Made by a program: the position numbers and the translations under genes
Assembly (NCBI RefSeq): GCF_000018865.1
Contig: NC_010175.1
Coordinates: 2,542,001 to 2,606,000, forward strand
DNA: 64,000 nt
Direction of reading: 5' to 3'
Source: Chloroflexus aurantiacus J-10-fl
GTDB taxonomy: Bacteria > Chloroflexota > Chloroflexia > Chloroflexales > Chloroflexaceae
Notes under the pieces: model-generated
Told to the model about the DNA's origin: nothing
Database searches by the model: none
Seen by the model: the letters and a program-made list of their open reading frames with translations, nothing else
In this document: piece by piece, positions 1 through 64,000 of the stretch
How the letters are laid out: every line of letters begins with the position of its first letter
Position numbering within the stretch: position 1 is the first letter of the stretch

Positions 1-405
1 GTCGAATTACTCGTGAACATGGGGTATGGTGGCTCGCGGCGTGATGCCGCACGGGCCGTTGGCCAGGTTGGAGATGAAGGAATCGATGGTATCATTGATG
101 AAGATCGGCTGGGTCTTGATACGATTTATATTCAAGCAAAACGGTGGGATAACGTTGTTGGCCGCCCAGAAATTCAAAAATTTGTTGGCGCTTTGATGGG
201 AAAGCGAGCAAGAAAAGGTATTTTCATTACAACTTCTACTTTCTCGGCTGAGGCTATTAATTATGTTGCAAATATTGATACGAAGATCGTCTTGATTGAT
301 GGAAAACGTTTAGCGGAGCTTATGATCGACTACGATGTAGGCGTGGCAACCGTCTCTACCTATCAACTCAAACGAGTTGACTCCGACTATTTTGGGAATG
401 GATAA
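1..405 (+). CDS. mrr: Mrr-family restriction endonuclease, C-terminal part (cut by window start)
   Basis: The reading frame is already open at base 1, so the gene starts outside the window and only the C-terminal ~134 residues are visible. The segment GYGGSRRDA, then GDEGIDGIIDED and YIQAKRW matches the catalytic core of Mrr-type endonucleases (PD-(D/E)xK fold), with the acidic residue of GIDG and the QAK triad as likely metal and catalytic residues. Family knowledge: Mrr cleaves modified foreign DNA. The C-terminal FVGALMGKRARKGIFITTSTFSAEA stretch is also typical of the family. No partner methyltransferase lies next to it in this window. The family call is firm; the upstream DNA-recognition domain cannot be judged. 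Confidence 0.85.
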   Translation, partial: VELLVNMGYGGSRRDAARAVGQVGDEGIDGIIDEDRLGLDTIYIQAKRWDNVVGRPEIQKFVGALMGKRARKGIFITTSTFSAEAINYVANIDTKIVLIDGKRLAELMIDYDVGVATVSTYQLKRVDSDYFGNG

Positions 406-504
406 CGTCCAGACCATTGTTCTCAGTGACAAGCGCATAGGATTAGCTGACCTGAGCGATCTCTCGCCCAGGCCAGGCCGGCAAGCGACGCCTATCTGCG
501 CGTG

Positions 505-678
505 CTACTTTATAAGCATTGCCAGGCCACAAATCAAGCCCCCCGCCACCGTTATCACGATCAGATGAAGCGCGAGTGGACTTCCGGCCAGGAGGAAGGA
601 TATGGCAGTCGCGACGATGCCGACGATAACACCAATAATGATTGCTTCACGTTCCAGTACGCTGAACATATCAATCAT
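505..678 (-). CDS. Tiny two-helix membrane protein (57 aa)
   Basis: A 57-residue frame starts MIDMFSVLEREAII and contains two hydrophobic stretches (about residues 12-31 and 36-56) separated by a short AGSPLAL turn, ending in LIK. Its ATG overlaps the stop of the upstream gene as ATGA (675-678), the classical arrangement for translational coupling, which is the main argument that it is real. The function is unknown. Together with its partner it looks like a small bicistronic membrane-protein operon. It could be chance coding, but the clean hydrophobic pattern and the coupling argue otherwise. Confidence 0.55.
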   Translation of the reverse strand: MIDMFSVLEREAIIIGVIVGIVATAISFLLAGSPLALHLIVITVAGGLICGLAMLIK

Positions 679-866
679 CGCTCTCGTTCACCAACATCGC
701 GTCCCTGGTCGAGCGAGTAGCTACCGTAATCCTGTGTAGGCGGTTCAGCCGCTTTCTTTACAATCACGCCAATCTGGATTAAAAACCAGAAGATACCTGA
801 GACAATCAGGGCGACTACGATCAAGCCGCCAATGATAATTGCGATCAAAAACAATGTGCTCATCAT
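675..866 (-). CDS. Small single-pass membrane protein (63 aa)
   Basis: The protein starts MMSTLFLIAIIIGGLIVVALIVSG, one long hydrophobic helix (residues 4-34) followed by a short polar tail (residues 37-63) with QDYGSYSLDQGRD. A strong purine-rich ribosome site (GGGGGAG) precedes the ATG at 866 by a few bases. The stop overlaps the ATG of the following 57-aa gene. I do not recognise a family; the architecture suits a bitopic membrane protein with its tail in the cytoplasm. Confidence 0.6.
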   Translation of the reverse strand: MMSTLFLIAIIIGGLIVVALIVSGIFWFLIQIGVIVKKAAEPPTQDYGSYSLDQGRDVGERER

Positions 867-1049
867 GGTTTTCTCCCCCTGACTATGACACTATATAGCA
901 GGTAGTTTTAGCGGAGATGCGGGAATTATCCCTCGCTTATGATACGAGTGAATAGCAGGCAACGTTGCAAAAGTTCTGACCGGGCCGTACCAGATCGGTG
1001 CCTGACATTGATTTGCAAACAATAACGTGAGCGGTTCTGCGCTCTGCTG

Positions 1050-1078
1050 TTAGCGGCAAATGATGATTGTGGTATACT
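1050..1078 (+). promoter_or_regulatory. Extended -10 promoter for the RodZ-like gene
   Basis: TATACT at 1073-1078 is preceded by TGG, an extended -10. The only -35 candidate, TTAGCG at 1050, is weak but correctly spaced at 17 bp. The same GTGGTATACT string recurs in front of two other genes in this window (20.1 and 23.5 kb). Confidence 0.5.
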
Positions 1079-1160
1079 GACCCCAGGAAGAAAGTATCTA
1101 ATATCACCATACCATAGGGGAGGATGGTAGGGAGCCAGCATTGCGGCAGAAGGAAGCGTT

Positions 1161-1973
1161 ATGAGTGAGTTGGGCGCGCGTCTACGACGGGCGCGGGAAG
1201 CGAACGGCATTTCACTAGCTCAGGCAGCGGCTGACACCCGCATTCTTCTGCAATCGTTGCAAGCGCTAGAGGAAGGGGCGTTCGAGCGTTTGCCAGGAGA
1301 TGTTGTTGCCCGTGGCTTTATTCGGAATTATGCCCAATACCTGGGGTTGTCCCCAGATGAGATGATTGAACTCTACCGGCGGGAACGTGGTGCTACCGAC
1401 AAGATTCGGATTGTTCCGGCAACTAACCCTCCCCGCACGCGCATGTATGTGCTGCCCAGTTTTTTTGCCATCTTCTTTATAACCCTGGCGCTTGTCGGTC
1501 TGGCCTATGTCGGCCTCAGCGCTCTGGGTCGGATTGGCGAGCGTGCCACTCCTCCAGCCGGCATCGCTCCCTCACCGACAATTGTGCCCCCTTCACCGCT
1601 ACCGACGCCTAGCCCACCACCGACCACAGTCAATCTCGTCGCTACGCCAACTCCTTCGCCCGTGGTGCTGACCCCGGCAATCTCACCTACTCCCGAACCG
1701 GAAGCAACTCAGTCCGCGCCAATTGTTGTTGAAGTACGGGTTCCCAATGTGCGTGGCAACGAGAATTCCTGGGTACGAGTACAGGTTGATGGGAGTACTG
1801 TCTTTGAGGCGATTATGCGTGCCGGTGATCAACGCACCTTTACAGCCCAGCGTCGCGTCTTTATTCGGGCTGGAAACCCTACCGATGTGGAAGTGACGGT
1901 TAATGGGCTGCAACAGGGACCACTCGGCACCGTGCCCGGCCAGCCGGTCAACTGGTCATGGCCACCAAATTAG
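1161..1973 (+). CDS. RodZ-like membrane protein with N-terminal HTH (XRE)
   Basis: Residues 1-70 form an XRE-like helix-turn-helix (LGARLRRAREANGISLAQAAADTRI, then LPGDVVARGFIRNYAQYLGL), the hallmark of the RodZ/HTH_25 family. A transmembrane helix follows at about 95-120 (MYVLPSFFAIFFITLALVGLAYVGL). Next comes a Pro/Thr/Ser-rich linker (about 130-180), and a C-terminal DUF4115-like beta domain (about 190-270). Family knowledge: RodZ links MreB to the elongasome and shapes rod cells, with the HTH in the cytoplasm and the DUF4115 domain outside. The start is set by AGGAAG upstream of the ATG. It lies 24 bp before yajQ, so co-transcription is likely. Confidence 0.8.
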   Translation: MSELGARLRRAREANGISLAQAAADTRILLQSLQALEEGAFERLPGDVVARGFIRNYAQYLGLSPDEMIELYRRERGATDKIRIVPATNPPRTRMYVLPSFFAIFFITLALVGLAYVGLSALGRIGERATPPAGIAPSPTIVPPSPLPTPSPPPTTVNLVATPTPSPVVLTPAISPTPEPEATQSAPIVVEVRVPNVRGNENSWVRVQVDGSTVFEAIMRAGDQRTFTAQRRVFIRAGNPTDVEVTVNGLQQGPLGTVPGQPVNWSWPPN

Positions 1974-1997
1974 TACATTCTGATAGGGAGTAAGTCC

Positions 1998-2495
1998 ATG
2001 CCCGCCGAAAATAGCTTTGATATTGTGTCAGATTTCGATCAACAAGAACTGGTGAACGCGGTTGACCAAACCCTGCGTGAAGTTCAAACACGATACGATC
2101 TGAAAGATGCTGGTGTAACAATCACCCTGACGAAAACAGAGCTGATCATTGAAGCTGACAGCGAGATGAGCCTGCGGAGTGTGCGTGATGTGCTGGAGAC
2201 AAAAGCGCTGCGCCGCAAGCTGTCACTTAAAATCTTTGACTACGGCAAACCTACCGATGCCAGTGGTGGGCGGGTACGTCAGGTGGTGACGCTACGCCGT
2301 GGCATCGATAGTGAGCTGGCAAAGAAATTGAGCAAGATGATCCGGGATCGCTTTCCCAAAGTGCAGCCCCGCATTCAGGGTGATTCACTGCGCGTCGCCG
2401 GGAAGAGCCGTGATGAATTACAGGCGGTAATCGCATTTCTCCGCGAACGCGAAGGCGAGATTCCAGTACCTTTGCAGATGACCAATTATCGCTAA
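1998..2495 (+). CDS. yajQ: YajQ-family (DUF520) nucleotide-binding protein
   Basis: The protein matches the YajQ family along its full 165 residues: N-terminal MPAENSFDIVSDFDQQELVNAVDQ, the central YDLK segment and C-terminal KVQPRIQGDSLRVAGKSRDELQAVIAFLRE are diagnostic. Family knowledge: it has two RRM-like ferredoxin folds, and some members bind cyclic di-GMP. The length equals the family norm. The start has a GGGAG site seven bases upstream. It probably shares a transcript with the RodZ-like gene. Confidence 0.9.
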   Translation: MPAENSFDIVSDFDQQELVNAVDQTLREVQTRYDLKDAGVTITLTKTELIIEADSEMSLRSVRDVLETKALRRKLSLKIFDYGKPTDASGGRVRQVVTLRRGIDSELAKKLSKMIRDRFPKVQPRIQGDSLRVAGKSRDELQAVIAFLREREGEIPVPLQMTNYR

Positions 2496-2634
2496 CCATA
2501 TTCCCTGGCGGTGCCCGGTGTGATCCTCCTGATACCTTCATGCTCAGCGGAGGTTTTGCGCGATCACGGTAAAAACCCTCTCGCCAATGGCACGGGCGAC
2601 CGGCCCTGGTACACGCTCGCGCTGAAACTCGATC

Positions 2635-2640
2635 TATAAT
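2635..2640 (+). promoter_or_regulatory. -10 element upstream of rimO
   Basis: A perfect TATAAT lies 63 bp before the rimO start. No convincing -35 hexamer is visible at the right distance. Confidence 0.45.
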
Positions 2641-2702
2641 GGAACGAGAGGATGCTGTATCCTTTTACAAGAATGTACAACAATATATAGAGAACGTAAC
2701 CA

Positions 2703-4070
2703 ATGAAATATCACATCGTTACGCTGGGATGCCCCAAAAATGCTGTCGATAGCGAGGGAATGGATGGGCTGCTCAGCACACAGGGTCATCAGGCAGTTGC
2801 TTCGGCTGAAGAGGCCGATGTTATTATTGTTAACACCTGTAGTTTTATCGCGGCTGCGCGTGCCGAAACCCTTGGTGTCCTGAAAGAACTGGCCGGGCGT
2901 AAACGCCCCGGTCAACGGCTCATTGCCGCCGGTTGTATGGCGCAGAGCCATCCACACGAGGTGGCCGGTGTGCAAGGCGTAGACGCAACGCTGGGTACGC
3001 AGCAGTGGACGCAGATCAACGCGCTGGTCGGGCAACTGGAACGCCCGGTTATTCCGTTGACGCCAGGGCAACCGGTGGCCACCATTCCACTGACGACGAC
3101 CACAAACGGCCAGCCGACCTCGTATGCCGATTGGCGCACAACGCAGATTCGGCGCACACACCAGACACCCTCCGCCTACCTCAAAATCTCCGATGGCTGC
3201 AACCTGCGCTGCGCCTTCTGCACAATTCCCAGCTTCAAGGGCGATATGCGCTCGAAGCCGGTCGGTGCGGTGCTGGCGGAAGCGCAAGAACTGGTTGCCG
3301 GAGGCGTCCGGGAGATTGTGCTGGTTGCGCAGCATCTGACCGACTACGGACGTGATCTTGGTTTGAAAGATGGTCTGGCCACGCTCCTGGCCGAGTTGTG
3401 TCAGGTAACGCCCCCAGAGACCTGGATTCGCCTGATGTACGCTTACCCGCACGGTATCAGCGAGCGGCTGATTACCACGATGGCCAGCTACCCTCAAATC
3501 TGCCACTACCTCGATATGCCGTTGCAACATGCGCATCCGGCTACGCTGCGGCGGATGCGCCGGCCACCGGACACCGACCGCACCCTGCGGATTATCGCTG
3601 AACTACGGGCTGCGATGCCCGATATTGCCATCCGTTCAACATTCATTGTCGGGTATCCCGGCGAAACCACGGCTGAATTCCACGCCCTGCTGGAGTTCTT
3701 GCAAACTGCCCAACTCGACCGGGTCGGTGCCTTTCGCTACTCCCGCGAACCAGGAACACCAGCTGCCGAATTGCCCGATCAGGTACGCCCCCAGGTGATC
3801 GAGCGGCGCTGGCACGAGCTGATGCGTCTGCAACAAACCATCTCCTATACGCGCAATCAGCGCTGGGTGGGGCGAACGATCAAGGTGTTGATCGAAGGGA
3901 ATGGCACGGCAGATGATGGCAGTGCGCTGAGTATCGGGCGCTCGTTCCGTGATGCACCTGAGATTGACGGTCAGGTGTTTGTCTGGGGCAACTATCCAGC
4001 GGGTACAATGATACCGGTACAGGTTACCCAGGCGACTGCGTACGACTTGTGGGGAGAGGCTCTGTCGTAG
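2703..4070 (+). CDS. rimO: Ribosomal protein S12 methylthiotransferase RimO
   Basis: This radical-SAM enzyme beta-methylthiolates an aspartate of ribosomal protein S12. The N-terminal methylthiotransferase domain carries the three auxiliary-cluster cysteines (C10 in LGCPKNAVDSE, C46 in NTCSF, C78 in AAGCMA). The radical-SAM motif CNLRCAFC sits at C166/C170/C173. GCPKNAVDSE distinguishes RimO from MiaB. A C-terminal TRAM domain follows the catalytic barrel (VLIEGNGTADDG onward). Its 455 residues match the family. It stands alone, convergent with the BlaI-type gene. Confidence 0.93.
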   Translation: MKYHIVTLGCPKNAVDSEGMDGLLSTQGHQAVASAEEADVIIVNTCSFIAAARAETLGVLKELAGRKRPGQRLIAAGCMAQSHPHEVAGVQGVDATLGTQQWTQINALVGQLERPVIPLTPGQPVATIPLTTTTNGQPTSYADWRTTQIRRTHQTPSAYLKISDGCNLRCAFCTIPSFKGDMRSKPVGAVLAEAQELVAGGVREIVLVAQHLTDYGRDLGLKDGLATLLAELCQVTPPETWIRLMYAYPHGISERLITTMASYPQICHYLDMPLQHAHPATLRRMRRPPDTDRTLRIIAELRAAMPDIAIRSTFIVGYPGETTAEFHALLEFLQTAQLDRVGAFRYSREPGTPAAELPDQVRPQVIERRWHELMRLQQTISYTRNQRWVGRTIKVLIEGNGTADDGSALSIGRSFRDAPEIDGQVFVWGNYPAGTMIPVQVTQATAYDLWGEALS

Positions 4071-4082
4071 ATGAACAGCAGC

Positions 4083-4112
4083 GAGTGGCGCGGATGTCAA
4101 TCCACGCCACTC
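4083..4112. terminator. Bidirectional hairpin between convergent rimO and blaI-like genes
   Basis: GAGTGGCG (4083-4090) pairs with CGCCACTC (4105-4112), with a further inner GGA/TCC pairing. It lies between two converging stop codons. There is no strong T-tract, so this is a terminator by position and structure. Confidence 0.55.
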
Positions 4113-4129
4113 ACCGTTTGGGAAAGCGA

Positions 4130-4555
4130 TTACTTTGTTCCGTTTAACCGCTGACTAATCTCACGCTGGAGGCGACGCAATTCGGCAGGATTATTTTTTG
4201 CCAGATAATCAACCATGTACGAAATGGCAGTATCGCTATAATCATCAAGTAGGCCATCCAGAACCTGTCGTACAACCAAATTAACAAATTCATCTTCAGA
4301 GATAACCGGGGTGTACACGTATGCCAGCCCGTCGCGCTCACGATTCAGGACACCCTTATCGGCCAGGCGACTCATAGTAGTCATAACGGTTGTGTACGCA
4401 ATATCGCGCTGTTGGGCCAGCTTCCGATGTACCTTTTTCACTGTACTCGATCCCTCTTGCCAGAGGATTTGCATAATCTCTGTCTCGAGTGGACCCAGTA
4501 CCTTAACCAGACCATCTTTCGTCGGGCTGAAGCGGAAACGCAGGTTGAACGCCAT
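4130..4555 (-). CDS. BlaI/MecI/CopY-family transcriptional repressor
   Basis: The 141-residue protein has a winged helix (about 18-90: LGPLETEIMQILWQEGSSTVKKVHRKL, then TTVMTTMSRLADKGVL) typical of BlaI/MecI repressors, and a helical dimerisation tail. The start at 4555 (MAFNLRFRF) is chosen because AAAGGGGTG precedes it; an ATG 38 codons upstream would give a non-conserved extension. It is divergent from the polyprenyl synthase gene, and an operator-like repeat lies between them. No BlaR-type sensor protease is adjacent, so the inducing signal is unknown. Confidence 0.85.
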   Translation of the reverse strand: MAFNLRFRFSPTKDGLVKVLGPLETEIMQILWQEGSSTVKKVHRKLAQQRDIAYTTVMTTMSRLADKGVLNRERDGLAYVYTPVISEDEFVNLVVRQVLDGLLDDYSDTAISYMVDYLAKNNPAELRRLQREISQRLNGTK

Positions 4556-4695
4556 AATACACCCCTTTACGTGCGTTGACGGTAGCGATAGCACAGCACT
4601 TCTTGAGAGCGAGTGTACGGCGTTACAGGCATTTCGAGAAGAGGAAAACATTACACGGCGATGACTCATCGGTAGTACTATTTCTCGCTTATTTA

Positions 4696-4712
4696 TACGA
4701 CAAATCGTCGTA
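4696..4712. promoter_or_regulatory. Operator-like inverted repeat between blaI-like and polyprenyl synthase genes
   Basis: TACGACAAATCGTCGTA contains perfect 6-bp arms (TACGAC/GTCGTA, extending to ATACGAC/GTCGTAT) around AAATC. It lies in the 187-bp divergent gap. A 15/17 match occurs at 47701-47717. Binding by the adjacent BlaI-type repressor is inferred from position only. Confidence 0.5.
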
Positions 4713-4742
4713 TTCGGCTGTTAGAATTGTAAACCATTTGTA

Positions 4743-5780
4743 ATGAATATGACAGCAACACCAGACGTTCGTTATCAAATTCAGGCGGAAATGCGTGCTG
4801 CATTTCCGGTGGTCGAAGGGCGGTTGAGCCGGTTTTACGCCATGCAGGAGTACCATCTCGGCTGGCGCAATGAGGATTTGACGCCGGCGGACGCCGATCC
4901 AGGCAAGTTGATCCGGCCACAGCTCGTATTACTGGCCTGTGCGGCTGCCGGTGGTGATCCGCAACAGGCGTTGCCGCTTGCCGCCGGTATTCAGTTATTG
5001 CACGACTTCTCGCTCATCCACGATGACATCGAAGATGACAGTGCTATGCGGCGTGGACGGCGCACACTGTGGCACATCTGGGGGCTGGCCCATGGCATCA
5101 ATGCCGGCGATGCCATGTTTGTCATCGCTCATCTGGCTATTCACCGCCTGAGCGAACGCGGCTTGCCGGCAGAGCGGGTGTTATCGATTCTGCGTCGTTT
5201 CGATGAGATCATCCTCCGCATCTGCGAAGGGCAATACCTTGATCTCAGCTTTGAGGGCGATCTGAGTATTACTCCCGCTGATTACCTGACGATGATCGGT
5301 GGCAAAACTGCCGCTCTCATCGCCGGCGCTGCGGAACTCGGTGCCCGTGCCGCCGGCGCTGACGGAGAGACGGTGGCTGCACTGGCCGATTTTGGGCGAG
5401 CGGTTGGCCTGGCCTTCCAGATCGAAGACGATATTCTCGGTATCTGGGGTGCTCCCGAACAGACCGGTAAACCGTTCGCTGCCGATCTCTACCGCCGTAA
5501 AGTCAGTCTACCGGTTGTGCATGCGTTGACGCATAGCCCTGAACGCGAGCGTCTGGCTGACCTCTACCGCCAGCCCACACTCGACGAGGCTGCTGTGATG
5601 CAGGCGATGGCTATTCTCGATGCTGCCGGATCACGTGCCTTCTGCGCTGCAATGGCAAATGAACATCATCAGGACGCCTTCAAAGCCCTGGATCGCCTGA
5701 ATCCGGCTACCGCGGCGGCAGCCGCAGCCCGTAATCAGTTACGTTCACTGACGCAACGTCTGATTGGGCGGCAGGCGTAG
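4743..5780 (+). CDS. Polyprenyl (probably geranylgeranyl) diphosphate synthase
   Basis: This is a trans-prenyltransferase of the FPP/GGPP synthase family. The first aspartate-rich motif is DDIED (residues 94-98, in LIHDDIEDDSAMRRGRRT) and the second is in AFQIEDDILGIWG (about 225-230). KLIRPQL at about 55-61 supplies the pyrophosphate-binding Lys and Arg. It condenses IPP with allylic diphosphates, and in a phototroph would feed carotenoid and chlorophyll side chains. Chain length cannot be read with certainty from the motif. It is a single gene divergent from a BlaI-type repressor, which may control it. No clear ribosome site is visible; an ATG two codons downstream is equally possible. Confidence 0.88.
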   Translation: MNMTATPDVRYQIQAEMRAAFPVVEGRLSRFYAMQEYHLGWRNEDLTPADADPGKLIRPQLVLLACAAAGGDPQQALPLAAGIQLLHDFSLIHDDIEDDSAMRRGRRTLWHIWGLAHGINAGDAMFVIAHLAIHRLSERGLPAERVLSILRRFDEIILRICEGQYLDLSFEGDLSITPADYLTMIGGKTAALIAGAAELGARAAGADGETVAALADFGRAVGLAFQIEDDILGIWGAPEQTGKPFAADLYRRKVSLPVVHALTHSPERERLADLYRQPTLDEAAVMQAMAILDAAGSRAFCAAMANEHHQDAFKALDRLNPATAAAAAARNQLRSLTQRLIGRQA

Positions 5781-5819
5781 GTGGTCTCTCTGCCGTGTAT
5801 GAGCGTGGTCATGACAGAG

Positions 5820-5853
5820 TCTGTGCCACTCGCTTGATGTCATCGGGCACAGA
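5820..5853 (+). terminator. Likely terminator after the polyprenyl synthase gene
   Basis: TCTGTGCC (5820-5827) pairs with GGCACAGA (5846-5853) and is followed by a T-rich tract (CTAATCTGTTTCTCTT). Confidence 0.45.
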
Positions 5854-5933
5854 ACCTAATCTGTTTCTCTTAAACTAATGACATGCTCGAATTTAGAACT
5901 CTCAACCGTCTTTTCATCCGGCTGCAAATGTGA

Positions 5934-6168
5934 TACACTATAGCCGTTACACAGCGTCACGTCGCCGCGAGAGTCCGTTCGTCCGTTTGAGGCCCGATCG
6001 ACTCCCCCGTCCGCATGACCTCCACGCCTGAGGAACAGCACGCGGCGCTGTGGGCCGCCGTTCGCTCTGAGGCGAAGCGTCCGGTGTTTGTTTCGGAGGC
6101 GTGGTTTGTGGGCATTAGCCCCGTGAGTGACTGCGTTGATCAACCAACGCGGAGGGAGTGGGACCGGA
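5934..6168 (+). promoter_or_regulatory. Promoter and long structured 5' leader of the RRM protein gene
   Basis: An extended -10 (TGATACACT, hexamer 5934-5939) precedes about 220 nt of untranslated leader. CCACGCCT (6022-6029) pairs perfectly with AGGCGTGG (6097-6104). That stem encloses two local hairpins: GCGGC/GCCGC at 6042-6058 and TTCGC/GCGAA at 6061-6076. A last hairpin, GCGTTG/CAACGC (6133-6150), directly abuts the GGAGGGAG ribosome site at 6151. This is compatible with temperature- or protein-controlled translation, as in cold-shock and RNA-binding-protein mRNAs, but I recognise no named riboswitch. Confidence 0.5.
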
Positions 6169-6471
6169 ATGTACGTGAAGCTTTTTGTCGGTAATTTGGC
6201 CTGGAGCGTTGATGATGCAACGCTAGAGGCCTTCTTTCAGGACTACGGCGATGTACGTAGCGCACGGGTGATTAACGATCGCGAGACTGGTCGTTCACGT
6301 GGATTCGGCTTTGTCGAAATGGAAGTCGCTGATGTAGCGACTGTGATCAGCCAGACGAACGGTCGTCCGATCAACGGGCGTGAAATTCGAGTCAATGAAG
6401 CCGAGGACAAGGGTTCCCGCGGCCCTCGTTCCGGCGGTGATCGCGGCGGCTTCGGCGGTCGGCGTTACTAA
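6169..6471 (+). CDS. RRM-domain RNA-binding protein (glycine-rich tail)
   Basis: The protein has 100 residues. The RRM occupies residues 1-80, with RNP2 (LFVGNLAW) and RNP1 (SRGFGFVEM) both intact, followed by a short Gly/Arg tail (GPRSGGDRGGFGGRRY). This is the bacterial/cyanobacterial Rbp type of cytoplasmic single-RRM protein, which binds single-stranded RNA and is often cold-regulated. The start MYVKLFVGNL at 6169 is chosen because GGAGGGAG precedes it and upstream codons fall in the structured leader. It is monocistronic, with a terminator downstream. Confidence 0.92.
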   Translation: MYVKLFVGNLAWSVDDATLEAFFQDYGDVRSARVINDRETGRSRGFGFVEMEVADVATVISQTNGRPINGREIRVNEAEDKGSRGPRSGGDRGGFGGRRY

Positions 6472-6524
6472 CGCTTCCCTTCGAGCCGGTCGCGCCTCAA
6501 CTGGCTCGTGTGCGGGATCCTCTG

Positions 6525-6545
6525 CCCCCTGTCATTGACAGGGGG
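6525..6545 (+). terminator. Terminator of the RRM gene
   Basis: A perfect 9-bp stem, CCCCCTGTC/GACAGGGGG, has a 3-nt loop and lies 53 bp after the stop. Only a weak T-rich tail (TATGTTGTG) follows. Confidence 0.65.
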
Positions 6546-6568
6546 TATGTTGTGTCAGGATATAGATT

Positions 6569-7654
6569 ATGGTTGTCGTTCTTTTCATCGCAGGCATTGT
6601 GCTGCTTGTATTGGGTGCCGATCTGCTGGTGCGCGGGGCAGCCAGTCTGGCTGCCGGCCTGGGTGTCTCTTCGCTGATTATTGGTCTGACCGTTGTTGCC
6701 GTTGGTACGAGTTCCCCGGAAATTGCCGTTAGCCTGCAAGCTGCGTTCGACGGCCAGGGCGCCATTACACTCGGCAACATCGTCGGGAGTAATATTGCCA
6801 ATGTGATGCTCATTCTGGGTGTAGCGGCGATGTTTGGCTCACTGCCGGTTGATCAGCAAATTTTCCGCCGTGACCTGCCAATTATGATCGGCGCCTCTCT
6901 CCTGACCTTTTTGCTCGCCCTTGATCGCACGTTATCGTGGGTTGATGGGATGATTATGCTGCTGGCCTTGACAGGCTATGGATGGATTATGTGGCCGCGA
7001 AATAGCACTCACGAGACACTGCATCATGCTCGAACTACTCAACGGCACTGGCGTGCGATTGTTCTCCAACTGGCAATGGTCGTCGGCGGCCTGGTATTAC
7101 TCATTCTGGGTGCGCGCTGGCTGGTCGATGGTGCAGTTACCTTTGCAAGCTGGTTTGGCGTGAGTGAGTTGATTATCGGGCTGACGATTGTCGCTGTTGG
7201 TACCTCACTCCCAGAGATTGCGACATCGGTGATCGCCGGTTTACGGGGTGAACGTGATATTGCGGTTGGGAATGTGATCGGGAGTAATATTCTCAATCTG
7301 CTCCTTGTTCTGAGTACGACGATGATCCTGTCACCACAACCGATTGCCGTGCCTGAAGCAACGATCTGGCTTGACCTACCGGTGATGCTTGGGGCAGCGA
7401 TCATCTGTTGGCCGATTTTCTTTACCCGCCGGATGGTGTCGCAACGGGAAGGTAGTCTCTTACTGGTCTATTACCTGAGCTATACGCTGTATCTGGTTTT
7501 GCAGGCAACCGGCAGTGCCGGATTGTCGATCTATACTACAGTTGTAGGTCTGGTATTGATTCCTCTCACTGTCGCTCTGTTGGTTGTTCGAGCCTTGCGC
7601 TGGCTGGGGGAAGAGCGTCGCCAGCGTCAGCTTTCAATGAATGCTTCGGAGTAG
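6569..7654 (+). CDS. Calcium/sodium antiporter (CaCA family, YrbG-like)
   Basis: The 361-residue polytopic membrane protein contains the two inverted alpha-repeats that define the CaCA superfamily: GLTVVAVGTSSPE (residues 39-51) and GLTIVAVGTSLPE (about 207-219). Each is followed by GNIVGSN or GNVIGSN. The acidic residues after the proline are the ion ligands. About ten hydrophobic helices are visible. It exchanges Ca2+ (or another cation) for Na+ or H+ at the inner membrane. The next gene begins immediately after the stop (TAGATG), so the two are co-translated. Confidence 0.9.
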   Translation: MVVVLFIAGIVLLVLGADLLVRGAASLAAGLGVSSLIIGLTVVAVGTSSPEIAVSLQAAFDGQGAITLGNIVGSNIANVMLILGVAAMFGSLPVDQQIFRRDLPIMIGASLLTFLLALDRTLSWVDGMIMLLALTGYGWIMWPRNSTHETLHHARTTQRHWRAIVLQLAMVVGGLVLLILGARWLVDGAVTFASWFGVSELIIGLTIVAVGTSLPEIATSVIAGLRGERDIAVGNVIGSNILNLLLVLSTTMILSPQPIAVPEATIWLDLPVMLGAAIICWPIFFTRRMVSQREGSLLLVYYLSYTLYLVLQATGSAGLSIYTTVVGLVLIPLTVALLVVRALRWLGEERRQRQLSMNASE

Positions 7655-8551
7655 ATGCGCGCCTTTTATTCTGATACGTTTGTCTTGCCACTACCGCCAG
7701 GGCACCGTTTTCCGATGGAGAAGTATGCGCTGCTTCGGGAGCGGGTGCTGAGTGAGGGGATTGTAACGCCTGAGCGGTTGCACGTTCCCGAACCGGCCAG
7801 TATCACCGAGCTGTGCCGGGCGCATGACGCGAACTACGTTGAGCGGGTCATCAATGGACACTTGACCAGTGCCGAAATTCGGCGCATCGGTTTTCCCTGG
7901 TCGCCGCAGATGGTCGAACGCTCGCGGCGTTCGGCAGGGGCAACGATAGCCGCCTGTCGGGTAGCCCTGAGCGAAGGGGTAGGCGTGAATCTGGCCGGTG
8001 GTACCCATCATGCCTTCGCCGATGCCGGCGCCGGCTATTGTGTGTTCAACGATGCCGCCGTCGCCGCACGCGCCATGCAGTCCGAAGGACGTGTTCAACG
8101 CATTGCCATCATCGATTGCGATGTGCATCAGGGTGATGGCACTGCGGCCATCTTCACGGGTGATCCAACCGTCTTTACCTTTTCGATTCACGGCGCTCAC
8201 AATTTTCCTTTTCGCAAACAGCAGAGTGACCTGGATATTGCCCTTCCTGATGCTACTGGCGATACGGCCTATCTCGATGCGCTGGAGTGGGGGGTGCGCC
8301 AGGTCTTTGCAATTGCCCGCCCTGATCTGGTGATCTATCTGGCCGGTGCCGATCCCTATTACGACGACCGGCTGGGTCGGTTGAGCCTGACCAAAGCCGG
8401 TCTGGCCGAGCGCGACCGTCTGGTCTTTAGCTACTGCCGGGCAGCAGGCGTACCGGTTGCGGTGACGATGGCCGGCGGCTATGCCCGTCAGATCAGTGAC
8501 ACTGTTGACATTCACACCCATACCATTGCCACTGCTGCCGGTTTACGGTGA
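7655..8551 (+). CDS. Histone-deacetylase-family amidohydrolase
   Basis: This 298-aa arginase/deacetylase-fold enzyme has its general-base pair in GGTHHAF (H118-H119). Zinc ligands are D156 and H158 in IDCDVHQGDGT, with a third aspartate in LAGADPYYDDRLG. Bacterial members act on acetylated polyamines, acetoin-related compounds or small amides; the substrate cannot be read here. Its ATG follows the antiporter stop with no gap, implying translational coupling, although the functional link is unclear. Length is normal for a class IIb-like bacterial member. Confidence 0.88.
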   Translation: MRAFYSDTFVLPLPPGHRFPMEKYALLRERVLSEGIVTPERLHVPEPASITELCRAHDANYVERVINGHLTSAEIRRIGFPWSPQMVERSRRSAGATIAACRVALSEGVGVNLAGGTHHAFADAGAGYCVFNDAAVAARAMQSEGRVQRIAIIDCDVHQGDGTAAIFTGDPTVFTFSIHGAHNFPFRKQQSDLDIALPDATGDTAYLDALEWGVRQVFAIARPDLVIYLAGADPYYDDRLGRLSLTKAGLAERDRLVFSYCRAAGVPVAVTMAGGYARQISDTVDIHTHTIATAAGLR

Positions 8552-8676
8552 TCTTTCCAAATTCCTGGCATAGATGTTCCGATCCTGACATCCAAAATGG
8601 CAAAACCTTCGCACAGATAGATGAAGGCGCATGCACGGGCATGCACCAAACATCATCTGAAAGCGGAGGTAAGACA

Positions 8677-9411
8677 GTGACAGCCGAACAAACAAATCAG
8701 GGTGTCTTCTCTCGTCGGAGTCTGATTAAGGGCATTGCCGGTATCGGTGGCGGTCTGGTTGTTGCCAGCTTCGCCAATCTGTTCGGGATTCAATCTGCCT
8801 CAGCCGGCCATGATCGCAAAGACGATCCACAGCTTATTCTGAACCTGGCTGCAACAGCCGAGACACTGGCAACCACGTTCTACTACGCTGCGTTAACCTC
8901 AGCCCAATTCAAACTGCACGAAGAGGACATTCTCTACCTCAAGCTGGCCCTCGATGCCGAGAAGTACCACCTCGATTTTCTGGTCAGCAACGGTGGTCAG
9001 GCTTTGACCAATCAGTTCTATGTTCCGGCCAATTTGCTACGTGACCCGGCCCTCTTCGTTCAGGTCGGAGCAGATGCCGAGACCGCGTTTGTCGGAGCTT
9101 ACCTTGCAGCCACACGCCGCTTTGCCGAATTGGGTGCTGATCGGCTGGCCGGCACCACGGCCCAGCATGCGTGCAGCGAAGCGCAGCACCTGGCCTTGAT
9201 CCGTGACATTGGCGGCTTTGCCCCGAACAACCTGCCCTTACCGCTACCGATTTACTACAACGTTTCTGATGCAGTGCCCACGCTGGCACCGTTCTTGCAA
9301 GGCGGTCAGGGCTTCATCGGGCCGGTCACCGCACCCACTGCTGCTCAAATTGCGGCCGTTCTCGGTGGTGTGAAGTCCGATCCAACCCAACCCTATACCA
9401 GGGTATTCTAA
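8677..9411 (+). CDS. Tat-exported ferritin-like domain protein
   Basis: The start is GTG at 8677 because AGCGGAGGT lies seven bases before it. The protein (244 aa) opens with a twin-arginine signal (FSRRSLIKG followed by a Gly/Ala-rich hydrophobic stretch ending QSASAG). The mature part is a four-helix ferritin-like domain with paired ExxH-type motifs (DAEKYHLDF, CSEAQHLAL) and further Glu residues (ATAETLATTFYY, ADAETAFVGAY), consistent with a di-iron or metal site. It acts outside the cytoplasmic membrane and its reaction is unknown. It sits just upstream of an ECF sigma/anti-sigma pair that may control it. Confidence 0.75.
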   Translation: MTAEQTNQGVFSRRSLIKGIAGIGGGLVVASFANLFGIQSASAGHDRKDDPQLILNLAATAETLATTFYYAALTSAQFKLHEEDILYLKLALDAEKYHLDFLVSNGGQALTNQFYVPANLLRDPALFVQVGADAETAFVGAYLAATRRFAELGADRLAGTTAQHACSEAQHLALIRDIGGFAPNNLPLPLPIYYNVSDAVPTLAPFLQGGQGFIGPVTAPTAAQIAAVLGGVKSDPTQPYTRVF

Positions 9412-9436
9412 GCGCGTCGTGTCAGGCAGAGGCCGG

Positions 9437-9474
9437 GCCTGCCAGGGAGAGCATCTCCTGGCAGGCTTGTGTAT
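9437..9474 (+). terminator. Terminator of the ferritin-like gene
   Basis: A perfect 10-bp stem, GCCTGCCAGG/CCTGGCAGGC (9437-9446 and 9457-9466), is followed by TTGTGTAT. Confidence 0.75.
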
Positions 9475-9521
9475 GTTTAGCGGCTGCACAGGAGAGGGGA
9501 ACAACTGTGGGTGGGCAATCA

Positions 9522-9550
9522 TTACTTGTGCCGGTCAATTCAGCTATAAT
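9522..9550 (+). promoter_or_regulatory. Promoter of the ECF sigma gene
   Basis: A consensus TATAAT (9545-9550) has a weak TTACTT 17 bp upstream. It lies 44 bp before the chosen ATG at 9594 and inside any longer reading of the gene, which supports the internal start. Confidence 0.6.
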
Positions 9551-9593
9551 ACAGTATCGCCATAGCTCTACTGAACAGAGGGTCTCGTATTCA

Positions 9594-10187
9594 ATGCCAT
9601 CGCAACCACCTGAAGATACTGGTCTCCGTGGTCTGACCGATGAATTGCTCATCGACTTGATTGTTCAGCGTGAAGAAGCTGCACTCGGCGAGCTATATGA
9701 TCGGTACGCTTCATTAGTATACGCGATTGCGCTGCGTATCACCGGTGATCGGCAGACGGCCGAAGAGGTTATGCAAGACGTTTTTCAGAATATCTGGCAG
9801 ACGGCAGGTGGCTTTCGTCGCCAGGCCGGTGCCGTGGCGGGTTGGATTATTGGTATCAGCCGCCATCGGGCAATCGACGCGCTCCGCAGTAAACGTGAAC
9901 GAGGGCGCAGCCGTGAATTGACCGGCATTGATGCTACACCTCATCCTTCAACATCCTCAGACATTGAACACGATGTTGAGCAACGCATCTTGCGTGAAGC
10001 AGTGCGCGCAGCCCTGGCTGACCTGCCATCACCACAGCGCCAGGCAATTGAGATGGCATATTACGGTGGTTTGACGCAAGCAGAGATTGCCGAGCGACTT
10101 GGTGAACCACTTGGTACTATCAAAACACGATTGCGACTTGGTTTGACAAAATTGCGTGAACTGTTGCGAATGCTGGCGGAGTCGTAG
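9594..10187 (+). CDS. ECF-type RNA polymerase sigma factor
   Basis: This 197-aa sigma-70 family factor has region 2 (ALGELYDRYASLVYAIALRITGDRQTAEEVMQDVF, about residues 30-65) and region 4 (LPSPQRQAIEMAYYGGLTQAEIAERLGEPLGTIKTRLRLGL, about 145-187). A variable linker separates them. The start at 9594 (MPSQPPEDTG) is preferred because the promoter lies just upstream. The anti-sigma gene follows after one base. Family knowledge: such pairs respond to envelope or oxidative stress. Confidence 0.92.
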   Translation: MPSQPPEDTGLRGLTDELLIDLIVQREEAALGELYDRYASLVYAIALRITGDRQTAEEVMQDVFQNIWQTAGGFRRQAGAVAGWIIGISRHRAIDALRSKRERGRSRELTGIDATPHPSTSSDIEHDVEQRILREAVRAALADLPSPQRQAIEMAYYGGLTQAEIAERLGEPLGTIKTRLRLGLTKLRELLRMLAES

Positions 10188-10188
10188 C

Positions 10189-10968
10189 ATGGAACCTTCA
10201 TCGGAACGATCTGACGATATAACCGAGTTGCTGGCGGCTTACGCACTCGATGCGCTCGAACCGGCAGAGCGCGAACGGGTGCAACGTCTGCTGACAGAGC
10301 AACCGGCATTACAGCAAACTCTGGCCGAGCTGCGTGCGGCTGCTGATTTGTTGCCGTATGGTCTCGAACAACCGAAACTACCTCCAGAGTGGCGCCAGCG
10401 AACCATCGATTATGCCGTAGGACGTCGCTCAACACAGGTCGAGAAATCTTCATCCTACCGGCATTGGTGGCGAAGCTGGCAGGCAGTTCTCGGCAGTTTG
10501 ACGGTAGTCCTTGCCGTCGCTGTCTTTGGTCTGGTCTGGTACATCAACAGTTTGCAAGCTCAACTGGCAACGATCATTCAACAGCGCGATCAGGCGCAAA
10601 TGATCGCTGCGACTGCGCAGGCTGCATCTCAACAACTGGCCGCCGTCCTTGTCACGCCAGACCCTCTGGCTGCACTGCAAGGGGACAATGGTCAGGGATC
10701 GGTATTTCGTGATCCAGAAGGGAATCTGGTAGTTATTGCAGCCCTACCACCTCTTTCCGCCGATCAGGTCTATCAGCTCTGGCTCATCGAAGGTAATGCT
10801 GCTCCTGTCAGTGGTGGTGTCTTTACTGTTGACCCGAATGGCTATGGCTTCGTCCGCTTGCCGGCAGCACAGGTGGCGAGTGGCGTGACACTGGCCATTA
10901 CGGCTGAACCGGCTCCCGGCAGCCCTGGCCCCACCGGTCCGGTTTTGATTGCCGGCCAGATAAGCTGA
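10189..10968 (+). CDS. Membrane anti-sigma factor (RskA-like)
   Basis: The 259-residue protein starts one base after the sigma stop. Residues 1-75 (ITELLAAYALDALEPAERERVQRLL) are the helical sigma-binding part seen in RskA-type factors, without an HxxxCxxC zinc motif. One transmembrane helix follows (about 98-118, VLGSLTVVLAVAVFGLVWYI). The extracytoplasmic C-terminal half (GNLVVIAALPPLSADQVYQLWLIEG) matches the RskA domain. It would hold the cognate sigma factor at the membrane until a signal triggers proteolysis. Confidence 0.85.
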   Translation: MEPSSERSDDITELLAAYALDALEPAERERVQRLLTEQPALQQTLAELRAAADLLPYGLEQPKLPPEWRQRTIDYAVGRRSTQVEKSSSYRHWWRSWQAVLGSLTVVLAVAVFGLVWYINSLQAQLATIIQQRDQAQMIAATAQAASQQLAAVLVTPDPLAALQGDNGQGSVFRDPEGNLVVIAALPPLSADQVYQLWLIEGNAAPVSGGVFTVDPNGYGFVRLPAAQVASGVTLAITAEPAPGSPGPTGPVLIAGQIS

Positions 10969-11448
10969 CCTTTGAACCGGTTGCGAGCTGCCATCAGCGC
11001 AGCCAAACGGTGAGATGAATGTCGCCGGTATTGACCAGATGGTCGAATACTCTGCGCTTGTCGAAGGCTATGCCTGACAAGCCAGGCAGATCTGCTGAAG
11101 AGCACTTGCCGACCTGGCAAGACTAAAGCCCTATCTGGCAACACCCTGACTCTGCCGGTGCTACCCCGACGCACGGGGTTGTTTTGCCATGCCTTAAGTT
11201 CAATCCTGACACGACTGCAATAGTTTAAGACAGGGTTTGTCATCCATCGGCCACTGCCTGGTCAGTGGGTGAATACCATGCCTCGCGCCAGAGCAGCCCG
11301 TGTCAGATGATTACCTGGAAAGGCAGGTTCCGAGTCAATGCAGATAGGCTCTTCCCAACTACAGAAATAGTACTCACTCCGAAGACGAGAGAAAAACCGT
11401 TTCAGACGTGTTATACTACTAATCGGAACTTCCTGTCAGGGAGTGTTT
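10969..11448 (+). other. Intergenic stretch between the anti-sigma and cyclase genes
   Basis: No convincing gene. It holds a short TGCCTG/CAGGCA hairpin near 11070-11090, the likely terminator at 11163, and a TATACT -10 element at 11412-11417 with no good -35, which probably serves the cyclase gene starting at 11449. Confidence 0.5.
11163..11185 (+). terminator. Likely terminator of the sigma/anti-sigma operon
   Basis: ACCCCG/CGGGGT forms a 6-bp stem with a 5-nt loop, followed by TGTTTTG. Confidence 0.45.
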
Positions 11449-14394
11449 ATGTCCGAATCAGCACACATTCTTATCGTTGAAGACGATAATGACATTCGTC
11501 GTATTTTTCAAGCTATTCTCACCCGCCATGGCTTCCGGGTTTCGGTAGCAACCACGGGCGAAGAGGCGCTGAACTTTCTCCAGTTAATCACTCCCGACCT
11601 GATCTTGCTCGATCTGGCGCTTCCTGGGGTCGATGGAGGCGAAATAACCCGCCGGATCAAAGCAGACCGCACTAAACCATTCATTCCAATCATCATCGTC
11701 TCCGCCCATGCCGACCTGAACACCAGCGTCAGTCATCTCGATGCCGGTGCAGACGATGTCCTGCTTAAACCGGTTGACCACACCCTGTTGCTGGCACGAG
11801 TACGCGCCCTGCTCCGTCTGCAACGTGCCCAACGCAATCTCCAGCAAGAGCAGCGTAAGACGGAATTGTTGCTGCATCTTTCGCGTGATCTGGGTTCCAG
11901 TATCGAATTAGATGTTCTTCTCACAGGTTTTCTCAACCATCTGGCCGATGCGATTGGCGCCATTCGTGCCAGTATCATTCTGACCGGTTTCATCGAGGAA
12001 AAGGTTCTCCTCTATTCAAGCAGCCAGCATCCAGCATCCGGTGAAATCCAGGACATTTTGCGTTACGGTGTGGCCGGTCTGGCATTGCGGTCGCGTAGCC
12101 CAATCCTAATCACCGATACGCGCACCGATTCGCGCTGGCTGGTAACCTCCGAACGCCATCAGGACGTGCGTTCAGTAGCGGCTATGCCGATCATCCGTGA
12201 CAACCGCGCGTGGGGGGTTATTACCCTGGTACACCATACCCCTGGTCATTTCACAAACGAACATCTGGAACTACTGTCATCAGTAGCTGCTCAGACTGCG
12301 GTGGCGCTGGAGAGTGCTCGCCTCTATCGTCTGAGTGAGCAGCAGAAAGAGCTACTGGCCCGTCGTGCCGAAGAGTTGCGCCAGATCAACGAGATTAACC
12401 GGATGCTCTCTGAATTGATGCAGATGGATCAGTTGAGCCGGTTACTGGTGCAGATGATCCACCATCAGTTCAAATACCCTCTGGTCGCACTTTTACTACG
12501 TCAGGACAATCAATTTGAGCTGCGTGCGATTGCCGGGGTTAATCTATTAGGTGAAACGAAGGTAGTCACCAGCCTCGAAGAAGGGTTGAGTGGATGGGTG
12601 TACCGCCAGCAACAACCACTACGGATTGATGATCTGCGCCAGGATGCGCGTTTTGTTCCAGTATTGCCGGGTGAAGCACTGGCGCGTTCAGCACTGAGCG
12701 TTCCGGTCCTGTTGGGTCGTGAGTTGCTGGGCACAATTGAGGTACGTAGTCCGCAGCCAGGTGCGTTTACCGGCAATGACGAGGCTATCTTACAGGCAAT
12801 TGCCAACCAACTGGCGATTGCCATCAGCAATGCGCGCCTGTTTGAGAGCGAACAGCGCCGCATCAGACAACTTAACGACATTAACCGTCTCTCCCTTGCG
12901 TTAACTGCTCAGCTCACTGCGGCTACTGATATGCAACTGATTGCTAAGGCAGTTACGCAGATTTTTCAGGCTAAATGGACTGCTATCGTTCTGTTTGGCC
13001 CCAAACCTGCCGATACAATCGTTGCATCGTATGGTCAAGAATCATCATTCGATCAAGAACTTTCTCGTATACTGCAACAGAATCCTTACATCGCCGCCAA
13101 AATTGCGATGGTGCAACAGCCATGCTATGTAACTGATCTTGCCGAACGATCCGATCTGACTCTGGCATCTCTGCAATCGATCTTTACAGCTCAAGCGTTG
13201 GATAATCTCTTGCTGGCACCGCTGAGGGTGAAAAAGCAAACACAAGGTTTTCTATGCCTGGAAGTGAATCGGCGTGCGCAGTTTGGGCAGGCTGAACTAG
13301 AATTGCTCACCACGGTGGCAAGTCTTGTTGTCCAGATTGTTGAAAATGCCCGACTGTACCAGATTGTAAATGACGAGCGTTCAACACTCAATGCTATTTT
13401 GCAGAGTGCAACCGATCCTATTTTGCTCATTGATCCGCAGGCTCGCCTGTTGCTGGCCAATTCAGCGGCCCTCTCCCGTTTGCAGATCGACCAGAAAACG
13501 CATTATGGTCAGCCTGTTGATCAGTTTCCGGCGCTGCGCGCCATCTTGCCTGCGCTTGACCAAGAGGGATCGACCGCGCTTGAAATCGAACCGCAGCCAC
13601 ACCTGCACTTTAGTGTCAGTATTGCTCCGGTGCGTAGCGTGGACCGAAAAACCCTGGGGCGGGTCGTCGTCTTTCGCGATATTAGCCCAATCAAGCGCCT
13701 GGAACAACAGGAGCGTGAACGGGTACGCAGCGTTTTTCGCCGCTACGTATCACCGGAAGTCGCTGAACGGCTGCTCAGTGCGGGTAGCGATTTCGGCACA
13801 CCAACGGAACGCACGGTTGCCGTGCTCTTCGCCGATATGCGCGGCTTTACAACCTTGACCGAGCAGTTGGACGCTCATGTGCTGGTGGAACGTGTCCTCA
13901 ACCGGTTTTTTACCGCGATGACCGATGCTCTCTATGCCTATGATGGCACTATTGATAAGTTTCTGGGTGATGGCTTGATTGGCGTCTTCGGTTCACCAAT
14001 CAGCCATCCCGATGATCCTCAGCGTGTCGTGATGGCTGCGGTTGCTATGCAACAGGCATTTGCCCGGCTGGCACAAATTTGGCGAGAAGAACTAACTTTC
14101 GAGATTGGCATGGGTATTGGGATTAGCTATGGTTCAGCGGTAGTCGGCAATATCGGTTCAGATCAGCGTCAAGACTATACACTCATTGGTGATGTGGTAA
14201 ATACGGCGTCACGTTTGTGCAGTATTGCTCAAGCCGGTCAGATTATTATTTCATCAAACTTGATGCAAGCACTTGGCAATCAATCGCCTTATGAGTTGCG
14301 TGAATTGGGTGCCGTGCGCTTGAAAGGTAAACAGGAACCTCATGTTATTTATGAAGTGTTGTTTGATCAGTCGTTGGTCAACGCAGGGAAGTAG
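11449..14394 (+). CDS. Response regulator - triple GAF - PAS - class III adenylate cyclase
   Basis: This 981-aa multidomain signalling enzyme starts with a receiver domain (1-125: acidic ED pair, phospho-acceptor D55, S85, K107). Three GAF-like domains then run from about 150 to 640, joined by coiled-coil helices. A PAS-like segment follows (about 645-760). The C-terminal class III cyclase domain (about 775-975) has the metal-binding Asp of FADMRGFTTL, the Lys/Asp of DKFLGDGLIGVF and the DYTLIGDVVNTASRL motif, a set typical of cAMP production. It is cytoplasmic, with no membrane segment. The ATG at 11449 has GGGAG upstream. The stop codon merges into the heptamer repeat array. The kinase partner is not in this window. 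Confidence 0.9.
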   Translation: MSESAHILIVEDDNDIRRIFQAILTRHGFRVSVATTGEEALNFLQLITPDLILLDLALPGVDGGEITRRIKADRTKPFIPIIIVSAHADLNTSVSHLDAGADDVLLKPVDHTLLLARVRALLRLQRAQRNLQQEQRKTELLLHLSRDLGSSIELDVLLTGFLNHLADAIGAIRASIILTGFIEEKVLLYSSSQHPASGEIQDILRYGVAGLALRSRSPILITDTRTDSRWLVTSERHQDVRSVAAMPIIRDNRAWGVITLVHHTPGHFTNEHLELLSSVAAQTAVALESARLYRLSEQQKELLARRAEELRQINEINRMLSELMQMDQLSRLLVQMIHHQFKYPLVALLLRQDNQFELRAIAGVNLLGETKVVTSLEEGLSGWVYRQQQPLRIDDLRQDARFVPVLPGEALARSALSVPVLLGRELLGTIEVRSPQPGAFTGNDEAILQAIANQLAIAISNARLFESEQRRIRQLNDINRLSLALTAQLTAATDMQLIAKAVTQIFQAKWTAIVLFGPKPADTIVASYGQESSFDQELSRILQQNPYIAAKIAMVQQPCYVTDLAERSDLTLASLQSIFTAQALDNLLLAPLRVKKQTQGFLCLEVNRRAQFGQAELELLTTVASLVVQIVENARLYQIVNDERSTLNAILQSATDPILLIDPQARLLLANSAALSRLQIDQKTHYGQPVDQFPALRAILPALDQEGSTALEIEPQPHLHFSVSIAPVRSVDRKTLGRVVVFRDISPIKRLEQQERERVRSVFRRYVSPEVAERLLSAGSDFGTPTERTVAVLFADMRGFTTLTEQLDAHVLVERVLNRFFTAMTDALYAYDGTIDKFLGDGLIGVFGSPISHPDDPQRVVMAAVAMQQAFARLAQIWREELTFEIGMGIGISYGSAVVGNIGSDQRQDYTLIGDVVNTASRLCSIAQAGQIIISSNLMQALGNQSPYELRELGAVRLKGKQEPHVIYEVLFDQSLVNAGK

Positions 14395-15045
14395 GAGATA
14401 GGAAATAGGAGATAGGAAATAGGAGATAGGAAATAGGAGATAGGAAATAGGAGATAGGAAATAGGAGATAGGAAATAGGAGATAGGAAATAGGAGATAGG
14501 AAATAGGAGATAGGAAATAGGAGATAGGAAATAGGAGATAGGAAATAGGAGATAGGAAATAGGAGATAGGAAATAGGAGATAGGAAATAGGAGATAGGAA
14601 ATAGGAGATAGGAAATAGGAGATAGGAAATAGGAGATAGGAAATAGGAGATAGGAAATAGGAGATAGGAAATAGGAGATAGGAAATAGGAGATAGGAAAT
14701 AGGAGATAGGAAATAGGAGATAGGAAATAGGAGATAGGAAATAGGAGATAGGAAATAGGAGATAGGAAATAGGAGATAGGAAATAGGAGATAGGAAATAG
14801 GAGATAGGAAATAGGAGATAGGAAATAGGAGATAGGAAATAGGAGATAGGAAATAGGAGATAGGAAATAGGAGATAGGAAATAGGAGATAGGAAATAGGA
14901 GATAGGAAATAGGAGATAGGAAATAGGAGATAGGAAATAGGAGATAGGAAATAGGAGATAGGAAATAGGAGATAGGAAATAGGAGATAGGAAATAGGAGA
15001 TAGGAAATAGGAGATAGGAAATAGGAGATAGGAAATAGGAGATAG
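14394..15045 (+). repeat. Perfect 14-bp tandem array (two related heptamers), about 46 copies
   Basis: The unit GGAGATAGGAAATA, itself two heptamers (GGAGATA, GGAAATA), repeats with almost no variation for about 650 bp, starting at the stop codon of the cyclase gene. It resembles the short tandemly repeated heptamers (STRR) known from cyanobacteria. There are no spacers, so it is not CRISPR. Confidence 0.97.
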
Positions 15046-15080
15046 AGAGCAAAAACAAAAATAGTCTATCAATATTGATT

Positions 15081-15283
15081 TTCTAACTTCTAACTCCTAA
15101 CTTCTAACTTCTAACTCCTAACTTCTAACTCCTAACTTCTAACTCCTAACTTCTAACTCCTAACTTCTAACTCCTAACTTCTAACTCCTAACTTCTAACT
15201 CCTAACTTCTAACTCCTAACTTCTAACTCCTAACTTCTAACTCCTAACTTCTATCTCCTATCTCCTACCTCCTATCACCTCTC
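15081..15283 (-). repeat. Second heptamer array in opposite orientation
   Basis: The plus strand reads TTCTAAC/TCCTAAC heptamers; the minus strand reads GTTAGGA/GTTAGAA, the same RWTAGRA family as the first array but inverted. The last ~35 bp (CTATCTCCTATCTCCTAC...) are nearer to the complement of the first array. The two arrays converge on a ~35-bp AT-rich centre. Confidence 0.9.
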
Positions 15284-15289
15284 AATCAC

Positions 15290-15318
15290 TTGACAGCCGT
15301 CTATCGGCACTTTAAGAT
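15290..15318 (+). promoter_or_regulatory. Strong sigma-70 promoter for the exported lipoprotein
   Basis: TTGACA (15290-15295), 17 bp, TAAGAT (15313-15318). It starts seven bases after the second heptamer array, and the gene begins at 15382. Confidence 0.8.
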
Positions 15319-15381
15319 ACGTTCAATCGGTGTTTGCCGAATGATGGCACGTTTCATTCCAACTAAAGGAGTCTGCCAACC

Positions 15382-17463
15382 ATGGTGTTGTTCTCGCGGC
15401 GAACTGTTCGCCTCTGGTTACTCTGTTTGCTCTGTATCATGATTATCACTGGCTGTGCATCACGGCCAGTTGTATTAACTGGAACAGTTACCGATGCCTA
15501 CACCGGTGCACCCGTTCCCAATGCTACGGTAGCGATTGGCGATCTGACCCTAACCACTGATGAACAGGGGCGTTTTCAAACCGAACGCTGGCGACCCGAA
15601 GACACGCTGGCATTACAGGCACCAGCGTATGAGCCGATAAGTCTACCCCTGGCCAGTCAACCCGGTGTGGGTGAGAGCGGTGTCTTTACAGTCACGATTA
15701 CAACAGCGCTTCGTCCCAACGTCCTTAGTGGTCGGGTAACCGATGCGTACACCGGCGCGCCGGTCAGTGGGGCCGAGGTGCTGTTGAATAATGACGATAC
15801 CCTGCGCACAACGACTGATGCCGATGGGCAGTACACGCTAGCCGGTGTGCCTGAGTCGTTTACCGTGACGGTACGCGCACCTGATTACGCTCCGGCGAGC
15901 GAGACAATTTCACGCGCGACCAGACTCGACGTCAGTGTGCGCCCGAACACGTTGCGCGGCCAGGTCACCAATGTGTATACCGGCGAACCCATAGCTGGTG
16001 CAACGGTGACACTGGCTGATGTGCGAACGACGACGGATGCCGAAGGGCGTTATCTGCTTCGTGATCTTCCTGCCGAACAGGGTGAGATCACTGTCGAAGC
16101 CGATGGTTTTGCAACAACGACACAACCGTTTACCCGCACGACAAGTCTCGACGTCACGCTTCGTCCCGATACGCTCATTGGACAGCTTATCGACGCTACT
16201 ACCGGTAAACCGGTGCCCAATGCGGCGATTATCGCCACCGAGACTCTGACCTCAACTGCCGTTGCATTTACTCGCATCAACGATAGTATCGAGGGTCGCT
16301 TCCGACTGCCCGACCTGCCTGAACGTGGTTTTGTGCAGGTACTGGCTCCGGGGTATGCCAAGCGGGTGATCCCGATTGAGCCTGGTAATATGCCGCAGCA
16401 GATTGAGCTGGAACCCTTCTACGTGCGGGGAATCTACATTACGGCAGCGGTGGCATCGGTGCCACGATTGGTTGATCGTTTTCTTGATCTGATTGATCGT
16501 ACCGAACTAAATGCGATAGTGATCGATATCAAGAGCGATCTGCGCGATGATCTGGGCATGGTCTACTATGACTCCCAGGTACCGCTGGTCCGTGAACTGG
16601 GATTGAGCACGCCAAGGGTCGATTTCCAATCCATCCTGGCTAAAGCGAAAGAGCGTGGCATCTACACGATTGCGCGCGTCCAGCTCTTTTCGCACGATAA
16701 TGCGTTATCTGATGCGCGCCCTGAATGGTCAATCCGCCTGCGCTCAACCGGTGAGGTGTATGCCGACTATCCAGGACCTGGGATTCGTTACGCCTATCTC
16801 GATCCGACCAATCAGAATGTCTGGGATTACAATATCGCGCTGGCAGTTGAAGCGGCTCAGATGGGGTTTGACGAGATCAATTTTGATTACATCCGCTTCC
16901 CGGACTGGTTCGGTACCAGAGAAGAGTTTCGCGATAAGCTGCTGTTCAGCGAACCAATCGATCCGGTCGGCAATCCAGGTCGCATGTACGATGTCATTAT
17001 CGAGTTCATGCAACGTGCCCACCACGCAGTAAATTCAGCCGGTGCCTTTATGTCAGTTGATGTCTTTGGGCGGGTAGTGAATGGCCCTTCGCTCACCATT
17101 GCGCAGGATATGGCACGGATGGGTGAGCATACCGATTACGTTTGCCCAATGCCTTATCCATCGCTGTGGTGGGGTGGACTGGAGAACATTGCGGTGCCGG
17201 TCAAATTTCCGTATGAAACGCTCCAGATTGCAGTACGGAATGGTGGCCGTCAGATGGCAGGCAGTTATGGACGGCAACGCCCATGGCTTCAGGATCACAC
17301 CGATCCCTGGTCGCCGGTAGTCGTCGAATACGGCCCGGCTGAAGTGCGTGCTCAGATTGACGCCACCGAAGAGCAACCGGAAGCTGCATCGGGTTGGCTA
17401 CTCTACGACTCGGCGAATATTTACAAAGGTGCCTTCAACGGCGCCGTGCGCCCAACACCATAG
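15382..17463 (+). CDS. Lipoprotein with four CarboxypepD-reg/CnaB-like domains and a DUF4015 glycoside-hydrolase-like domain
   Basis: The signal peptide ends in a lipobox (IITGC, Cys25), so the protein is anchored outside the membrane. Four beta-sandwich repeats follow, each starting (L/V)xGxVTDxYTGxPV and containing TTDxxGxY (about residues 30-345). The C-terminal ~340 residues match DUF4015, a TIM-barrel family related to glycoside hydrolases, with VRGIYITAAVAS, AIVIDIKSD and MGFDEINFDYIRFP as core strands and candidate acidic residues. Substrate unknown; a cell-surface polysaccharide is likely. AAAGGAG precedes the ATG. It probably forms an operon with the next exported protein (42-bp gap). 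Confidence 0.82.
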   Translation: MVLFSRRTVRLWLLCLLCIMIITGCASRPVVLTGTVTDAYTGAPVPNATVAIGDLTLTTDEQGRFQTERWRPEDTLALQAPAYEPISLPLASQPGVGESGVFTVTITTALRPNVLSGRVTDAYTGAPVSGAEVLLNNDDTLRTTTDADGQYTLAGVPESFTVTVRAPDYAPASETISRATRLDVSVRPNTLRGQVTNVYTGEPIAGATVTLADVRTTTDAEGRYLLRDLPAEQGEITVEADGFATTTQPFTRTTSLDVTLRPDTLIGQLIDATTGKPVPNAAIIATETLTSTAVAFTRINDSIEGRFRLPDLPERGFVQVLAPGYAKRVIPIEPGNMPQQIELEPFYVRGIYITAAVASVPRLVDRFLDLIDRTELNAIVIDIKSDLRDDLGMVYYDSQVPLVRELGLSTPRVDFQSILAKAKERGIYTIARVQLFSHDNALSDARPEWSIRLRSTGEVYADYPGPGIRYAYLDPTNQNVWDYNIALAVEAAQMGFDEINFDYIRFPDWFGTREEFRDKLLFSEPIDPVGNPGRMYDVIIEFMQRAHHAVNSAGAFMSVDVFGRVVNGPSLTIAQDMARMGEHTDYVCPMPYPSLWWGGLENIAVPVKFPYETLQIAVRNGGRQMAGSYGRQRPWLQDHTDPWSPVVVEYGPAEVRAQIDATEEQPEAASGWLLYDSANIYKGAFNGAVRPTP

Positions 17464-17505
17464 CAACGGAGGAGTCGTCGACGAGTTTGCAGCGGGGCAT
17501 TACTT

Positions 17506-19905
17506 ATGATCCGACACACAGGGCTGAGACTAAGCCTGCTCATCGCTCTGGCCGGCATGCTGGTATGGACGCTACCGGTCATTGCTCGCCCAGTCGCGCT
17601 GACGGCACAGGTGTCGAGCTGGCGCCTGAGCAGTGTGCGCGACTGGCAGGCCGGTGAGAGTCAAAATCTGCTGGTCGTGAACAACGCTGGTGGTGAATTA
17701 CGCCTGGCAGCCGAGGCAAACGAGGGCAGTTTTCTCTCGGCGCCGTTTGAAACAGCGTTTGCAACCAACGCTGTCGGTGCTGTCTGGCGTGCCGATCTGG
17801 TTACCGGCACCGCTGTACGGTTGGAACTGCGTGCACGCACAACGCCACCTGCGAATGGCGATGAGGGCTGGGGGCCATGGCAACCGCTCGTCGTGGCCGA
17901 TGAACCACCTGCTGCCGATCCAGATGCGTTTACGACTGCGGCTCCGCTGGTACTGCCAGACGATACCCGCTATCTGCAATTACGTGCGACCTTTACCAGC
18001 GAGGTACCACGCGCTTCTGCAGTGCTCAATGAGGTGACGATCACCTACCTGGCAACCCAGATTTCGCCACCGGTCTTCGCCGCCGGTTTACCACAACGGC
18101 CAATTCTGTTTGGGAAGCCCGTCTTGACACCGCGCCCGCTGCACATCGCTCGTACCGATTGGGCCGAACCGGCAGCGGCCCGACCTGATCGTCGTGATCC
18201 GCGAGGGGTCGTCATCCATCAACTGGCTGTCGATATTCCGCCATCAGCGACTCTGTCATATCTCCGTGCGTTGCTTATCTATCAGACCAGCGTGCTCGAC
18301 TGGGACGATCTGATATATCACTACATTATTGACAACGAAGGGAATCTCTTTGAAGGCCGGCTGGGAGGGCCAACCTCGCTGGTGCGCCAGGTTGCCGGTA
18401 GTGAGGCGGATGTGCATGTTGCGCTACTCACGCCTGCCGATCAGGCACCTTCAGCCGCTGCCCAATCTCGACTCGTCGCCTTGCTGGCATGGCTCACCCA
18501 GACGTATGCCATCGCTCCTACTGATCTGCAACCGACCGCAACTGACGGGATATTACGCCCCGCCATCGCCGGTCATTTCGAGGTCAGTGCTACGGCGGTT
18601 GATCCGTACCCGCCAACGCGCGAACTTTTGCCATTATTGCGTACACAGGTTGACAGATCAACAGTTCGTGCACGCTGGTACTTCGCTGAAGGTAATACCG
18701 CAGGTTACAGTCAGCGGCTGAGTATGTACAATCCCGCACCACGTCCGGCTACAGCACGGGTGACACTCTTCCCCCCAACCGGGCAACCGATCATCCGTGA
18801 AATCCAGGTACCTGGTGGTGGTCGAGCTGACGTGAATGTGAATGAGATTGCTCCGAACGCAAGTGCGCTGCCGGCAATTGTTGAAGCCAACGAAGCGATT
18901 CTGGCCGAGCGCTCTATGGCTCTCACAACCGACATAGATAGCGGGCCTGGTATTGACCGCCTATCGCGGGTCTGGTATTTCGCCGAAGGGAGTACAACCA
19001 ACCAGACCCAAACTTATCTCATCATCTTTAATCCGCAACCCAACGACACCAGAGCGCAGATCACGTATATGCGCCGCGATGGAACCGTCTTCGAGCAAGA
19101 GGTGCAGATCGGCGCCCAGAATCGTCTGGTGGTCGCGGTACACGATATAACGCTCCCCGATGGCTCTCGCCCGCTCGCCGATGCGAGTTTTGGGATGCGG
19201 GTCATTGCCGACCAGCCGGTTGCGGTTGAGCGCACAATGCGTTTTGGCCCGAATGGAAGCGGTTTGCATACCGGTCGAGGTATCGATACGCTCTCGCGGC
19301 GCTGGCTGTTTGCCGAGGGTACTACCGAAGGCGAGTTTCGCACCCAGTTTTTGGTGCTGAATCCGAACAATCAGCCGGCCAATGTCGAAGCAATCTTCCG
19401 TGGCCCGGATGGGATTGCGGCTACTCGCCGTTATGCAATTCCTCCACGGGCACAACTGGCAATTGATGTCAACGAAGTTGTTCCTGATCTTGGCTTCGCC
19501 ACCGAAGTCATTGCGGATCGTCCCGTTGCGGTGGAGCGAGCAATGTACTTTGCCGGTGGTGCGGTCGGTACCATTGGCACCGGTGCCCAGTCTCCGGCGT
19601 ACCGCTGGGTATTTATCGATGGCCGTACCAGTGATGCCAGCTACTATCTGTGTCTGTCAAATGTTAGCCCATTGTCCACCATTGCCACCATTGAGGTCAT
19701 TTTTGGCGATGGAACAAAGACCAGCCTGAGTGTGCGTATTCCGGCGGGTGCCCGTTACACACTGGCGCTCCAGGAGGCATTCCCCGATGAAACGGCTGTG
19801 GCTGCCATTGTGCGCAGTAATCAGCCCATCGTGGCCGAACGCTCGATCTATCCCGGCAATGGTGTTCGTGGCGGTAGTACCTCGCCTGGTATTCCACTGC
19901 CGTAG
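17506..19905 (+). CDS. Exported protein with PGRP/amidase-like domain and four WYFAEG repeats
   Basis: This 799-aa secreted protein has an N-terminal signal (LSLLIALAGMLVWTLPVIARP). Residues about 205-385 resemble a peptidoglycan-recognition/N-acetylmuramoyl-L-alanine amidase domain (TDWAEPAAA, VVIHQLAVD, YHYIIDNEGNLFEGRLGG). The second half of the usual HHT zinc motif is changed and the distal His/Cys ligand is not evident, so it may bind rather than cut. The C-terminal half holds four repeats of about 105 residues, each opening with a W(Y/L/V)F(A/I)(E/D)G(N/S/T/R)T motif. Likely a cell-wall or sheath component acting with the upstream lipoprotein. Confidence 0.75.
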   Translation: MIRHTGLRLSLLIALAGMLVWTLPVIARPVALTAQVSSWRLSSVRDWQAGESQNLLVVNNAGGELRLAAEANEGSFLSAPFETAFATNAVGAVWRADLVTGTAVRLELRARTTPPANGDEGWGPWQPLVVADEPPAADPDAFTTAAPLVLPDDTRYLQLRATFTSEVPRASAVLNEVTITYLATQISPPVFAAGLPQRPILFGKPVLTPRPLHIARTDWAEPAAARPDRRDPRGVVIHQLAVDIPPSATLSYLRALLIYQTSVLDWDDLIYHYIIDNEGNLFEGRLGGPTSLVRQVAGSEADVHVALLTPADQAPSAAAQSRLVALLAWLTQTYAIAPTDLQPTATDGILRPAIAGHFEVSATAVDPYPPTRELLPLLRTQVDRSTVRARWYFAEGNTAGYSQRLSMYNPAPRPATARVTLFPPTGQPIIREIQVPGGGRADVNVNEIAPNASALPAIVEANEAILAERSMALTTDIDSGPGIDRLSRVWYFAEGSTTNQTQTYLIIFNPQPNDTRAQITYMRRDGTVFEQEVQIGAQNRLVVAVHDITLPDGSRPLADASFGMRVIADQPVAVERTMRFGPNGSGLHTGRGIDTLSRRWLFAEGTTEGEFRTQFLVLNPNNQPANVEAIFRGPDGIAATRRYAIPPRAQLAIDVNEVVPDLGFATEVIADRPVAVERAMYFAGGAVGTIGTGAQSPAYRWVFIDGRTSDASYYLCLSNVSPLSTIATIEVIFGDGTKTSLSVRIPAGARYTLALQEAFPDETAVAAIVRSNQPIVAERSIYPGNGVRGGSTSPGIPLP

Positions 19906-19937
19906 GCGGGCAGAGGTTGTTAGCGTCTGTGGTTGCT

Positions 19938-19995
19938 ATGAATGTTGCAGTCTGAACACCATACCTGTGGAGTGTGCCTGGACTGCAACATTCAT
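19938..19995 (+). repeat. Long perfect hairpin (15-bp stem, 28-nt loop)
   Basis: ATGAATGTTGCAGTC (19938-19952) is exactly complementary to GACTGCAACATTCAT (19981-19995). It lies 33 bp after the stop of the exported-protein gene. It may terminate transcription, but no T-tract follows and the loop is long. Confidence 0.6.
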
Positions 19996-20097
19996 GGTAT
20001 TCTCATAACCAGCAGTGTTCCTGCTCTTACCCGTTCTCTTCCCCTATTCCCACTCAGCTCGAACCAGTTGCCGCACCCTTCCCGCGCCGCGTGATCG

Positions 20098-20106
20098 TGG
20101 TATACT
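20098..20106 (+). promoter_or_regulatory. Extended -10 promoter for the MoxR operon
   Basis: TGG-TATACT (hexamer 20101-20106) in the string CGTGGTATACTG, with no good -35; the GTG start is at 20148. Same type as the sites at 1073 and 23525. Confidence 0.5.
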
Positions 20107-20147
20107 GCTTTTGCATCCGACAAATAGTCATCTGAATTGAGGTACCT

Positions 20148-21122
20148 GTGGAAGAGGTTCAGCGTATTGCTGCACGTATTGTCAATAATGTCGAACAAGT
20201 CATCGTTGGAAAACGGCGGATCGTTGAGCTGGTACTGGTTGCGTTGCTCTGCCGTGGTCACGTCTTAATCGAGGATGTTCCCGGTACCGGCAAGACCATG
20301 CTGGCGAAGAGCATCGCACGCTCGATTGGTTCGAGCTTCAAACGCATTCAATGCACGCCCGATCTGCTACCGGGTGATGTTACCGGTGTTTCGATCTTCA
20401 ATCAGCAGACCCGCGAGTTTGAATTTCGGCCTGGGCCGATTATGGCGCAGATTGTGCTGGCCGATGAGATAAACCGGGCAACACCGAAGACGCAGTCGGC
20501 GTTGCTTGAGGCGATGGAGGAGCGCCAGATCACGGTTGATGGCGTGACACACGCTCTGCCGCAGCCGTTCATCGTGCTGGCTACCCAAAACCCAATCGAG
20601 TACGAGGGCACGTTTCCTCTCCCGGAAGCCCAACTCGACCGCTTTCTGTTACGAGTGCATTTGGGGTATGCCGACCGACTCGATGAGATCGCGATTCTGA
20701 AGCGGCAACGTGAAGGCCATCCGCTCGAAACGTTGCCAACAGTGGTTGATATGAACGATCTTTTGCATCTGCAAGAGGTGATCAAACAGGTTCATGTGGA
20801 TGACCTGATTGTTGAGTATATCGTGGCGCTGACCACTGCAACCCGCGATCACGGTGATGTGTACCTCGGTGCCAGTACCCGTGGTGCGCTTGCCCTCTAT
20901 CGCGCTGCGCAGGCCTGGGCCGCGCTCAACGGACGGGATTTTGTGACCCCTGATGATGTGAAGGTCCTGGCCCAACCGGTGCTCAGCCATCGTTTGATTG
21001 TCAGTCCGGCGGCACGAGTACGCAATGTGACGGCGCAGACGATTATTGATGAGGTCCTGGCGGCGGTACCGGTGCCGGGGGCGCGGGCCGGTCGGCGCTT
21101 TGAACGGATGGCTGCCGGTTGA
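20148..21122 (+). CDS. MoxR-family AAA+ ATPase
   Basis: This 324-aa protein has Walker A in [12 protein letters not shown] (residues 44-55), Walker B in [22 protein letters not shown] and the sensor motif [22 protein letters not shown], all diagnostic of MoxR. The lid domain is C-terminal. MoxR ATPases are chaperones that assemble or activate partner complexes, usually with DUF58 and VWA proteins, but here the downstream genes are a 69-aa unknown and a sigma-like fusion instead. GTG start; it is the first gene of a three-gene operon. Confidence 0.92.
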
Positions 21123-21148
21123 GTCACCGGCAATGAGGGGGTCTGGCA

Positions 21149-21358
21149 ATGGACGATCAGAAAGAAGGTGCCGTGCAGGCCGGTCGGCGTGCTGCGTTGC
21201 ACCTTGCTCTCCAGCGCATTGTGTTGTTGCGTGAAACCGGCCCCAAGAGTGCAGCGTGGCAACGGGCACGGATGAGAACGATGTGGCGATTACAACAACA
21301 ACTGGCCGCCGACGATGAGGCGGCGACACAATCAACGCGGATTGAAGATGATCACTGA
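21149..21358 (+). CDS. Small basic protein of unknown function (69 aa)
   Basis: A 69-residue charged, Arg/Ala/Gln-rich, probably helical protein (LHLALQRIVLLRETGPKSAA, RTMWRLQQQLAADDEAA). It has a GAGGGGG ribosome site before its ATG, lies 26 bp after moxR and overlaps the next gene by 11 bp, which supports a genuine middle cistron. I recognise no family. It may be an adaptor between MoxR and the sigma-like membrane protein, but this is inference. Confidence 0.6.
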   Translation: MDDQKEGAVQAGRRAALHLALQRIVLLRETGPKSAAWQRARMRTMWRLQQQLAADDEAATQSTRIEDDH

Positions 21359-23357
21359 ACTGGCGCACTGGTTGGTCAATACCGGTGATCTGCTATACGG
21401 TTGGGCACTGGCATTGACCCCCGATGAACGAACGGCCCGCCGCCTGCTTCAGCGGTGGTTGCAATCAGTACGTAGCGATCCACCCGCGGTCTGGCGTGAT
21501 GATGACCTGCTGGCCCGGCTCTACCAGGTTGCGGGAGCCAGTTTTGCTGACCAGCCGCTGCGGCGATTGCCGGCCCCGCCAGGAGCACCGCTCCTTGGCC
21601 CCTTACGGGCCTTACCCCTCGACCAGCGGGTAGCAGTGCTGGCATATAGTTTGCCCGGCGTTGATCAGGGTCGGCTTGCTGCCATTCTGGGGATACCGTC
21701 CGATAGCGCAATGACAACCCTTGTTCAGGCGATGCAGGCATTGGCACCAGCGCTTGGGCATACCCTCCCCTCTGAAGAGAGCAGTCGGGAGTGTTCGCTG
21801 ATCCGCCAGGCGCTCATTGATCCAACCCAACATCTCCGTATCTTCGAGACGATCCGCCGGCACTTAACTGCCTGCACCCCCTGCCGACAGTTCGAGCGTG
21901 AATGGCAGGCGGTTAGTCGGGCGTTGATGTCGGCGATCCGTCATTATCGCAATACCACTGCATTACCTGATAGTGTTCGTGCCCAACTGTTGAAAACGGC
22001 ACAGACACCGCAACATCGGCTTGCCCGCCTGTTACCGCTTTTGCAACTGGTAGCACTCATCAGTATTGTTGCCGTACTCGTTTTACCGGGACTGATCCGC
22101 AATCCCTTTACAGTGGTGACGACGAGTGCCGCCGAACCTGCACTGAGTGCCGCTGCCCTGATTGAACGGGCACTGGCGCACGGTGGTATTCCCGAACCAG
22201 AAGGCCCCCCCGTCTGGCAGGCCCGGTATCAGACCCTGTGGTATTTCAACAATCGCACCATTGCCCCGCTCTTTGCTGAAATCTGGCATGACCGCGATAA
22301 TCCTGCCCGTCACCGCTTGCAACTGCGCCACGTCGAAGGTGGTGCGCCTTACGAATTTCAGCTCGGTGATGGGAGCCGGCGCTTCTACTATGCGCTCGAT
22401 GGCGCTTATGCACCGACGTTATACGGTGATCTGCCGGTACGGGCCAATCCCAACGAGCCGGAGCTGGTGATGAGTGTGTTAACGCCTGAACAGCAAGAGG
22501 CGGCCTATCGTGCCCGTCTCACCACCGGGCCATGGGCTATCGTGCCGGCATACCTGCGTCAGGCGTCGACTGCCCCCGATCTGCGGTTGTTAGGCCAGCA
22601 ACGCATCGGCGAGCGCCTGGCTTCCATCGTCAGTTTTCGCGGCATCAGTCCACTCGATCTGCCGGCAGAATCTGCCGAGTCGGTGCTGGTTTTGATGGCG
22701 ATTAGCGAACAAGACGGGCATGTGCTGAGTATTACCGAGCTGGTCGGTCCGCCCGGTGGCACTCAGACCAGCCGCGTGGTCTGGCGCCTGGTTGCGTTTA
22801 ACTGGCTGGTGACCGGTGAGCAGATTCGCGATGCGTTCACGTTCGAGCGGGCCTGGAATGGCAGAGCAGAAACTGAGGGCTTAGCAATTCAACCAATCGC
22901 CGATCCGGCATGGCCACTGGTGCGCGAGAATAATGTGATCGATGTTGGGGCAACGAACCTTCAGCGTCTTCCCGAAACGTTCGTACTGCCGGCGGCGATA
23001 CCTGCCGGGATCGAACGTGAGCTACTGGTGCGGTTTCGTGGCTCGACCATCAACGGCGTGCTGTACACCGGTGATGGCCGTCGGTTGATCCTGACCTACG
23101 ACCGCTTGCCGGGCCTCGATACGACCATTCCGGTTGAGGTGATCGGCCCCTGGCGGGTACGGATCGAACCGGTGCGTGGCCAACGTTATCGGGTAGCGAT
23201 TGAGACAAATAATTCCCGACGTAATGCCGGGGTACGGCTTGCACTGGATGCGTCCGGTTTTACTATTGATGAGTTACGCACGCTGATTGGCTCGCTGCAA
23301 CGGATTGACCGACTCGATGTGATCACTCGTCAATCACGCTCTGGTCAGTCGCGGTAA
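21348..23357 (+). CDS. Fusion: degenerate ECF-sigma-like region, anti-sigma zinc finger, TM helix and exterior domain
   Basis: The 669-aa protein starts MITELAHWLV at 21348. Residues 1-135 resemble an ECF sigma factor, the clearest part being a region-4-like helix-turn-helix (LRALPLDQRVAVLAYSLPGVDQGRLAAILGIPSD, 87-120). A zinc-binding anti-sigma motif HLTACTPC (H172, C176, C179; HX3CX2C) follows. One transmembrane helix spans about 229-250, with a ~420-residue exterior part rich in beta strands. Anti-sigma factors normally bind a separate sigma; here both parts are in one chain. It may be a membrane-tethered regulator, or the sigma-like part may be a decoy. Last gene of the MoxR operon. Confidence 0.7.
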   Translation: MITELAHWLVNTGDLLYGWALALTPDERTARRLLQRWLQSVRSDPPAVWRDDDLLARLYQVAGASFADQPLRRLPAPPGAPLLGPLRALPLDQRVAVLAYSLPGVDQGRLAAILGIPSDSAMTTLVQAMQALAPALGHTLPSEESSRECSLIRQALIDPTQHLRIFETIRRHLTACTPCRQFEREWQAVSRALMSAIRHYRNTTALPDSVRAQLLKTAQTPQHRLARLLPLLQLVALISIVAVLVLPGLIRNPFTVVTTSAAEPALSAAALIERALAHGGIPEPEGPPVWQARYQTLWYFNNRTIAPLFAEIWHDRDNPARHRLQLRHVEGGAPYEFQLGDGSRRFYYALDGAYAPTLYGDLPVRANPNEPELVMSVLTPEQQEAAYRARLTTGPWAIVPAYLRQASTAPDLRLLGQQRIGERLASIVSFRGISPLDLPAESAESVLVLMAISEQDGHVLSITELVGPPGGTQTSRVVWRLVAFNWLVTGEQIRDAFTFERAWNGRAETEGLAIQPIADPAWPLVRENNVIDVGATNLQRLPETFVLPAAIPAGIERELLVRFRGSTINGVLYTGDGRRLILTYDRLPGLDTTIPVEVIGPWRVRIEPVRGQRYRVAIETNNSRRNAGVRLALDASGFTIDELRTLIGSLQRIDRLDVITRQSRSGQSR

Positions 23358-23521
23358 TGATGCCCTGACAATTGAACGTATCTCGTCGCTTCGACAGTGA
23401 AGGGACGCACCCTGTGGAGTGAGCGCAGCCTTTGCACCCTATGGTACGCCGACCGGTCTCGTTGGGGTGAGAGGCCATCCAGCAGAAGGTGCCGGGCAAT
23501 ACTCGCCGTCATCCGAACTCG

Positions 23522-23530
23522 TGGTATACT
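23522..23530 (+). promoter_or_regulatory. Extended -10 promoter for the photolyase pair
   Basis: TGG-TATACT (hexamer 23525-23530) lies 27 bp before the ATG at 23557, so the leader is only about 20 nt. The -35 is weak. Confidence 0.5.
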
Positions 23531-23556
23531 CGATAAGAGCAGTTGAGCTGAAACCA

Positions 23557-24377
23557 ATGCAACTCCGTACCGATCTGACAACCCGTGAAGAGCAGGCCGC
23601 TTATCTGGCGGAAGCGCTGGCCGGCCTTTTTCAAGGTCCGGCCCAACCGTCGCCGATTCGTGGCGGGCGGCGGGCAGCACTCCGTCGGCTGCGCGCATTT
23701 AACGTTCACCACTATGCCCGTACTCGCAATGATGTGGTGCAACGCGGCGTTTCCATGCTCTCGCCATACCTGCGCCACGGGATGCTAAGCCTGGCCGAAG
23801 TGCGCGATTCGATATTGGGCCGGTTTGGTATCACTCCAGACACCGAAAAATTTGTCAATGAGCTGGCCTGGCGGGCATTCTGGCAGCTTGTGTATGCCCA
23901 TCTCGGCGACCGGATTCACCACGATACGATATTGAGCCGGCAAAACACAAAGCTCGTGTGCCTCGGCGTCGTCTACCACCAGACGTGACTGCGGCGACCA
24001 CCGGTCTGGTCTGCATCGATGAATCGCTCCGCGAGCTGTACACGGTCGGTTATATGCACAACCACGCCCGCATGTGGGTTGCGGCGTATCTCATTCACTG
24101 GTTAGGGGTTGACTGGCGTGAGGGTGCCGATCTCTTCTACCGTCATCTGCTCGACGGAGATCCGGCCTCGAATAGCCTGTCGTGGCAATGGGTGAACAGC
24201 ACGTTCAGCCATAAGCCTTACATCTTCAACCGGCAGAATGTCGAACGGTTTAGCGCCGGCACCTTCTGCGCTCGCTGCCCGCTGGCAAAGGTGGGCTGTC
24301 CATTTGATGACAGTTATGAAAACCTGGCCTGGCGTCTGTTCGGGGTGACACTGGCCGAACTGGAGGGAAGGCGATGA
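23557..24377 (+). pseudogene. FAD-binding (C-terminal) domain of a photolyase/cryptochrome, broken by a frameshift
   Basis: Two frames together give the FAD domain of a DNA photolyase. Frame 1 (23557-23988) runs RRAALRRLRAFNVHHYARTRND, SYLRHG-type helices and FVNELAWRAFWQLVYAHLGDRIHHD. The continuation DIEPAKHKARV, GLVCIDESLRELYTVGYMHNHARMWVAAYLIHW and SLSWQWVNSTFSHKPYIFN is in another frame (through 24377). The switch is at about 23926: codons GAT, then AC, then GAT ATT GAG, i.e. two extra bases or one lost base. The C-terminal part adds a cysteine-containing stretch (FCARCPLAKVGCPF). If the shift is real the protein is truncated; if it is a sequencing error, the gene is intact at about 273 aa. 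The following gene overlaps its stop as ATGA. Confidence 0.75.
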
Positions 24378-24844
24378 GCGGCGGGATTGTCTGGCTTCAC
24401 GGCGATAGCCTCAGCCCAACCGATCCGGCGCTGGTCGCCAACCCAACGGCGCCGGCGGTGTTTGTGTTCGATGAACCGTTTCTGGCGACGGCGCAACTGA
24501 GCTTCAAGCGGCTCTTTTTTCTGTACGAATGTGCGTTAGAGGCGATTGCCGGACGGGTCGGCAGTATCCGGCGCGGGGTTGTGGTTGACGAAGTACGCGC
24601 CTTTGCGGCTGAACACCAGGCGCTGACGGTGCATGTCACGGCCAGCGTTGCGCCGCGGTTTCGTGAGTATGTGGCTGCGTTGCGGGCCGGCGGGTTACAG
24701 GTTATGATCTACGAGCCACCGGCATTCGTGATGTGGCGTGGCGAACCACCACGCCGGTTCAGTGCCTTCTGGCGACGGGTGGCAGCCGAGGCACTTCAGG
24801 CGGGGAACTCAGCACCATCATTGCCGGCCACAGAGGAAGAGTGA
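24374..24844 (+). CDS. Photolyase N-terminal alpha/beta (antenna) domain as a separate protein
   Basis: This 156-aa protein resembles the N-terminal Rossmann-like DNA_photolyase domain: IVWLHGDSLSPTDPAL at the start, VFVFDEPFLATAQLSFKRLFFLYECALEAI, and a later HVTASVAPRFREYVAALRAGGLQVMIYEPP. In ordinary photolyases this domain precedes the FAD domain in one chain. Here it is a separate cistron placed after the FAD domain and coupled through ATGA at 24374. The two products may assemble into one light-dependent repair or sensing protein. Confidence 0.72.
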   Translation: MSGGIVWLHGDSLSPTDPALVANPTAPAVFVFDEPFLATAQLSFKRLFFLYECALEAIAGRVGSIRRGVVVDEVRAFAAEHQALTVHVTASVAPRFREYVAALRAGGLQVMIYEPPAFVMWRGEPPRRFSAFWRRVAAEALQAGNSAPSLPATEEE

Positions 24845-24847
24845 ACC

Positions 24848-25618
24848 ATGGACTTTCAAGGCAAAATAGCCATCGTTACCGGCGGTGCGCAGGGGATCGG
24901 GCGCGCAACCGCTCTTGCACTGGCCCGTGAAGGGGCCGCAGTGGTAATTGCCGACCGTGATGAAGCGGCTACCACGGCACTGGTTTCCGGTATCAACGCC
25001 TGGGGCGGGCGGGCGCTGGCCGTTATCGCCGATGTCAGTGATGAAGCCGATGCGGCCCGGATTGCCAATGAAACAGTGCTAACGTTCGGCGGCATTGACC
25101 TGTTGGTGAACAACGCCGGGATTCAACAACCGGGGACAATTGAAAGCACGACCGTTCAGCTCTGGCAAGAGATTATTGCCGTGAATCTGACCGGTGTATT
25201 CCTGGTTTCGCGCTTTGTGATGCCCGAATTACGCCGACGCGGCGGTGGGGCCATCGTCAATGTTGCTTCGGTCTACGGGTTACGGGCCGAAGCTGGTTGG
25301 GCCGCTTACTCAGCCTCGAAAGGTGGGGTCATTGCGCTCACCCGGGCAATGGCGCTCGATGGCGCTGCCGATGGGATACGGGTGAATTGCGTCTGTCCCG
25401 GCATGATTGACACCTCACTGCTCCGCGCCAATGCCGCTTTGCTGAACGCACAACGTCCCGATGAAGCGTTACGCAGCTTTGCGCGGCGGGTACCACTTGG
25501 GCGCCTGGGCACCCCAGAAGAGGTGGCCAGTGTCATCCTTTGCCTGCTCAGTCCAACCGCCGGCTATCTCACCGGGGCCGTCATTACCGCAGATGGTGGC
25601 TGGGAAGCCCGGCTCTAG
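24848..25618 (+). CDS. Short-chain dehydrogenase/reductase (SDR)
   Basis: This classical 256-residue SDR has the cofactor-binding TGGAQGIG (11-18), NNAG (about 89), catalytic Ser in NVASVYG, YSASKGG (Tyr about 156, Lys about 160) and a C-terminal LTGAVITADGGW, as in FabG/3-oxoacyl or sugar-alcohol dehydrogenases. It oxidises or reduces a hydroxyl with NAD(P); the substrate is not readable. It begins three bases after the preceding gene, so it belongs to the same operon as the photolyase halves and moaD-moaE-mutM. Confidence 0.88.
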   Translation: MDFQGKIAIVTGGAQGIGRATALALAREGAAVVIADRDEAATTALVSGINAWGGRALAVIADVSDEADAARIANETVLTFGGIDLLVNNAGIQQPGTIESTTVQLWQEIIAVNLTGVFLVSRFVMPELRRRGGGAIVNVASVYGLRAEAGWAAYSASKGGVIALTRAMALDGAADGIRVNCVCPGMIDTSLLRANAALLNAQRPDEALRSFARRVPLGRLGTPEEVASVILCLLSPTAGYLTGAVITADGGWEARL

Positions 25619-25632
25619 TCAGGAGGAGGCTG

Positions 25633-25887
25633 ATGATTACGGTTACGGTACGCTTCTTCGCCGGACACCGCGATATTGTTGGGCGTAGCGAGGCCAGCTA
25701 CACTCTGGCTGAAGGGACAACCCTCGGTCAATTGTGGGAACAACTAACTGCCGAATATCCCCGCCTGACCGGTTATACCGGACGCCTGCTCTTTGCCGTG
25801 AATCAACAGTTTGCCCAACCGACGACTGTGTTAGCCAACGGCGATGAGGTCGCCTTTATCCCGCCGGTAAGTGGCGGACGGAGTTGA
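25633..25887 (+). CDS. moaD: Molybdopterin synthase small (sulfur-carrier) subunit MoaD
   Basis: This 84-aa ubiquitin-fold protein (MITVTVRFFAGHRDIVGRSEA, LFAVNQQFAQPTTVLANGDEVAFIPPVSGG) is preceded by a strong AGGAGGAGG site. It donates sulfur as a C-terminal Gly-Gly thiocarboxylate in molybdopterin synthesis. Unusually the Gly-Gly is followed by Arg-Ser before the stop, so the thiocarboxylate could form only after trimming. moaE follows three bases later, confirming identity. Confidence 0.87.
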   Translation: MITVTVRFFAGHRDIVGRSEASYTLAEGTTLGQLWEQLTAEYPRLTGYTGRLLFAVNQQFAQPTTVLANGDEVAFIPPVSGGRS

Positions 25888-25890
25888 TGT

Positions 25891-26304
25891 ATGGTCGAAC
25901 CGTTTGTCATTACCACAGAACCGCTTGATCCAGCGCCACTGGTAGCGGCAGTCCAGACGCCCAATGATGGGGCTGTTGTCACCTTTAGCGGCGTGGTTCG
26001 CAACCACTTCGGTGGACGGCCTACGGCATTTCTGGTGTACGAAGCCTACACCGAAATGGCCGTGCCGGTGTTACGCCAGATTGCCGACGAGGCACGAGTG
26101 CGCTGGCCGATTGGGCGGGTCTGTGTCCACCACCGGGTCGGTCGGCTAGAGATTGGCGAGACGGCAGTGCTGGTTGTTGTTGCGGCTCCGCACCGCGACG
26201 CCGCCTTTGCGGCTGCGGCCTACATTATGGATCGAATCAAAGAGATTGCGCCCATCTGGAAACAGGAGCATTGGGCCGATGGTGAAGCCGAATGGCGTGA
26301 ATAG
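25891..26304 (+). CDS. moaE: Molybdopterin synthase catalytic subunit MoaE
   Basis: The 137-residue protein matches MoaE: VVTFSGVVRNHFGGRPTAFLVYEAYTEMA, then VHHRVGRLEIGETAVLVVVAAPHRDAAFAAAAYIMDRIKEIAPIWKQE with the catalytic lysines in DRIKEIAPIWK. It inserts dithiolene sulfurs into precursor Z (cPMP), acting as a heterotetramer with MoaD. Genes needed for earlier steps (moaA, moaC) are not in this window. Confidence 0.93.
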   Translation: MVEPFVITTEPLDPAPLVAAVQTPNDGAVVTFSGVVRNHFGGRPTAFLVYEAYTEMAVPVLRQIADEARVRWPIGRVCVHHRVGRLEIGETAVLVVVAAPHRDAAFAAAAYIMDRIKEIAPIWKQEHWADGEAEWRE

Positions 26305-26314
26305 GTAACGTACT

Positions 26315-27151
26315 ATGCCGGAACTTCCTGAAGTTGAAACTGTTGCCCGCTCCCTCGCCCCGCAGCTTCAGGGACGCACAATTACCGGGCTGGCCAAACT
26401 TGACTGGCCAAAAATGCTGACACCGTCACCTGATGAATTCGCCGCACTGATTGCCGGACGGCGCATCGAGGCGATTGGGCGGCGAGCAAAGTGGCTGCTG
26501 CTGTCGCTCGATGGTGAGTGGACTCTGGCCATTCATCTGCGCATGTCGGGACAATTGCTGGTTGCCGAACCGGAGACATCTGAGGCACGGCACGTCCATT
26601 TTGCCCTCGATCTCGACAACGGGCGGCGACTCATCTTCAACGATCAGCGGAAGTTTGGCCGCGTCCACCTGCTCGACCGGCAAGGGCTGGCCGCTCTGGA
26701 TGCAGTCCACGGCCCAGAACCGCTCGCCGCTGATTTTACTCCCTCTGCATTAGCCGAACGCCTGCAAAACCGCCGGGCACCGATCAAAGCTTTGCTGCTC
26801 GATCAACACCTGATCGCCGGCATTGGCAACATCTACGCCAATGAAGCGCTCTGGCTGGCCCGCATTCACCCGCTGACTCCAGGCGCAATGCTTACGCCGG
26901 AACAGATCAACGAACTACACCATGCCATCCGGCACGTGCTGCAGGAAGCTATCACCAACCAGGGCAGTTCGTTGCGCAACTACCGTGACGGTTATGGCCG
27001 ACAGGGTACGCAACAAGAGCATTTTAATGTCTACGACCGGGCCGGTGAGCCGTGCCCGCGCTGTCAGAGCACGATTGAACGGATTGTGGTCGCTCAGCGG
27101 AGCACCTATTTCTGTCCGACCTGTCAGATTACCATGCAACAACCGGAATAA
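26315..27151 (+). CDS. mutM: Formamidopyrimidine-DNA glycosylase (Fpg/MutM)
   Basis: The 278-aa enzyme starts MPELPEVETVARSL, whose second residue Pro is the Schiff-base nucleophile and whose following Glu is catalytic. The helix-two-turn-helix (LLLDQHLIAGIGNIYANEALW) and the C-terminal zinc finger CPRCQ-X14-CPTCQ (about 248-274) are complete. It excises 8-oxoguanine and formamidopyrimidines. It follows moaE by 10 bp and is probably the last gene of this repair/cofactor operon. Confidence 0.95.
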   Translation: MPELPEVETVARSLAPQLQGRTITGLAKLDWPKMLTPSPDEFAALIAGRRIEAIGRRAKWLLLSLDGEWTLAIHLRMSGQLLVAEPETSEARHVHFALDLDNGRRLIFNDQRKFGRVHLLDRQGLAALDAVHGPEPLAADFTPSALAERLQNRRAPIKALLLDQHLIAGIGNIYANEALWLARIHPLTPGAMLTPEQINELHHAIRHVLQEAITNQGSSLRNYRDGYGRQGTQQEHFNVYDRAGEPCPRCQSTIERIVVAQRSTYFCPTCQITMQQPE

Positions 27152-27248
27152 GTGTGTACAATACACACAGGTTGAAGATTGGTTTAAGAATTACCAGGGC
27201 CGGCTCTCCTGTGGCCGGCGGCTGCCACTCACATGATGGGGTAATCCG

Positions 27249-27878
27249 GTGCAAGAACCAATTCTCCTGGTGGAAGACGATCAAATCCTGCAACTCACCC
27301 TCACCACAATGCTGCGGCGCGACGGTTATGCCGTAGATACTGCACGCAACATTGCCGAAGCTCGTCTGGCGATCCTCTCGCGTCGGCCAAGAATCATTCT
27401 GCTTGACCTCGGCTTACCCGATGGCAGTGGGTTTGATATTCTCAACTGGTTAAACCTGGAACCAGATCGGCCACTCATTATCGTCACGACTGCAAACGAT
27501 TCGCCGAAAGCGGCGCTTGAAGCCCTGGGACTCGGTGCCTTCGACTACCTGACAAAACCGATCAACCACGAAACCCTCCGGTACACGCTCCGTCGTGCGG
27601 TCAGCTACGATCAGCTTCGGCAGCAAGTCCGTAACTACGAAGAATTACGCAGCGAAGTGGATGAAGCGCGTCTAACCGTGCGCAGCGCAGCTCACCATAT
27701 CAGCCAGGCCTTAACGGTGATCATGGGAGAAGCGCAACTGGTACGCGAAGAGATATCTGATCCAGCCCTCCGGGTCAGCCTGGATCGGATCGTGCGCATG
27801 GCCGAGGAAGCAGCCCAGACCCTCGCTACACTGCGCACGAACCGCCTGCTTGCACCGCGCGAGGGGAGTGTTGAGTGA
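27249..27878 (+). CDS. Response regulator with a DHp-like helical tail
   Basis: This 209-aa protein has a receiver domain at residues 1-120 (ED pair at 10-11, phospho-acceptor D53 in LLDLGLPDGSG, Lys in YLTKPIN). A coiled coil follows, then a helical hairpin (about 143-200) beginning AAHHISQALTVIMGEAQLV, which looks like the phospho-His DHp helix of histidine kinases but with no ATP-binding domain behind it. It could be a phosphotransfer or dimerisation module. The start is GTG at 27249. Confidence 0.75.
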   Translation: MQEPILLVEDDQILQLTLTTMLRRDGYAVDTARNIAEARLAILSRRPRIILLDLGLPDGSGFDILNWLNLEPDRPLIIVTTANDSPKAALEALGLGAFDYLTKPINHETLRYTLRRAVSYDQLRQQVRNYEELRSEVDEARLTVRSAAHHISQALTVIMGEAQLVREEISDPALRVSLDRIVRMAEEAAQTLATLRTNRLLAPREGSVE

Positions 27879-28242
27879 GAGTCTGCTGCAAGACGTGCGC
27901 ACCGTACAAGAACAATCATATGTCGCCAGTAGAAGTAAGGGCACGGCATGCCGTGCCCCTACTGGTGTCCGGTGATCATCGTTCAAGCGTGTCACCGGCG
28001 AGTTGATACGTGGTCGTCGGCGTTGTAGAGGCGACGCATGCGTCGTCCCTCCTGTTGTCCGGTGATCAACCGTTCAGGTGCAATAGTATTGACTGGTGTG
28101 GTATAGCTTCTATTCTACCAGGTGTGATATGAGAGGCGCTCAACGTCAGGTTGTTGCATAATGCTACGTTGGGATGATGGTTGAGAGTTATTCAACCGCA
28201 ACACGTACTGCAATGACGGGTAAGATGCCTTCCAGGAATGCG
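27879..28242. repeat. Intergenic stretch with REP-like palindromes
   Basis: The 364-bp gap contains the perfect 20-bp palindrome GGGCACGGCATGCCGTGCCC (27939-27958) and a second, GACGCATGCGTC (28033-28044). They are separated by related GTGTCCGGTGATCA-like and GTTGTCCGGTGATCAA-like sequences. A degenerate relative of the first palindrome occurs at 34579-34600. No gene is evident. Confidence 0.65.
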
Positions 28243-29364
28243 TTATGGCAGTGGCCTGCCACCAAGAATATTCTTTTCCCACAAATCACCCAGCCCGTAA
28301 CCGTCGAGCCACGTCTCAGTCTCCTCCATCGTCAAGCGTCTACAGACAGGCTGACCATCCTGTCGTTCAACAACAACGATGTCTTCCGGCTCAAACTGGT
28401 TAACGAGCGTTACCGATTGAGTAGCCACAATGACTTGCGTTTGCGTGGCTGCACTATGTAGCAATTCGGCCAGTACGTGTATGGCGTAAGGGTGTAACCC
28501 CATCTCTGGTTCATCAAGTAAGATGATGGCCGGAAACTTCCGTGCCGGTTGGAGGAGCAGCGTTGCCAGGCAGATGAAGCGTAGGGTTCCGTCAGAGAGA
28601 GCATAAGCATCAAAGTAGGTATCGCTGCCTCGCTCTCGCCATTCCAGTTTTATTTTGTTAGGGTTAAACGGACTGGGTCGGAGCACAAAATCATCGAAAA
28701 AGGGGGCAACCATGCGGATAACATCGACAATATTGCGATAATGGTCTGGCGCTTGTTGCTGTATATAGTACAGATATGCGGTCAGATTCGATGCATCCTG
28801 ACGTAACCAATAGTTATCGTCAATATCGCCAGTTTGTTTCACTCTAGCCGAATCACTGGTATCGTGAAAGTGATACACGATCCAGCTTTGCATTGCCTCG
28901 AAGACATCCGCCGGGATACCTCTGCCGTAACTGGCCGGTAACAGACTCTCTTCGTGACCGGAACCCAACAGTGTTTCAACGGGCTTCTCGTAGCGGCGGT
29001 CATGGAAGAATGCGCGTTCCTCGGCAAACACGAAGCGATCTCCTACGGCTGGAACCAGCGCACAGCGATATCCATTTGCGATGATATTCCCCCTGGCCCG
29101 CCTATTTTTCTTCGTAAACCACAATTCAATTTGCAATGAGTCGGTGTTTTTTTGACCGAAGTGGAGTATGCGATCTGCCCCGCCGGCTCGGGCAACATAC
29201 ATCTGTAAATGGCGTTCAACCATTGCGCGGAGAAATGCAAAGACGCCTAAGATGTTTGATTTTCCGCTACCATTCGCACCGATCAAGATATTGAGGGGGC
29301 GTAGCGAAAATTCCAGTTCGCGGATTGATTTGAATCCCTGAACCTTGATGGTTTGCAGTTGCAT
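28243..29364 (-). CDS. AAA ATPase of the RecF/OLD-like ABC type
   Basis: The 373-aa protein starts MQLQTIKVQGFKSIRELEFSL, the classic start of RecF/SMC-like ATPases, with Walker A GANGSGKS (29-36). The C-terminal half carries the signature LSDGTLRFICLATLLL, Walker B AIILLDEPEMGLHP and the H-loop region QVIVATQSVTLVNQF. The start at 29364 has GGAAGG upstream. Related stand-alone proteins occur in phage-defence and toxin systems, but no partner nuclease or toxin gene is adjacent, so no system is assigned. Confidence 0.82.
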   Translation of the reverse strand: MQLQTIKVQGFKSIRELEFSLRPLNILIGANGSGKSNILGVFAFLRAMVERHLQMYVARAGGADRILHFGQKNTDSLQIELWFTKKNRRARGNIIANGYRCALVPAVGDRFVFAEERAFFHDRRYEKPVETLLGSGHEESLLPASYGRGIPADVFEAMQSWIVYHFHDTSDSARVKQTGDIDDNYWLRQDASNLTAYLYYIQQQAPDHYRNIVDVIRMVAPFFDDFVLRPSPFNPNKIKLEWRERGSDTYFDAYALSDGTLRFICLATLLLQPARKFPAIILLDEPEMGLHPYAIHVLAELLHSAATQTQVIVATQSVTLVNQFEPEDIVVVERQDGQPVCRRLTMEETETWLDGYGLGDLWEKNILGGRPLP

Positions 29365-30055
29365 GTGCCCATCCTTCCTCATGTCTTTCCCGGCACCCCG
29401 CATCCGCAAATGACCACAACCCTACCCGCCCAAAGGTTCTCTCAGTGCCTCGGTAGTGCTACGATGTCTTTACAACGTCCCTTGCCTCAGCAATTGTGTT
29501 ATTCTGTATAATACGAAGCTCAAGTTTGGTACGTGATCGCGAGGGAAAGAGAGTAGATTGTTCTCTACCCCTGTATTGTACCAGAGTACACCAGTGGTAT
29601 ATCAAATCTTAACTCATACTGTGCATCATCGCCGAAGCGCTCAATCGTCATTGGTCAGCCCTACCCCTGCACGATGTGTTGCTGCATTATCCGCAATGCA
29701 CCGGCAGTTCCCGGTGAAGCGCGCTTCCAGCTCACGAGTCATGCCCTTCACTCGGGTTACGTATCGGTACAGGTATGCACTGCGCCCCGCGCCTGCTGGT
29801 GCGCATGCCAGGTGCGGAAACGTGGCTGCCGCACGCCACACGATGCGTCACGGGCAACCCGCTCTGGAAACCGTATGCACGCCGCGTGTGATACCACTAC
29901 GGGCGTAGCAGAAACGCCGTTCTCCGCATTTACGCTCAGGTCGCTGTCGGTATGAGCGATGACGTTTCTTGAACTGGATTTGACTTAGTCATTGTTGTTA
30001 CCTATACACGATTGGCAATCCCATGCATGTATCAGACATTTCTGGAAAGAATCAC
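29365..30055. other. Intergenic stretch with a decayed repeat copy
   Basis: There is a TATAAT at 29507-29512 (plus strand) with TTGCCT 19 bp upstream, possibly a promoter for the HD gene 540 bp on. Bases 29750-29870 include GTGGCTGCCGCACGCCACAC and GGGCAACCCGCTCTGG, echoing the core of the MITE family seen at 39.2, 45.3, 48.4 and 51.1 kb. No convincing gene. Confidence 0.4.
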
Positions 30056-30616
30056 ATGGAATCACCTGCGTTAAGTTCACTTATCCCGCATCTCCTGGCA
30101 CTCAAATTGCTGCCGCGCACCGGTTGGTTACAACGTGGAGTACGTGATGTCGAAAGTGTTGCCGAACACTCGTTTGGAGTGGCGGTTCTCTGTCTGCTGA
30201 TCGGGGATCAGATTGCCGACATTGATCGCGGGCGATTGCTGGCAATTGCCTTGTTGCACGACCTGGCCGAGTCGCTGTTGAGCGATTTGCCGGCATCGGC
30301 CACTCGACTACTTGGCAAAGAGGCGAAGCGCCAGGCCGAACGGGATGGCCTGGCGGCGTTGATCGGTCATCTGTCCCGCAGTGATGAGTATCTCACGCTG
30401 TGGGATGAGTATGTTGACGGTACCTCACGGGAGGCCCGGTTGGTCAAAGCGGTTGATCGGCTTGAGCTGATGGCTCAGGCGCTGGCCTACGAACGCAGCG
30501 GTGTCCGCGGTCTTGACTCATTCTGGCCGCTCGATGACGAGTGGGCAACAGAGTTTCCGCCAGTCGCCGCGTTGGCCGCACATTTACGTACCGAACGCAG
30601 CCGGTCGTCCGGTTGA
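30056..30616 (+). CDS. HD-domain metal-dependent phosphohydrolase (YfbR-like)
   Basis: This 186-aa HD-domain protein has ESVAEHSFGVAV (first His), LLHDLAESLLSDLP (HD pair) and KAVDRLELMAQA (distal Asp), the complete H-HD-D set of nucleotidase-type HD proteins such as 5'-deoxynucleotidase YfbR. The start at 30056 has GGAAAG upstream; an ATG 11 codons earlier (30023) is possible. Its substrate is probably a nucleoside monophosphate. It converges with the trans-sulfuration gene (3-bp gap). Confidence 0.85.
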   Translation: MESPALSSLIPHLLALKLLPRTGWLQRGVRDVESVAEHSFGVAVLCLLIGDQIADIDRGRLLAIALLHDLAESLLSDLPASATRLLGKEAKRQAERDGLAALIGHLSRSDEYLTLWDEYVDGTSREARLVKAVDRLELMAQALAYERSGVRGLDSFWPLDDEWATEFPPVAALAAHLRTERSRSSG

Positions 30617-30619
30617 TCC

Positions 30620-31741
30620 TCACTGTGCGGCCCGTCGGATCGCTCCATCGAGATCTGCCCAGAGATCATCAACATCTTCAATCCCAACGCTAAGCCGCAG
30701 TAGCGTGGGTGGCAGATGCTCTTGCCCGGCAATCGCAGCCCGTCGCTCCATAGTTGACTCAACAGCTCCCAGGCTGGTTGCATGGCGGATCAGGCTGACA
30801 TTGCGGCAGACTGCATCGGCAAATGTGGCATCACCGCGCAGGTCGAACGAGATAATGGTTCCGAACCCCTTCAATACGCGACAGGCAATGGCATGGGTTG
30901 GATGCGTTGGCAAACCCGGATAACGGACACAGCTAACCAGCGGGTGGTGGGACAGCCGTTGGGCCAGCTCCATCGCATTGTGCTGCGCCCGTTCCAACCG
31001 CAATGCCAGCGTGCGCGCACCACGCGCCGCCAGAAATGCCTCGAAGGCGCCAGGGGTGGCTCCGGTCAATTCACGCGACCGTCGCAAATCGTGCCAGAGT
31101 TGTTCATCACGAGTCGTTACCACACCTGCGAGCAAGTCGGAATGTCCGCCGATAAACTTGGTGGCCGATTGAATGGAGAGGGTTGCCCCAAACTCGAGTG
31201 GCTGCTGGTTCAACGAGGTGGCGAAGGTATTGTCTACCGCGACGATGGTACCGGGCTTGCGCGGCGCAGCACAGATTGCCGGGAGATCGGCAACGACGAG
31301 CAACGGATTTGAAGGCGACTCAAGCCAGACCAGATCGGCCACGGCACAGGCTTGCTGCCAGCCTTCGGTATCGGTAAGCGCCAACCGGCGCACTGACCAG
31401 CGTCCACGCGCTTCCCCGGCCATTGCTAGCCCGGTCACACCCTGGTAACAATCGTCCGGTAACACAACCTGTGCACCGGCGGGCAATTGATCAAACACGG
31501 CAGCAATCGCCGCCATTCCCGACGCAAACGCCACTGCTCGTCCGCCTTCAAGACCACCAACAATCTCTTCGACGGCTTCCCAGGTTGGCGTTGCATCATT
31601 TCGGGCATATGAACGCCCTTGACCGATAAGAAAATTGGATGCCGGAATTGGCGGAACATTGAGCGGCGCACCGGCTTCAATCGTGCGTCCGGCTGCTACC
31701 AGCCATGACTCTGGTTTGAGATGCTGAGAATGTCGTGCCAT
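30620..31741 (-). CDS. Cys/Met-metabolism PLP enzyme (cystathionine gamma-synthase/lyase family)
   Basis: The 373-aa protein is a fold-type I trans-sulfuration enzyme. The PLP-Lys is in SATKFIGGHSDLLAG (about residue 190). Other conserved elements are YARNDATPTWEAVE, FASGMAAIAAV (phosphate-binding), LESPSNPLL, VDNTFAT and C-terminal LLRLSVGIEDVDDLWADL. Members act on cystathionine, O-acylhomoserine or methionine; which one is not decidable from motifs. It stands alone, convergent with the HD gene. Confidence 0.88.
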   Translation of the reverse strand: MARHSQHLKPESWLVAAGRTIEAGAPLNVPPIPASNFLIGQGRSYARNDATPTWEAVEEIVGGLEGGRAVAFASGMAAIAAVFDQLPAGAQVVLPDDCYQGVTGLAMAGEARGRWSVRRLALTDTEGWQQACAVADLVWLESPSNPLLVVADLPAICAAPRKPGTIVAVDNTFATSLNQQPLEFGATLSIQSATKFIGGHSDLLAGVVTTRDEQLWHDLRRSRELTGATPGAFEAFLAARGARTLALRLERAQHNAMELAQRLSHHPLVSCVRYPGLPTHPTHAIACRVLKGFGTIISFDLRGDATFADAVCRNVSLIRHATSLGAVESTMERRAAIAGQEHLPPTLLRLSVGIEDVDDLWADLDGAIRRAAQ

Positions 31742-31857
31742 ACTACACCTTACGTTCAGAGGCGGCTCTTGTAAGAGAAGGCCATGCCCAGGAGACTACG
31801 GTTGTGCGGGTGATTATCACATTGACGACGAAGAGTGTCAATTGACCAGTCAAGCGA

Positions 31858-31885
31858 TTGACGGAATTGCGAATTGCGGTACAAT
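31858..31885 (+). promoter_or_regulatory. Promoter of the glycosyltransferase gene
   Basis: TTGACG (31858-31863), 16 bp, TACAAT (31880-31885). The start codon is about 90 nt downstream. Confidence 0.65.
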
Positions 31886-31978
31886 GTTGTAACAATCGCT
31901 CCAACAATGGCTATTATTAGAGCAATAAACCGCGTAGCACCAATTCCCCTGCCTTTGCGAATTGTTGAGGAGTTTGCT

Positions 31979-33145
31979 GTGCAGATCGTGATCAACGGCA
32001 GCTTTTGGTCCCAGCCGACCGTGGGCATCGGCCAGTATCTGCATCATTTACTGCCCTGGTTGCATCGTCTGGCACCACAGCATCGTTACCTGATGGTAGT
32101 ACCGGCTGGTACCAAAACTCCTGCACTTCCGGTTGGTGTTGAGGGGATCACGGTAAAGATTGGCGGCCCACGCCAGATCGCAAAGGTCATCTTTGAACAG
32201 ATTGCCATCCCTGTCATCACCCAACGCCTGGCTCGCAACGGCGAACCGACAGTGATCTTTGTGCCCTACTTTGCACCACCATTACGGGCACGTCAACCGG
32301 TCGTCACCACTATCGGCGATCTGATACCGTTGCTCTTGCCGGCCTACCGGGGAAGTTGGGCAGTGCGGACCTATATGGCATTAGTTCGGCGCGCAGCTCT
32401 GCGCAGTGCGCATGTGTTAACTTTCTCGACGTTCAGCCGGAGTACGATTTTGAACTACCTGGCCATCCCATCTGACCGGGTTACGGTGAGTTATCTGGCT
32501 GCCGGTGATCAATACCGTCCAGCCGCTGATGTACACGCCGCTCAGGCGCTGGTTGCCGCCCGTTATGGTGTGCAACCGCCCTTCATCTACTATGTCGGTG
32601 GGCTTGATGAACGAAAAAATCTGGGAACGTTGTTACGTGCGTTTGCGCTTGTACATGGCCGGCATCCCCACTGTACGCTGGCGATTGCCGGGAGAGCGTT
32701 GGGACGTGATCCCCGCCTCTTTCCCGATATTGATCAATTGATCCGCGATCTCGATCTGACGAAGGCTGTCCGTCGCATTGATGTTCCGGTTGACGACGGC
32801 CCCCTGCTCTATCAGGCATGCACCATCTTTACCTATCCATCGCGGTATGAAGGGTTTGGCTTGCCTCCCCTGGAAGCAATGGCGTGTGGTGCACCAGTGA
32901 TTGTAAGCGACGCCAGTTCATTGCCGGAGGTTGTTGGAGCCGCCGCACTCCGCATCGCACCCGATGATGTGGCCGGTTGGGCAGCCGCAATCAATCGTCT
33001 CTTGAGCGATGAGGCGCTACGATCCGATCTGCGCACCCGCGGACTGGCCCAGGCCGCCAGTTTTTCATATCGGCATACGGCTACGATTACGCTCAACGTT
33101 CTCGAACAAGTAGCGAAAGCAGCACCGGTTGTTCGCCATCGGTAA
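31979..33145 (+). CDS. Family 4-type (GT-B) glycosyltransferase
   Basis: This 388-aa protein starts at GTG 31979 because GAGGAG lies seven bases before it ([20 protein letters not shown]). The N-terminal Rossmann domain precedes the C-terminal GT4 domain, with [19 protein letters not shown] and the nucleotide-sugar-binding [25 protein letters not shown] (EX7E-type). It transfers a sugar from an activated donor to a lipid, glycan or protein acceptor at the inner face of the membrane. The acceptor is unknown. Confidence 0.9.
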
Positions 33146-33186
33146 CAATCGGTGAAATGCGATCACGGAATGACTTTGCTGATTAA

Positions 33187-34287
<1,101 letters not shown>

Positions 34288-34666
34288 TCGAGGTGATGGT
34301 TGTATCAAGGCCGGGTAATAGTGTTCGAGACACGCGACTCAACGATTACCCCGACACTACGACTGTGCGCGGATGCGCCGAACCAGCGTGCTGACTTCGT
34401 GCACAGTGTGATCATCCCTTGTCAGACAGGGTTGCCCGTGGCGCGTGGTATGAAGTGCGGCGGCAACGTTGCCGCGCCAGCCGCGATCAGGCACGGCAGC
34501 GCAATGGTTTCCCCATTTTGCTCAACGATGGGAGTCATCCAGATGTGCCGACGGCGCATCGGTGAGTTGTAGTCAGTAGGGGCACGGCACGCCGTGTCCC
34601 ATTAGCGCCAGCGTCTGGCAGTGCGTCGTTCAGATGCAGTAGATTTGAGATTACCGGCGCTATAGA
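34288..34666. other. Intergenic stretch with decayed repeat fragments
   Basis: It holds a degenerate MITE-core fragment (34440-34495, with CGTGGTATGAAGTGCGGC and AACGTTGCCGCGCCAGCC) and a palindrome related to that at 27939 (34579-34600, GGGGCACGGC and GCCGTGTCCC arms). No gene is supported. Confidence 0.45.
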
Positions 34667-34698
34667 AATCCCTCTTCCACACCGGTGGAAGAGGGATT
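34667..34698 (-). terminator. Terminator of the sdhCAB operon
   Basis: A perfect 14-bp stem, AATCCCTCTTCCAC/GTGGAAGAGGGATT, has a 4-nt loop and lies 27 bp beyond the sdhB stop. Confidence 0.8.
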
Positions 34699-34725
34699 AC
34701 GTGGACACAGTGGATAACGAACAGC

Positions 34726-35508
34726 CTAACGAGTCGTCGCCGGCACAATCGGCGTATTCGGTTCAATACCGCGAAGCGCTGCCATCACCAGATCGCGGTT
34801 GAGCTGGGCAATCGTCTCAAGGCTGATCTCCTTGGGGCAGACCGCAGCGCACTCACCGATATTCGTACAATTGCCGAAACCCTCGAAATCAGCCTGTGCC
34901 ACCATATTGACGACTCGCTGATACCGCTCTGGCTGGCCCTGGGGCAGCAGCGCCAGGTGGGTGACCTTTGCCGCCGTAAACAGCATCGCCGAACCATTCG
35001 GGCAGGCGGCCACACAGGCACCACAGCCAATGCAGGCTGCGGCGTCCATTGCCCGGTCAGCAGCTACTTTCGATACCGGAATGGTATTGGCGTCGGGTGC
35101 CGATCCGGTGCTAACACTAATGTATCCGCCAGCCTGAATAATCCGGTCAAACGCACTCCGGTCAACCACCAGGTCTTTCAGGATCGGGAATGCCGATGCA
35201 CGCCAGGGTTCGACCGTAATGGTATCACCATCTTTGAAACTGCGCATGTGCAATTGACAGGTGGTAATGGCGTTCTTGGGGCCGTGGGCAACGCCATTAA
35301 TCATCAGAGAGCACATACCACAGATACCTTCCCGGCAATCGTGATCGAACGCTACCGGCTCTTCACCCCGCGACATGAGATCCTCGTTAAGCACATCCAG
35401 CATCTCGAGGAACGACATATCGGGGTTGACGTTATCCATGACATACGTCTTGAACTCGCCGGGAGTATTGCGATTCTTCTGCCGCCAGATCTTCAGCGTG
35501 ATCTTCAT
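34726..35508 (-). CDS. sdhB: Succinate dehydrogenase/fumarate reductase iron-sulfur subunit
   Basis: The 260-aa subunit carries electrons from FAD to quinone. The N-terminal 2Fe-2S domain has CREGICGMC and a distal Cys in ITTCQ. The C-terminal ferredoxin-like domain has [15 protein letters not shown] and [15 protein letters not shown] for the 4Fe-4S and 3Fe-4S clusters. Last gene of sdhCAB (95 bp after sdhA). In Chloroflexus the enzyme serves both the citric acid cycle and the 3-hydroxypropionate pathway (family and organism knowledge). Confidence 0.95.
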
Positions 35509-35603
35509 ACTCTATCTCCGGCCACCGATTGCTTATATCAACCGGCAGCAGTTAAACTGATAGCAACAGGAACCTGTCCGAACATCGCCAGCATCCAACC
35601 GGA

Positions 35604-37577
35604 TCACTTATAACTGCGCTGGGTCGGCTTGACATACTCGAAGACGAGCGGCTCTTTGTGCAGGCGAGGTTTCGCCAGATCGCCGGTAAACTCCCACGCA
35701 GCCACATACGAGAACTGCTCGTCGTTGCGGAGTGCTTCGCCGTCGGGTGTCTGGTATTCTTCGCGGAAGTGGCCGCCACACGACTCTTCACGGTGCAGCG
35801 CATCCAGACACATCAACTCGGCCAGTTCGAGGAAATCGGCTACTCGTCCGGCCTTTTCCAGCGCCTGATTGAGATCGTTGGCCTCGCCGGGCACATTCAC
35901 ATTCTCCCAGAACTCGGCGCGAATCTCAGGGATGCGCTGCAACGCCTCGCGCAGGCCGGCCGCATTGCGTGCCATACCGCACTTATCCCACATCAGCTTG
36001 CCCAACTCGCGGTGGAACGAATCGACGGTTCGCTTGCCGCGAATGCTGAGCAGGCGTTGAATACGCTGGTTGATTTCGGCTTCGGCCTCAGCGAACTCAG
36101 GACGGTCGATGCTGACACCACCGGGCTTAACCTGGGCCAGGAAATTGGCGATAGTGTAAGGCAGAATGAAGTAACCGTCGGCCAGACCCTGCATCAGCGC
36201 CGATGCACCCAACCGATTGGCACCGTGATCCGAGAAGTTCGCCTCACCGATCACGAACAGGCCGGGGATCGTGCTCTGGAGGTTATAATCAACCCACAGC
36301 CCACCCATCGTATAGTGGACGGCGGGATAAATCCGCATCGGCGTTTCATACGGGTCTTCGCCGGTAATCTGCTTGTACATATCGAAGAGATTACCGTAGC
36401 GTTCGGCAATCTTCTGTCGGCCCAGGCGCTTGATCGCATCGGCGAAGTCAAGATAAACCCCCAGACCGCCAGGACCAACACCGCGCCCCTCATCACACAC
36501 CTGCTTGGCAGCACGAGAGGCAATATCACGCGGCACCAGATTACCGAAGCTGGGATAGCGCTCTTCGAGATAGTAATCGCGCTCTGATTCGGGAATATCC
36601 TGCGGGCGGCGGGTATCTCCCTTCTTCTTCGGTACCCAAATTCGGCCGTCGTTACGTAACGACTCCGACATCAGGGTCAGCTTGCTCTGGTATTCACCAC
36701 TGACCGGAATACAGGTTGGGTGAATCTGGGTAAAGCAGGGATTACCGAAAAACGCCCCCCGGCGATGAGCGCGCCAGATCGCTGTGGCGTTACACCCTTT
36801 GGCGTTTGTGCTCAGATAGAAGACATTGCCGTAGCCACCGGTCGCCAGCACAACCGCATCGGCAGCGTAGCGCGTGATCTTGCCGGTTACCATATCGCGG
36901 GTAATGATCCCTCGCGCTCGCCCATCAACTACCACCAGATCAAGCATCTCGGTACGGGGGAACATCTTCACGGTACCGGCGGCGATCTGGCGACTCAGGG
37001 CCTGGTACGCGCCGAGCAGCAACTGCTGGCCGGTCTGACCACGGGCGTAGAACGTGCGCGCCACCTGGGCACCACCGAACGAGCGGTTATCAAGCAAGCC
37101 ACCGTACTCACGGGCAAACGGCACACCCTGGGCCACGCACTGGTCGATAATATTGACGGAGACCTGGGCCAGGCGGTAGACATTACTCTCACGTGCCCGG
37201 AAATCGCCACCTTTCACGGTATCGTAGAAGAGGCGATAAATGCTATCGCCGTCGTTGCGGTAATTCTTGGCTGCGTTGATACCACCCTGAGCGGCAATGC
37301 TGTGCGCGCGACGCGGACTATCTTGATAGCAGAAGCAAAGCACGTTGTACCCGGCTTCACCCAGCGTAGCGGCTGCCGACGCTCCGGCCAGTCCAGAACC
37401 GACCACAATAATCGTGTATTTTCGGCGGTTGGCCGGATTGACCAGCTTCATCTCAAAGCGATGCTTATCCCAGCGCTGCTCAATCGGGCCAGTCGGGACT
37501 TTCGAGTCAAGGACACTGACATACTCAACCTGCCGCGTCCCGGTACGAACAGTCGTCTCGTTCTTCGTCTCGCTCAT
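35604..37577 (-). CDS. sdhA: Succinate dehydrogenase/fumarate reductase flavoprotein subunit
   Basis: The 657-aa protein has the FAD-binding [20 protein letters not shown] and the covalent-FAD His in [17 protein letters not shown]. It has the substrate-site region [13 protein letters not shown], and the capping and C-terminal parts of a normal-length SdhA. It oxidises succinate to fumarate on the cytoplasmic side of the membrane. GAGGAAA precedes the ATG. It is 38 bp downstream of sdhC. Confidence 0.95.
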
Positions 37578-37615
37578 GCGAATTTCCTCGCTCTTCTAGC
37601 GTTGGTCGGGACCAT

Positions 37616-38335
37616 CTACGCGACAAAGCCGAAATAGACCGCCAACGGGAATGAGATATTGCCAATGAAAACGGCTGCTGCGACAACAATTGCCAGACCG
37701 CGCAATAACCGATCATAGGTGCGGTTGTTCCAGCCCAGCGTCTGAAACATACTCCAGACACCGTGGTAGAGATGAAGGGCCAGGAAGACCATGGTCAGGA
37801 GATAAAAGCCAACAATCAGTGGATTTTGAAAGCCATACACTACATTATTGTAGGTTTCGTACACATCACCGTGGGGATGGATGAATTGTCCGGGTTCATA
37901 ACCGACGACGCCGAAGGTCAGATGCAGGATGTGATAAATAATGAAGAAAAAGATCAACACCCCGCCAAAGCGCATCGTATAATCAGCATACCCTGATTGG
38001 CGCTTGTGCTGCCCATAACGGCGTACCGTTGAAATACTGCTCGCCTGCAAACTGCGCCGGCTCTGGAGGGTCAGGCTGGTGGCGGCCCAAATATGTAAAA
38101 ATACCGAAGCCAGCAAGATAAAGCGCGCTATCCAAAGCAAATGCTCGTGACCGAAAATGGGATAGCCAAGTTCGCGCAGACCGGCCGCATAAGCGTTGTA
38201 CACTTCAGGGCCTTGATACATCTTCAAATTACCGTACATGTGAAAAACGACAAAGCCAACGAGAACGAAGCCGGTCAGCGCCATAATCACTTTTTTGCCG
38301 ACCGACGTGCGGGTGAGGGTGAGCACTCCTGTCAT
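37616..38335 (-). CDS. sdhC: Succinate dehydrogenase membrane subunit, type B diheme cytochrome b
   Basis: One 239-aa protein with five hydrophobic helices, as in type B complexes where a single large subunit replaces SdhC and SdhD. Candidate heme ligands are histidines in FHMYGN, FLHIWAA, YHILHL and LHLYHG, enough for two b hemes. It anchors SdhAB and passes electrons to menaquinone. First gene of the operon, with AAGGA upstream. Confidence 0.92.
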   Translation of the reverse strand: MTGVLTLTRTSVGKKVIMALTGFVLVGFVVFHMYGNLKMYQGPEVYNAYAAGLRELGYPIFGHEHLLWIARFILLASVFLHIWAATSLTLQSRRSLQASSISTVRRYGQHKRQSGYADYTMRFGGVLIFFFIIYHILHLTFGVVGYEPGQFIHPHGDVYETYNNVVYGFQNPLIVGFYLLTMVFLALHLYHGVWSMFQTLGWNNRTYDRLLRGLAIVVAAAVFIGNISFPLAVYFGFVA

Positions 38336-38458
38336 CGTTCCATCCTTCCCGAAACCAAGCTCTGCGCAAGATACAGACGATAATTGACTGCCGGCCAGAG
38401 CCGGCAGTAGCAGGAAAATATCCGTGATTTATCCTACAAAGTATCTTACCGCTACAGA

Positions 38459-38487
38459 ATTATAACGGAATTACGATCAATTGTCTA
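38459..38487 (-). promoter_or_regulatory. Promoter of sdhCAB
   Basis: On the minus strand: TAGACA (38487-38482), 17 bp, TATAAT (38464-38459). It gives a ~117-nt leader before sdhC. Confidence 0.75.
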
Positions 38488-39780
38488 CCGCTTGCAACCA
38501 TTCAATAACTTCTTGTGAAGAAAGGTACGAGGCTTGTTGAAGCCATAAACAACCATCAGCCCTGAGCGAATGAATGCAGCAAAGAACGATCCGATCTTGA
38601 ATCAATAGCAAAAAAGTCTGTAAGAAGGCGCAAATCTGGCGCAATCGGTTGTGGGTGGTCGATGATGTTGGGCATGCTGCGGAATTATACAGGCATCAGA
38701 GGCAGGCTATCATAACCCCAGTTGCTACCTTTGTCACCACAGAGACACAGAGGATGGGTATAACCTGGGTTGCTGCCACGAAACGTGACGAAATGTATCC
38801 ATAGAACTGGCCGCTCCTCACATCGTTTATGCGGTTACGCCACACGGTGAGGCGGGCAACGTCGCGCTATTTCTGGCAGTCAGTCTCTGTGGACAGTTCA
38901 CAGTATAGATAGCAACCTGGGTTGGGATTACATTTCGGAGGCGATACCGTTGCCAGATAGGGCTACTCGTGTCGCGTGGTAAGGCGATCTGAACAGGTAC
39001 ATGCAACGTCTGTAGGGCGGGTTCTGAACCCGCCCCTACTCACGATCACGTGCAGGTCGTAGCGGTATTCATGCCGGTTTGTGCAGCGACAATATTGCTC
39101 TTCGTCTCCACACTCAGGTCGCCGCCATTGTGATGAGGTGATCACGAGCGATGATTTCCATCAAACCAGATTTTATAATAGAACCTGTTTCAAAAAACGT
39201 CTGCCAGGAGTTATCCCATTCTTGACCGACTCTATGATCGTAACGAGCACATCCGGCATCCCCGTGACCAGCATGGTCAACGGTATGACACACACCGGAT
39301 CGTGGGTACGGCTGCTGCGGCAGCATGGCTGCCGCACTCCACACCGCGCACCACGCGCATGACGACCGGCAAAGGCAACCAATCCAGAGCGTGATGGCAC
39401 GACCGGAGCTTCGCTCTGCCAACAAGACAGAAGAAGGACAAACGATCTTTGGTGATTGGCAAGCGCTCGTGCGCCTATGCGACAGTCTGATAGCATGATA
39501 GTGCAGCTTTTTATGAAATAAGTTCTGAACATCCTCCGTGTCTCTGTGGTGATCGTTGTACTACAGAGGCAATGAGAGCACGGATGGTGGTGTAGGACAA
39601 ATTAAATTAAGGTGGCAACTTTGGTTATCTATGCATCATTATGCATTCCTCACCCAAAAGGGACAGGCACAAGGCCTGCCCCTAAGGAATGCTACGCTGA
39701 TAGATGCGGACAAAGGTTCAATGGTTACCGGTCATCCTTACATTGCCAACCGGTCAATCAGAACCAGATAATATGTTCGT
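38488..39780. other. Long gene-free stretch between sdhC and the AAA ATPase gene
   Basis: About 1.3 kb without a convincing gene. It contains CACCACAGAGACACAG (from 38735) and its near-complement (39533-39551), bounding 817 bp. Also present are a perfect 10-bp-arm palindrome GGGCGGGTTC-T-GAACCCGCCC (39015-39035) and the MITE copy at 39179-39527. Confidence 0.6.
39179..39527 (+). mobile_element. MITE, first copy of the TAGAACC-ended type (about 349 bp)
   Basis: The left end TAGAACCTGTTTCAAAAA resembles the inverted complement of the right end TTTATGAAATAAGTTCTG. The element aligns along its length with 48357-48681, including ACCGACTCTATGA, CGTAACGAGCACATCC and GATTGGCAAGCG. It has no coding capacity. 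The left flank is TA; the right flank is TG. Confidence 0.75.
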
Positions 39781-41397
39781 CTAAAGATCCAACCGCACCT
39801 TAGCACCAAAGTTCTTCTTCTCCTTGCTGGGGAAGTACGAGAGGCAGGCGGCATCGAGCAAGTCCGGGCTAAGGGTTGGGGTCTCCATGTTGTAGCGGGC
39901 AATTGCGATCAATTGGTCGAGAATATCGCGCGGCTGACACATCCGAAACGGCCGCTGATCGGGGCGAAACCACTTGGCGATCAGATAATCAATGCTGCGA
40001 TCATCGTAGGGAACTTTGCGAACCCGACACATGATCTTCCAGATTTCTCGCCATTGCTCTTCGGTTGGATCGATAATCTCGATCTTGAACTTGATACGAC
40101 GGAGCAAAGCATCGTCACCCAGGTCTTTGGGATCAAGGTTTGTGCTGAACATAATGAGCTGATCGAACGGAATCTGAATCTTTTGCCCTGACACCGTATT
40201 GAGAAAGTCATAACGCTTTTCGAGGGGCACGATCCAGCGATTGAGCAGATCGAACACGCGCACCTGCTGGCGACCAAAGTCGTCGATCAAAAAGATGCCA
40301 CAGTTGGCTTTCATTTGAAACGGCGCCTCGTAGACCTTTGAGGTCGGGTTGTAGATCAGATTGAGTTGTTCGAGCGTTAGCTCACCGCCAACAATAACCA
40401 CCGGTCGACTAATCCGAACCCAGCGCCGGTCGTATTCAACATCTTCTGGTAGAGGATTACGAGGCGGCTCGTGAATAACCGAGTCGTACATTTTGATGAT
40501 GGCGCCATCGGCATACACCGCATACGGAATAAAGATGTCGTCACCCATCAGATAGGTAATACGCTCGGCAATCGTTGTCTTACCGTTGCCGGGATATCCG
40601 AAGAGCATCACCGATGATCCGGAATTGACCGCCGGCCCAACCATATTCAGAATGGACTCATCGATCACCAGACCCTCGAACGCATCGCGGATATTCCGGC
40701 GCGTTACCTTAACGTTCTTCACCGTCTGCGCTTTCACCGACTCGATCCAGCGTTCAAGCGGTACCGGGCAGACACCGGTGTACTGAACCTTTTCCATCGC
40801 CGCCTGCGCTGCCGTCTGTCCACGTGGCGTCAGCACGTACTCGTAGTTAATATCGCCGAAACCACGTTGACCGACAATATCAATCTGTTCGACATTCCGC
40901 AGGTCGATGATGATTTGCTCAATCACCCGGTAGAACAGCCCCATCGCTTCAGCCAGCTCCATCCCGGTTGCTCGCCCTTTGTTGTAGAGAATGCGCAAGA
41001 ACTGCTCGGTAAGGAATGTACGGTTGAGACCGGTTTCTGCCGGCGTTGTTGGTTGTGCGGGCAGAAATGAATTATTGAGTTGCGGACGCGCTTCATCTTC
41101 AGTAGGGGGAGGATCGCCCAGCATGCGGAGCGTTGCCACGTTTTCACCGCGGGCACGCGCCTCACCGATCAACCGTTCAAGATCGGTAACGTGCATCTGA
41201 AGGTGGAGTAATGCGTCAACATCGTTCTTTGCCTGCGCCTCTTTCAGACAGGCATATACGGCACGGGCGACAGTGTATTTGACGCCATCGATGTAGAGGT
41301 GATGACAATACTCCTGATTGCGCACGTAACAATCACGCGGGTGGCTCTTGCGCGCTAACATTTCGTCGTAAGAACGTTGATCGAGTAAATAACGCAT
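39781..41397 (-). CDS. AAA+ ATPase with N-terminal helical and winged-helix regions
   Basis: The 538-aa protein has Walker A GYPGNGKT (267-274), Walker B IFLIDDFGRQQ, sensor-type FSTNLDPKDLGDDALLRRI and an arginine-rich lid. Residues 125-200 (LNRTFLTEQFLRILYNKGRATGMELAEAMG) look like a winged helix; residues 1-100 are helical. The ATPase core recalls MoxR/RuvB-like remodelling enzymes but I cannot name the family. It is divergent from three membrane/cell-wall genes across a 388-bp gap, so a link to envelope assembly is possible. Confidence 0.75.
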   Translation of the reverse strand: MRYLLDQRSYDEMLARKSHPRDCYVRNQEYCHHLYIDGVKYTVARAVYACLKEAQAKNDVDALLHLQMHVTDLERLIGEARARGENVATLRMLGDPPPTEDEARPQLNNSFLPAQPTTPAETGLNRTFLTEQFLRILYNKGRATGMELAEAMGLFYRVIEQIIIDLRNVEQIDIVGQRGFGDINYEYVLTPRGQTAAQAAMEKVQYTGVCPVPLERWIESVKAQTVKNVKVTRRNIRDAFEGLVIDESILNMVGPAVNSGSSVMLFGYPGNGKTTIAERITYLMGDDIFIPYAVYADGAIIKMYDSVIHEPPRNPLPEDVEYDRRWVRISRPVVIVGGELTLEQLNLIYNPTSKVYEAPFQMKANCGIFLIDDFGRQQVRVFDLLNRWIVPLEKRYDFLNTVSGQKIQIPFDQLIMFSTNLDPKDLGDDALLRRIKFKIEIIDPTEEQWREIWKIMCRVRKVPYDDRSIDYLIAKWFRPDQRPFRMCQPRDILDQLIAIARYNMETPTLSPDLLDAACLSYFPSKEKKNFGAKVRLDL

Positions 41398-41609
41398 AGC
41401 GCCTCTTCTTCGTCATCAGGGAGAACGTTCAGCATAGCCGTTGCCTGCGGGGGAACGGCGGCCCGGCAACTCTGCCAGCATGTGTCACTGTTTTCATTGT
41501 AATGCTGATAGCGAACCATCGTACTACCAGCAACATATTTTGTTGAACGATTTTCATCATCAGAATGAGAAAAGAGAGCTTGACGACGGTGCCGATCTTT
41601 GGTAGAATT

Positions 41610-41623
41610 AGAACACTTGTTCT
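41610..41623. promoter_or_regulatory. LexA/DinR-like box GAAC-N4-GTTC
   Basis: AGAACACTTGTTCT fits the Gram-positive-type SOS consensus GAACN4GTTC. It lies in the divergent gap between the AAA ATPase gene (213 bp away) and the membrane-protein gene (163 bp away). A single 8-bp match is weak evidence. Confidence 0.25.
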
Positions 41624-41785
41624 ATTCAGTGTTGAAAATTTCGCCAACATCCATCTACATCAAGGCATGGCCCGGCGGCAATACCTGGCAGATCGTCAAC
41701 CGGTTAGGGACGATATGTGGAAGGATTTATTCCCGAATAATGATGATCAGGTGCAGTCTTGTAAAGCTCGCAGAGGAGTGCTGGC

Positions 41786-42292
41786 ATGGCAACTACCAGT
41801 CGTGAACTACACCGGGTGCAACGAACCTTCAGAATAGGCCGTATCATACAGGGAGCTGTGATCGCGCTAGCGATTGGCGCGCTTACCATCCTGGTTGGAA
41901 CTATCACCGACGTTGGTCGCACAATCATCGACGATTGGCATTATGGGAGGCCACGAACCACCCATCTGACCGGCTATGCCGGATTACCTGCCGAGCGCTC
42001 CGGCCATCCTTCGCGGTTTATGGCGCTCAATCTTGATCGGCAAATTGTGATTATGGTTATTCCGGGTGGTGACACGAGCCAGATGCAGACCTGGCAAGGC
42101 CCATACTTGTTTGGGTTAGGCGAAGATCTGACGCCTGTGGTATTATCATTAGAAGATGCCGACAGCGATGGGTTGGCCGATCTGGTCGTGACAATCCATC
42201 AAGAGCAACTGGTCTATCTTAACCGTGATGGTACATTTCGTTTGCCAACGCCAGAAGAGTGGCATCGACTGGCACAGGAGTGGGGCAAGTGA
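41786..42292 (+). CDS. Membrane-anchored protein of unknown function (168 aa)
   Basis: One N-terminal transmembrane helix (about residues 20-42, IIQGAVIALAIGALTILVGTI) leads to an outside domain containing LEDADSDGLADLVV, a Ca-binding-loop-like DxDxDG motif. GAGGAG precedes the ATG. The next gene overlaps its stop (GTGA), so the three downstream genes form an operon. I do not recognise the family; the DxDxDG loop suggests an FG-GAP/dockerin-like calcium site. Confidence 0.65.
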   Translation: MATTSRELHRVQRTFRIGRIIQGAVIALAIGALTILVGTITDVGRTIIDDWHYGRPRTTHLTGYAGLPAERSGHPSRFMALNLDRQIVIMVIPGGDTSQMQTWQGPYLFGLGEDLTPVVLSLEDADSDGLADLVVTIHQEQLVYLNRDGTFRLPTPEEWHRLAQEWGK

Positions 42293-43557
42293 GCACGTTC
42301 TCCAATCGCAAGAGAGGGCCACGACGGCCAGGCCAGCCTCTCTTTCCAATTGAGGATCCGGAGATCGTGCATGCGCCGACGCAGCCGCTGGCCGATCTCA
42401 CTGCCGATCTTGATGCGGCACTGGCGGATCAATCATCTGTATCGCATACGCCGGTCGAACCGCAGGGTTTGCGGATTCCCGATGAGGTACGGGCTGCTTA
42501 TGAGCGTGCCCGACAATCAGCTCGATCAGCGCCTCCGCTTCATCCAGGCTATCGGCGGACGCCTGAGCCGGCCCGGAACGCTCAACCAACAGCAGGCAAA
42601 GAGTTGACCCCGCCGGTTCGATCCGGTGGATCGATGAGTAGACCATCAGCGCCGCCTCATCCCAGAATGAACAGACCAGAACCGGCGTCGTTATCAACCG
42701 GGCGGGTTGTTCCCATTAGTGCCAGACACAATCTACCAGCGGAGCATCCATCATCGGAGCCAAAGCGAGCACCGGTTACAACCGTCGTTAGTCAAGTACC
42801 TCGCTTTGAGCGGCAAACAACGTTCGTGCCTGTACCGGCGGAGCTTACCGACGAGTTGATCTTACCACCACCGACATACCGTCGGCATGAACCACTTACG
42901 ATTGCCGATTGGTTTAATCAACCGCTCGTGCTGCTGGCAATTGCCGTTACCAGTATTGTTGTTGTTGGATTGTGGTTCAGTCTGGCAGTTGCATCACCAT
43001 TTTTGAGCTTTCAGTACGCAAGAGTGAATGATAGTTCGGTAGCCGCCAGTATTGCCTCAGCAGCCATTACGGTTCCTGCGCCTGGCGATTATCGGCTACG
43101 AACTGCACCTAGCCTGTCACCAGCACAGATTGATCGGATTTTGCAAAGTTACGGTTCACCGGCGACCGGTACCGGCGAAATCTGGTACCGCCTTGGTGTG
43201 GAATATAACATTGATCCAGCCTATGCCCTTGCCTTCTTTATTCATGAAAGCGGGGCCGGTACCAATCCGAACTGGGCCGGCTTTAAGCCAGATGGTAGCA
43301 CAACCCACAACGTTGGAAATATTATTTGTGCCGGCTACCCAACTTGTTATGGCCGGTTTCGCGATTACCCCAACTGGGAAGCCGGTATTGCCGATTGGTA
43401 TCGCCTGATCGATGTGGAATACATTCGTGGCCGCGGTCTTCAGACAGTGGCTGAAGTCATCCCGATTTACGCACCGTCGATAGAGAATGATGTTCAGGGA
43501 TACATCAATGTCGTTACGCGGCTGGTTGATCAATGGCGCGCCGGCAATATTCCATGA
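42289..43557 (+). CDS. Membrane protein with C-terminal glucosaminidase/lysozyme-like domain
   Basis: This 422-aa protein starts at GTG 42289 (MSTFSNRKRG), overlapping the previous stop, with AGGAG upstream. Residues 1-205 are Pro/Arg/Ser-rich and disordered in the cytoplasm. A transmembrane helix spans about 210-240. The outside domain (275-422: LGVEYNIDPAYALAFFIHESGAGTNPNW, HNVGNIICAGYPTCYGRFRDY, WEAGIADWYRLI) resembles Flg_MurNAc/glucosaminidase peptidoglycan hydrolases, with Glu in HESGAGT as probable acid. It would cut wall glycans at the membrane surface. Confidence 0.75.
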   Translation: MSTFSNRKRGPRRPGQPLFPIEDPEIVHAPTQPLADLTADLDAALADQSSVSHTPVEPQGLRIPDEVRAAYERARQSARSAPPLHPGYRRTPEPARNAQPTAGKELTPPVRSGGSMSRPSAPPHPRMNRPEPASLSTGRVVPISARHNLPAEHPSSEPKRAPVTTVVSQVPRFERQTTFVPVPAELTDELILPPPTYRRHEPLTIADWFNQPLVLLAIAVTSIVVVGLWFSLAVASPFLSFQYARVNDSSVAASIASAAITVPAPGDYRLRTAPSLSPAQIDRILQSYGSPATGTGEIWYRLGVEYNIDPAYALAFFIHESGAGTNPNWAGFKPDGSTTHNVGNIICAGYPTCYGRFRDYPNWEAGIADWYRLIDVEYIRGRGLQTVAEVIPIYAPSIENDVQGYINVVTRLVDQWRAGNIP

Positions 43558-43613
43558 GTGATCGATAACTAAACAGGTTCACGTTTATCCAACATCTGCG
43601 GTAGAAACACACT

Positions 43614-44288
43614 ATGCGAGTCTTTTTTCCTATCTTTGTCTTTGCTGCCATCGTACTCCTGGCATTTGTTGCCTTCAATACGATGAATCGATCTAACCAG
43701 CCTGTGCTCAGTGGCTGGCGCGGTCCGGTACATGCGAGTGCATCCCTGGCAGCGAACATTGTCGGTAGCACTGATGTGTCGTCCCAACAAGGACTGATCG
43801 GCGTAGCCGAGCCGCAGGGACGGGGACTCAGCGATTCGCTCGTGCCCACCGGAAATCCGCTCGGTGTTGCCAATACCGTTATGACGCAAGGTTATGGTGT
43901 CGGCACCCACGCGCCGGCAGCGGTTTGGGGGGCGATTGATCTGGCTATCGATGGCAACGGTGATGGAAAAGCCGATCCAGAAGGTACCTGGAATCAGCCG
44001 GTCTACGCCACCCATGCCGGTCAGGTCAAGATCACATCGAATAGCTGGCCTGCCGGTAACCATGTTTGGGTTACTAACGAACTCTATCGCACCGGATATG
44101 CTCACCTGTCAGGCTTTGCCGTCAGTGATGGGCAATGGGTCAACCCCGGTGATGTGATCGGATACATTGGCTCGACCGGTATGTCGAGTGGGCCACACCT
44201 TGACTACCAGGTTTGGGTCTGGCGTGATGGACAGTGGGTCAATCAGAACCCTCTCGATTACAATGTCTTTGCAGCCTCTGGCCGTTGA
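43614..44288 (+). CDS. LytM/M23-type peptidase-like protein, possibly inactive
   Basis: This 224-aa protein has an N-terminal signal anchor (FPIFVFAAIVLLAFVAFN). The C-terminal 125 residues fit the LytM fold (QGYGVGTH, IDLAIDGNGDGKADPEG, PVYATHAGQVKI, GYAHLSGFAV, GYIGSTGMSSGPHLDYQVW). The first zinc His before the IDLA Asp is replaced by Trp, and the final HxH is HLD, so at least two usual metal ligands differ. It may be a non-catalytic LytM activator for the adjacent glucosaminidase, or an unusual enzyme. It is third in the operon. Confidence 0.78.
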   Translation: MRVFFPIFVFAAIVLLAFVAFNTMNRSNQPVLSGWRGPVHASASLAANIVGSTDVSSQQGLIGVAEPQGRGLSDSLVPTGNPLGVANTVMTQGYGVGTHAPAAVWGAIDLAIDGNGDGKADPEGTWNQPVYATHAGQVKITSNSWPAGNHVWVTNELYRTGYAHLSGFAVSDGQWVNPGDVIGYIGSTGMSSGPHLDYQVWVWRDGQWVNQNPLDYNVFAASGR

Positions 44289-44460
44289 TGAGAACCAACC
44301 GGTTTTAAAACGGCTCTCGCGCAGGTAATGACGAGATGGCAACCAGGCCCTGTTCGGTGTCGTTTCCGGGGTCGCGCACCGGACCATCCATCTCGCCGTA
44401 ACCGATCTGTTGATGGCACTGATCTCGCCATTCCTTTGTCGGTCTCTGGATGTTAACCTT

Positions 44461-44700
44461 CAGGCGGGCTAAAGCCCTACCTGACGACGTGGAAGCCCTG
44501 CTGGGGCTAGGCCGAAGCACGCCTGGAACCCGCCCCGTCAAGCGGGCTGAAGCCCTACCTGACAGCCTGGAAGCCCCGGTTGGGGCTGGGGTCGGGAGCA
44601 CGCGCAAGGCTCCGCTCCATCAGGTGGGCTAAAGCCCTGCCTGACGCCGTGGCAGCCCCGTTGGGGATAGGGGTAAACCTCCCTGCTGTCAGGCCAGCCC
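44461..44700 (+). repeat. Three tandem ~80-bp repeats with GGGCTxAAGCCC hairpins
   Basis: Units start at 44461, 44539 and 44621 (CAGGCGGGCTAAAGCCC, CAAGCGGGCTGAAGCCC, CAGGTGGGCTAAAGCCC). Each continues TxCCTGAC...AGCCC...TGGGG. A single related unit occurs at about 60656. Non-coding GC-rich repeat island. Confidence 0.85.
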
Positions 44701-44998
44701 CTATGCATTACCCATACCTCAAATACTGCATTGCCCGCGTGCCGGAGCGGGTCGGGGGCGTGATAACGGGCGTGCTCCCCAGCCGGGAGCTGGGAGCGCG
44801 CGCCTCCGGCGCGCTCCTTACCGGCACCAGCCTGCGCTAGCGGTCACCACCCGACACCGGCAGTTCCCGCCCCCAGCGGGCTATGCATTACCCATACCTC
44901 AAATACTGCATTGCCCGCGTGCCGGAGCGGGTCGGGGGCGTGATGACGGGCGTGCTCCCCAGCCGGGAGCTGGGAGCGCGCACCTCCGGCGCGCATGG
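44701..44998 (+). repeat. Direct duplication carrying a MITE end (180-bp spacing)
   Basis: Bases 44701-44818 recur at 44881-44998 with only about two mismatches, each starting with the end motif CTATGCATTACCCATA and ending in the GGAGCGCGCxCCTCCGGCGC palindromic stretch. A reverse-complement relative of the second half lies at about 61045-61110. Confidence 0.85.
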
Positions 44999-45145
44999 TG
45001 CCGGTACCAGTGCTGGAGGGAGGAGCCAAACGCAAGCTCCCGCCCCTGGCGGCATTCACGGACGGCCAGGATAGGTGATCGAACCCAACCTCTACCCTAT
45101 CAGGAAGCCCTGGATCACACGTCTGCCCTCCCCTCTCCCACCCGG

Positions 45146-45609
45146 CTACGCTTACCCATACCTGGTGTCAACCACGTGCGTATCAGCGGGGATGATCGCT
45201 ATGGATGCTGTTGTGGGCGACTGGCCCGGTGATAGTGCGCAGCTCCAGCCGTGCTATCACGTGCCGGATGGGTTGCCTTGCCCGCTCGTTATGCACGTGT
45301 CGCGCGGTGTGGAGTGCGGCAGCCATGCTGCCGCGCCAGCCGTGCTCACGATCCGGCGCGTGGCCCACCGTTCCCCATCCTGGTCACGGCGGTACTGGAT
45401 GTGCTCGTGACAATCATCGAGTCAGTCAGGCATACATGCGATACCTGGGCGTAGCGGTGTTGTTGCACTTGGTTCGTGCCTGCGCACCAGCGGCCACGGC
45501 CAGTACCTGACGGCGGTGGCGATGATGCCGGCACGCGGGCTGGAAGCCCGCGCCACGGGGAGCACTTGCAGCCCGGCCTAACGCAGCGTGACATGTGGGT
45601 AATGCATAG
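45146..45609 (-). mobile_element. MITE, 464 bp, CTATGCATTACCCA-ended type, minus orientation
   Basis: This matches the element at 50854-51318 in reverse orientation end to end (CACGTGCGTATCAGCG, GGCAGCCATGCTGCCGCG, GTTCGTGCCTGCGCACCAGC and GTGACATGTGGGTAATGC all recur as complements). The right end has the intact TGTGGGTAATGCATAG terminal repeat; the left end is degraded (CTACGCTTACCCATA). No coding capacity. Its core is shared with the TAGAACC-type elements. Confidence 0.85.
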
Positions 45610-45633
45610 GCCAGCCCCGGAGGGGCTTCCACA

Positions 45634-45980
45634 GGCGGGGTTTCAACCCGCCGAACGATGAACCCGCCGCACCATCATCCCGCCGCCAGCACCCGGCCCC
45701 TTCCCGCCGCCAGGTCAGCCCCGAAGGAGCTTCCACGCATTGAGGCGGGGTTTCAACCCGCCGAACGATGAACCCGCCGCACCATCATCCCGCCGCCAGC
45801 ACCCGGCCCCCTTCCCGCCGCCAGGCCAGCCCCGGAGGGGCTTCCACAGGCGGGGTTTCAACCCGCCGAACGATGAACCCGCCGCACCATCATCCCGCCG
45901 CCAGCACCCGGCCCCTTCCCGCCGCCAGGTCAGCCCCGAAGGAGCTTCCACGCATTGAGGCGGGGTTTCAACCCGCCGAA
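45634..45980 (+). repeat. Tandem ~107-bp repeats with GGCGGGGTTTCAACCCGCC hairpin
   Basis: The palindrome GGCGGGGTTTCAACCCGCC starts at 45634, 45744, 45849 and 45959 (spacing 110, 105, 110). The intervening bases (AACCCGCCGCACCATCATCC, CCAGCACCCGGCCCC and GGAGxxGCTTCCAC) are nearly identical, alternating between two versions, so a 215-bp pair was itself duplicated. Open frames through this DNA are artefacts of GC-rich repeats. Confidence 0.92.
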
Positions 45981-46009
45981 CCAATCTGCCGCTCTGCATC
46001 TGCGGCACT

Positions 46010-46984
46010 TCATCCCGAACGTGAACGTCGCTTGCTTGACATTTCCTCTAACGAAGTTATCACATCAGTACCGCCTACTTCATGGCTTGCCAGCGGCTGA
46101 TGATGTCGCGAACGATGCTCCTCAATGAAACCAAGTGCAGCCGCTCGCCAGGCGTTGGCAGCACACGGGCCCCTGGGATCGATTTTGATGCTGAGCAAGA
46201 ATTGATCGCGGGCCATATCGTGTTTGCCACAGGCGGTCAACAATTCGCCGAGACGGTAATGAAGCTGCCCACGACTGGCCGGAGGACAGGCCGGCACAAG
46301 AGGTATCACCTGAGCCAGGAAAGATTCTGCTTCACTACGCCGTCCTATCTCAATCAAATAATTAGCGAGGGCACAGCAGGCAACAGCACGCTCAACCGGA
46401 CGTCGAACAGTATTGATCATCTGACGTAAATAGTGTTCGACCTGTTCACTATCTGGTGTACAATCGCTTAGCACCATAGCTGCACCATACAATCCAGGGT
46501 TCATTGCAAGCGCTTTTTTTGCATACTGAATAGCCAGCTTTGGCTCTTCAGCTTCAACGAACGCTGCACTCAACGCTGCATATACTTGGGGATTGTCAGG
46601 ATCAAGCCGGCACGCTTTCTTCAAGTGGTCTATCGCTACCCGTGGCCGATTGCGCTGGAGTGCGATGAGGCCCAGCAGCCAGTGCACGTCAGCCGAGAAC
46701 GGATTGAGCGATTTGGCTATCTGGGCGAGCCGCATTGCCGAATGGTACTGCCCGTTATTCAGCAGCCGGTACGTCTGGCGGATGAGCAGGTATCGACTCA
46801 GGAACCAGAGGCTGCACAATACTGCCGGTAGAGCATTTATCAACACAACGCCACCAAGAACCATCCACAATAAAACAGCGATGATCCCGGGAAGCTCTGG
46901 AGTACGCAGAAGAACTTGTCCGATCCAGTGATGAGCGATCCAATACGGTTGCAGTTGCTCCAGGTCTGATGATTGAAAGCCCAT
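46010..46984 (-). CDS. Membrane-anchored TPR protein
   Basis: This 324-aa protein has one or two hydrophobic helices (about 35-68, ELPGIIAVLLWMVLGGVVLINALPAVLCSLWFL), then TPR units (HSAMRLAQIAKSLNPFSADVHWLLGLIALQRNRPRVAIDHLKKACRLDPDNPQVYAALSAAFVEAEEPKLAIQYAKKALAMNP and later repeats). These are protein-protein interaction scaffolds. The C-terminal end (residues 295-324) is unrelated and lies close to the tandem repeats. Function unknown; no operon partner. Confidence 0.8.
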   Translation of the reverse strand: MGFQSSDLEQLQPYWIAHHWIGQVLLRTPELPGIIAVLLWMVLGGVVLINALPAVLCSLWFLSRYLLIRQTYRLLNNGQYHSAMRLAQIAKSLNPFSADVHWLLGLIALQRNRPRVAIDHLKKACRLDPDNPQVYAALSAAFVEAEEPKLAIQYAKKALAMNPGLYGAAMVLSDCTPDSEQVEHYLRQMINTVRRPVERAVACCALANYLIEIGRRSEAESFLAQVIPLVPACPPASRGQLHYRLGELLTACGKHDMARDQFLLSIKIDPRGPCAANAWRAAALGFIEEHRSRHHQPLASHEVGGTDVITSLEEMSSKRRSRSG

Positions 46985-47650
46985 AGGTAGCTCCTTCGCG
47001 CAGCTGGCTTCGTCTCAGTGATGGCGCAGGGCTGCTCACTGTACGTGGCTGCGATACCGTGTCATCCCGATACGTGGGTCTGCGATGTACGTTCGTGCGA
47101 TATAGCTACGTACAGCATAGCAGGGAGTTGTGACATCTACGGTCACATTGGGCTGCCTCCTTTCAGAAAGCTGGCATTTGAACAGAACACCGGTTAGCCT
47201 GTGTGATCATGCTGTGTGAACCAATTCTGCTCCACTATCAGGTCATGATGGTGTGTATGGGTGCATCACACGCTCCTGATAATAGAGATGACAGAGGCAA
47301 CCGGTTTTTGGCACAACAGTATTTATCGGTCACTCGAAATATCACCGATGAGTGACAGCAGGCGACAACCTGTATGGGCAATCACCCTGTACATGTGTGC
47401 CAAAATCTTGACTTTTGCTAAAGAAACATCTTTGAAATTAAAGAAAGAGGGTATTATTTACAACAACGGCAGCGGGTCTGCATCTGAACATTTGTACTTC
47501 AGAACTTTGACCATCCGTGTTGAACGTTGCAGTTGACTAATCATGCTGTAAAGAGTTGCGATCAAATCTCGTAGATAGATTTAATACGGTTTTGCTTTAC
47601 AGTATCGAGTAGTATTATAGATGCTAACTAGAAACGCTTTCAAGTGTTCC
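46985..47650. other. Gene-free stretch downstream of the TPR gene's promoter side
   Basis: It contains no recognisable gene. From about 47400 the base composition is AT-rich compared with the surroundings, which together with the operator-like sites after 47650 suggests regulatory DNA or a remnant of a foreign insertion. Confidence 0.35.
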
Positions 47651-47692
47651 ACTCACCAATTTTGGTGAGTCAAGTCACCATTTCTGGTGCCA
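47651..47692. promoter_or_regulatory. Two tandem operator-like palindromes 22 bp apart
   Basis: The first, ACTCACCAATTTTGGTGAGT (47651-47670), has perfect 9-bp arms. The second starts at 47673 (AGTCACCATTTCTGGTGCC) with CACCA/TGGTG arms. Spacing of 22 bp is about two helical turns. No gene begins near them except a 12-codon ATG frame at 47758. Confidence 0.5.
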
Positions 47693-47700
47693 CACGAATA

Positions 47701-47717
47701 TACGACAAATTGTAGTA
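47701..47717. promoter_or_regulatory. Second BlaI-type operator candidate
   Basis: TACGACAAATTGTAGTA is a 14/17 pseudo-palindrome and a 15/17 match to the site at 4696-4712 upstream of the polyprenyl synthase. It lies next to the tandem palindromes and 143 bp from the ssrA 3' end. Confidence 0.4.
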
Positions 47718-47824
47718 GTTTCTTATCATCGGCAACCAACAGTCTGAGAGTTTTGCCATGATGTCAGAAAATCCTATCGTAAAAGATGAAGTGTGACCGT
47801 GGATTGATAGCCTTTCGCAAACGA

Positions 47825-47853
47825 ACAGCGCGGAGCATATCGCTCCGCGCTGT
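47825..47853 (-). terminator. Terminator of ssrA
   Basis: A perfect 12-bp stem, ACAGCGCGGAGC/GCTCCGCGCTGT (47825-47836, 47842-47853), followed on the minus strand by TCGTTTGC. It lies 7 bases beyond the tmRNA 3' CCA. Confidence 0.85.
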
Positions 47854-47859
47854 GGTGTG

Positions 47860-48220
47860 TGGTGGAGATGGGGGGAGTCGAACCCCCGTCCAGAAAGCTA
47901 GACCGCAGACATCTACAGGTTTAGCCCCTCGTTTCATCTCACCCGCAGTCGCACGAGTGGCAAAGCGACCGTTGGGCCAGCCTGATCTCTTAGCCGATAA
48001 CGCTCAGGCAGGCGTTACCGGAGCACCCGACTGCTGACGCTCGACCCGTAACCATCGGGGGAGCTACGGCGAGCGCGCCGCTATTATTAAGCGGCGAGGG
48101 CCAGGCGAGCCTGGGCCCGAGTGTTGGTGTTGGCAGTTGTTGCCTTGCCCCTTTTACGTGACTGGGCGGCACGACCTGCAGTCTACGGCGTTCACTCCCT
48201 GTCGAAACCAGAGCATCCCC
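47860..48220 (-). ncRNA. ssrA: Transfer-messenger RNA
   Basis: The 361-nt RNA runs from 48220 (5' GGGGATG) to 47860 (3' CATCTCCACCA), forming a tRNA-like acceptor with GGTTCGACTCC as its T arm. The tag frame, read from 48134 on the minus strand, is ANTNTRAQARLALAA followed by two TAA stops (48090-48134). The tag ends in the ALAA-type degradation signal. tmRNA rescues ribosomes stalled on truncated mRNAs. The tag agrees with what I recall for Chloroflexus. Confidence 0.97.
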
Positions 48221-48235
48221 GCAGGCTGTATTCGT

Positions 48236-48263
48236 AGTATATCTCGCTCAACACGGTTGTCAA
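48236..48263 (-). promoter_or_regulatory. ssrA promoter
   Basis: Minus strand: TTGACA (48263-48258), 16 bp, TATACT (48241-48236), 15 nt before the mature 5' end. Confidence 0.85.
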
Positions 48264-48356
48264 TCAGTCTTACGATAGAGATTTGTTAGTTGTGAGGTGT
48301 ATCGGCACCACTTTCACTTCTGCTGATGTGCGTTGCATATTGAGAGCGCAACGCTG

Positions 48357-48681
48357 TAGAACCTATCTCAAAAAGCATCTGCTAGAAGTTAGCTCATTCA
48401 CTTCTGACCGACTCTATGAACGTAACGAGCACATTCAGCATCCTTTGGCCCAGCCGGGTCAACGGCGTGCCACGCGCCGGATCGTGAGCACGGCTGCTGC
48501 ACTCCAAACGCTGTGACACGTGCCTGACGAGCGGGCAAGGCAACCCATCCAGCGCGACTGGAGCTGCTCTCTGCCAACAGGCCAGGAGCTGGGGAGACTG
48601 TCATTGGCGATTGGCAAGCGTTCATGCGCCTGGACGACAGTCTGAGAGCACGATAGCACAGCGTTTATGAGATACGTTCTA
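48357..48681 (+). mobile_element. MITE, second copy of the TAGAACC-ended type (325 bp)
   Basis: The left end TAGAACCTATCTCAAAAA and the reverse complement of the right end, TAGAACGTATCTCATAAA, match at 16 of 18 positions. Flanking TA dinucleotides fit a TA target-site duplication, as in IS630/Tc1-mariner or related elements. The interior repeats the copy at 39179-39527. No transposase. Confidence 0.82.
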
Positions 48682-49137
48682 GTGATGGGATTGCCTTGCG
48701 CCAGGGGATGAACTTCCCGCCTGCGCTTGTCCATCACCAGTACTCACGAGATGAGCATGGGAGGGACAGGCCAGACGCCTGATCCACGATCCGCACCGCA
48801 CTTACACGCAGGCAGCTCTTCCCGAACCGTCAACCCGACGGACGTGCTCTAAACGCACGTTGTCTCTGTGCCACGCGCCTGATCGTGCGGTCTGTGCGGC
48901 AGCCACGCTGCCGCACGCCAAAATGGCGCTGGTTTCCATCGGGGAGAGTGCTGCTAGAGTGAGCGCAACGACGTTCAGCTACACCAGTACTACCCGCCAA
49001 CGATAGACGACAAAACCGGTATAATACAGTCAACAATTTCCGCGACTGTATCACATTAGACGCCAATGCATGGCAGGGAGTCTGCGCCTGATGCAGACCT
49101 CAGCAGGTGTGGCAAACCGCACGAGGAGGTGTGTCCG
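48682..49137. other. Intergenic stretch with a decayed repeat and the acyl-CoA ligase promoter
   Basis: Bases 48873-48930 include CGGCAGCCACGCTGCCGCAC and CACGCGCCTGATCGTG, a partial copy of the MITE core. TATAAT at 49020-49025 is the likely -10 of the following gene; no strong -35. Confidence 0.5.
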
Positions 49138-50784
49138 ATGCACATGTATGAGCTTGGCCTGGACAAGAACGCAGCAAATTACACGCCCCTGACCCCGCTC
49201 TCGTTTCTTAAACGAACTGCGATGGTCTATCCCAATTTGCCGGCAGTTATTCACGGTGAACGGTGGTATACGTGGGCACAGGTCTACGAACGATCACGAC
49301 GGCTTGCTTCAGCCCTGCGTGCGCTCGGTGTCGGCTTCCGCGATACGGTCGCTGTCGTTCTCAGCAACACACCCGAAATGTACGAGTGTCATTTCGGTGT
49401 CCCAGGAGCTGGTGCTGTTCTCAATACCATCAATGTCCGGCTTGATGCCGCAACGATTGCTTTCATCCTCGACCACGGTGAAGCGAAAGTTTTGATTACC
49501 GACCGCGAATTTTCGCCGGTGGTGAAAGCAGCGTTGGAACAGTGTAACCGAACGTTGACCGTCATTGATGTAGACGATCCTTTGTACACCGGCCCCGGTG
49601 AGCGGTTGGGTAGTCTTGAATACGAGCAGTTTCTCGCCAGTGGCGATCCTGAATTTGACTTGATCTATCCTGCCGATGAGTGGGAAGCAATTACGCTTAA
49701 CTACACGTCAGGCACAACGGCCAATCCGAAAGGTGTTGTCTATCACCATCGTGGGGCTTATCTCAATGCCCTCTCCAATATTGTTTCGTGGGGGATGCCC
49801 CATCACGCCGTCTACCTCTGGACGCTGCCGATGTTCCACTGCAACGGCTGGTGTTTTCCCTGGACGATAGCTGCGAACGCGGGTACCAACATTTGTCTCC
49901 GTAAAGTTGATGCCGGGTTGATCTGGCAGGCGATTGAAACGTACCGTGTCACTCATTACTGCGGTGCCCCGATTGTTCATTCGTTGATCGCCAATAATGC
50001 CCCTCCGCACTGGCGCGAAGGCCGGGGCACCCATAAGGTCAGCGGTCTGATTGCCGCCGCGCCACCGCCGGCAGCCGTTTTGCAGGCAATGGCCGAAATT
50101 GGCTTTGATATTACCCATGTCTATGGCCTGACCGAAACCTACGGGCCGGCAGCGGTATGTGCAAAGCAACCCGACTGGCATACGCTCCCGATTGCCGAAC
50201 AGGCGCATCTCAACGGACGCCAGGGGGTAACCTACCATGCGCAAGAGGCGATTAGTGTGCTTGATCCGGCGACGATGCAGCCGGTGCCGTGGGATGGGCA
50301 GACGATGGGTGAAGTGATGTTTCGCGGCAATATCGTTATGAAGGGCTATCTCAAGAATCCAGCCGCGACCGAAGCTGCTTTCCGCGATGGCTGGTTCCAC
50401 TCTGGTGATCTGGCGGTAGTACATCCAGATGGCTACATCAAGATCACCGACCGTGCAAAAGACATCATTATCTCTGGTGGCGAGAATATTTCTTCGATTG
50501 AGGTGGAAGATGCTCTCTACAAGCATCCGGCAGTGATGCTGGCTGCGGTGGTCGCTGCGCCCGATCCGAAGTGGGGCGAGGTACCACATGCGTTTATCGA
50601 GCTAAGGGAAGGGGTTACCGTCACCGAGGAGGAGTTACAGCAGCACTGTCGGCGTTTTCTGGCCGGTTACAAGATTCCCAAGAAGTTTACCTTCGGCCCC
50701 TTGCCGAAGACGTCAACCGGTAAGATTCAGAAGTTTATTTTGCGCGAACAGGCCCGGTCACGACAGGCTATCGCCGAAGCGTAG
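49138..50784 (+). CDS. AMP-forming acyl-CoA synthetase (acyl-CoA ligase)
   Basis: This 548-aa ANL-superfamily enzyme has the adenylate P-loop YTSGTTANPKG, the A5 motif VYGLTETYGP, FHSGDLAVVHPDGYIKITDRAKD and the C-terminal catalytic Lys in TSTGKIQKF. It activates an acid to acyl-AMP and then to acyl-CoA in the cytoplasm. The sequence type (LYTGPGERLGSLEYEQFLASG, PMFHCNGWCFPW) is that of medium/long-chain acyl-CoA ligases; the substrate is not certain. The start at 49138 follows GAGGAGGTG. In Chloroflexus such enzymes assimilate fatty or propionate-like acids (inference). Confidence 0.9.
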   Translation: MHMYELGLDKNAANYTPLTPLSFLKRTAMVYPNLPAVIHGERWYTWAQVYERSRRLASALRALGVGFRDTVAVVLSNTPEMYECHFGVPGAGAVLNTINVRLDAATIAFILDHGEAKVLITDREFSPVVKAALEQCNRTLTVIDVDDPLYTGPGERLGSLEYEQFLASGDPEFDLIYPADEWEAITLNYTSGTTANPKGVVYHHRGAYLNALSNIVSWGMPHHAVYLWTLPMFHCNGWCFPWTIAANAGTNICLRKVDAGLIWQAIETYRVTHYCGAPIVHSLIANNAPPHWREGRGTHKVSGLIAAAPPPAAVLQAMAEIGFDITHVYGLTETYGPAAVCAKQPDWHTLPIAEQAHLNGRQGVTYHAQEAISVLDPATMQPVPWDGQTMGEVMFRGNIVMKGYLKNPAATEAAFRDGWFHSGDLAVVHPDGYIKITDRAKDIIISGGENISSIEVEDALYKHPAVMLAAVVAAPDPKWGEVPHAFIELREGVTVTEEELQQHCRRFLAGYKIPKKFTFGPLPKTSTGKIQKFILREQARSRQAIAEA

Positions 50785-50853
50785 TTTTGTATCTAATCGT
50801 GACTGACACTAGTGCGCTGCGATACACCCTCACCCTGACCCGTCCCCGCTGGG

Positions 50854-51318
50854 CTATGCATTACCCACATGTTGCGCTGCGTTGGGTCGGGCTGCACGTG
50901 CTCCCCGTGGCGCAGGCTGGAAGCCTGCGTGCAGGCATCATCGCCACCGCCGGCAGGGGCTGGCCATGGCCGCTGGTGCGCAGGCACGAACCTGGTGCAA
51001 CAATACGTCTACGCGCAGGTGTCGCATGCATGCCTGATCGACTCGATGATCGGCACGAGCACATCCAGCACCTCCGTGACCTGGAGAGGTATCGGCGTAC
51101 CACGCGCCGGATCGTGAGCACGGCTGGCGCGGCAGCCATGCTGCCGCACTCCAAACTGCGCGACACGCACATGATGCGCGTGTAAGGCAACCCATTCAGC
51201 ACGTGATACCACGGCTGGAGCGGCGCACTGCCACTGGCTCAGTCGTCCACAACAGCACCCATAGCGATTATACCCGCTGATACGCACGTGGTTAACACCA
51301 GTTGTGGGTAATGCATAG
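50854..51318 (+). mobile_element. MITE, 465 bp, with perfect 16-bp terminal inverted repeats
   Basis: CTATGCATTACCCACA (50854-50869) and TGTGGGTAATGCATAG (51303-51318) are exact reverse complements. The flanks CCGCTGGG (just before 50854) and CCGCTGGG (from 51320) may be a target duplication, offset by one base. The core (GATCGACTCGATGATCGG, CGGATCGTGAGCACGGCT, GGCAGCCATGCTGCCGCACT) is shared with the TAGAACC-type elements. The full copy at 45146-45609 lies in the opposite orientation. Confidence 0.9.
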
Positions 51319-51711
51319 ACCGCTGGGGGAGGGAATTTCTTGTGCGGGATGGCATTCGCTGTCGTAAGTTGGCGCAGGGGTGCGGTACCTCGCTGGAAGC
51401 AGGTACAACGTGCGGTTTCAGGGGGCGCGCCAGAGGCGCGCGCTCCCGGCGTCTCTGTCGTAGAGCCTCGCGCTGGCTGTGGCAGCAGGTAGGTGTAGTA
51501 CAATAAACCGCGCTTCGTCGTATTGTATTCGCCACACTGTACGATGATGCGATTCTCCGCCAGTTCATCCTCTCTGTCATACCGGCGTTGCGGTGGTGAG
51601 GCTGGCACTGCAAAGGCTAAGGGATTACAGGGAGGACGTGAATCTAATCCTGACAGACCAATCCAAAAGAGCTGTTCCTCTGATACGTGCTTTTGACACA
51701 GGTTCAAGCCA
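51319..51711. other. Intergenic stretch between the MITE and the MBL gene
   Basis: It contains GGGCGCGCCAGAGGCGCGCG (about 51423-51442), related to the GGAGCGCGC-type palindromes at 44.8 and 61.1 kb, and a TACAAT (about 51499). No gene is supported. Confidence 0.4.
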
Positions 51712-52314
51712 ATGACACGCCAATCACACACCATTGTCAACGTCGGCTATCGGTCAACCAACTACTGGGTGATCAGTGCTGGCACTGCCCGTCTCCTCGT
51801 AGATATTGGCTGGCCGGGGACTCTCGGCACGATGAAGGCCAATCTGAAACGTATGGGTATTCCATTGTCCGAATTGCGCTACGCTCTTGCCACCCACTAC
51901 CATATCGACCACGCCGGTCTGGCCGAGGAATTAAAGCGCGAAGGTGTTACGCTGCTGGTCGTTGATCTGCAAGAAGCGGCGATTCCGCTGATGAAGCGCT
52001 GGACAAAGCCAGCCGATCAGTATGTTGATATTACCGACCACGGTAATCTGGTGATCACATGTGCCCAGAGTCGACCGCTTCTCGCGCAGATGGGGATTGG
52101 CGGCGAGATCGTGCATACACCCGGTCATACAGACCACTGTGTTTCGCTCCTGCTGGATGACGGTAGTGTCTTTACCGGTGATTTGCCTCTACCCGGATAC
52201 GCTTTCGATGATCCGGTTGTGATCGCGAGCTGGCAGTGTTTGCAGGCCAAAGGGGCGCACCTGGTCTATCCCGCTCACGGTCCGATCAGGCAGTTGAGTG
52301 AGTTGATCGATTGA
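51712..52314 (+). CDS. Metallo-beta-lactamase-fold hydrolase
   Basis: This 200-aa MBL protein has the zinc motif THYHIDHAG (HxHxDH), then HTPGHTDHC (distal His), DGSVFTGDLPLPG (bridging Asp) and a final YPAHGP His. It hydrolyses a thioester, lactone or phosphodiester; the substrate is unknown. It precedes the pyr leader by about 40 bp to the promoter and is probably a separate transcription unit. Confidence 0.88.
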   Translation: MTRQSHTIVNVGYRSTNYWVISAGTARLLVDIGWPGTLGTMKANLKRMGIPLSELRYALATHYHIDHAGLAEELKREGVTLLVVDLQEAAIPLMKRWTKPADQYVDITDHGNLVITCAQSRPLLAQMGIGGEIVHTPGHTDHCVSLLLDDGSVFTGDLPLPGYAFDDPVVIASWQCLQAKGAHLVYPAHGPIRQLSELID

Positions 52315-52357
52315 ATGGATTTGTTGCCAATTTGTCATCTTTCCCCCGCCACTATCA

Positions 52358-52386
52358 TTGACGCTCGTTTCGGGCTGTGGTACGAT
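52358..52386 (+). promoter_or_regulatory. Promoter of pyrRBC
   Basis: TTGACG (52358-52363), 17 bp, TACGAT (52381-52386). Transcription would start at about 52393, exactly at the PyrR-binding stem. Confidence 0.8.
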
Positions 52387-52393
52387 CTGTTCG

Positions 52394-52424
52394 CCTTTAA
52401 TACAGCCCCGTGAGGCTGTGAAGG
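52394..52424 (+). promoter_or_regulatory. PyrR-binding RNA hairpin
   Basis: CCTT...AAGG forms the lower stem and ACAGCC/GGCTGT (52402-52407, 52414-52419) the upper stem, around a CCGTGA loop. The GTGAGG loop side and the flanking TTTAA...AAGG fit the PyrR anti-antiterminator consensus as I recall it from Bacillus and Thermus. The 3' arm runs straight into the leader ORF's AAGGAG ribosome site, so PyrR binding would block it. Confidence 0.75.
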
Positions 52425-52433
52425 AGTAATTTG

Positions 52434-54010
<1,577 letters not shown>

Positions 54011-54022
54011 GAGGAGATGGCA

Positions 54023-55483
54023 ATGCGTTATCTGATTAAAAATGGCACGATTATCGATCCGGCCAATCGTGTAGCCACCATTGGCGATATTCTGGTTGCC
54101 AACGGTAAAGTTGAGCGGTTGTACGATCTGGCCGATCTGCACACTGATCGCGAACCATTAGCACCTGATGTAGAGGTGATCAATGCTCGTGGTTGTGTGG
54201 TTGCCCCCGGTTTTACCGATCTCCACACCCACCTGCGCCAACCGGGTGAAGAGCACAAAGAGACTATTGCCAGTGTTAGTGCCGCTGCGGCGGTTGGCGG
54301 TTTTACCACTCTTTGCGCCCGACCGACGACACGACCAACACCGGATCATGCGGCGGCCATTCGTCAGTTGCGTGAGCTGGCCGATCAGTACGCCAGAGTG
54401 CGGATTGATCTGATCGGCGCATTAACCATGGGCAATGAGGGTCAGGTGCTGAGTGAGATGCGAGAGCTGGCCGAAGCCGGTTGTATTGCCTTCAGCGATG
54501 GTGGGCGGACGATTGCCAATACGGCCTTGCTGCGTCATGCCCTCGCCTATGCCGCGGCCCTCAAATTACCGGTGATGGTCAGTTGTCAGGACCCGTATCT
54601 GGCGGCGGGCGGAGTAGCGCACGAAGGTGCCGTCAGTATTCGATTGGGCTTACCCGCTATTCCGGCGGCTGCCGAAGAGGCGATTGTCGCCCGCGATATT
54701 GCCCTTGCCGAAGCGACTGGTGCGCATCTGCATATCAGTCGGGTCAGTACAGCCGGCAGCGTGGCGCTGATTCGCGCCGCTCGCGCTCGCGGCGTCCATG
54801 TCACGGCTGAAGTCACACCACACCACCTGACGCTGAGCGACCGCTGGCTGTTGGGATGGCTGGAAGAGCGCAACGAGATTGAGACCGGGCGGCCCGGTGC
54901 GCATCCCGATCTGAGCCTGCCGTCGTGGCTCAATCCGGCGCTGTTGCCACCCTATGACAGCTCAACCCGGGTTGACCCGCCTTTACGCAGTATCGAACAC
55001 GTTGAGGCGTTGGTGGAGGGGCTGCGCGATGGGGTGATTGATGCGATTGCCACCGATCACGCCCCTCACGCGCTGGTAGACCGGGACTGCGAATATGGGA
55101 TTGCCCCGCCCGGCATCAGTGGTCTGGAAACGGCCCTGGCCCTCACCCTGACCCTCGTTCACCGTGGTGAGATGGACATTGTCAACCTGATCGCCAAACT
55201 CACCGAAGGACCAGCGCAGGTGCTCAACCGCTCACCGGCCAATCTCCGCCCAGGCGCTACTGCCGATATTGTCATCTTCGATCCCGAACGCAGTTGGGTG
55301 GTCGACCCAGATCACTTTGCATCGCGTGGTCGCAATACGCCACTGCGTGGTCAGCGCCTGAAGGGGCAGGTGATGCTCACCATGGCTGCCGGTAAGATTA
55401 TCTTTCGCCGTGAGGATTTTGGTCGGCAGGCGCAGGCCGCCCCGCAACCTTCGCGGTTGGAGGGTATTTTGGGGGCGGAGTAG
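54023..55483 (+). CDS. pyrC: Dihydroorotase
   Basis: This 486-aa amidohydrolase cyclises carbamoyl aspartate to dihydroorotate. It has the metal site in PGFTDLHTHLRQPGEEHKETI, later HLHISRVSTAGSVALI and HVTAEVTPHHLTLS, and the catalytic Asp in DAIATDHAPHA. The start at 54023 is preferred over an ATG two codons earlier because the AGGAG ends at the earlier ATG. Third gene of pyrRBC. The length fits class I-type bacterial members. Confidence 0.94.
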   Translation: MRYLIKNGTIIDPANRVATIGDILVANGKVERLYDLADLHTDREPLAPDVEVINARGCVVAPGFTDLHTHLRQPGEEHKETIASVSAAAAVGGFTTLCARPTTRPTPDHAAAIRQLRELADQYARVRIDLIGALTMGNEGQVLSEMRELAEAGCIAFSDGGRTIANTALLRHALAYAAALKLPVMVSCQDPYLAAGGVAHEGAVSIRLGLPAIPAAAEEAIVARDIALAEATGAHLHISRVSTAGSVALIRAARARGVHVTAEVTPHHLTLSDRWLLGWLEERNEIETGRPGAHPDLSLPSWLNPALLPPYDSSTRVDPPLRSIEHVEALVEGLRDGVIDAIATDHAPHALVDRDCEYGIAPPGISGLETALALTLTLVHRGEMDIVNLIAKLTEGPAQVLNRSPANLRPGATADIVIFDPERSWVVDPDHFASRGRNTPLRGQRLKGQVMLTMAAGKIIFRREDFGRQAQAAPQPSRLEGILGAE

Positions 55484-55819
55484 TGGTTTGCGGGGTGTGG
55501 AAATATGGCTTCCGCACCCCTGCCATACATGTGGCACGTGCCTGCCCGCTGCTCGCTGTTGATCCAGGCGTCTGACTCAATCCCATCACGGTGCTAATTG
55601 CCTTTGACCGTCACAGGAGCCTGGGACGTGTCTGTTTTTATAGTGTTACCCTTTACTGACATGTAGGGTGCTCATCACTTACTTGCGTTCTGTCTTCTCT
55701 TCTCTCTGCGGCCCCCACCCCCCAGCGAAGAATGAGCGAAACACGTCAGGTATACTCTGGAGCAGAATCATTTTCCAACCCATAACAACACGCACCAGCC
55801 GCAGCAAGAGGAGTTCGGT
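55484..55819. other. Intergenic stretch before the WXG100-like gene
   Basis: It has a TATACT -10 (55751-55756, preceded by AGG) for the next gene and no strong -35. No gene is visible. Confidence 0.4.
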
Positions 55820-56851
55820 ATGGCAACGATTCAGGCTGACATTGATGCACTACGGGCAACGTTGAATGCTCTGCGCCAGGGCAGCAGTTCGATAGAGAAT
55901 GCGTTTGCGCAGGCCACACAGGCGATGACCGCTCTGCAGAGTGGGCCATGGGCGGGGAACCATCGGCAACAGGTAGAAGCCGCCTGGGAGCGTATCCGGA
56001 GTCAGTATACGACACTGTGCGAGACGCTTGGTCAGCTCACGCGACGTACCGAACAGTTTACCAATGCCCTTGAAGAGGCCGGGAGCAGATTCGGAGATGG
56101 CAGTAGCGCTGGACGTAACATCAGCGGTTCTGAACGTATGACACCCATTCCCGAAACGCCGGCAACCCCACCAGAAACGGCTCCTGAACCAACCCCTGCC
56201 CCGGCAACCGGTGCTCTGCCACCGATTCTGAACGAGCGCATACGCCTCAGCAACGGTAGTGAAATTCTGGTGAGTCAGCTTGATGGTCGGACGCCCGTTG
56301 CCGGAATGGATAGTACCTACGGTAAACCCGGTCAGCTTCCCCTCGACGCGCCGATCACCAGTGCGCCCGGTAACCGACATCCTGAACTGTACGCTGCGGT
56401 GATCAACCAGTTTGGGGTTGCCGGCAACCCACGCTACGCTTCCGATAACTACACCTACTGCAATACGTTTGCCGGCGATGTGATGCGGGTGATGGGGGTA
56501 CCTTTGCCGACAAAGACCGAACTGGGGACGGGCGTACCCGGAGATCGGGCAACCGTCAATGCTGCCGATCTCAATCGCTGGCTTACAACGCAGGCATCGG
56601 CGCATGGATGGCGTGAAGTTGATCCATCAACACCTGAAGGGCTGCGTCTGCTGAAAGAACACGTCAATGCCGGCAAGCCGGCGCTCGCATCCGATCCCGG
56701 TCATGTTGCCGTCATTCGTCCCGGTCAGCAGGGGGATTCAGTAGCCGATCTCCGTATTGCTCAGGCTGGCGGAATGAACATCAATGATGTGCGATTAGGC
56801 AATGCCGGCTTAGGCAGTAGCTTTAGGCCGCGGTACTTTATCCACGAGTAA
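55820..56851 (+). CDS. WXG100-like N-terminal domain fused to a CHAP/NlpC-like amidase domain
   Basis: The 343-aa protein starts with a helical hairpin (residues 1-95) with PWAG at W44, as in WXG100/EsxA-like secreted proteins. A Pro/Thr-rich linker (105-135) and a C-terminal papain-like domain follow, with C214 in NYTYCNTFAGDVMRVMGVPLP and H295 in DPGHVAVIRP, a possible Cys-His dyad. WXG100 proteins are substrates of type VII secretion. The fusion suggests an exported peptidoglycan amidase or toxin. No secretion ATPase or immunity gene is next to it. Confidence 0.7.
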   Translation: MATIQADIDALRATLNALRQGSSSIENAFAQATQAMTALQSGPWAGNHRQQVEAAWERIRSQYTTLCETLGQLTRRTEQFTNALEEAGSRFGDGSSAGRNISGSERMTPIPETPATPPETAPEPTPAPATGALPPILNERIRLSNGSEILVSQLDGRTPVAGMDSTYGKPGQLPLDAPITSAPGNRHPELYAAVINQFGVAGNPRYASDNYTYCNTFAGDVMRVMGVPLPTKTELGTGVPGDRATVNAADLNRWLTTQASAHGWREVDPSTPEGLRLLKEHVNAGKPALASDPGHVAVIRPGQQGDSVADLRIAQAGGMNINDVRLGNAGLGSSFRPRYFIHE

Positions 56852-57063
56852 CGTGGAGTTCAGTCTGTGTTATCAGCAACAAGTCTGTAGCCATTCTTTG
56901 GTGGCGCAGAAGCACCGCCTTGAACTTGGGGGCATACCTGTGTGGAAACGTCAGCGGTCGTGCTACTGGCGAGAGGAGGGGCACGACAGGCTGTGTTTCG
57001 GTGCGTCCCACCTCAGAACCAATGCCATTGGCGAACCTTATTAAGAATGGGGATATATGTTAA

Positions 57064-57115
57064 TCGTGGAGTCGCCGTCTGCTGTTCCGCTCTACACAGC
57101 GCGGCGACTCCACGA
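57064..57115. terminator. Bidirectional hairpin between convergent genes
   Basis: TCGTGGAGTCGCC (57064-57076) pairs perfectly with GGCGACTCCACGA (57103-57115), 13 bp, with a 26-nt loop. It lies in the gap between the converging WXG100-like and carboxypeptidase genes. Confidence 0.65.
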
Positions 57116-57147
57116 CGCTCTGACATTACGAGAGCGATAAACGCGGC

Positions 57148-58665
57148 TTACGATGACAAATCGATGCCGTAGATTGCCGAGTATTTTGTGCGCAGATATG
57201 TCAGGTACGGTTCAATCTGCATCGGCCCACCAGCCGCGCGCTCAATCAGCTCGGTAGGGGTAAAGACACTGCCGTGCCGATAGATGTTTTCGCGGAGCCA
57301 GCCGTGCAGGGTTGCGAATTCGCCGCGACCGATTTCGTCATCGATGGCAGGATGGGCAGCACGTGCTGCGGCCAGGAACTGAGCACTGAGAATGTTGCCC
57401 AGGGTGTAGCCCTGGAAGGCACCACCGATCAGCCCGCCGAACCAGTGTACATCCTGGAGTACGCCATCACGATAATCGGGAACGGTTACACCCAAATCTT
57501 CAGCGTAGCGCGCATTCCAGGCGTCCGGCAGATCACGCAGCTTCAGCGTACCTTCAAGCAACGCCAGCTCCAGGTCGAACCGAATCATCACGTGCAGGTT
57601 GTACGTCACTTCATCGGCATCGGTGCGAATCAGGGATGGCTGCACGCGATTGATTGCGCGGTAGAACGTATCGAGCGGTACGTTCCCCAATTGCTGCGGG
57701 AAGGTCTGCTGAAGTTCAGGGTAGAAATGCTCCCAGAATGGACGTGAACGTCCGATCAGATTTTCCCACAGCCGCGATTGGCTTTCGTGTACGCCAGCCG
57801 AAACACCGTTGCAGAGCGGTGTTGCTTCAAAGGCGGGTTCGATCCCCTGTTCGTACATCGCGTGGCCTGATTCGTGAAGTGTGCTAAACAGACCATCACC
57901 CAGATCGTGCTCGTTGATGCGCGTTGTGATGCGGACATCGCCGACCGAGAACTTGGTGGCAAAGGGGTGATGAGTCAAATCCTGCCGCCCACGCTCGAAA
58001 TCGTAGCCGAAGCGCCGAATAATCTGCTCACCAAACGCAAGCTGGTCGTTGCGCGGGTAATACTGGCGCAGACAGGAATCATCGATGGGGGGCTGGGCAA
58101 CAATCGCCCGAATGATGGGGGTCAGGCCGGCGCGCAGACGGGCAAACAGATCACGAATCACCGACGCCCGCATGCCATAGTCGCTAAAGTCGATCAGCGG
58201 ATCAGCCGGATGCTCGTAGCCGGGAAAACAATCGGCAACCCTCCGACTCAGTTCGAGGGTGCGTTCGAGGTACGGCAGCATGGTGGCAAAATCGTTCGCC
58301 GGGCGGGCCTGGGTCCAGGCGTGATAGCTGGCCGCCGTATGGGCGGCAATCTCGCTCACCAGATCGGTGGGCAGGCGAGTCATGCGCTCGTAGTTGCGCT
58401 GGGCAACCCGAATTAAGGCCGCATCAGGATGTTCATACGGCAATTGCTCGGCGTAGGGCATCAATTCGGCCAGTAACCGGCCCAATTCGGGATCGGTGCT
58501 CTTCATGTGGGCCAGACGCGAGAGGGTCGCGAGCTGACGGGCACGGGCGGCTGCACCACCGGGTGGCATATATGTGCTCTGATCCCAACCCAGTACAGCA
58601 GCAGCACTGTTCAGATCGTCAATCTCCTGGAGGCGAGCACGAAGTTCTTGGAGACGGGTTTCCAT
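57148..58665 (-). CDS. Metallocarboxypeptidase Taq (M32 family)
   Basis: This 505-aa zinc carboxypeptidase has HESGHAMYEQG (H264, E265, H268), followed by GVHESQSRLWEN with the third ligand Glu. The rest is helical, with the M32 length. It removes C-terminal residues from peptides in the cytoplasm. The start at 58665 (METRLQELRARL) follows AGAGAG; a longer frame upstream lacks homology. It follows the aminotransferase gene by 16 bp, so they are one operon, suggesting peptide and amino-acid recycling. Confidence 0.92.
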   Translation of the reverse strand: METRLQELRARLQEIDDLNSAAAVLGWDQSTYMPPGGAAARARQLATLSRLAHMKSTDPELGRLLAELMPYAEQLPYEHPDAALIRVAQRNYERMTRLPTDLVSEIAAHTAASYHAWTQARPANDFATMLPYLERTLELSRRVADCFPGYEHPADPLIDFSDYGMRASVIRDLFARLRAGLTPIIRAIVAQPPIDDSCLRQYYPRNDQLAFGEQIIRRFGYDFERGRQDLTHHPFATKFSVGDVRITTRINEHDLGDGLFSTLHESGHAMYEQGIEPAFEATPLCNGVSAGVHESQSRLWENLIGRSRPFWEHFYPELQQTFPQQLGNVPLDTFYRAINRVQPSLIRTDADEVTYNLHVMIRFDLELALLEGTLKLRDLPDAWNARYAEDLGVTVPDYRDGVLQDVHWFGGLIGGAFQGYTLGNILSAQFLAAARAAHPAIDDEIGRGEFATLHGWLRENIYRHGSVFTPTELIERAAGGPMQIEPYLTYLRTKYSAIYGIDLSS

Positions 58666-58681
58666 GACATCTCTCTCTTTC

Positions 58682-59872
58682 TCAACTGCGCTGTCGCCAG
58701 GCCAACAACCGTTGTTGGGCGGCGCGCAGCGTCTCAGGACGCTTGGCAAAACAGAAACGGGCCAGCAGCGGCAAATCGTGCTGCCGGGCGTAAAAAGCAG
58801 AAGGGGGAATAGCAGCAACGCCAACCTCCTGCGTCAGGTAGCGACAGAACGTGACATCGTCGTGAAAGCCGGTGGGGGTAATGTCGGCCATCAGGAAATA
58901 GCTGCCTTCGGTTGGCAGGACTGGAAAGCCGACACTGACCAGAATCTCTTCCAGCAGACGATAACGAGCTGTATATTCAGCGCGAAACTGTTCATAATAG
59001 CCGTTATGCAAAGCTCCTTCCAGGGCAGCCGCGGCGGCAAATTGCAATGGAGTCGCGGTCGCAAAGGTAATCCACTGGTGCGCGGCGCGCAGGGCGGCGT
59101 TGAGGCTGGCTGGACCAACTGCGTACCCGATTTTCCAACCGGTGAGGCTGAAGGTCTTGCCCAGACTGTTAATGGTCAATGTCCGTTCCCACATGCCTGG
59201 CAGCGTCGCGATGGGTATATGGGTTGCGCCGGCAAAGACCAGTTGGTCGTATACCTCATCAGAAATCACGATCACGTCGTAAGTCTGGCACAGATCGGCG
59301 ATCTGCTCCAGCTCGTCCCGGCGAAATACCTTACCGGTTGGATTGTGGGGTGTATTCAGCATCAGCAGACGGGTACGCGGCGAGAAAGCGGCCTGCAACT
59401 CTGCCGGATCGAACCACCACGTTGCATGACCATCGCCGGGGGGATGGAGGCGGACAAAACGGGGAATACCGCCGGCCATCGTCACATCGGGCAAATACGC
59501 ATCATAAAACGGCTCGAACAGGATAACCTCATCGCCGGGATTTACCAGTGCCTGCACTGCGCCGAACAATGCCTCAGTTGCGCCACTGGTGACGGTCACT
59601 TCAGTCACCGGATCGACTGTCCGCCAGCCCTGGGCCTGCCAGGTTGCCGCAATCGCCTCTCGCAGACGCGGCACACCGATGTAGGGTGCATACTGGTTGG
59701 CATCGGCGGTGATCGCCTCTATCGCAGCCTGCTTCACCCATTCCGGCCCGGCGAAATCAGGAAAACCCTGGCCCAGATTCACGGCACCACATTGCACGGC
59801 AAGCGCACTGATTTCGGCAAAAATCGTGGTACCAAACTGACGAACCCGCTCGGCGCTGAGTGATAGTGTCAT
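58682..59872 (-). CDS. PLP-dependent aminotransferase (kynurenine/methionine aminotransferase type)
   Basis: This 396-aa fold-type I class I/II aminotransferase starts MTLSLSAERVRQFGTTIFAEISALA. It has GAVNLGQGFPDF, the PLP-Lys in SLGKTFSLTGWKIGY (about residue 240), NTPHNPTGKVF, SDEVYDQLVFAG and the C-terminal Arg in LARFCFAK. It resembles KAT/YbdL-type enzymes acting on Met, Gln or Kyn. The start at 59872 follows AGGGGTG. First gene of the operon with carboxypeptidase Taq. Confidence 0.9.
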   Translation of the reverse strand: MTLSLSAERVRQFGTTIFAEISALAVQCGAVNLGQGFPDFAGPEWVKQAAIEAITADANQYAPYIGVPRLREAIAATWQAQGWRTVDPVTEVTVTSGATEALFGAVQALVNPGDEVILFEPFYDAYLPDVTMAGGIPRFVRLHPPGDGHATWWFDPAELQAAFSPRTRLLMLNTPHNPTGKVFRRDELEQIADLCQTYDVIVISDEVYDQLVFAGATHIPIATLPGMWERTLTINSLGKTFSLTGWKIGYAVGPASLNAALRAAHQWITFATATPLQFAAAAALEGALHNGYYEQFRAEYTARYRLLEEILVSVGFPVLPTEGSYFLMADITPTGFHDDVTFCRYLTQEVGVAAIPPSAFYARQHDLPLLARFCFAKRPETLRAAQQRLLAWRQRS

Positions 59873-60028
59873 CGTGCACCCCTGGAAGAAGTTACAGGTA
59901 CAGCGTGCCCGTATTACAGTGTAACCCTGCATCTTTACTAATGGTACCACAGAGTACTGCAACTTTTGCGAAGAAGACTACGTCATAGCCGCAGAAGTGC
60001 AATGGCCTGGTGTTGAAGGAGGAAACAC

Positions 60029-60424
60029 ATGTCGCTACAGAACGATCAAACCCGCCTGATTGGGATTCTTTTAATCACCCTCGGCGTGGTGACAATTTTC
60101 AAGCTCTGGTGGCTGGTTCCGATTGCGCTGCTGGCCGGGGGTGGCATCGCCATTTACCGCCGTCAACGCAACCTGGGCCGCACCGATGAAGCGGTGCAGG
60201 CGCTCTTGTGGGGTGTTGGTTTAGCGTTGCTGTCGCTGTTCAAACTGCTGTGGCCGGGCATTCTGCTGTTGGGTGGCGTCAGCCTGTTGCTGCGCGGTCG
60301 CGAAGCCGAGGTGGAACAGCGGATGTGGGCTTTGCTGGGGCAACTCCTGAGCTGGAATCGGCGGCCAACCACACCACCAACCAGCAACAAGGTGCAGATT
60401 GTCGAAAAGCACGAGGAAGCGTAA
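60029..60424 (+). CDS. Small membrane protein (131 aa), LiaF/DUF5668-like N-terminus
   Basis: Up to four short hydrophobic segments at about 10-26, 28-42, 56-72 and 72-88 (LIGILLITLGVVTIFKLWWLVPIALLAGGGIAI; WGVGLALLSLFKLLWPGILLLGGVSLLL), then a polar C-terminal tail in the cytoplasm. The paired LLxxGxxxLxxxWWLxPxxLLxxG pattern recalls the transmembrane half of LiaF-type/DUF5668 proteins. GGAGGAAA precedes the ATG. Function unknown. Confidence 0.7.
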   Translation: MSLQNDQTRLIGILLITLGVVTIFKLWWLVPIALLAGGGIAIYRRQRNLGRTDEAVQALLWGVGLALLSLFKLLWPGILLLGGVSLLLRGREAEVEQRMWALLGQLLSWNRRPTTPPTSNKVQIVEKHEEA

Positions 60425-60435
60425 AGAGTCGGCAG

Positions 60436-60466
60436 AAAGGGCAGGTAGAACACCTGCCCTTTTTGA
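60436..60466 (+). terminator. Intrinsic terminator after the small membrane protein gene
   Basis: AAAGGGCAGGT/ACCTGCCCTTT with a 5-nt loop, and a T-tract after the 3' arm. Confidence 0.9.
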
Positions 60467-60536
60467 TTCCCTCGTTAGCTGGTAGAGCGCGATAGACTGG
60501 TTCTGGGAGCGCGAGCCGCACATCCCCACCCGCCCC

Positions 60537-60898
60537 CTACGCATTACCCACATGTCACCTAACAGCCGGTACGACCCCTCATAGCACATCGTTCATCAGG
60601 CATACCAGGTGGTCATGTGTCCCGCAGCGTCCTGCTCCCCGCCGGCAGGCCAGCCGTGCGGGCTGAAGCCCTGCCTGACAGCGTGCAAGCCCCGCAGGGG
60701 CAAAGGATCACCATCCCCGCCGTCAGGCCAGCCCCGAAGAGGTTTTAACCCGCCGACTCGCCGGCTATCACCCCCGCTCCCGCACACGAGTTATGGGTAA
60801 TGCATTGCCCGCTGGGGGCCGGGGAATGCCTGCACCATCTCCCCCGATCCGCTCCGGTACGCGAGCGATGCAGTATCCGAGTTGTGGGTAATGCATAG
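60537..60898. mobile_element. Possible third CTATGCATTACCCA-ended element (362 bp)
   Basis: The ends CTACGCATTACCCACA (60537-60552) and TGTGGGTAATGCATAG (60883-60898) are inverted repeats at 15 of 16 positions, with an internal end-like copy at 60792. The interior contains GGGCTGAAGCCC-type units related to those at 44.5 kb, not the core of the 45.1 and 50.9 kb elements. Confidence 0.6.
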
Positions 60899-61341
60899 CG
60901 GGGGCTGGAGGGCACGGCCCGCCACCAGCGCCTGGCAGGCTAACCGATTCCTCAGCGGTGGAGCGATGAGCGCAGTTGGCGCGGCAGGATGGCTGCTACC
61001 CTCCATATGGTGAGCATGTGCATGGCTGGCGTGTAAGGGAATGGTACCGGCACCATGCGCGCCGGAGGCGCGCGCTCCCAGCTTCCGGCTGGAGAGCACG
61101 CCCGTCATCATTCTCCCGCTCCTCTCCCTGGGTGGGAGAAGAGCGGGGACTGGGGGGTGAGGTGAGGGGTTGGGATTGAGGTGATCGGGAACCATGATGG
61201 CGCACGCCCCTCCCTACTCCCCACTCCCCCGACGAGGGGAGGCCGGGAGGGTGGGAGAACACCCTCACCCCCGGCCCCTCTCCCGCGCTGCTCAGCGGGA
61301 GAAGAGGATCAGAAGTGCGCTCTCGCTGTCTCTACACCGCA
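60899..61341. repeat. GC-rich repeat DNA between the element and the GH31 gene
   Basis: Bases about 61045-61110 are the reverse-complement relative of 44940-45005 (CACCATGCGCGCCGGAGG and GAGAGCACGCCCGTCATCA). The end (61269-61301) holds CTCTCCCGC/GCGGGAG arms. No gene. Confidence 0.6.
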
Positions 61342-63786
61342 TCACACCGTGAACGAGACGACAAACGCTTCGCCGCGATTGGTAAATGTCGTTCGGCCAT
61401 TCACGAACGCCTGGGGTGTTCCATTCACCACCGCCATCGCCGGGGTTGCCCCGTGAACGACAAGGGTGAAGGATGTACGGGCACATTCAGCAAAACCATC
61501 ACCGCGCGTCGAACCGCTGATCGTGAGTTCCTGACCACGGCGTTCGACCCGGAACAGGGTACGGTAATATGCACCCTGTTGAAACGCCAGGGTCAACCCA
61601 TCGTCCTCGTGTAACTCTGCGGTGTAGACACCATCGTGCGTTGGAATGAAGAGGTGTAACTCGATGGTTTCCGGGTAGTAGCCCATTGTTGAAGCCGGTG
61701 CATCCGGCCAGAGTGGAATAACGGCCCCGCCACGGGCGAAGAGGGGTAGGCGGTCGAGCGGTGCCGGTATCACCACAAATTGCTCACCGGCGTACCGCGT
61801 GTCGGTATGCCAATCGTACCACTCACCGGCGGGCAGGTAGAGCTGTCGGGACGTCGTGCCCGGTGTATACACCGGCGCAGCCAGCAGGTCGCGCCCTACC
61901 AGAAATTGATCGTCTATCTCGAGAGTTAAGCGGTCGTATTGATAGGCGAAGACCAGCGGTTGCTGTACCGGTTCACCGGTTTCCACGGTTCGCATGAAGG
62001 CCGTGACCAGATAGGGCATGAGGCGATAGCGTAATTCAATCGCGTTGCGGGCAATCTGCTCGATAGCCGGCCCAAACGACCAGACATACTGATCGATGTG
62101 GCCGTAGGCGCTGTGATTGCGACAGAATGGCGTCAACGCGGCACACTGCATCCAGCGGGCAAAAAGTTCGGGTTGGGTGTCACCGGCAAACCCGCCAATA
62201 TCAGCGCCGATAAATGCCTGCCCGGATAGCGCTGTCCCCATGGCCATCGGCATACTCATCCAGAGATGATCCCAACGCGCACAATTGTCACCCATCCAGT
62301 TAGCGGCATACCGTTGAATCCCGGCAAAGCCGGCCCGTGACAGCACAAACGTGCGCTGGTTGGGGAAGGCAGTGTGTAATCCTTCCACCGTCGCCATCGC
62401 CATCAACAATGCGTACTGATTGTGATAGCGTTCGTGCGGTTCGCGGCCACCGTTGAAGCGCATCGCATACGGCGGAATATCACCGGTTGCCGGTTCGTTC
62501 ATGTCATTCCAGATACCGGCAATGCCCAACTGCGCGTGACGTGCATTCTGCTCGCCCCACCAGGTACGTGCTTCCGGTTTCACAAAATCAGGGAACGCCG
62601 TGCGACCGGGCCAGACCTGCCCGATGTACAACTCACCACTGGCCGCTCGACAGAACAGATCGTGCGCCACCCCCTCGCGGAATAACGCAAAATCGGGATC
62701 GACCTTCACGCCGGGATCGACAATTGTGATCAGGCGAAAGCCCTGTTCGTACAACTGGCGAGCGAGGGCTGTCGGATCGGGGAACAATTCGTGATTCCAG
62801 GTGAATACGCGATAGCCATCCATATGCTCGATATCGAGCCAGAGTGTATCGCACGGGATGCGTCGTTCACGATGTCGGGCTGCGAGAGTCAGGATGTCAG
62901 CCTGACTATAGCGGTGCCAGCGACATTGATGGTAGCCAAGCGCCCAGATTGGTGGCGGCGCCAGCCGACCGGTTAACCAGGTGAATCCTTCGAGAATATC
63001 GGCAATCCGTGGCCCGGCCAGCACATACTCTGTGTATTGACCACCCAACGCACAGATGCCGTAGGTCTCGGCAGGCGAAAAATCGACATGCACCCGGTAT
63101 GGATTGTCAAGAAAAAAACCGGCAGCATTCCCCGTCTGATCGAGATGGTAGAAAAACGGAATTGAGATGTAATAGGGATCGAACTCCGTGCTGGTATTCT
63201 TCGTGCGCGGATCGGCGGGATCACGACCGACGGCGAATTCGGCTTCACCATGCGGACTCAGTACATCGTTATTCCACAAGATAAAATCCCGCCCTTTCCG
63301 ATTCAGGCGTCCGGTCTTCTCACCCAAACCGAGAAAGGCATCATCACGGGCACAAACTCGATGAAACGCGAAGGCATCATTGAGCGTTGCATACGCCCAT
63401 GGCCGCCCATCAGGTCCGGTTGCGGTGGTCATCACCGAACTACCATCGCTCCGCCGGATCGTAATCGTAAACGGATCACGACCGATGATCACCTCCAGCC
63501 GCGCACTGCGCAACACCAGCGATGTCGTCGTTTCGGCGACGGTAAATGGCGGTATCGGCGCATGATTCAGATCAACGCAGACGGCATACGACGGATGCTC
63601 ATCAAAATGACCGCCACGACTGATCTTCAAACGCACAATATCTTCGCGAATCCATTCCACCCGTAGCCACTCATGGTCGAGTGCGGCAAGAATGCCTCGT
63701 TCAATGGACTGGACGGCACCAAGCCGGGATAACGGCATAAAATAGCGGGTATCGGTCAGTCCTACCCGTGCCGGGGCTTGCGACAT
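61342..63786 (-). CDS. Glycoside hydrolase family 31 (alpha-glucosidase-like)
   Basis: This 814-aa GH31 enzyme has the nucleophile Asp in GIWNDMNEPA, preceded by ALGYHQCRWHRYSQADI, DTLWLDIEHMDGYRVFTW and followed by GADIGGFAGDTQPELFARWMQ. It releases alpha-linked terminal sugars, most likely glucose, from oligosaccharides. There is no signal peptide, so it is cytoplasmic. The start at 63786 (MSQAPARVGL) is chosen because GAGGAG lies six bases before it. A likely role is glycogen or oligosaccharide use; no transporter is adjacent. Confidence 0.93.
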   Translation of the reverse strand: MSQAPARVGLTDTRYFMPLSRLGAVQSIERGILAALDHEWLRVEWIREDIVRLKISRGGHFDEHPSYAVCVDLNHAPIPPFTVAETTTSLVLRSARLEVIIGRDPFTITIRRSDGSSVMTTATGPDGRPWAYATLNDAFAFHRVCARDDAFLGLGEKTGRLNRKGRDFILWNNDVLSPHGEAEFAVGRDPADPRTKNTSTEFDPYYISIPFFYHLDQTGNAAGFFLDNPYRVHVDFSPAETYGICALGGQYTEYVLAGPRIADILEGFTWLTGRLAPPPIWALGYHQCRWHRYSQADILTLAARHRERRIPCDTLWLDIEHMDGYRVFTWNHELFPDPTALARQLYEQGFRLITIVDPGVKVDPDFALFREGVAHDLFCRAASGELYIGQVWPGRTAFPDFVKPEARTWWGEQNARHAQLGIAGIWNDMNEPATGDIPPYAMRFNGGREPHERYHNQYALLMAMATVEGLHTAFPNQRTFVLSRAGFAGIQRYAANWMGDNCARWDHLWMSMPMAMGTALSGQAFIGADIGGFAGDTQPELFARWMQCAALTPFCRNHSAYGHIDQYVWSFGPAIEQIARNAIELRYRLMPYLVTAFMRTVETGEPVQQPLVFAYQYDRLTLEIDDQFLVGRDLLAAPVYTPGTTSRQLYLPAGEWYDWHTDTRYAGEQFVVIPAPLDRLPLFARGGAVIPLWPDAPASTMGYYPETIELHLFIPTHDGVYTAELHEDDGLTLAFQQGAYYRTLFRVERRGQELTISGSTRGDGFAECARTSFTLVVHGATPAMAVVNGTPQAFVNGRTTFTNRGEAFVVSFTV

Positions 63787-64000
63787 GGCGAACTCCTCAA
63801 TGTGCAAAAGCGGTATCGAGGGATGATTGTAGCATAAGGAGATAGAGAGAGCTATCTTTATGACAGAGTAATATCTGAAGAGAGCGATGACCGTCAGTGT
63901 TGGTAGATGGCTGGAACCTGATCGTTCCGCACACCTGACGAGGGTGATCCGACTCAGGCGTTCACACTTTCTGTGAGGATGTAGAATACCGTTTCGACAT

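What the first reader, a model, noticed from the sequence alone, without database searches (positions are those of the whole stretch)
5934..6168. Highly structured ~220-nt leader before the RRM protein gene
A perfect 8-bp stem closes over two hairpins, and a 6-bp hairpin abuts the ribosome site. Few E. coli-type signals are seen but the paired blocks are exact. RNA-binding protein mRNAs often autoregulate or respond to temperature, so this could be an RNA thermometer, an autoregulatory binding site or an unrecognised conserved RNA motif.
Basis: seen in the sequence. Interest (0 to 1): 0.6.

Follow-up and report, generated by a model that had tools for sequence, protein, structure and literature searches.

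The report
Conserved RNA leader of RRM genes
The start of the messenger RNA for a small RNA-binding protein in Chloroflexus folds into a conserved shape found, in the genomes searched, only in front of such genes in this bacterial group, and in some relatives it can cover the start signal of the gene, so it is probably a built-in off-switch.

Summary
The paired blocks are real. Alone, the leader folds no better than shuffled sequence; comparison of relatives supports the pairs. A core of about 100 nt (5950-6053), just after the likely transcription start, holds a closing stem P1, an internal helix and hairpin P3. All 90 strong model hits in 158 genomes lie 103-226 nt upstream of an RRM gene; 88 of 99 RRM matches in the window's family have one (36 of the 90 had trained the model). 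None of 73 other RRM loci, nearly all from other phyla, matches. No Rfam 15 family matches. The P3 loop probably pairs with a downstream strand (moderate support; none within the window's own subtype). In 31 of 91 leaders the P2 region carries GCAUCAG, complementary to the start-codon region over up to 15 pairs including G-U, and a sister family shows its own version. The window's own leader shows only a weak 5-bp counterpart. Best reading: an undescribed cis-regulatory RNA family that masks translation starts at least in some members. Control by the RRM protein is inferred; a temperature-responsive leader is the main rival.

The parts
5929..5939 (+). extended -10 promoter element TGTGATACACT; CTTTTC at 5910-5915 lies 18 nt upstream as a possible weak -35
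   Evidence: TGnTAnRnT lies in the 30 nt before the core in 87 of 91 leaders, against 3.6% of random 30-nt stretches; gap to the core 10 or 11 nt in 80 of 90. The sigma-70 scan found no promoter.
5950..6053 (+). conserved RNA core (P1, P2, P2b, P3) near the 5' end of the rbp mRNA
   Evidence: R1 hit G000:C1:2547950-2548053, E 2.1e-12; this sequence is one of the 37 in the model
5950..5958 (+). P1, 5' strand CACAGCGUC, pairs with 6044-6052
   Evidence: P1 93.6% paired over 91 distinct rows, double changes at three of six modelled pairs (alignment fitted to the structure); two of six on the MAFFT alignment
6044..6052 (+). P1, 3' strand GGCGCUGUG
5967..5969 (+). P2b, 5' strand GCG (pairs with CGC 6012-6014)
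   Evidence: 82.1% paired; its middle pair is U-A in 23 and C-G in 26 rows, but unpaired in 40 of 91
5971..5975 (+). P2, 5' strand GAGUC (pairs with GACUC 6000-6004)
   Evidence: seen by eye; not formally tested
5976..5980 (+). CGUUC in the P2 loop, the weak counterpart of the anti-start element (pairs with GAAUG 6167-6171)
   Evidence: 5 bp, as good in 26% of shuffles; type 1 leaders as a group show no excess
6019..6033 (+). P3 hairpin CCUC-CACGCCU-GAGG
   Evidence: 96.6% paired; second pair U-A 49, C-G 31
6056..6086 (+). P4 hairpin, loop with AGGCG (6070-6074), complementary to CGCCU (6025-6029) of the P3 loop: candidate kissing pseudoknot
   Evidence: 465 of 516 cells paired over 86 leaders, shuffles 428.6 sd 4.9, but within the window's subtype 109 of 144 against 109.1. 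P4 itself judged by eye.
6097..6104 (+). alternative partner AGGCGUGG, 8 bp with CCACGCCU (6022-6029)
   Evidence: 7 bp of it reported by the loop scan; the eighth pair read
6131..6152 (+). hairpin that abuts the ribosome site
   Evidence: such a hairpin (weight 10 or more, ending 0-4 nt before the site) in 74 of 91 leaders, against 28.3% at random positions; stem letters differ between genera
6151..6158 (+). ribosome binding site GGAGGGAG
   Evidence: aligned
6169..6471 (+). rbp gene: 100-aa protein with one RRM domain and a short Gly/Arg-rich tail
   Evidence: Pfam RRM_1 PF00076, E 2.1e-19
6523..6547 (+). terminator-like hairpin after rbp
   Evidence: 1 found, 0.9 expected in shuffles

Best explanation
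A cis-acting RNA element near the 5' end of the mRNA of single-RRM proteins in the Chloroflexus family. P1 closes a domain with a variable P2 arm and hairpin P3. Shown here by sequence: conservation, pairing of P1, P2b and P3, fixed place next to the promoter, linkage to RRM genes only. Also shown by sequence, for about a third of leaders and for a sister family but not for the window's own leader: the P2 arm carries an anti-start element that can pair with the start codon and hide it. Inferred: the leader sets translation by masking or freeing the start, and the RRM protein (its own or a paralog's) tips the balance, which makes a feedback loop.
For: All 90 hits with E up to 0.0012 in 158 genomes lie 103-226 nt (median 128) upstream of an RRM gene, same strand; 54 of the 90 were not in the model. 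59 of 59 hits in 400 genomes of the phylum do too. 88 of 99 RRM matches of the family, paralogs included. Covariation. Anti-start: 31 of 91 leaders have GCAUCAG in the P2 region; its best helix over the start codon weighs 17.8 on average against 9.0 for shuffled regions, p up to 0.05 in 18 of 31; contiguous helices of 10-15 pairs (G-U allowed) in nine leaders. Nine leaders of a sister family, not used to find it, have 6-9 bp (19.3 against 8.8; p up to 0.05 in 6 of 9). Letters flanking the start codon change together with the element: 435 of 600 cells paired against 403.8 sd 7.2, 0 of 5000; within the family 340 of 465 against 331.0, 101 of 5000. Predicted start-codon accessibility at 37 C is 0.285 in 91 leaders against 0.447 with shuffled upstream parts, lower in 68.
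Against: No binding, expression or probing data. The window's type 1 leaders show no anti-start excess (8.6 against 8.4, 0 of 27 at p up to 0.05), nor do the 33 leaders that are neither type 1 nor carry GCAUCAG (8.2 against 9.2). Linkage to RRM genes also fits any gene-specific signal, such as cold. The loop pseudoknot has no support within type 1, and its excess between types may reflect few events. 11 of 99 family RRM matches were missed by R1 with strict filters; R2 recovered two and an unfiltered search gave weak matches for some. Six hits at E 0.03-0.07 are not near an RRM gene, about what chance gives.
Confidence: 0.45

Rival explanations
1. Temperature-responsive leader of the cspA or thermometer kind: masking of the start or the fold changes with temperature, without need for the RRM protein.
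For: Cyanobacterial RRM genes carry conserved 5' UTR boxes for cold response (passages of PMC9333190). Start-codon accessibility of the window leader rises from 0.02 at 20 C to 0.21 at 55 C and 0.53 at 65 C; over 91 leaders from 0.24 at 20 C to 0.36 at 55 C. The pseudoknot and long leader recall cspA (recalled).
Against: Shuffled leaders open with temperature too (0.43 to 0.49 over the 91; 0.40 to 0.51 for the window). Ribosome-site accessibility stays flat. These calculations leave out pseudoknots.
Confidence: 0.35
2. Constitutive 5' stabiliser: the structure only protects the mRNA end and keeps the ribosome site clear.
For: Structure close to the 5' end and a hairpin touching the ribosome site.
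Against: Conserved loop and linker letters, linkage to one gene family, and an element that covers the start codon in some leaders.
Confidence: 0.12
3. Metabolite riboswitch.
For: A compact domain with conserved unpaired letters and a possible pseudoknot.
Against: All strong hits precede RRM genes, none a metabolic or transport gene.
Confidence: 0.03
4. Not RNA: a small coding gene (59-aa frame from an ATG at 6015) or plain promoter DNA explains the conservation.
For: The frame is open in the window.
Against: That ATG is absent in 3 of 7 Chloroflexus leaders and in 15 of 15 leaders of other genera in A1, and indels are not in threes; compensatory changes keep pairs.
Confidence: 0.02

Closest known systems
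Chlorobi-RRM RNA motif (Rfam RF01697; Weinberg 2010, PMC2864571)
   Same: A candidate structured RNA named for RRM genes, in another phylum; its table row reads 'y y n' (passage seen; that the columns mean RNA, cis-regulatory and switch is recalled).
   Different: Listed for Chlorobi; its model matches neither the window nor 20 related loci. Its drawing was not seen.
5' UTR boxes of cyanobacterial rbp genes (Maruyama 1999, as cited in PMC9333190)
   Same: Conserved elements in the leader of single-RRM protein genes, tied to cold response (passages seen).
   Different: Described there as boxes; letters and fold were not compared. The original paper was not read.
E. coli cspA mRNA leader (recalled)
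   Same: Long structured leader of an RNA-binding protein gene, with a pseudoknot.
   Different: No Rfam match in the leader; other protein family; temperature response open here.
Autogenous ribosomal protein leaders, such as that of S15 (recalled)
   Same: A leader found before the gene of an RNA-binding protein that may be its regulator, acting on translation start.
   Different: Not matched in Rfam; binding not tested.

Membership tests
Chlorobi-RRM (RF01697) | match to the Rfam covariance model | tested here: not met
   no match in the window (gathering score), in 5700-6600 at E up to 10, or in 20 related loci at E up to 0.5
Chlorobi-RRM (RF01697) | lies in the leader of an RRM gene | tested here: met
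   90 of 90 strong hits
RNA thermometer | ribosome site or start codon paired in the cold and freed on warming | tested here: inconclusive
   ribosome site flat; start codon opens on warming, but so do shuffled controls; pseudoknots left out
cis-regulatory structured RNA | compensatory changes that keep pairs | tested here: met
   for the anti-start element in leaders other than the window's
autogenous leader of an RNA-binding protein | linked to the gene of the regulator | tested here: met
autogenous leader of an RNA-binding protein | the protein binds the leader and represses | not testable with these tools
   needs binding and reporter assays
cyanobacterial rbp 5' UTR boxes | shared box sequences | not tested
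   box sequences not at hand

The most novel reading that the evidence does not exclude
A family of RRM-gene leaders with a built-in anti-start element: an arm of a 5' RNA domain reaches about 150-200 nt downstream and covers the start codon by up to 15 pairs, and RRM proteins of the same cell, binding the domain, open or close it. Paralogs would form a cross-regulating network, with leader types (including the window's, which kept only a weak element) that diverged with their genes. The last point was not tested.
Probability: 0.35. Interest if true: 0.75.

Novelty: new variant of a known kind. Interest (0 to 1): 0.58.

Why it matters
To my knowledge (recalled, not searched in full) what bacterial RRM proteins bind and how they are controlled is poorly known. 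About 95 leaders, each joined to its own RRM gene, give a candidate target site and, through the anti-start element, a concrete mechanism that simple mutants can test.

Tried and rejected
Single-sequence stability as proof: rejected. Pairing of the first 26 nt of the leader with the start region: type 1 -15.6 against -14.8 (sd 3.2) for shuffles, type 2 -14.3 against -12.9 (sd 3.2), so no clear support. Attenuation: no terminator-like site in the leader. Small protein: ATG not conserved. RNAalifold on full leaders found P1, P3 and part of P2 but not P4 or the ribosome-site hairpin. Within type 1 the loop pseudoknot is no better than shuffles. In some searches the count of further pair types did not clearly exceed the shuffles.

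Rows dropped: A1 left out 8 of the 30 leaders then held (three with an insert, five divergent or without a clear -10). A2 used 37 of 46 placed cores (eight near-duplicates and one divergent leader left out; two more could not be placed). Searches used 91 of the 96 rows of A4 (five duplicate rows). One search used 86: two leaders where P3 was not aligned and three type 1 leaders with the insert were left out as well. One search used 31 of 91 leaders for the ribosome site. In one search the ribosome-site pattern was probably misplaced in a few leaders (for example L060, L151), which counts against the hairpin.

The pseudoknot and the anti-start element were first seen by eye or in folds, then tested at fixed columns; GCAUCAG was chosen after seeing it. 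The sister-family leaders were not used to choose it.

Literature. From titles and the beginnings of abstracts, no listed paper describes this leader; only open-licence papers are covered, and at most 20 papers were listed per search.

Full report
What the window holds. The window lies in a genome of 5,258,541 bases in one contig. A genome of the same genus, G007, has a contig of the same length as one titled Chloroflexus islandicus, and one of the same family (G061) matches a record titled Chloroflexaceae, so I take the genus as Chloroflexus and family f1 as Chloroflexaceae. That it is C. aurantiacus J-10-fl is recalled from the genome size. The gene after the leader (6169-6471) encodes a 100-residue protein with one RRM domain (E 2.1e-19). 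Upstream is a polyprenyl synthetase gene ending at 5780; downstream a Na/Ca exchanger gene starting at 6569.

Is the structure real? Alone it is unremarkable. In 7 Chloroflexus genomes the leader is about as conserved as the gene and the stretch before it is not. Alignments across the family show near-invariant blocks, P1, P3 and a hairpin at the ribosome site. The second RRM gene of the same genome and paralogs elsewhere carry other leader types with other letters and a similar plan. Type 1, the window's, has P1 CAGCGUC/GACGUUG and P3 CCUC-CACGCCU-GAGG; the others, which I call type 2 together, have for example P1 CAACA/UGUUG and P3 CUUC-GUCGCUC-GAAG.

Covariation. On the MAFFT alignment of 37 cores P1, P2b and P3 are 91.3% paired (shuffles 85.7, sd 0.6), 44 cells are changed on both sides (16.3, sd 3.8), covariation is 0.291 (0.191; slid versions at most 0.121); further pair types do not exceed shuffles (12 against 16.4). 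On 91 distinct rows aligned to the model, hence leaning towards it: 91.8% against 85.8, 97 cells against 30.2, eight pairs with double changes. P2b is the weakest helix.

Distribution. R1 on 158 genomes of the class gave 96 hits at E up to 0.1. The 90 with E up to 0.0012 all lie 103-226 nt upstream of an RRM match on the same strand; the 6 others (0.029-0.068) do not, with no RRM match in about 1 kb around. 36 of the 90 are leaders the model was built from, 54 are not. 88 of 99 RRM matches of family f1 and 2 of 28 of the other families of the order have the element. R2 on 400 genomes drawn from the phylum hit 23, of which 22 in family f1, at 59 places, all upstream of RRM matches. Both searches used Infernal's stricter filters, which lose weak matches. 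The other 73 did not match at E up to 1; by title nearly all belong to other phyla, one is a Dehalococcoidia and a few are unnamed bacteria.

Position. 87 of 91 leaders have TGnTAnRnT in the 30 nt before the core (3.6% of random stretches), and the gap is 10 or 11 nt in 80 of 90. With a start about 7 nt after the box (rule of thumb), P1 begins around the fifth or sixth nucleotide. No start site was measured.

Loop pseudoknot. The P3 loop is complementary to a strand shortly after P1: UCGCUC with GAGCGA in most type 2, CGCCU with AGGCG in the window. At fixed columns over 86 leaders 465 of 516 cells pair against 428.6 (sd 4.9; 0 of 2000), 53 leaders at all six positions. Type 2 alone: 356 of 372 against 353.4 (36 of 2000), with double changes at three pairs, each in one leader. 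Type 1 alone: 109 of 144 against 109.1. The excess across types may stand for few events. Support is moderate for the family and absent for the window's subtype; the window also has a second possible partner at 6097-6104.

Ribosome-site hairpin. Present by my measure in 74 of 91 leaders against 28.3% at random positions. None of the 7 second-paralog leaders of Chloroflexus in that table (L075, L076, L119, L129, L130, L137, L143) reaches the threshold.

Anti-start element. While checking my temperature calculations I found that the start codon is predicted to be less accessible than in controls with shuffled upstream sequence: 0.285 against 0.447 at 37 C over 91 leaders, lower in 68 (type 2 0.209 against 0.395, 50 of 64; type 1 0.464 against 0.572, 18 of 27). 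In 41 of 91 leaders the U of the start codon pairs, with probability 0.5 or more, with the region between P1 and P3. In 31 of 91 leaders that region holds GCAUCAG, complementary to the start region: ACUGGCAUCAGAG with CUCUGAUGCUGGU (13 pairs, L113), GACCGGCAUCAG with CUGAUGCUGGUC (12, L132), CACGCAUCAG with CUGAUGCGUG (10, L048), and 15 pairs with G-U in L072. Mean weight is 17.8 against 9.0 for shuffled regions; 18 of 31 reach p 0.05 and 10 of 31 p 0.01. The swap control inside this group gives little difference (17.5), since most share the letters. In nine leaders of one genus of another family (f4), not used to find it, elements such as GACACGCAU face AUGCGUGUC (6-9 pairs; 19.3 against 8.8). 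Across both groups the letters around start codon and element change together: 435 of 600 cells paired, shuffles 403.8 (sd 7.2), 0 of 5000; family f1 alone 340 of 465 against 331.0, 101 of 5000; f4 genus alone not significant (944 of 5000). Some leaders with GCAUCAG pair poorly beyond the start codon, for example L158 and L121. The window's leader has only CGUUC with GAAUG (5 pairs, as good in 26% of shuffles), five other Chloroflexus type 1 leaders have 6-7 pairs (p 0.10-0.19), and type 1 as a group shows nothing. The second RRM gene of this genome has ACCGGCAU with AUGUUGGU, 8 pairs (p 0.04).

How it probably works. Shown by sequence: a conserved, covarying RNA near the start of RRM mRNAs, linked in these searches to RRM genes only, and in a third of leaders an arm that can hide the start codon. 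Inferred: translational control by masking, and feedback by the RRM protein as the signal. For the window's own gene the masking step is not supported by sequence. The main rival is temperature: cyanobacterial RRM genes have conserved 5' UTR boxes for cold response (passages of PMC9333190), and the start codon of the window leader opens on warming in the calculation (0.02 at 20 C, 0.21 at 55 C, 0.53 at 65 C), though shuffled controls open too.

Known or new. No Rfam 15 family matches. Chlorobi-RRM (RF01697) is nearest in kind (table passage of PMC2864571). The literature searches listed under Tried and rejected showed no description of this leader, within an open-licence library and from listings. 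I call it a new family within a known kind, the structured leaders of RNA-binding protein genes.

Noticed in passing
L161, L162, L163, L165, L166, L172-L175 (RRM leaders of one genus of family f4): A different conserved leader of about 250 nt with an extended -10 box, a ribosome-site hairpin, a possible CGUAU/AUACG closing stem, and an element complementary to the start codon region.
   Followed up: partly
G000:C1:76560-77309 (L076), outside the window: Second RRM gene of the same genome; its leader has ACCGGCAU facing AUGUUGGU at the start codon, and AUGUUG there also resembles the P1 3' strand ACGUUG, so it could compete for the P1 5' strand.
   Followed up: partly
window 6097-6104: AGGCGUGG is complementary over 8 bases to CCACGCCU 6022-6029, a second possible partner of the P3 loop and so a possible two-state switch.
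   Followed up: partly
L044, L046, L050: Type 1 leaders of one genus carry an insert of about 80 nt between the core and the ribosome-site hairpin.
   Followed up: no
window 6127-6168: An in-frame GTG upstream of the RRM start would add 14 residues; the ribosome site and start at 6169 aligned across relatives speak against it.
   Followed up: partly
window 47860-48220, minus strand: tmRNA gene (RF00023, 181.7 bits).
   Followed up: no
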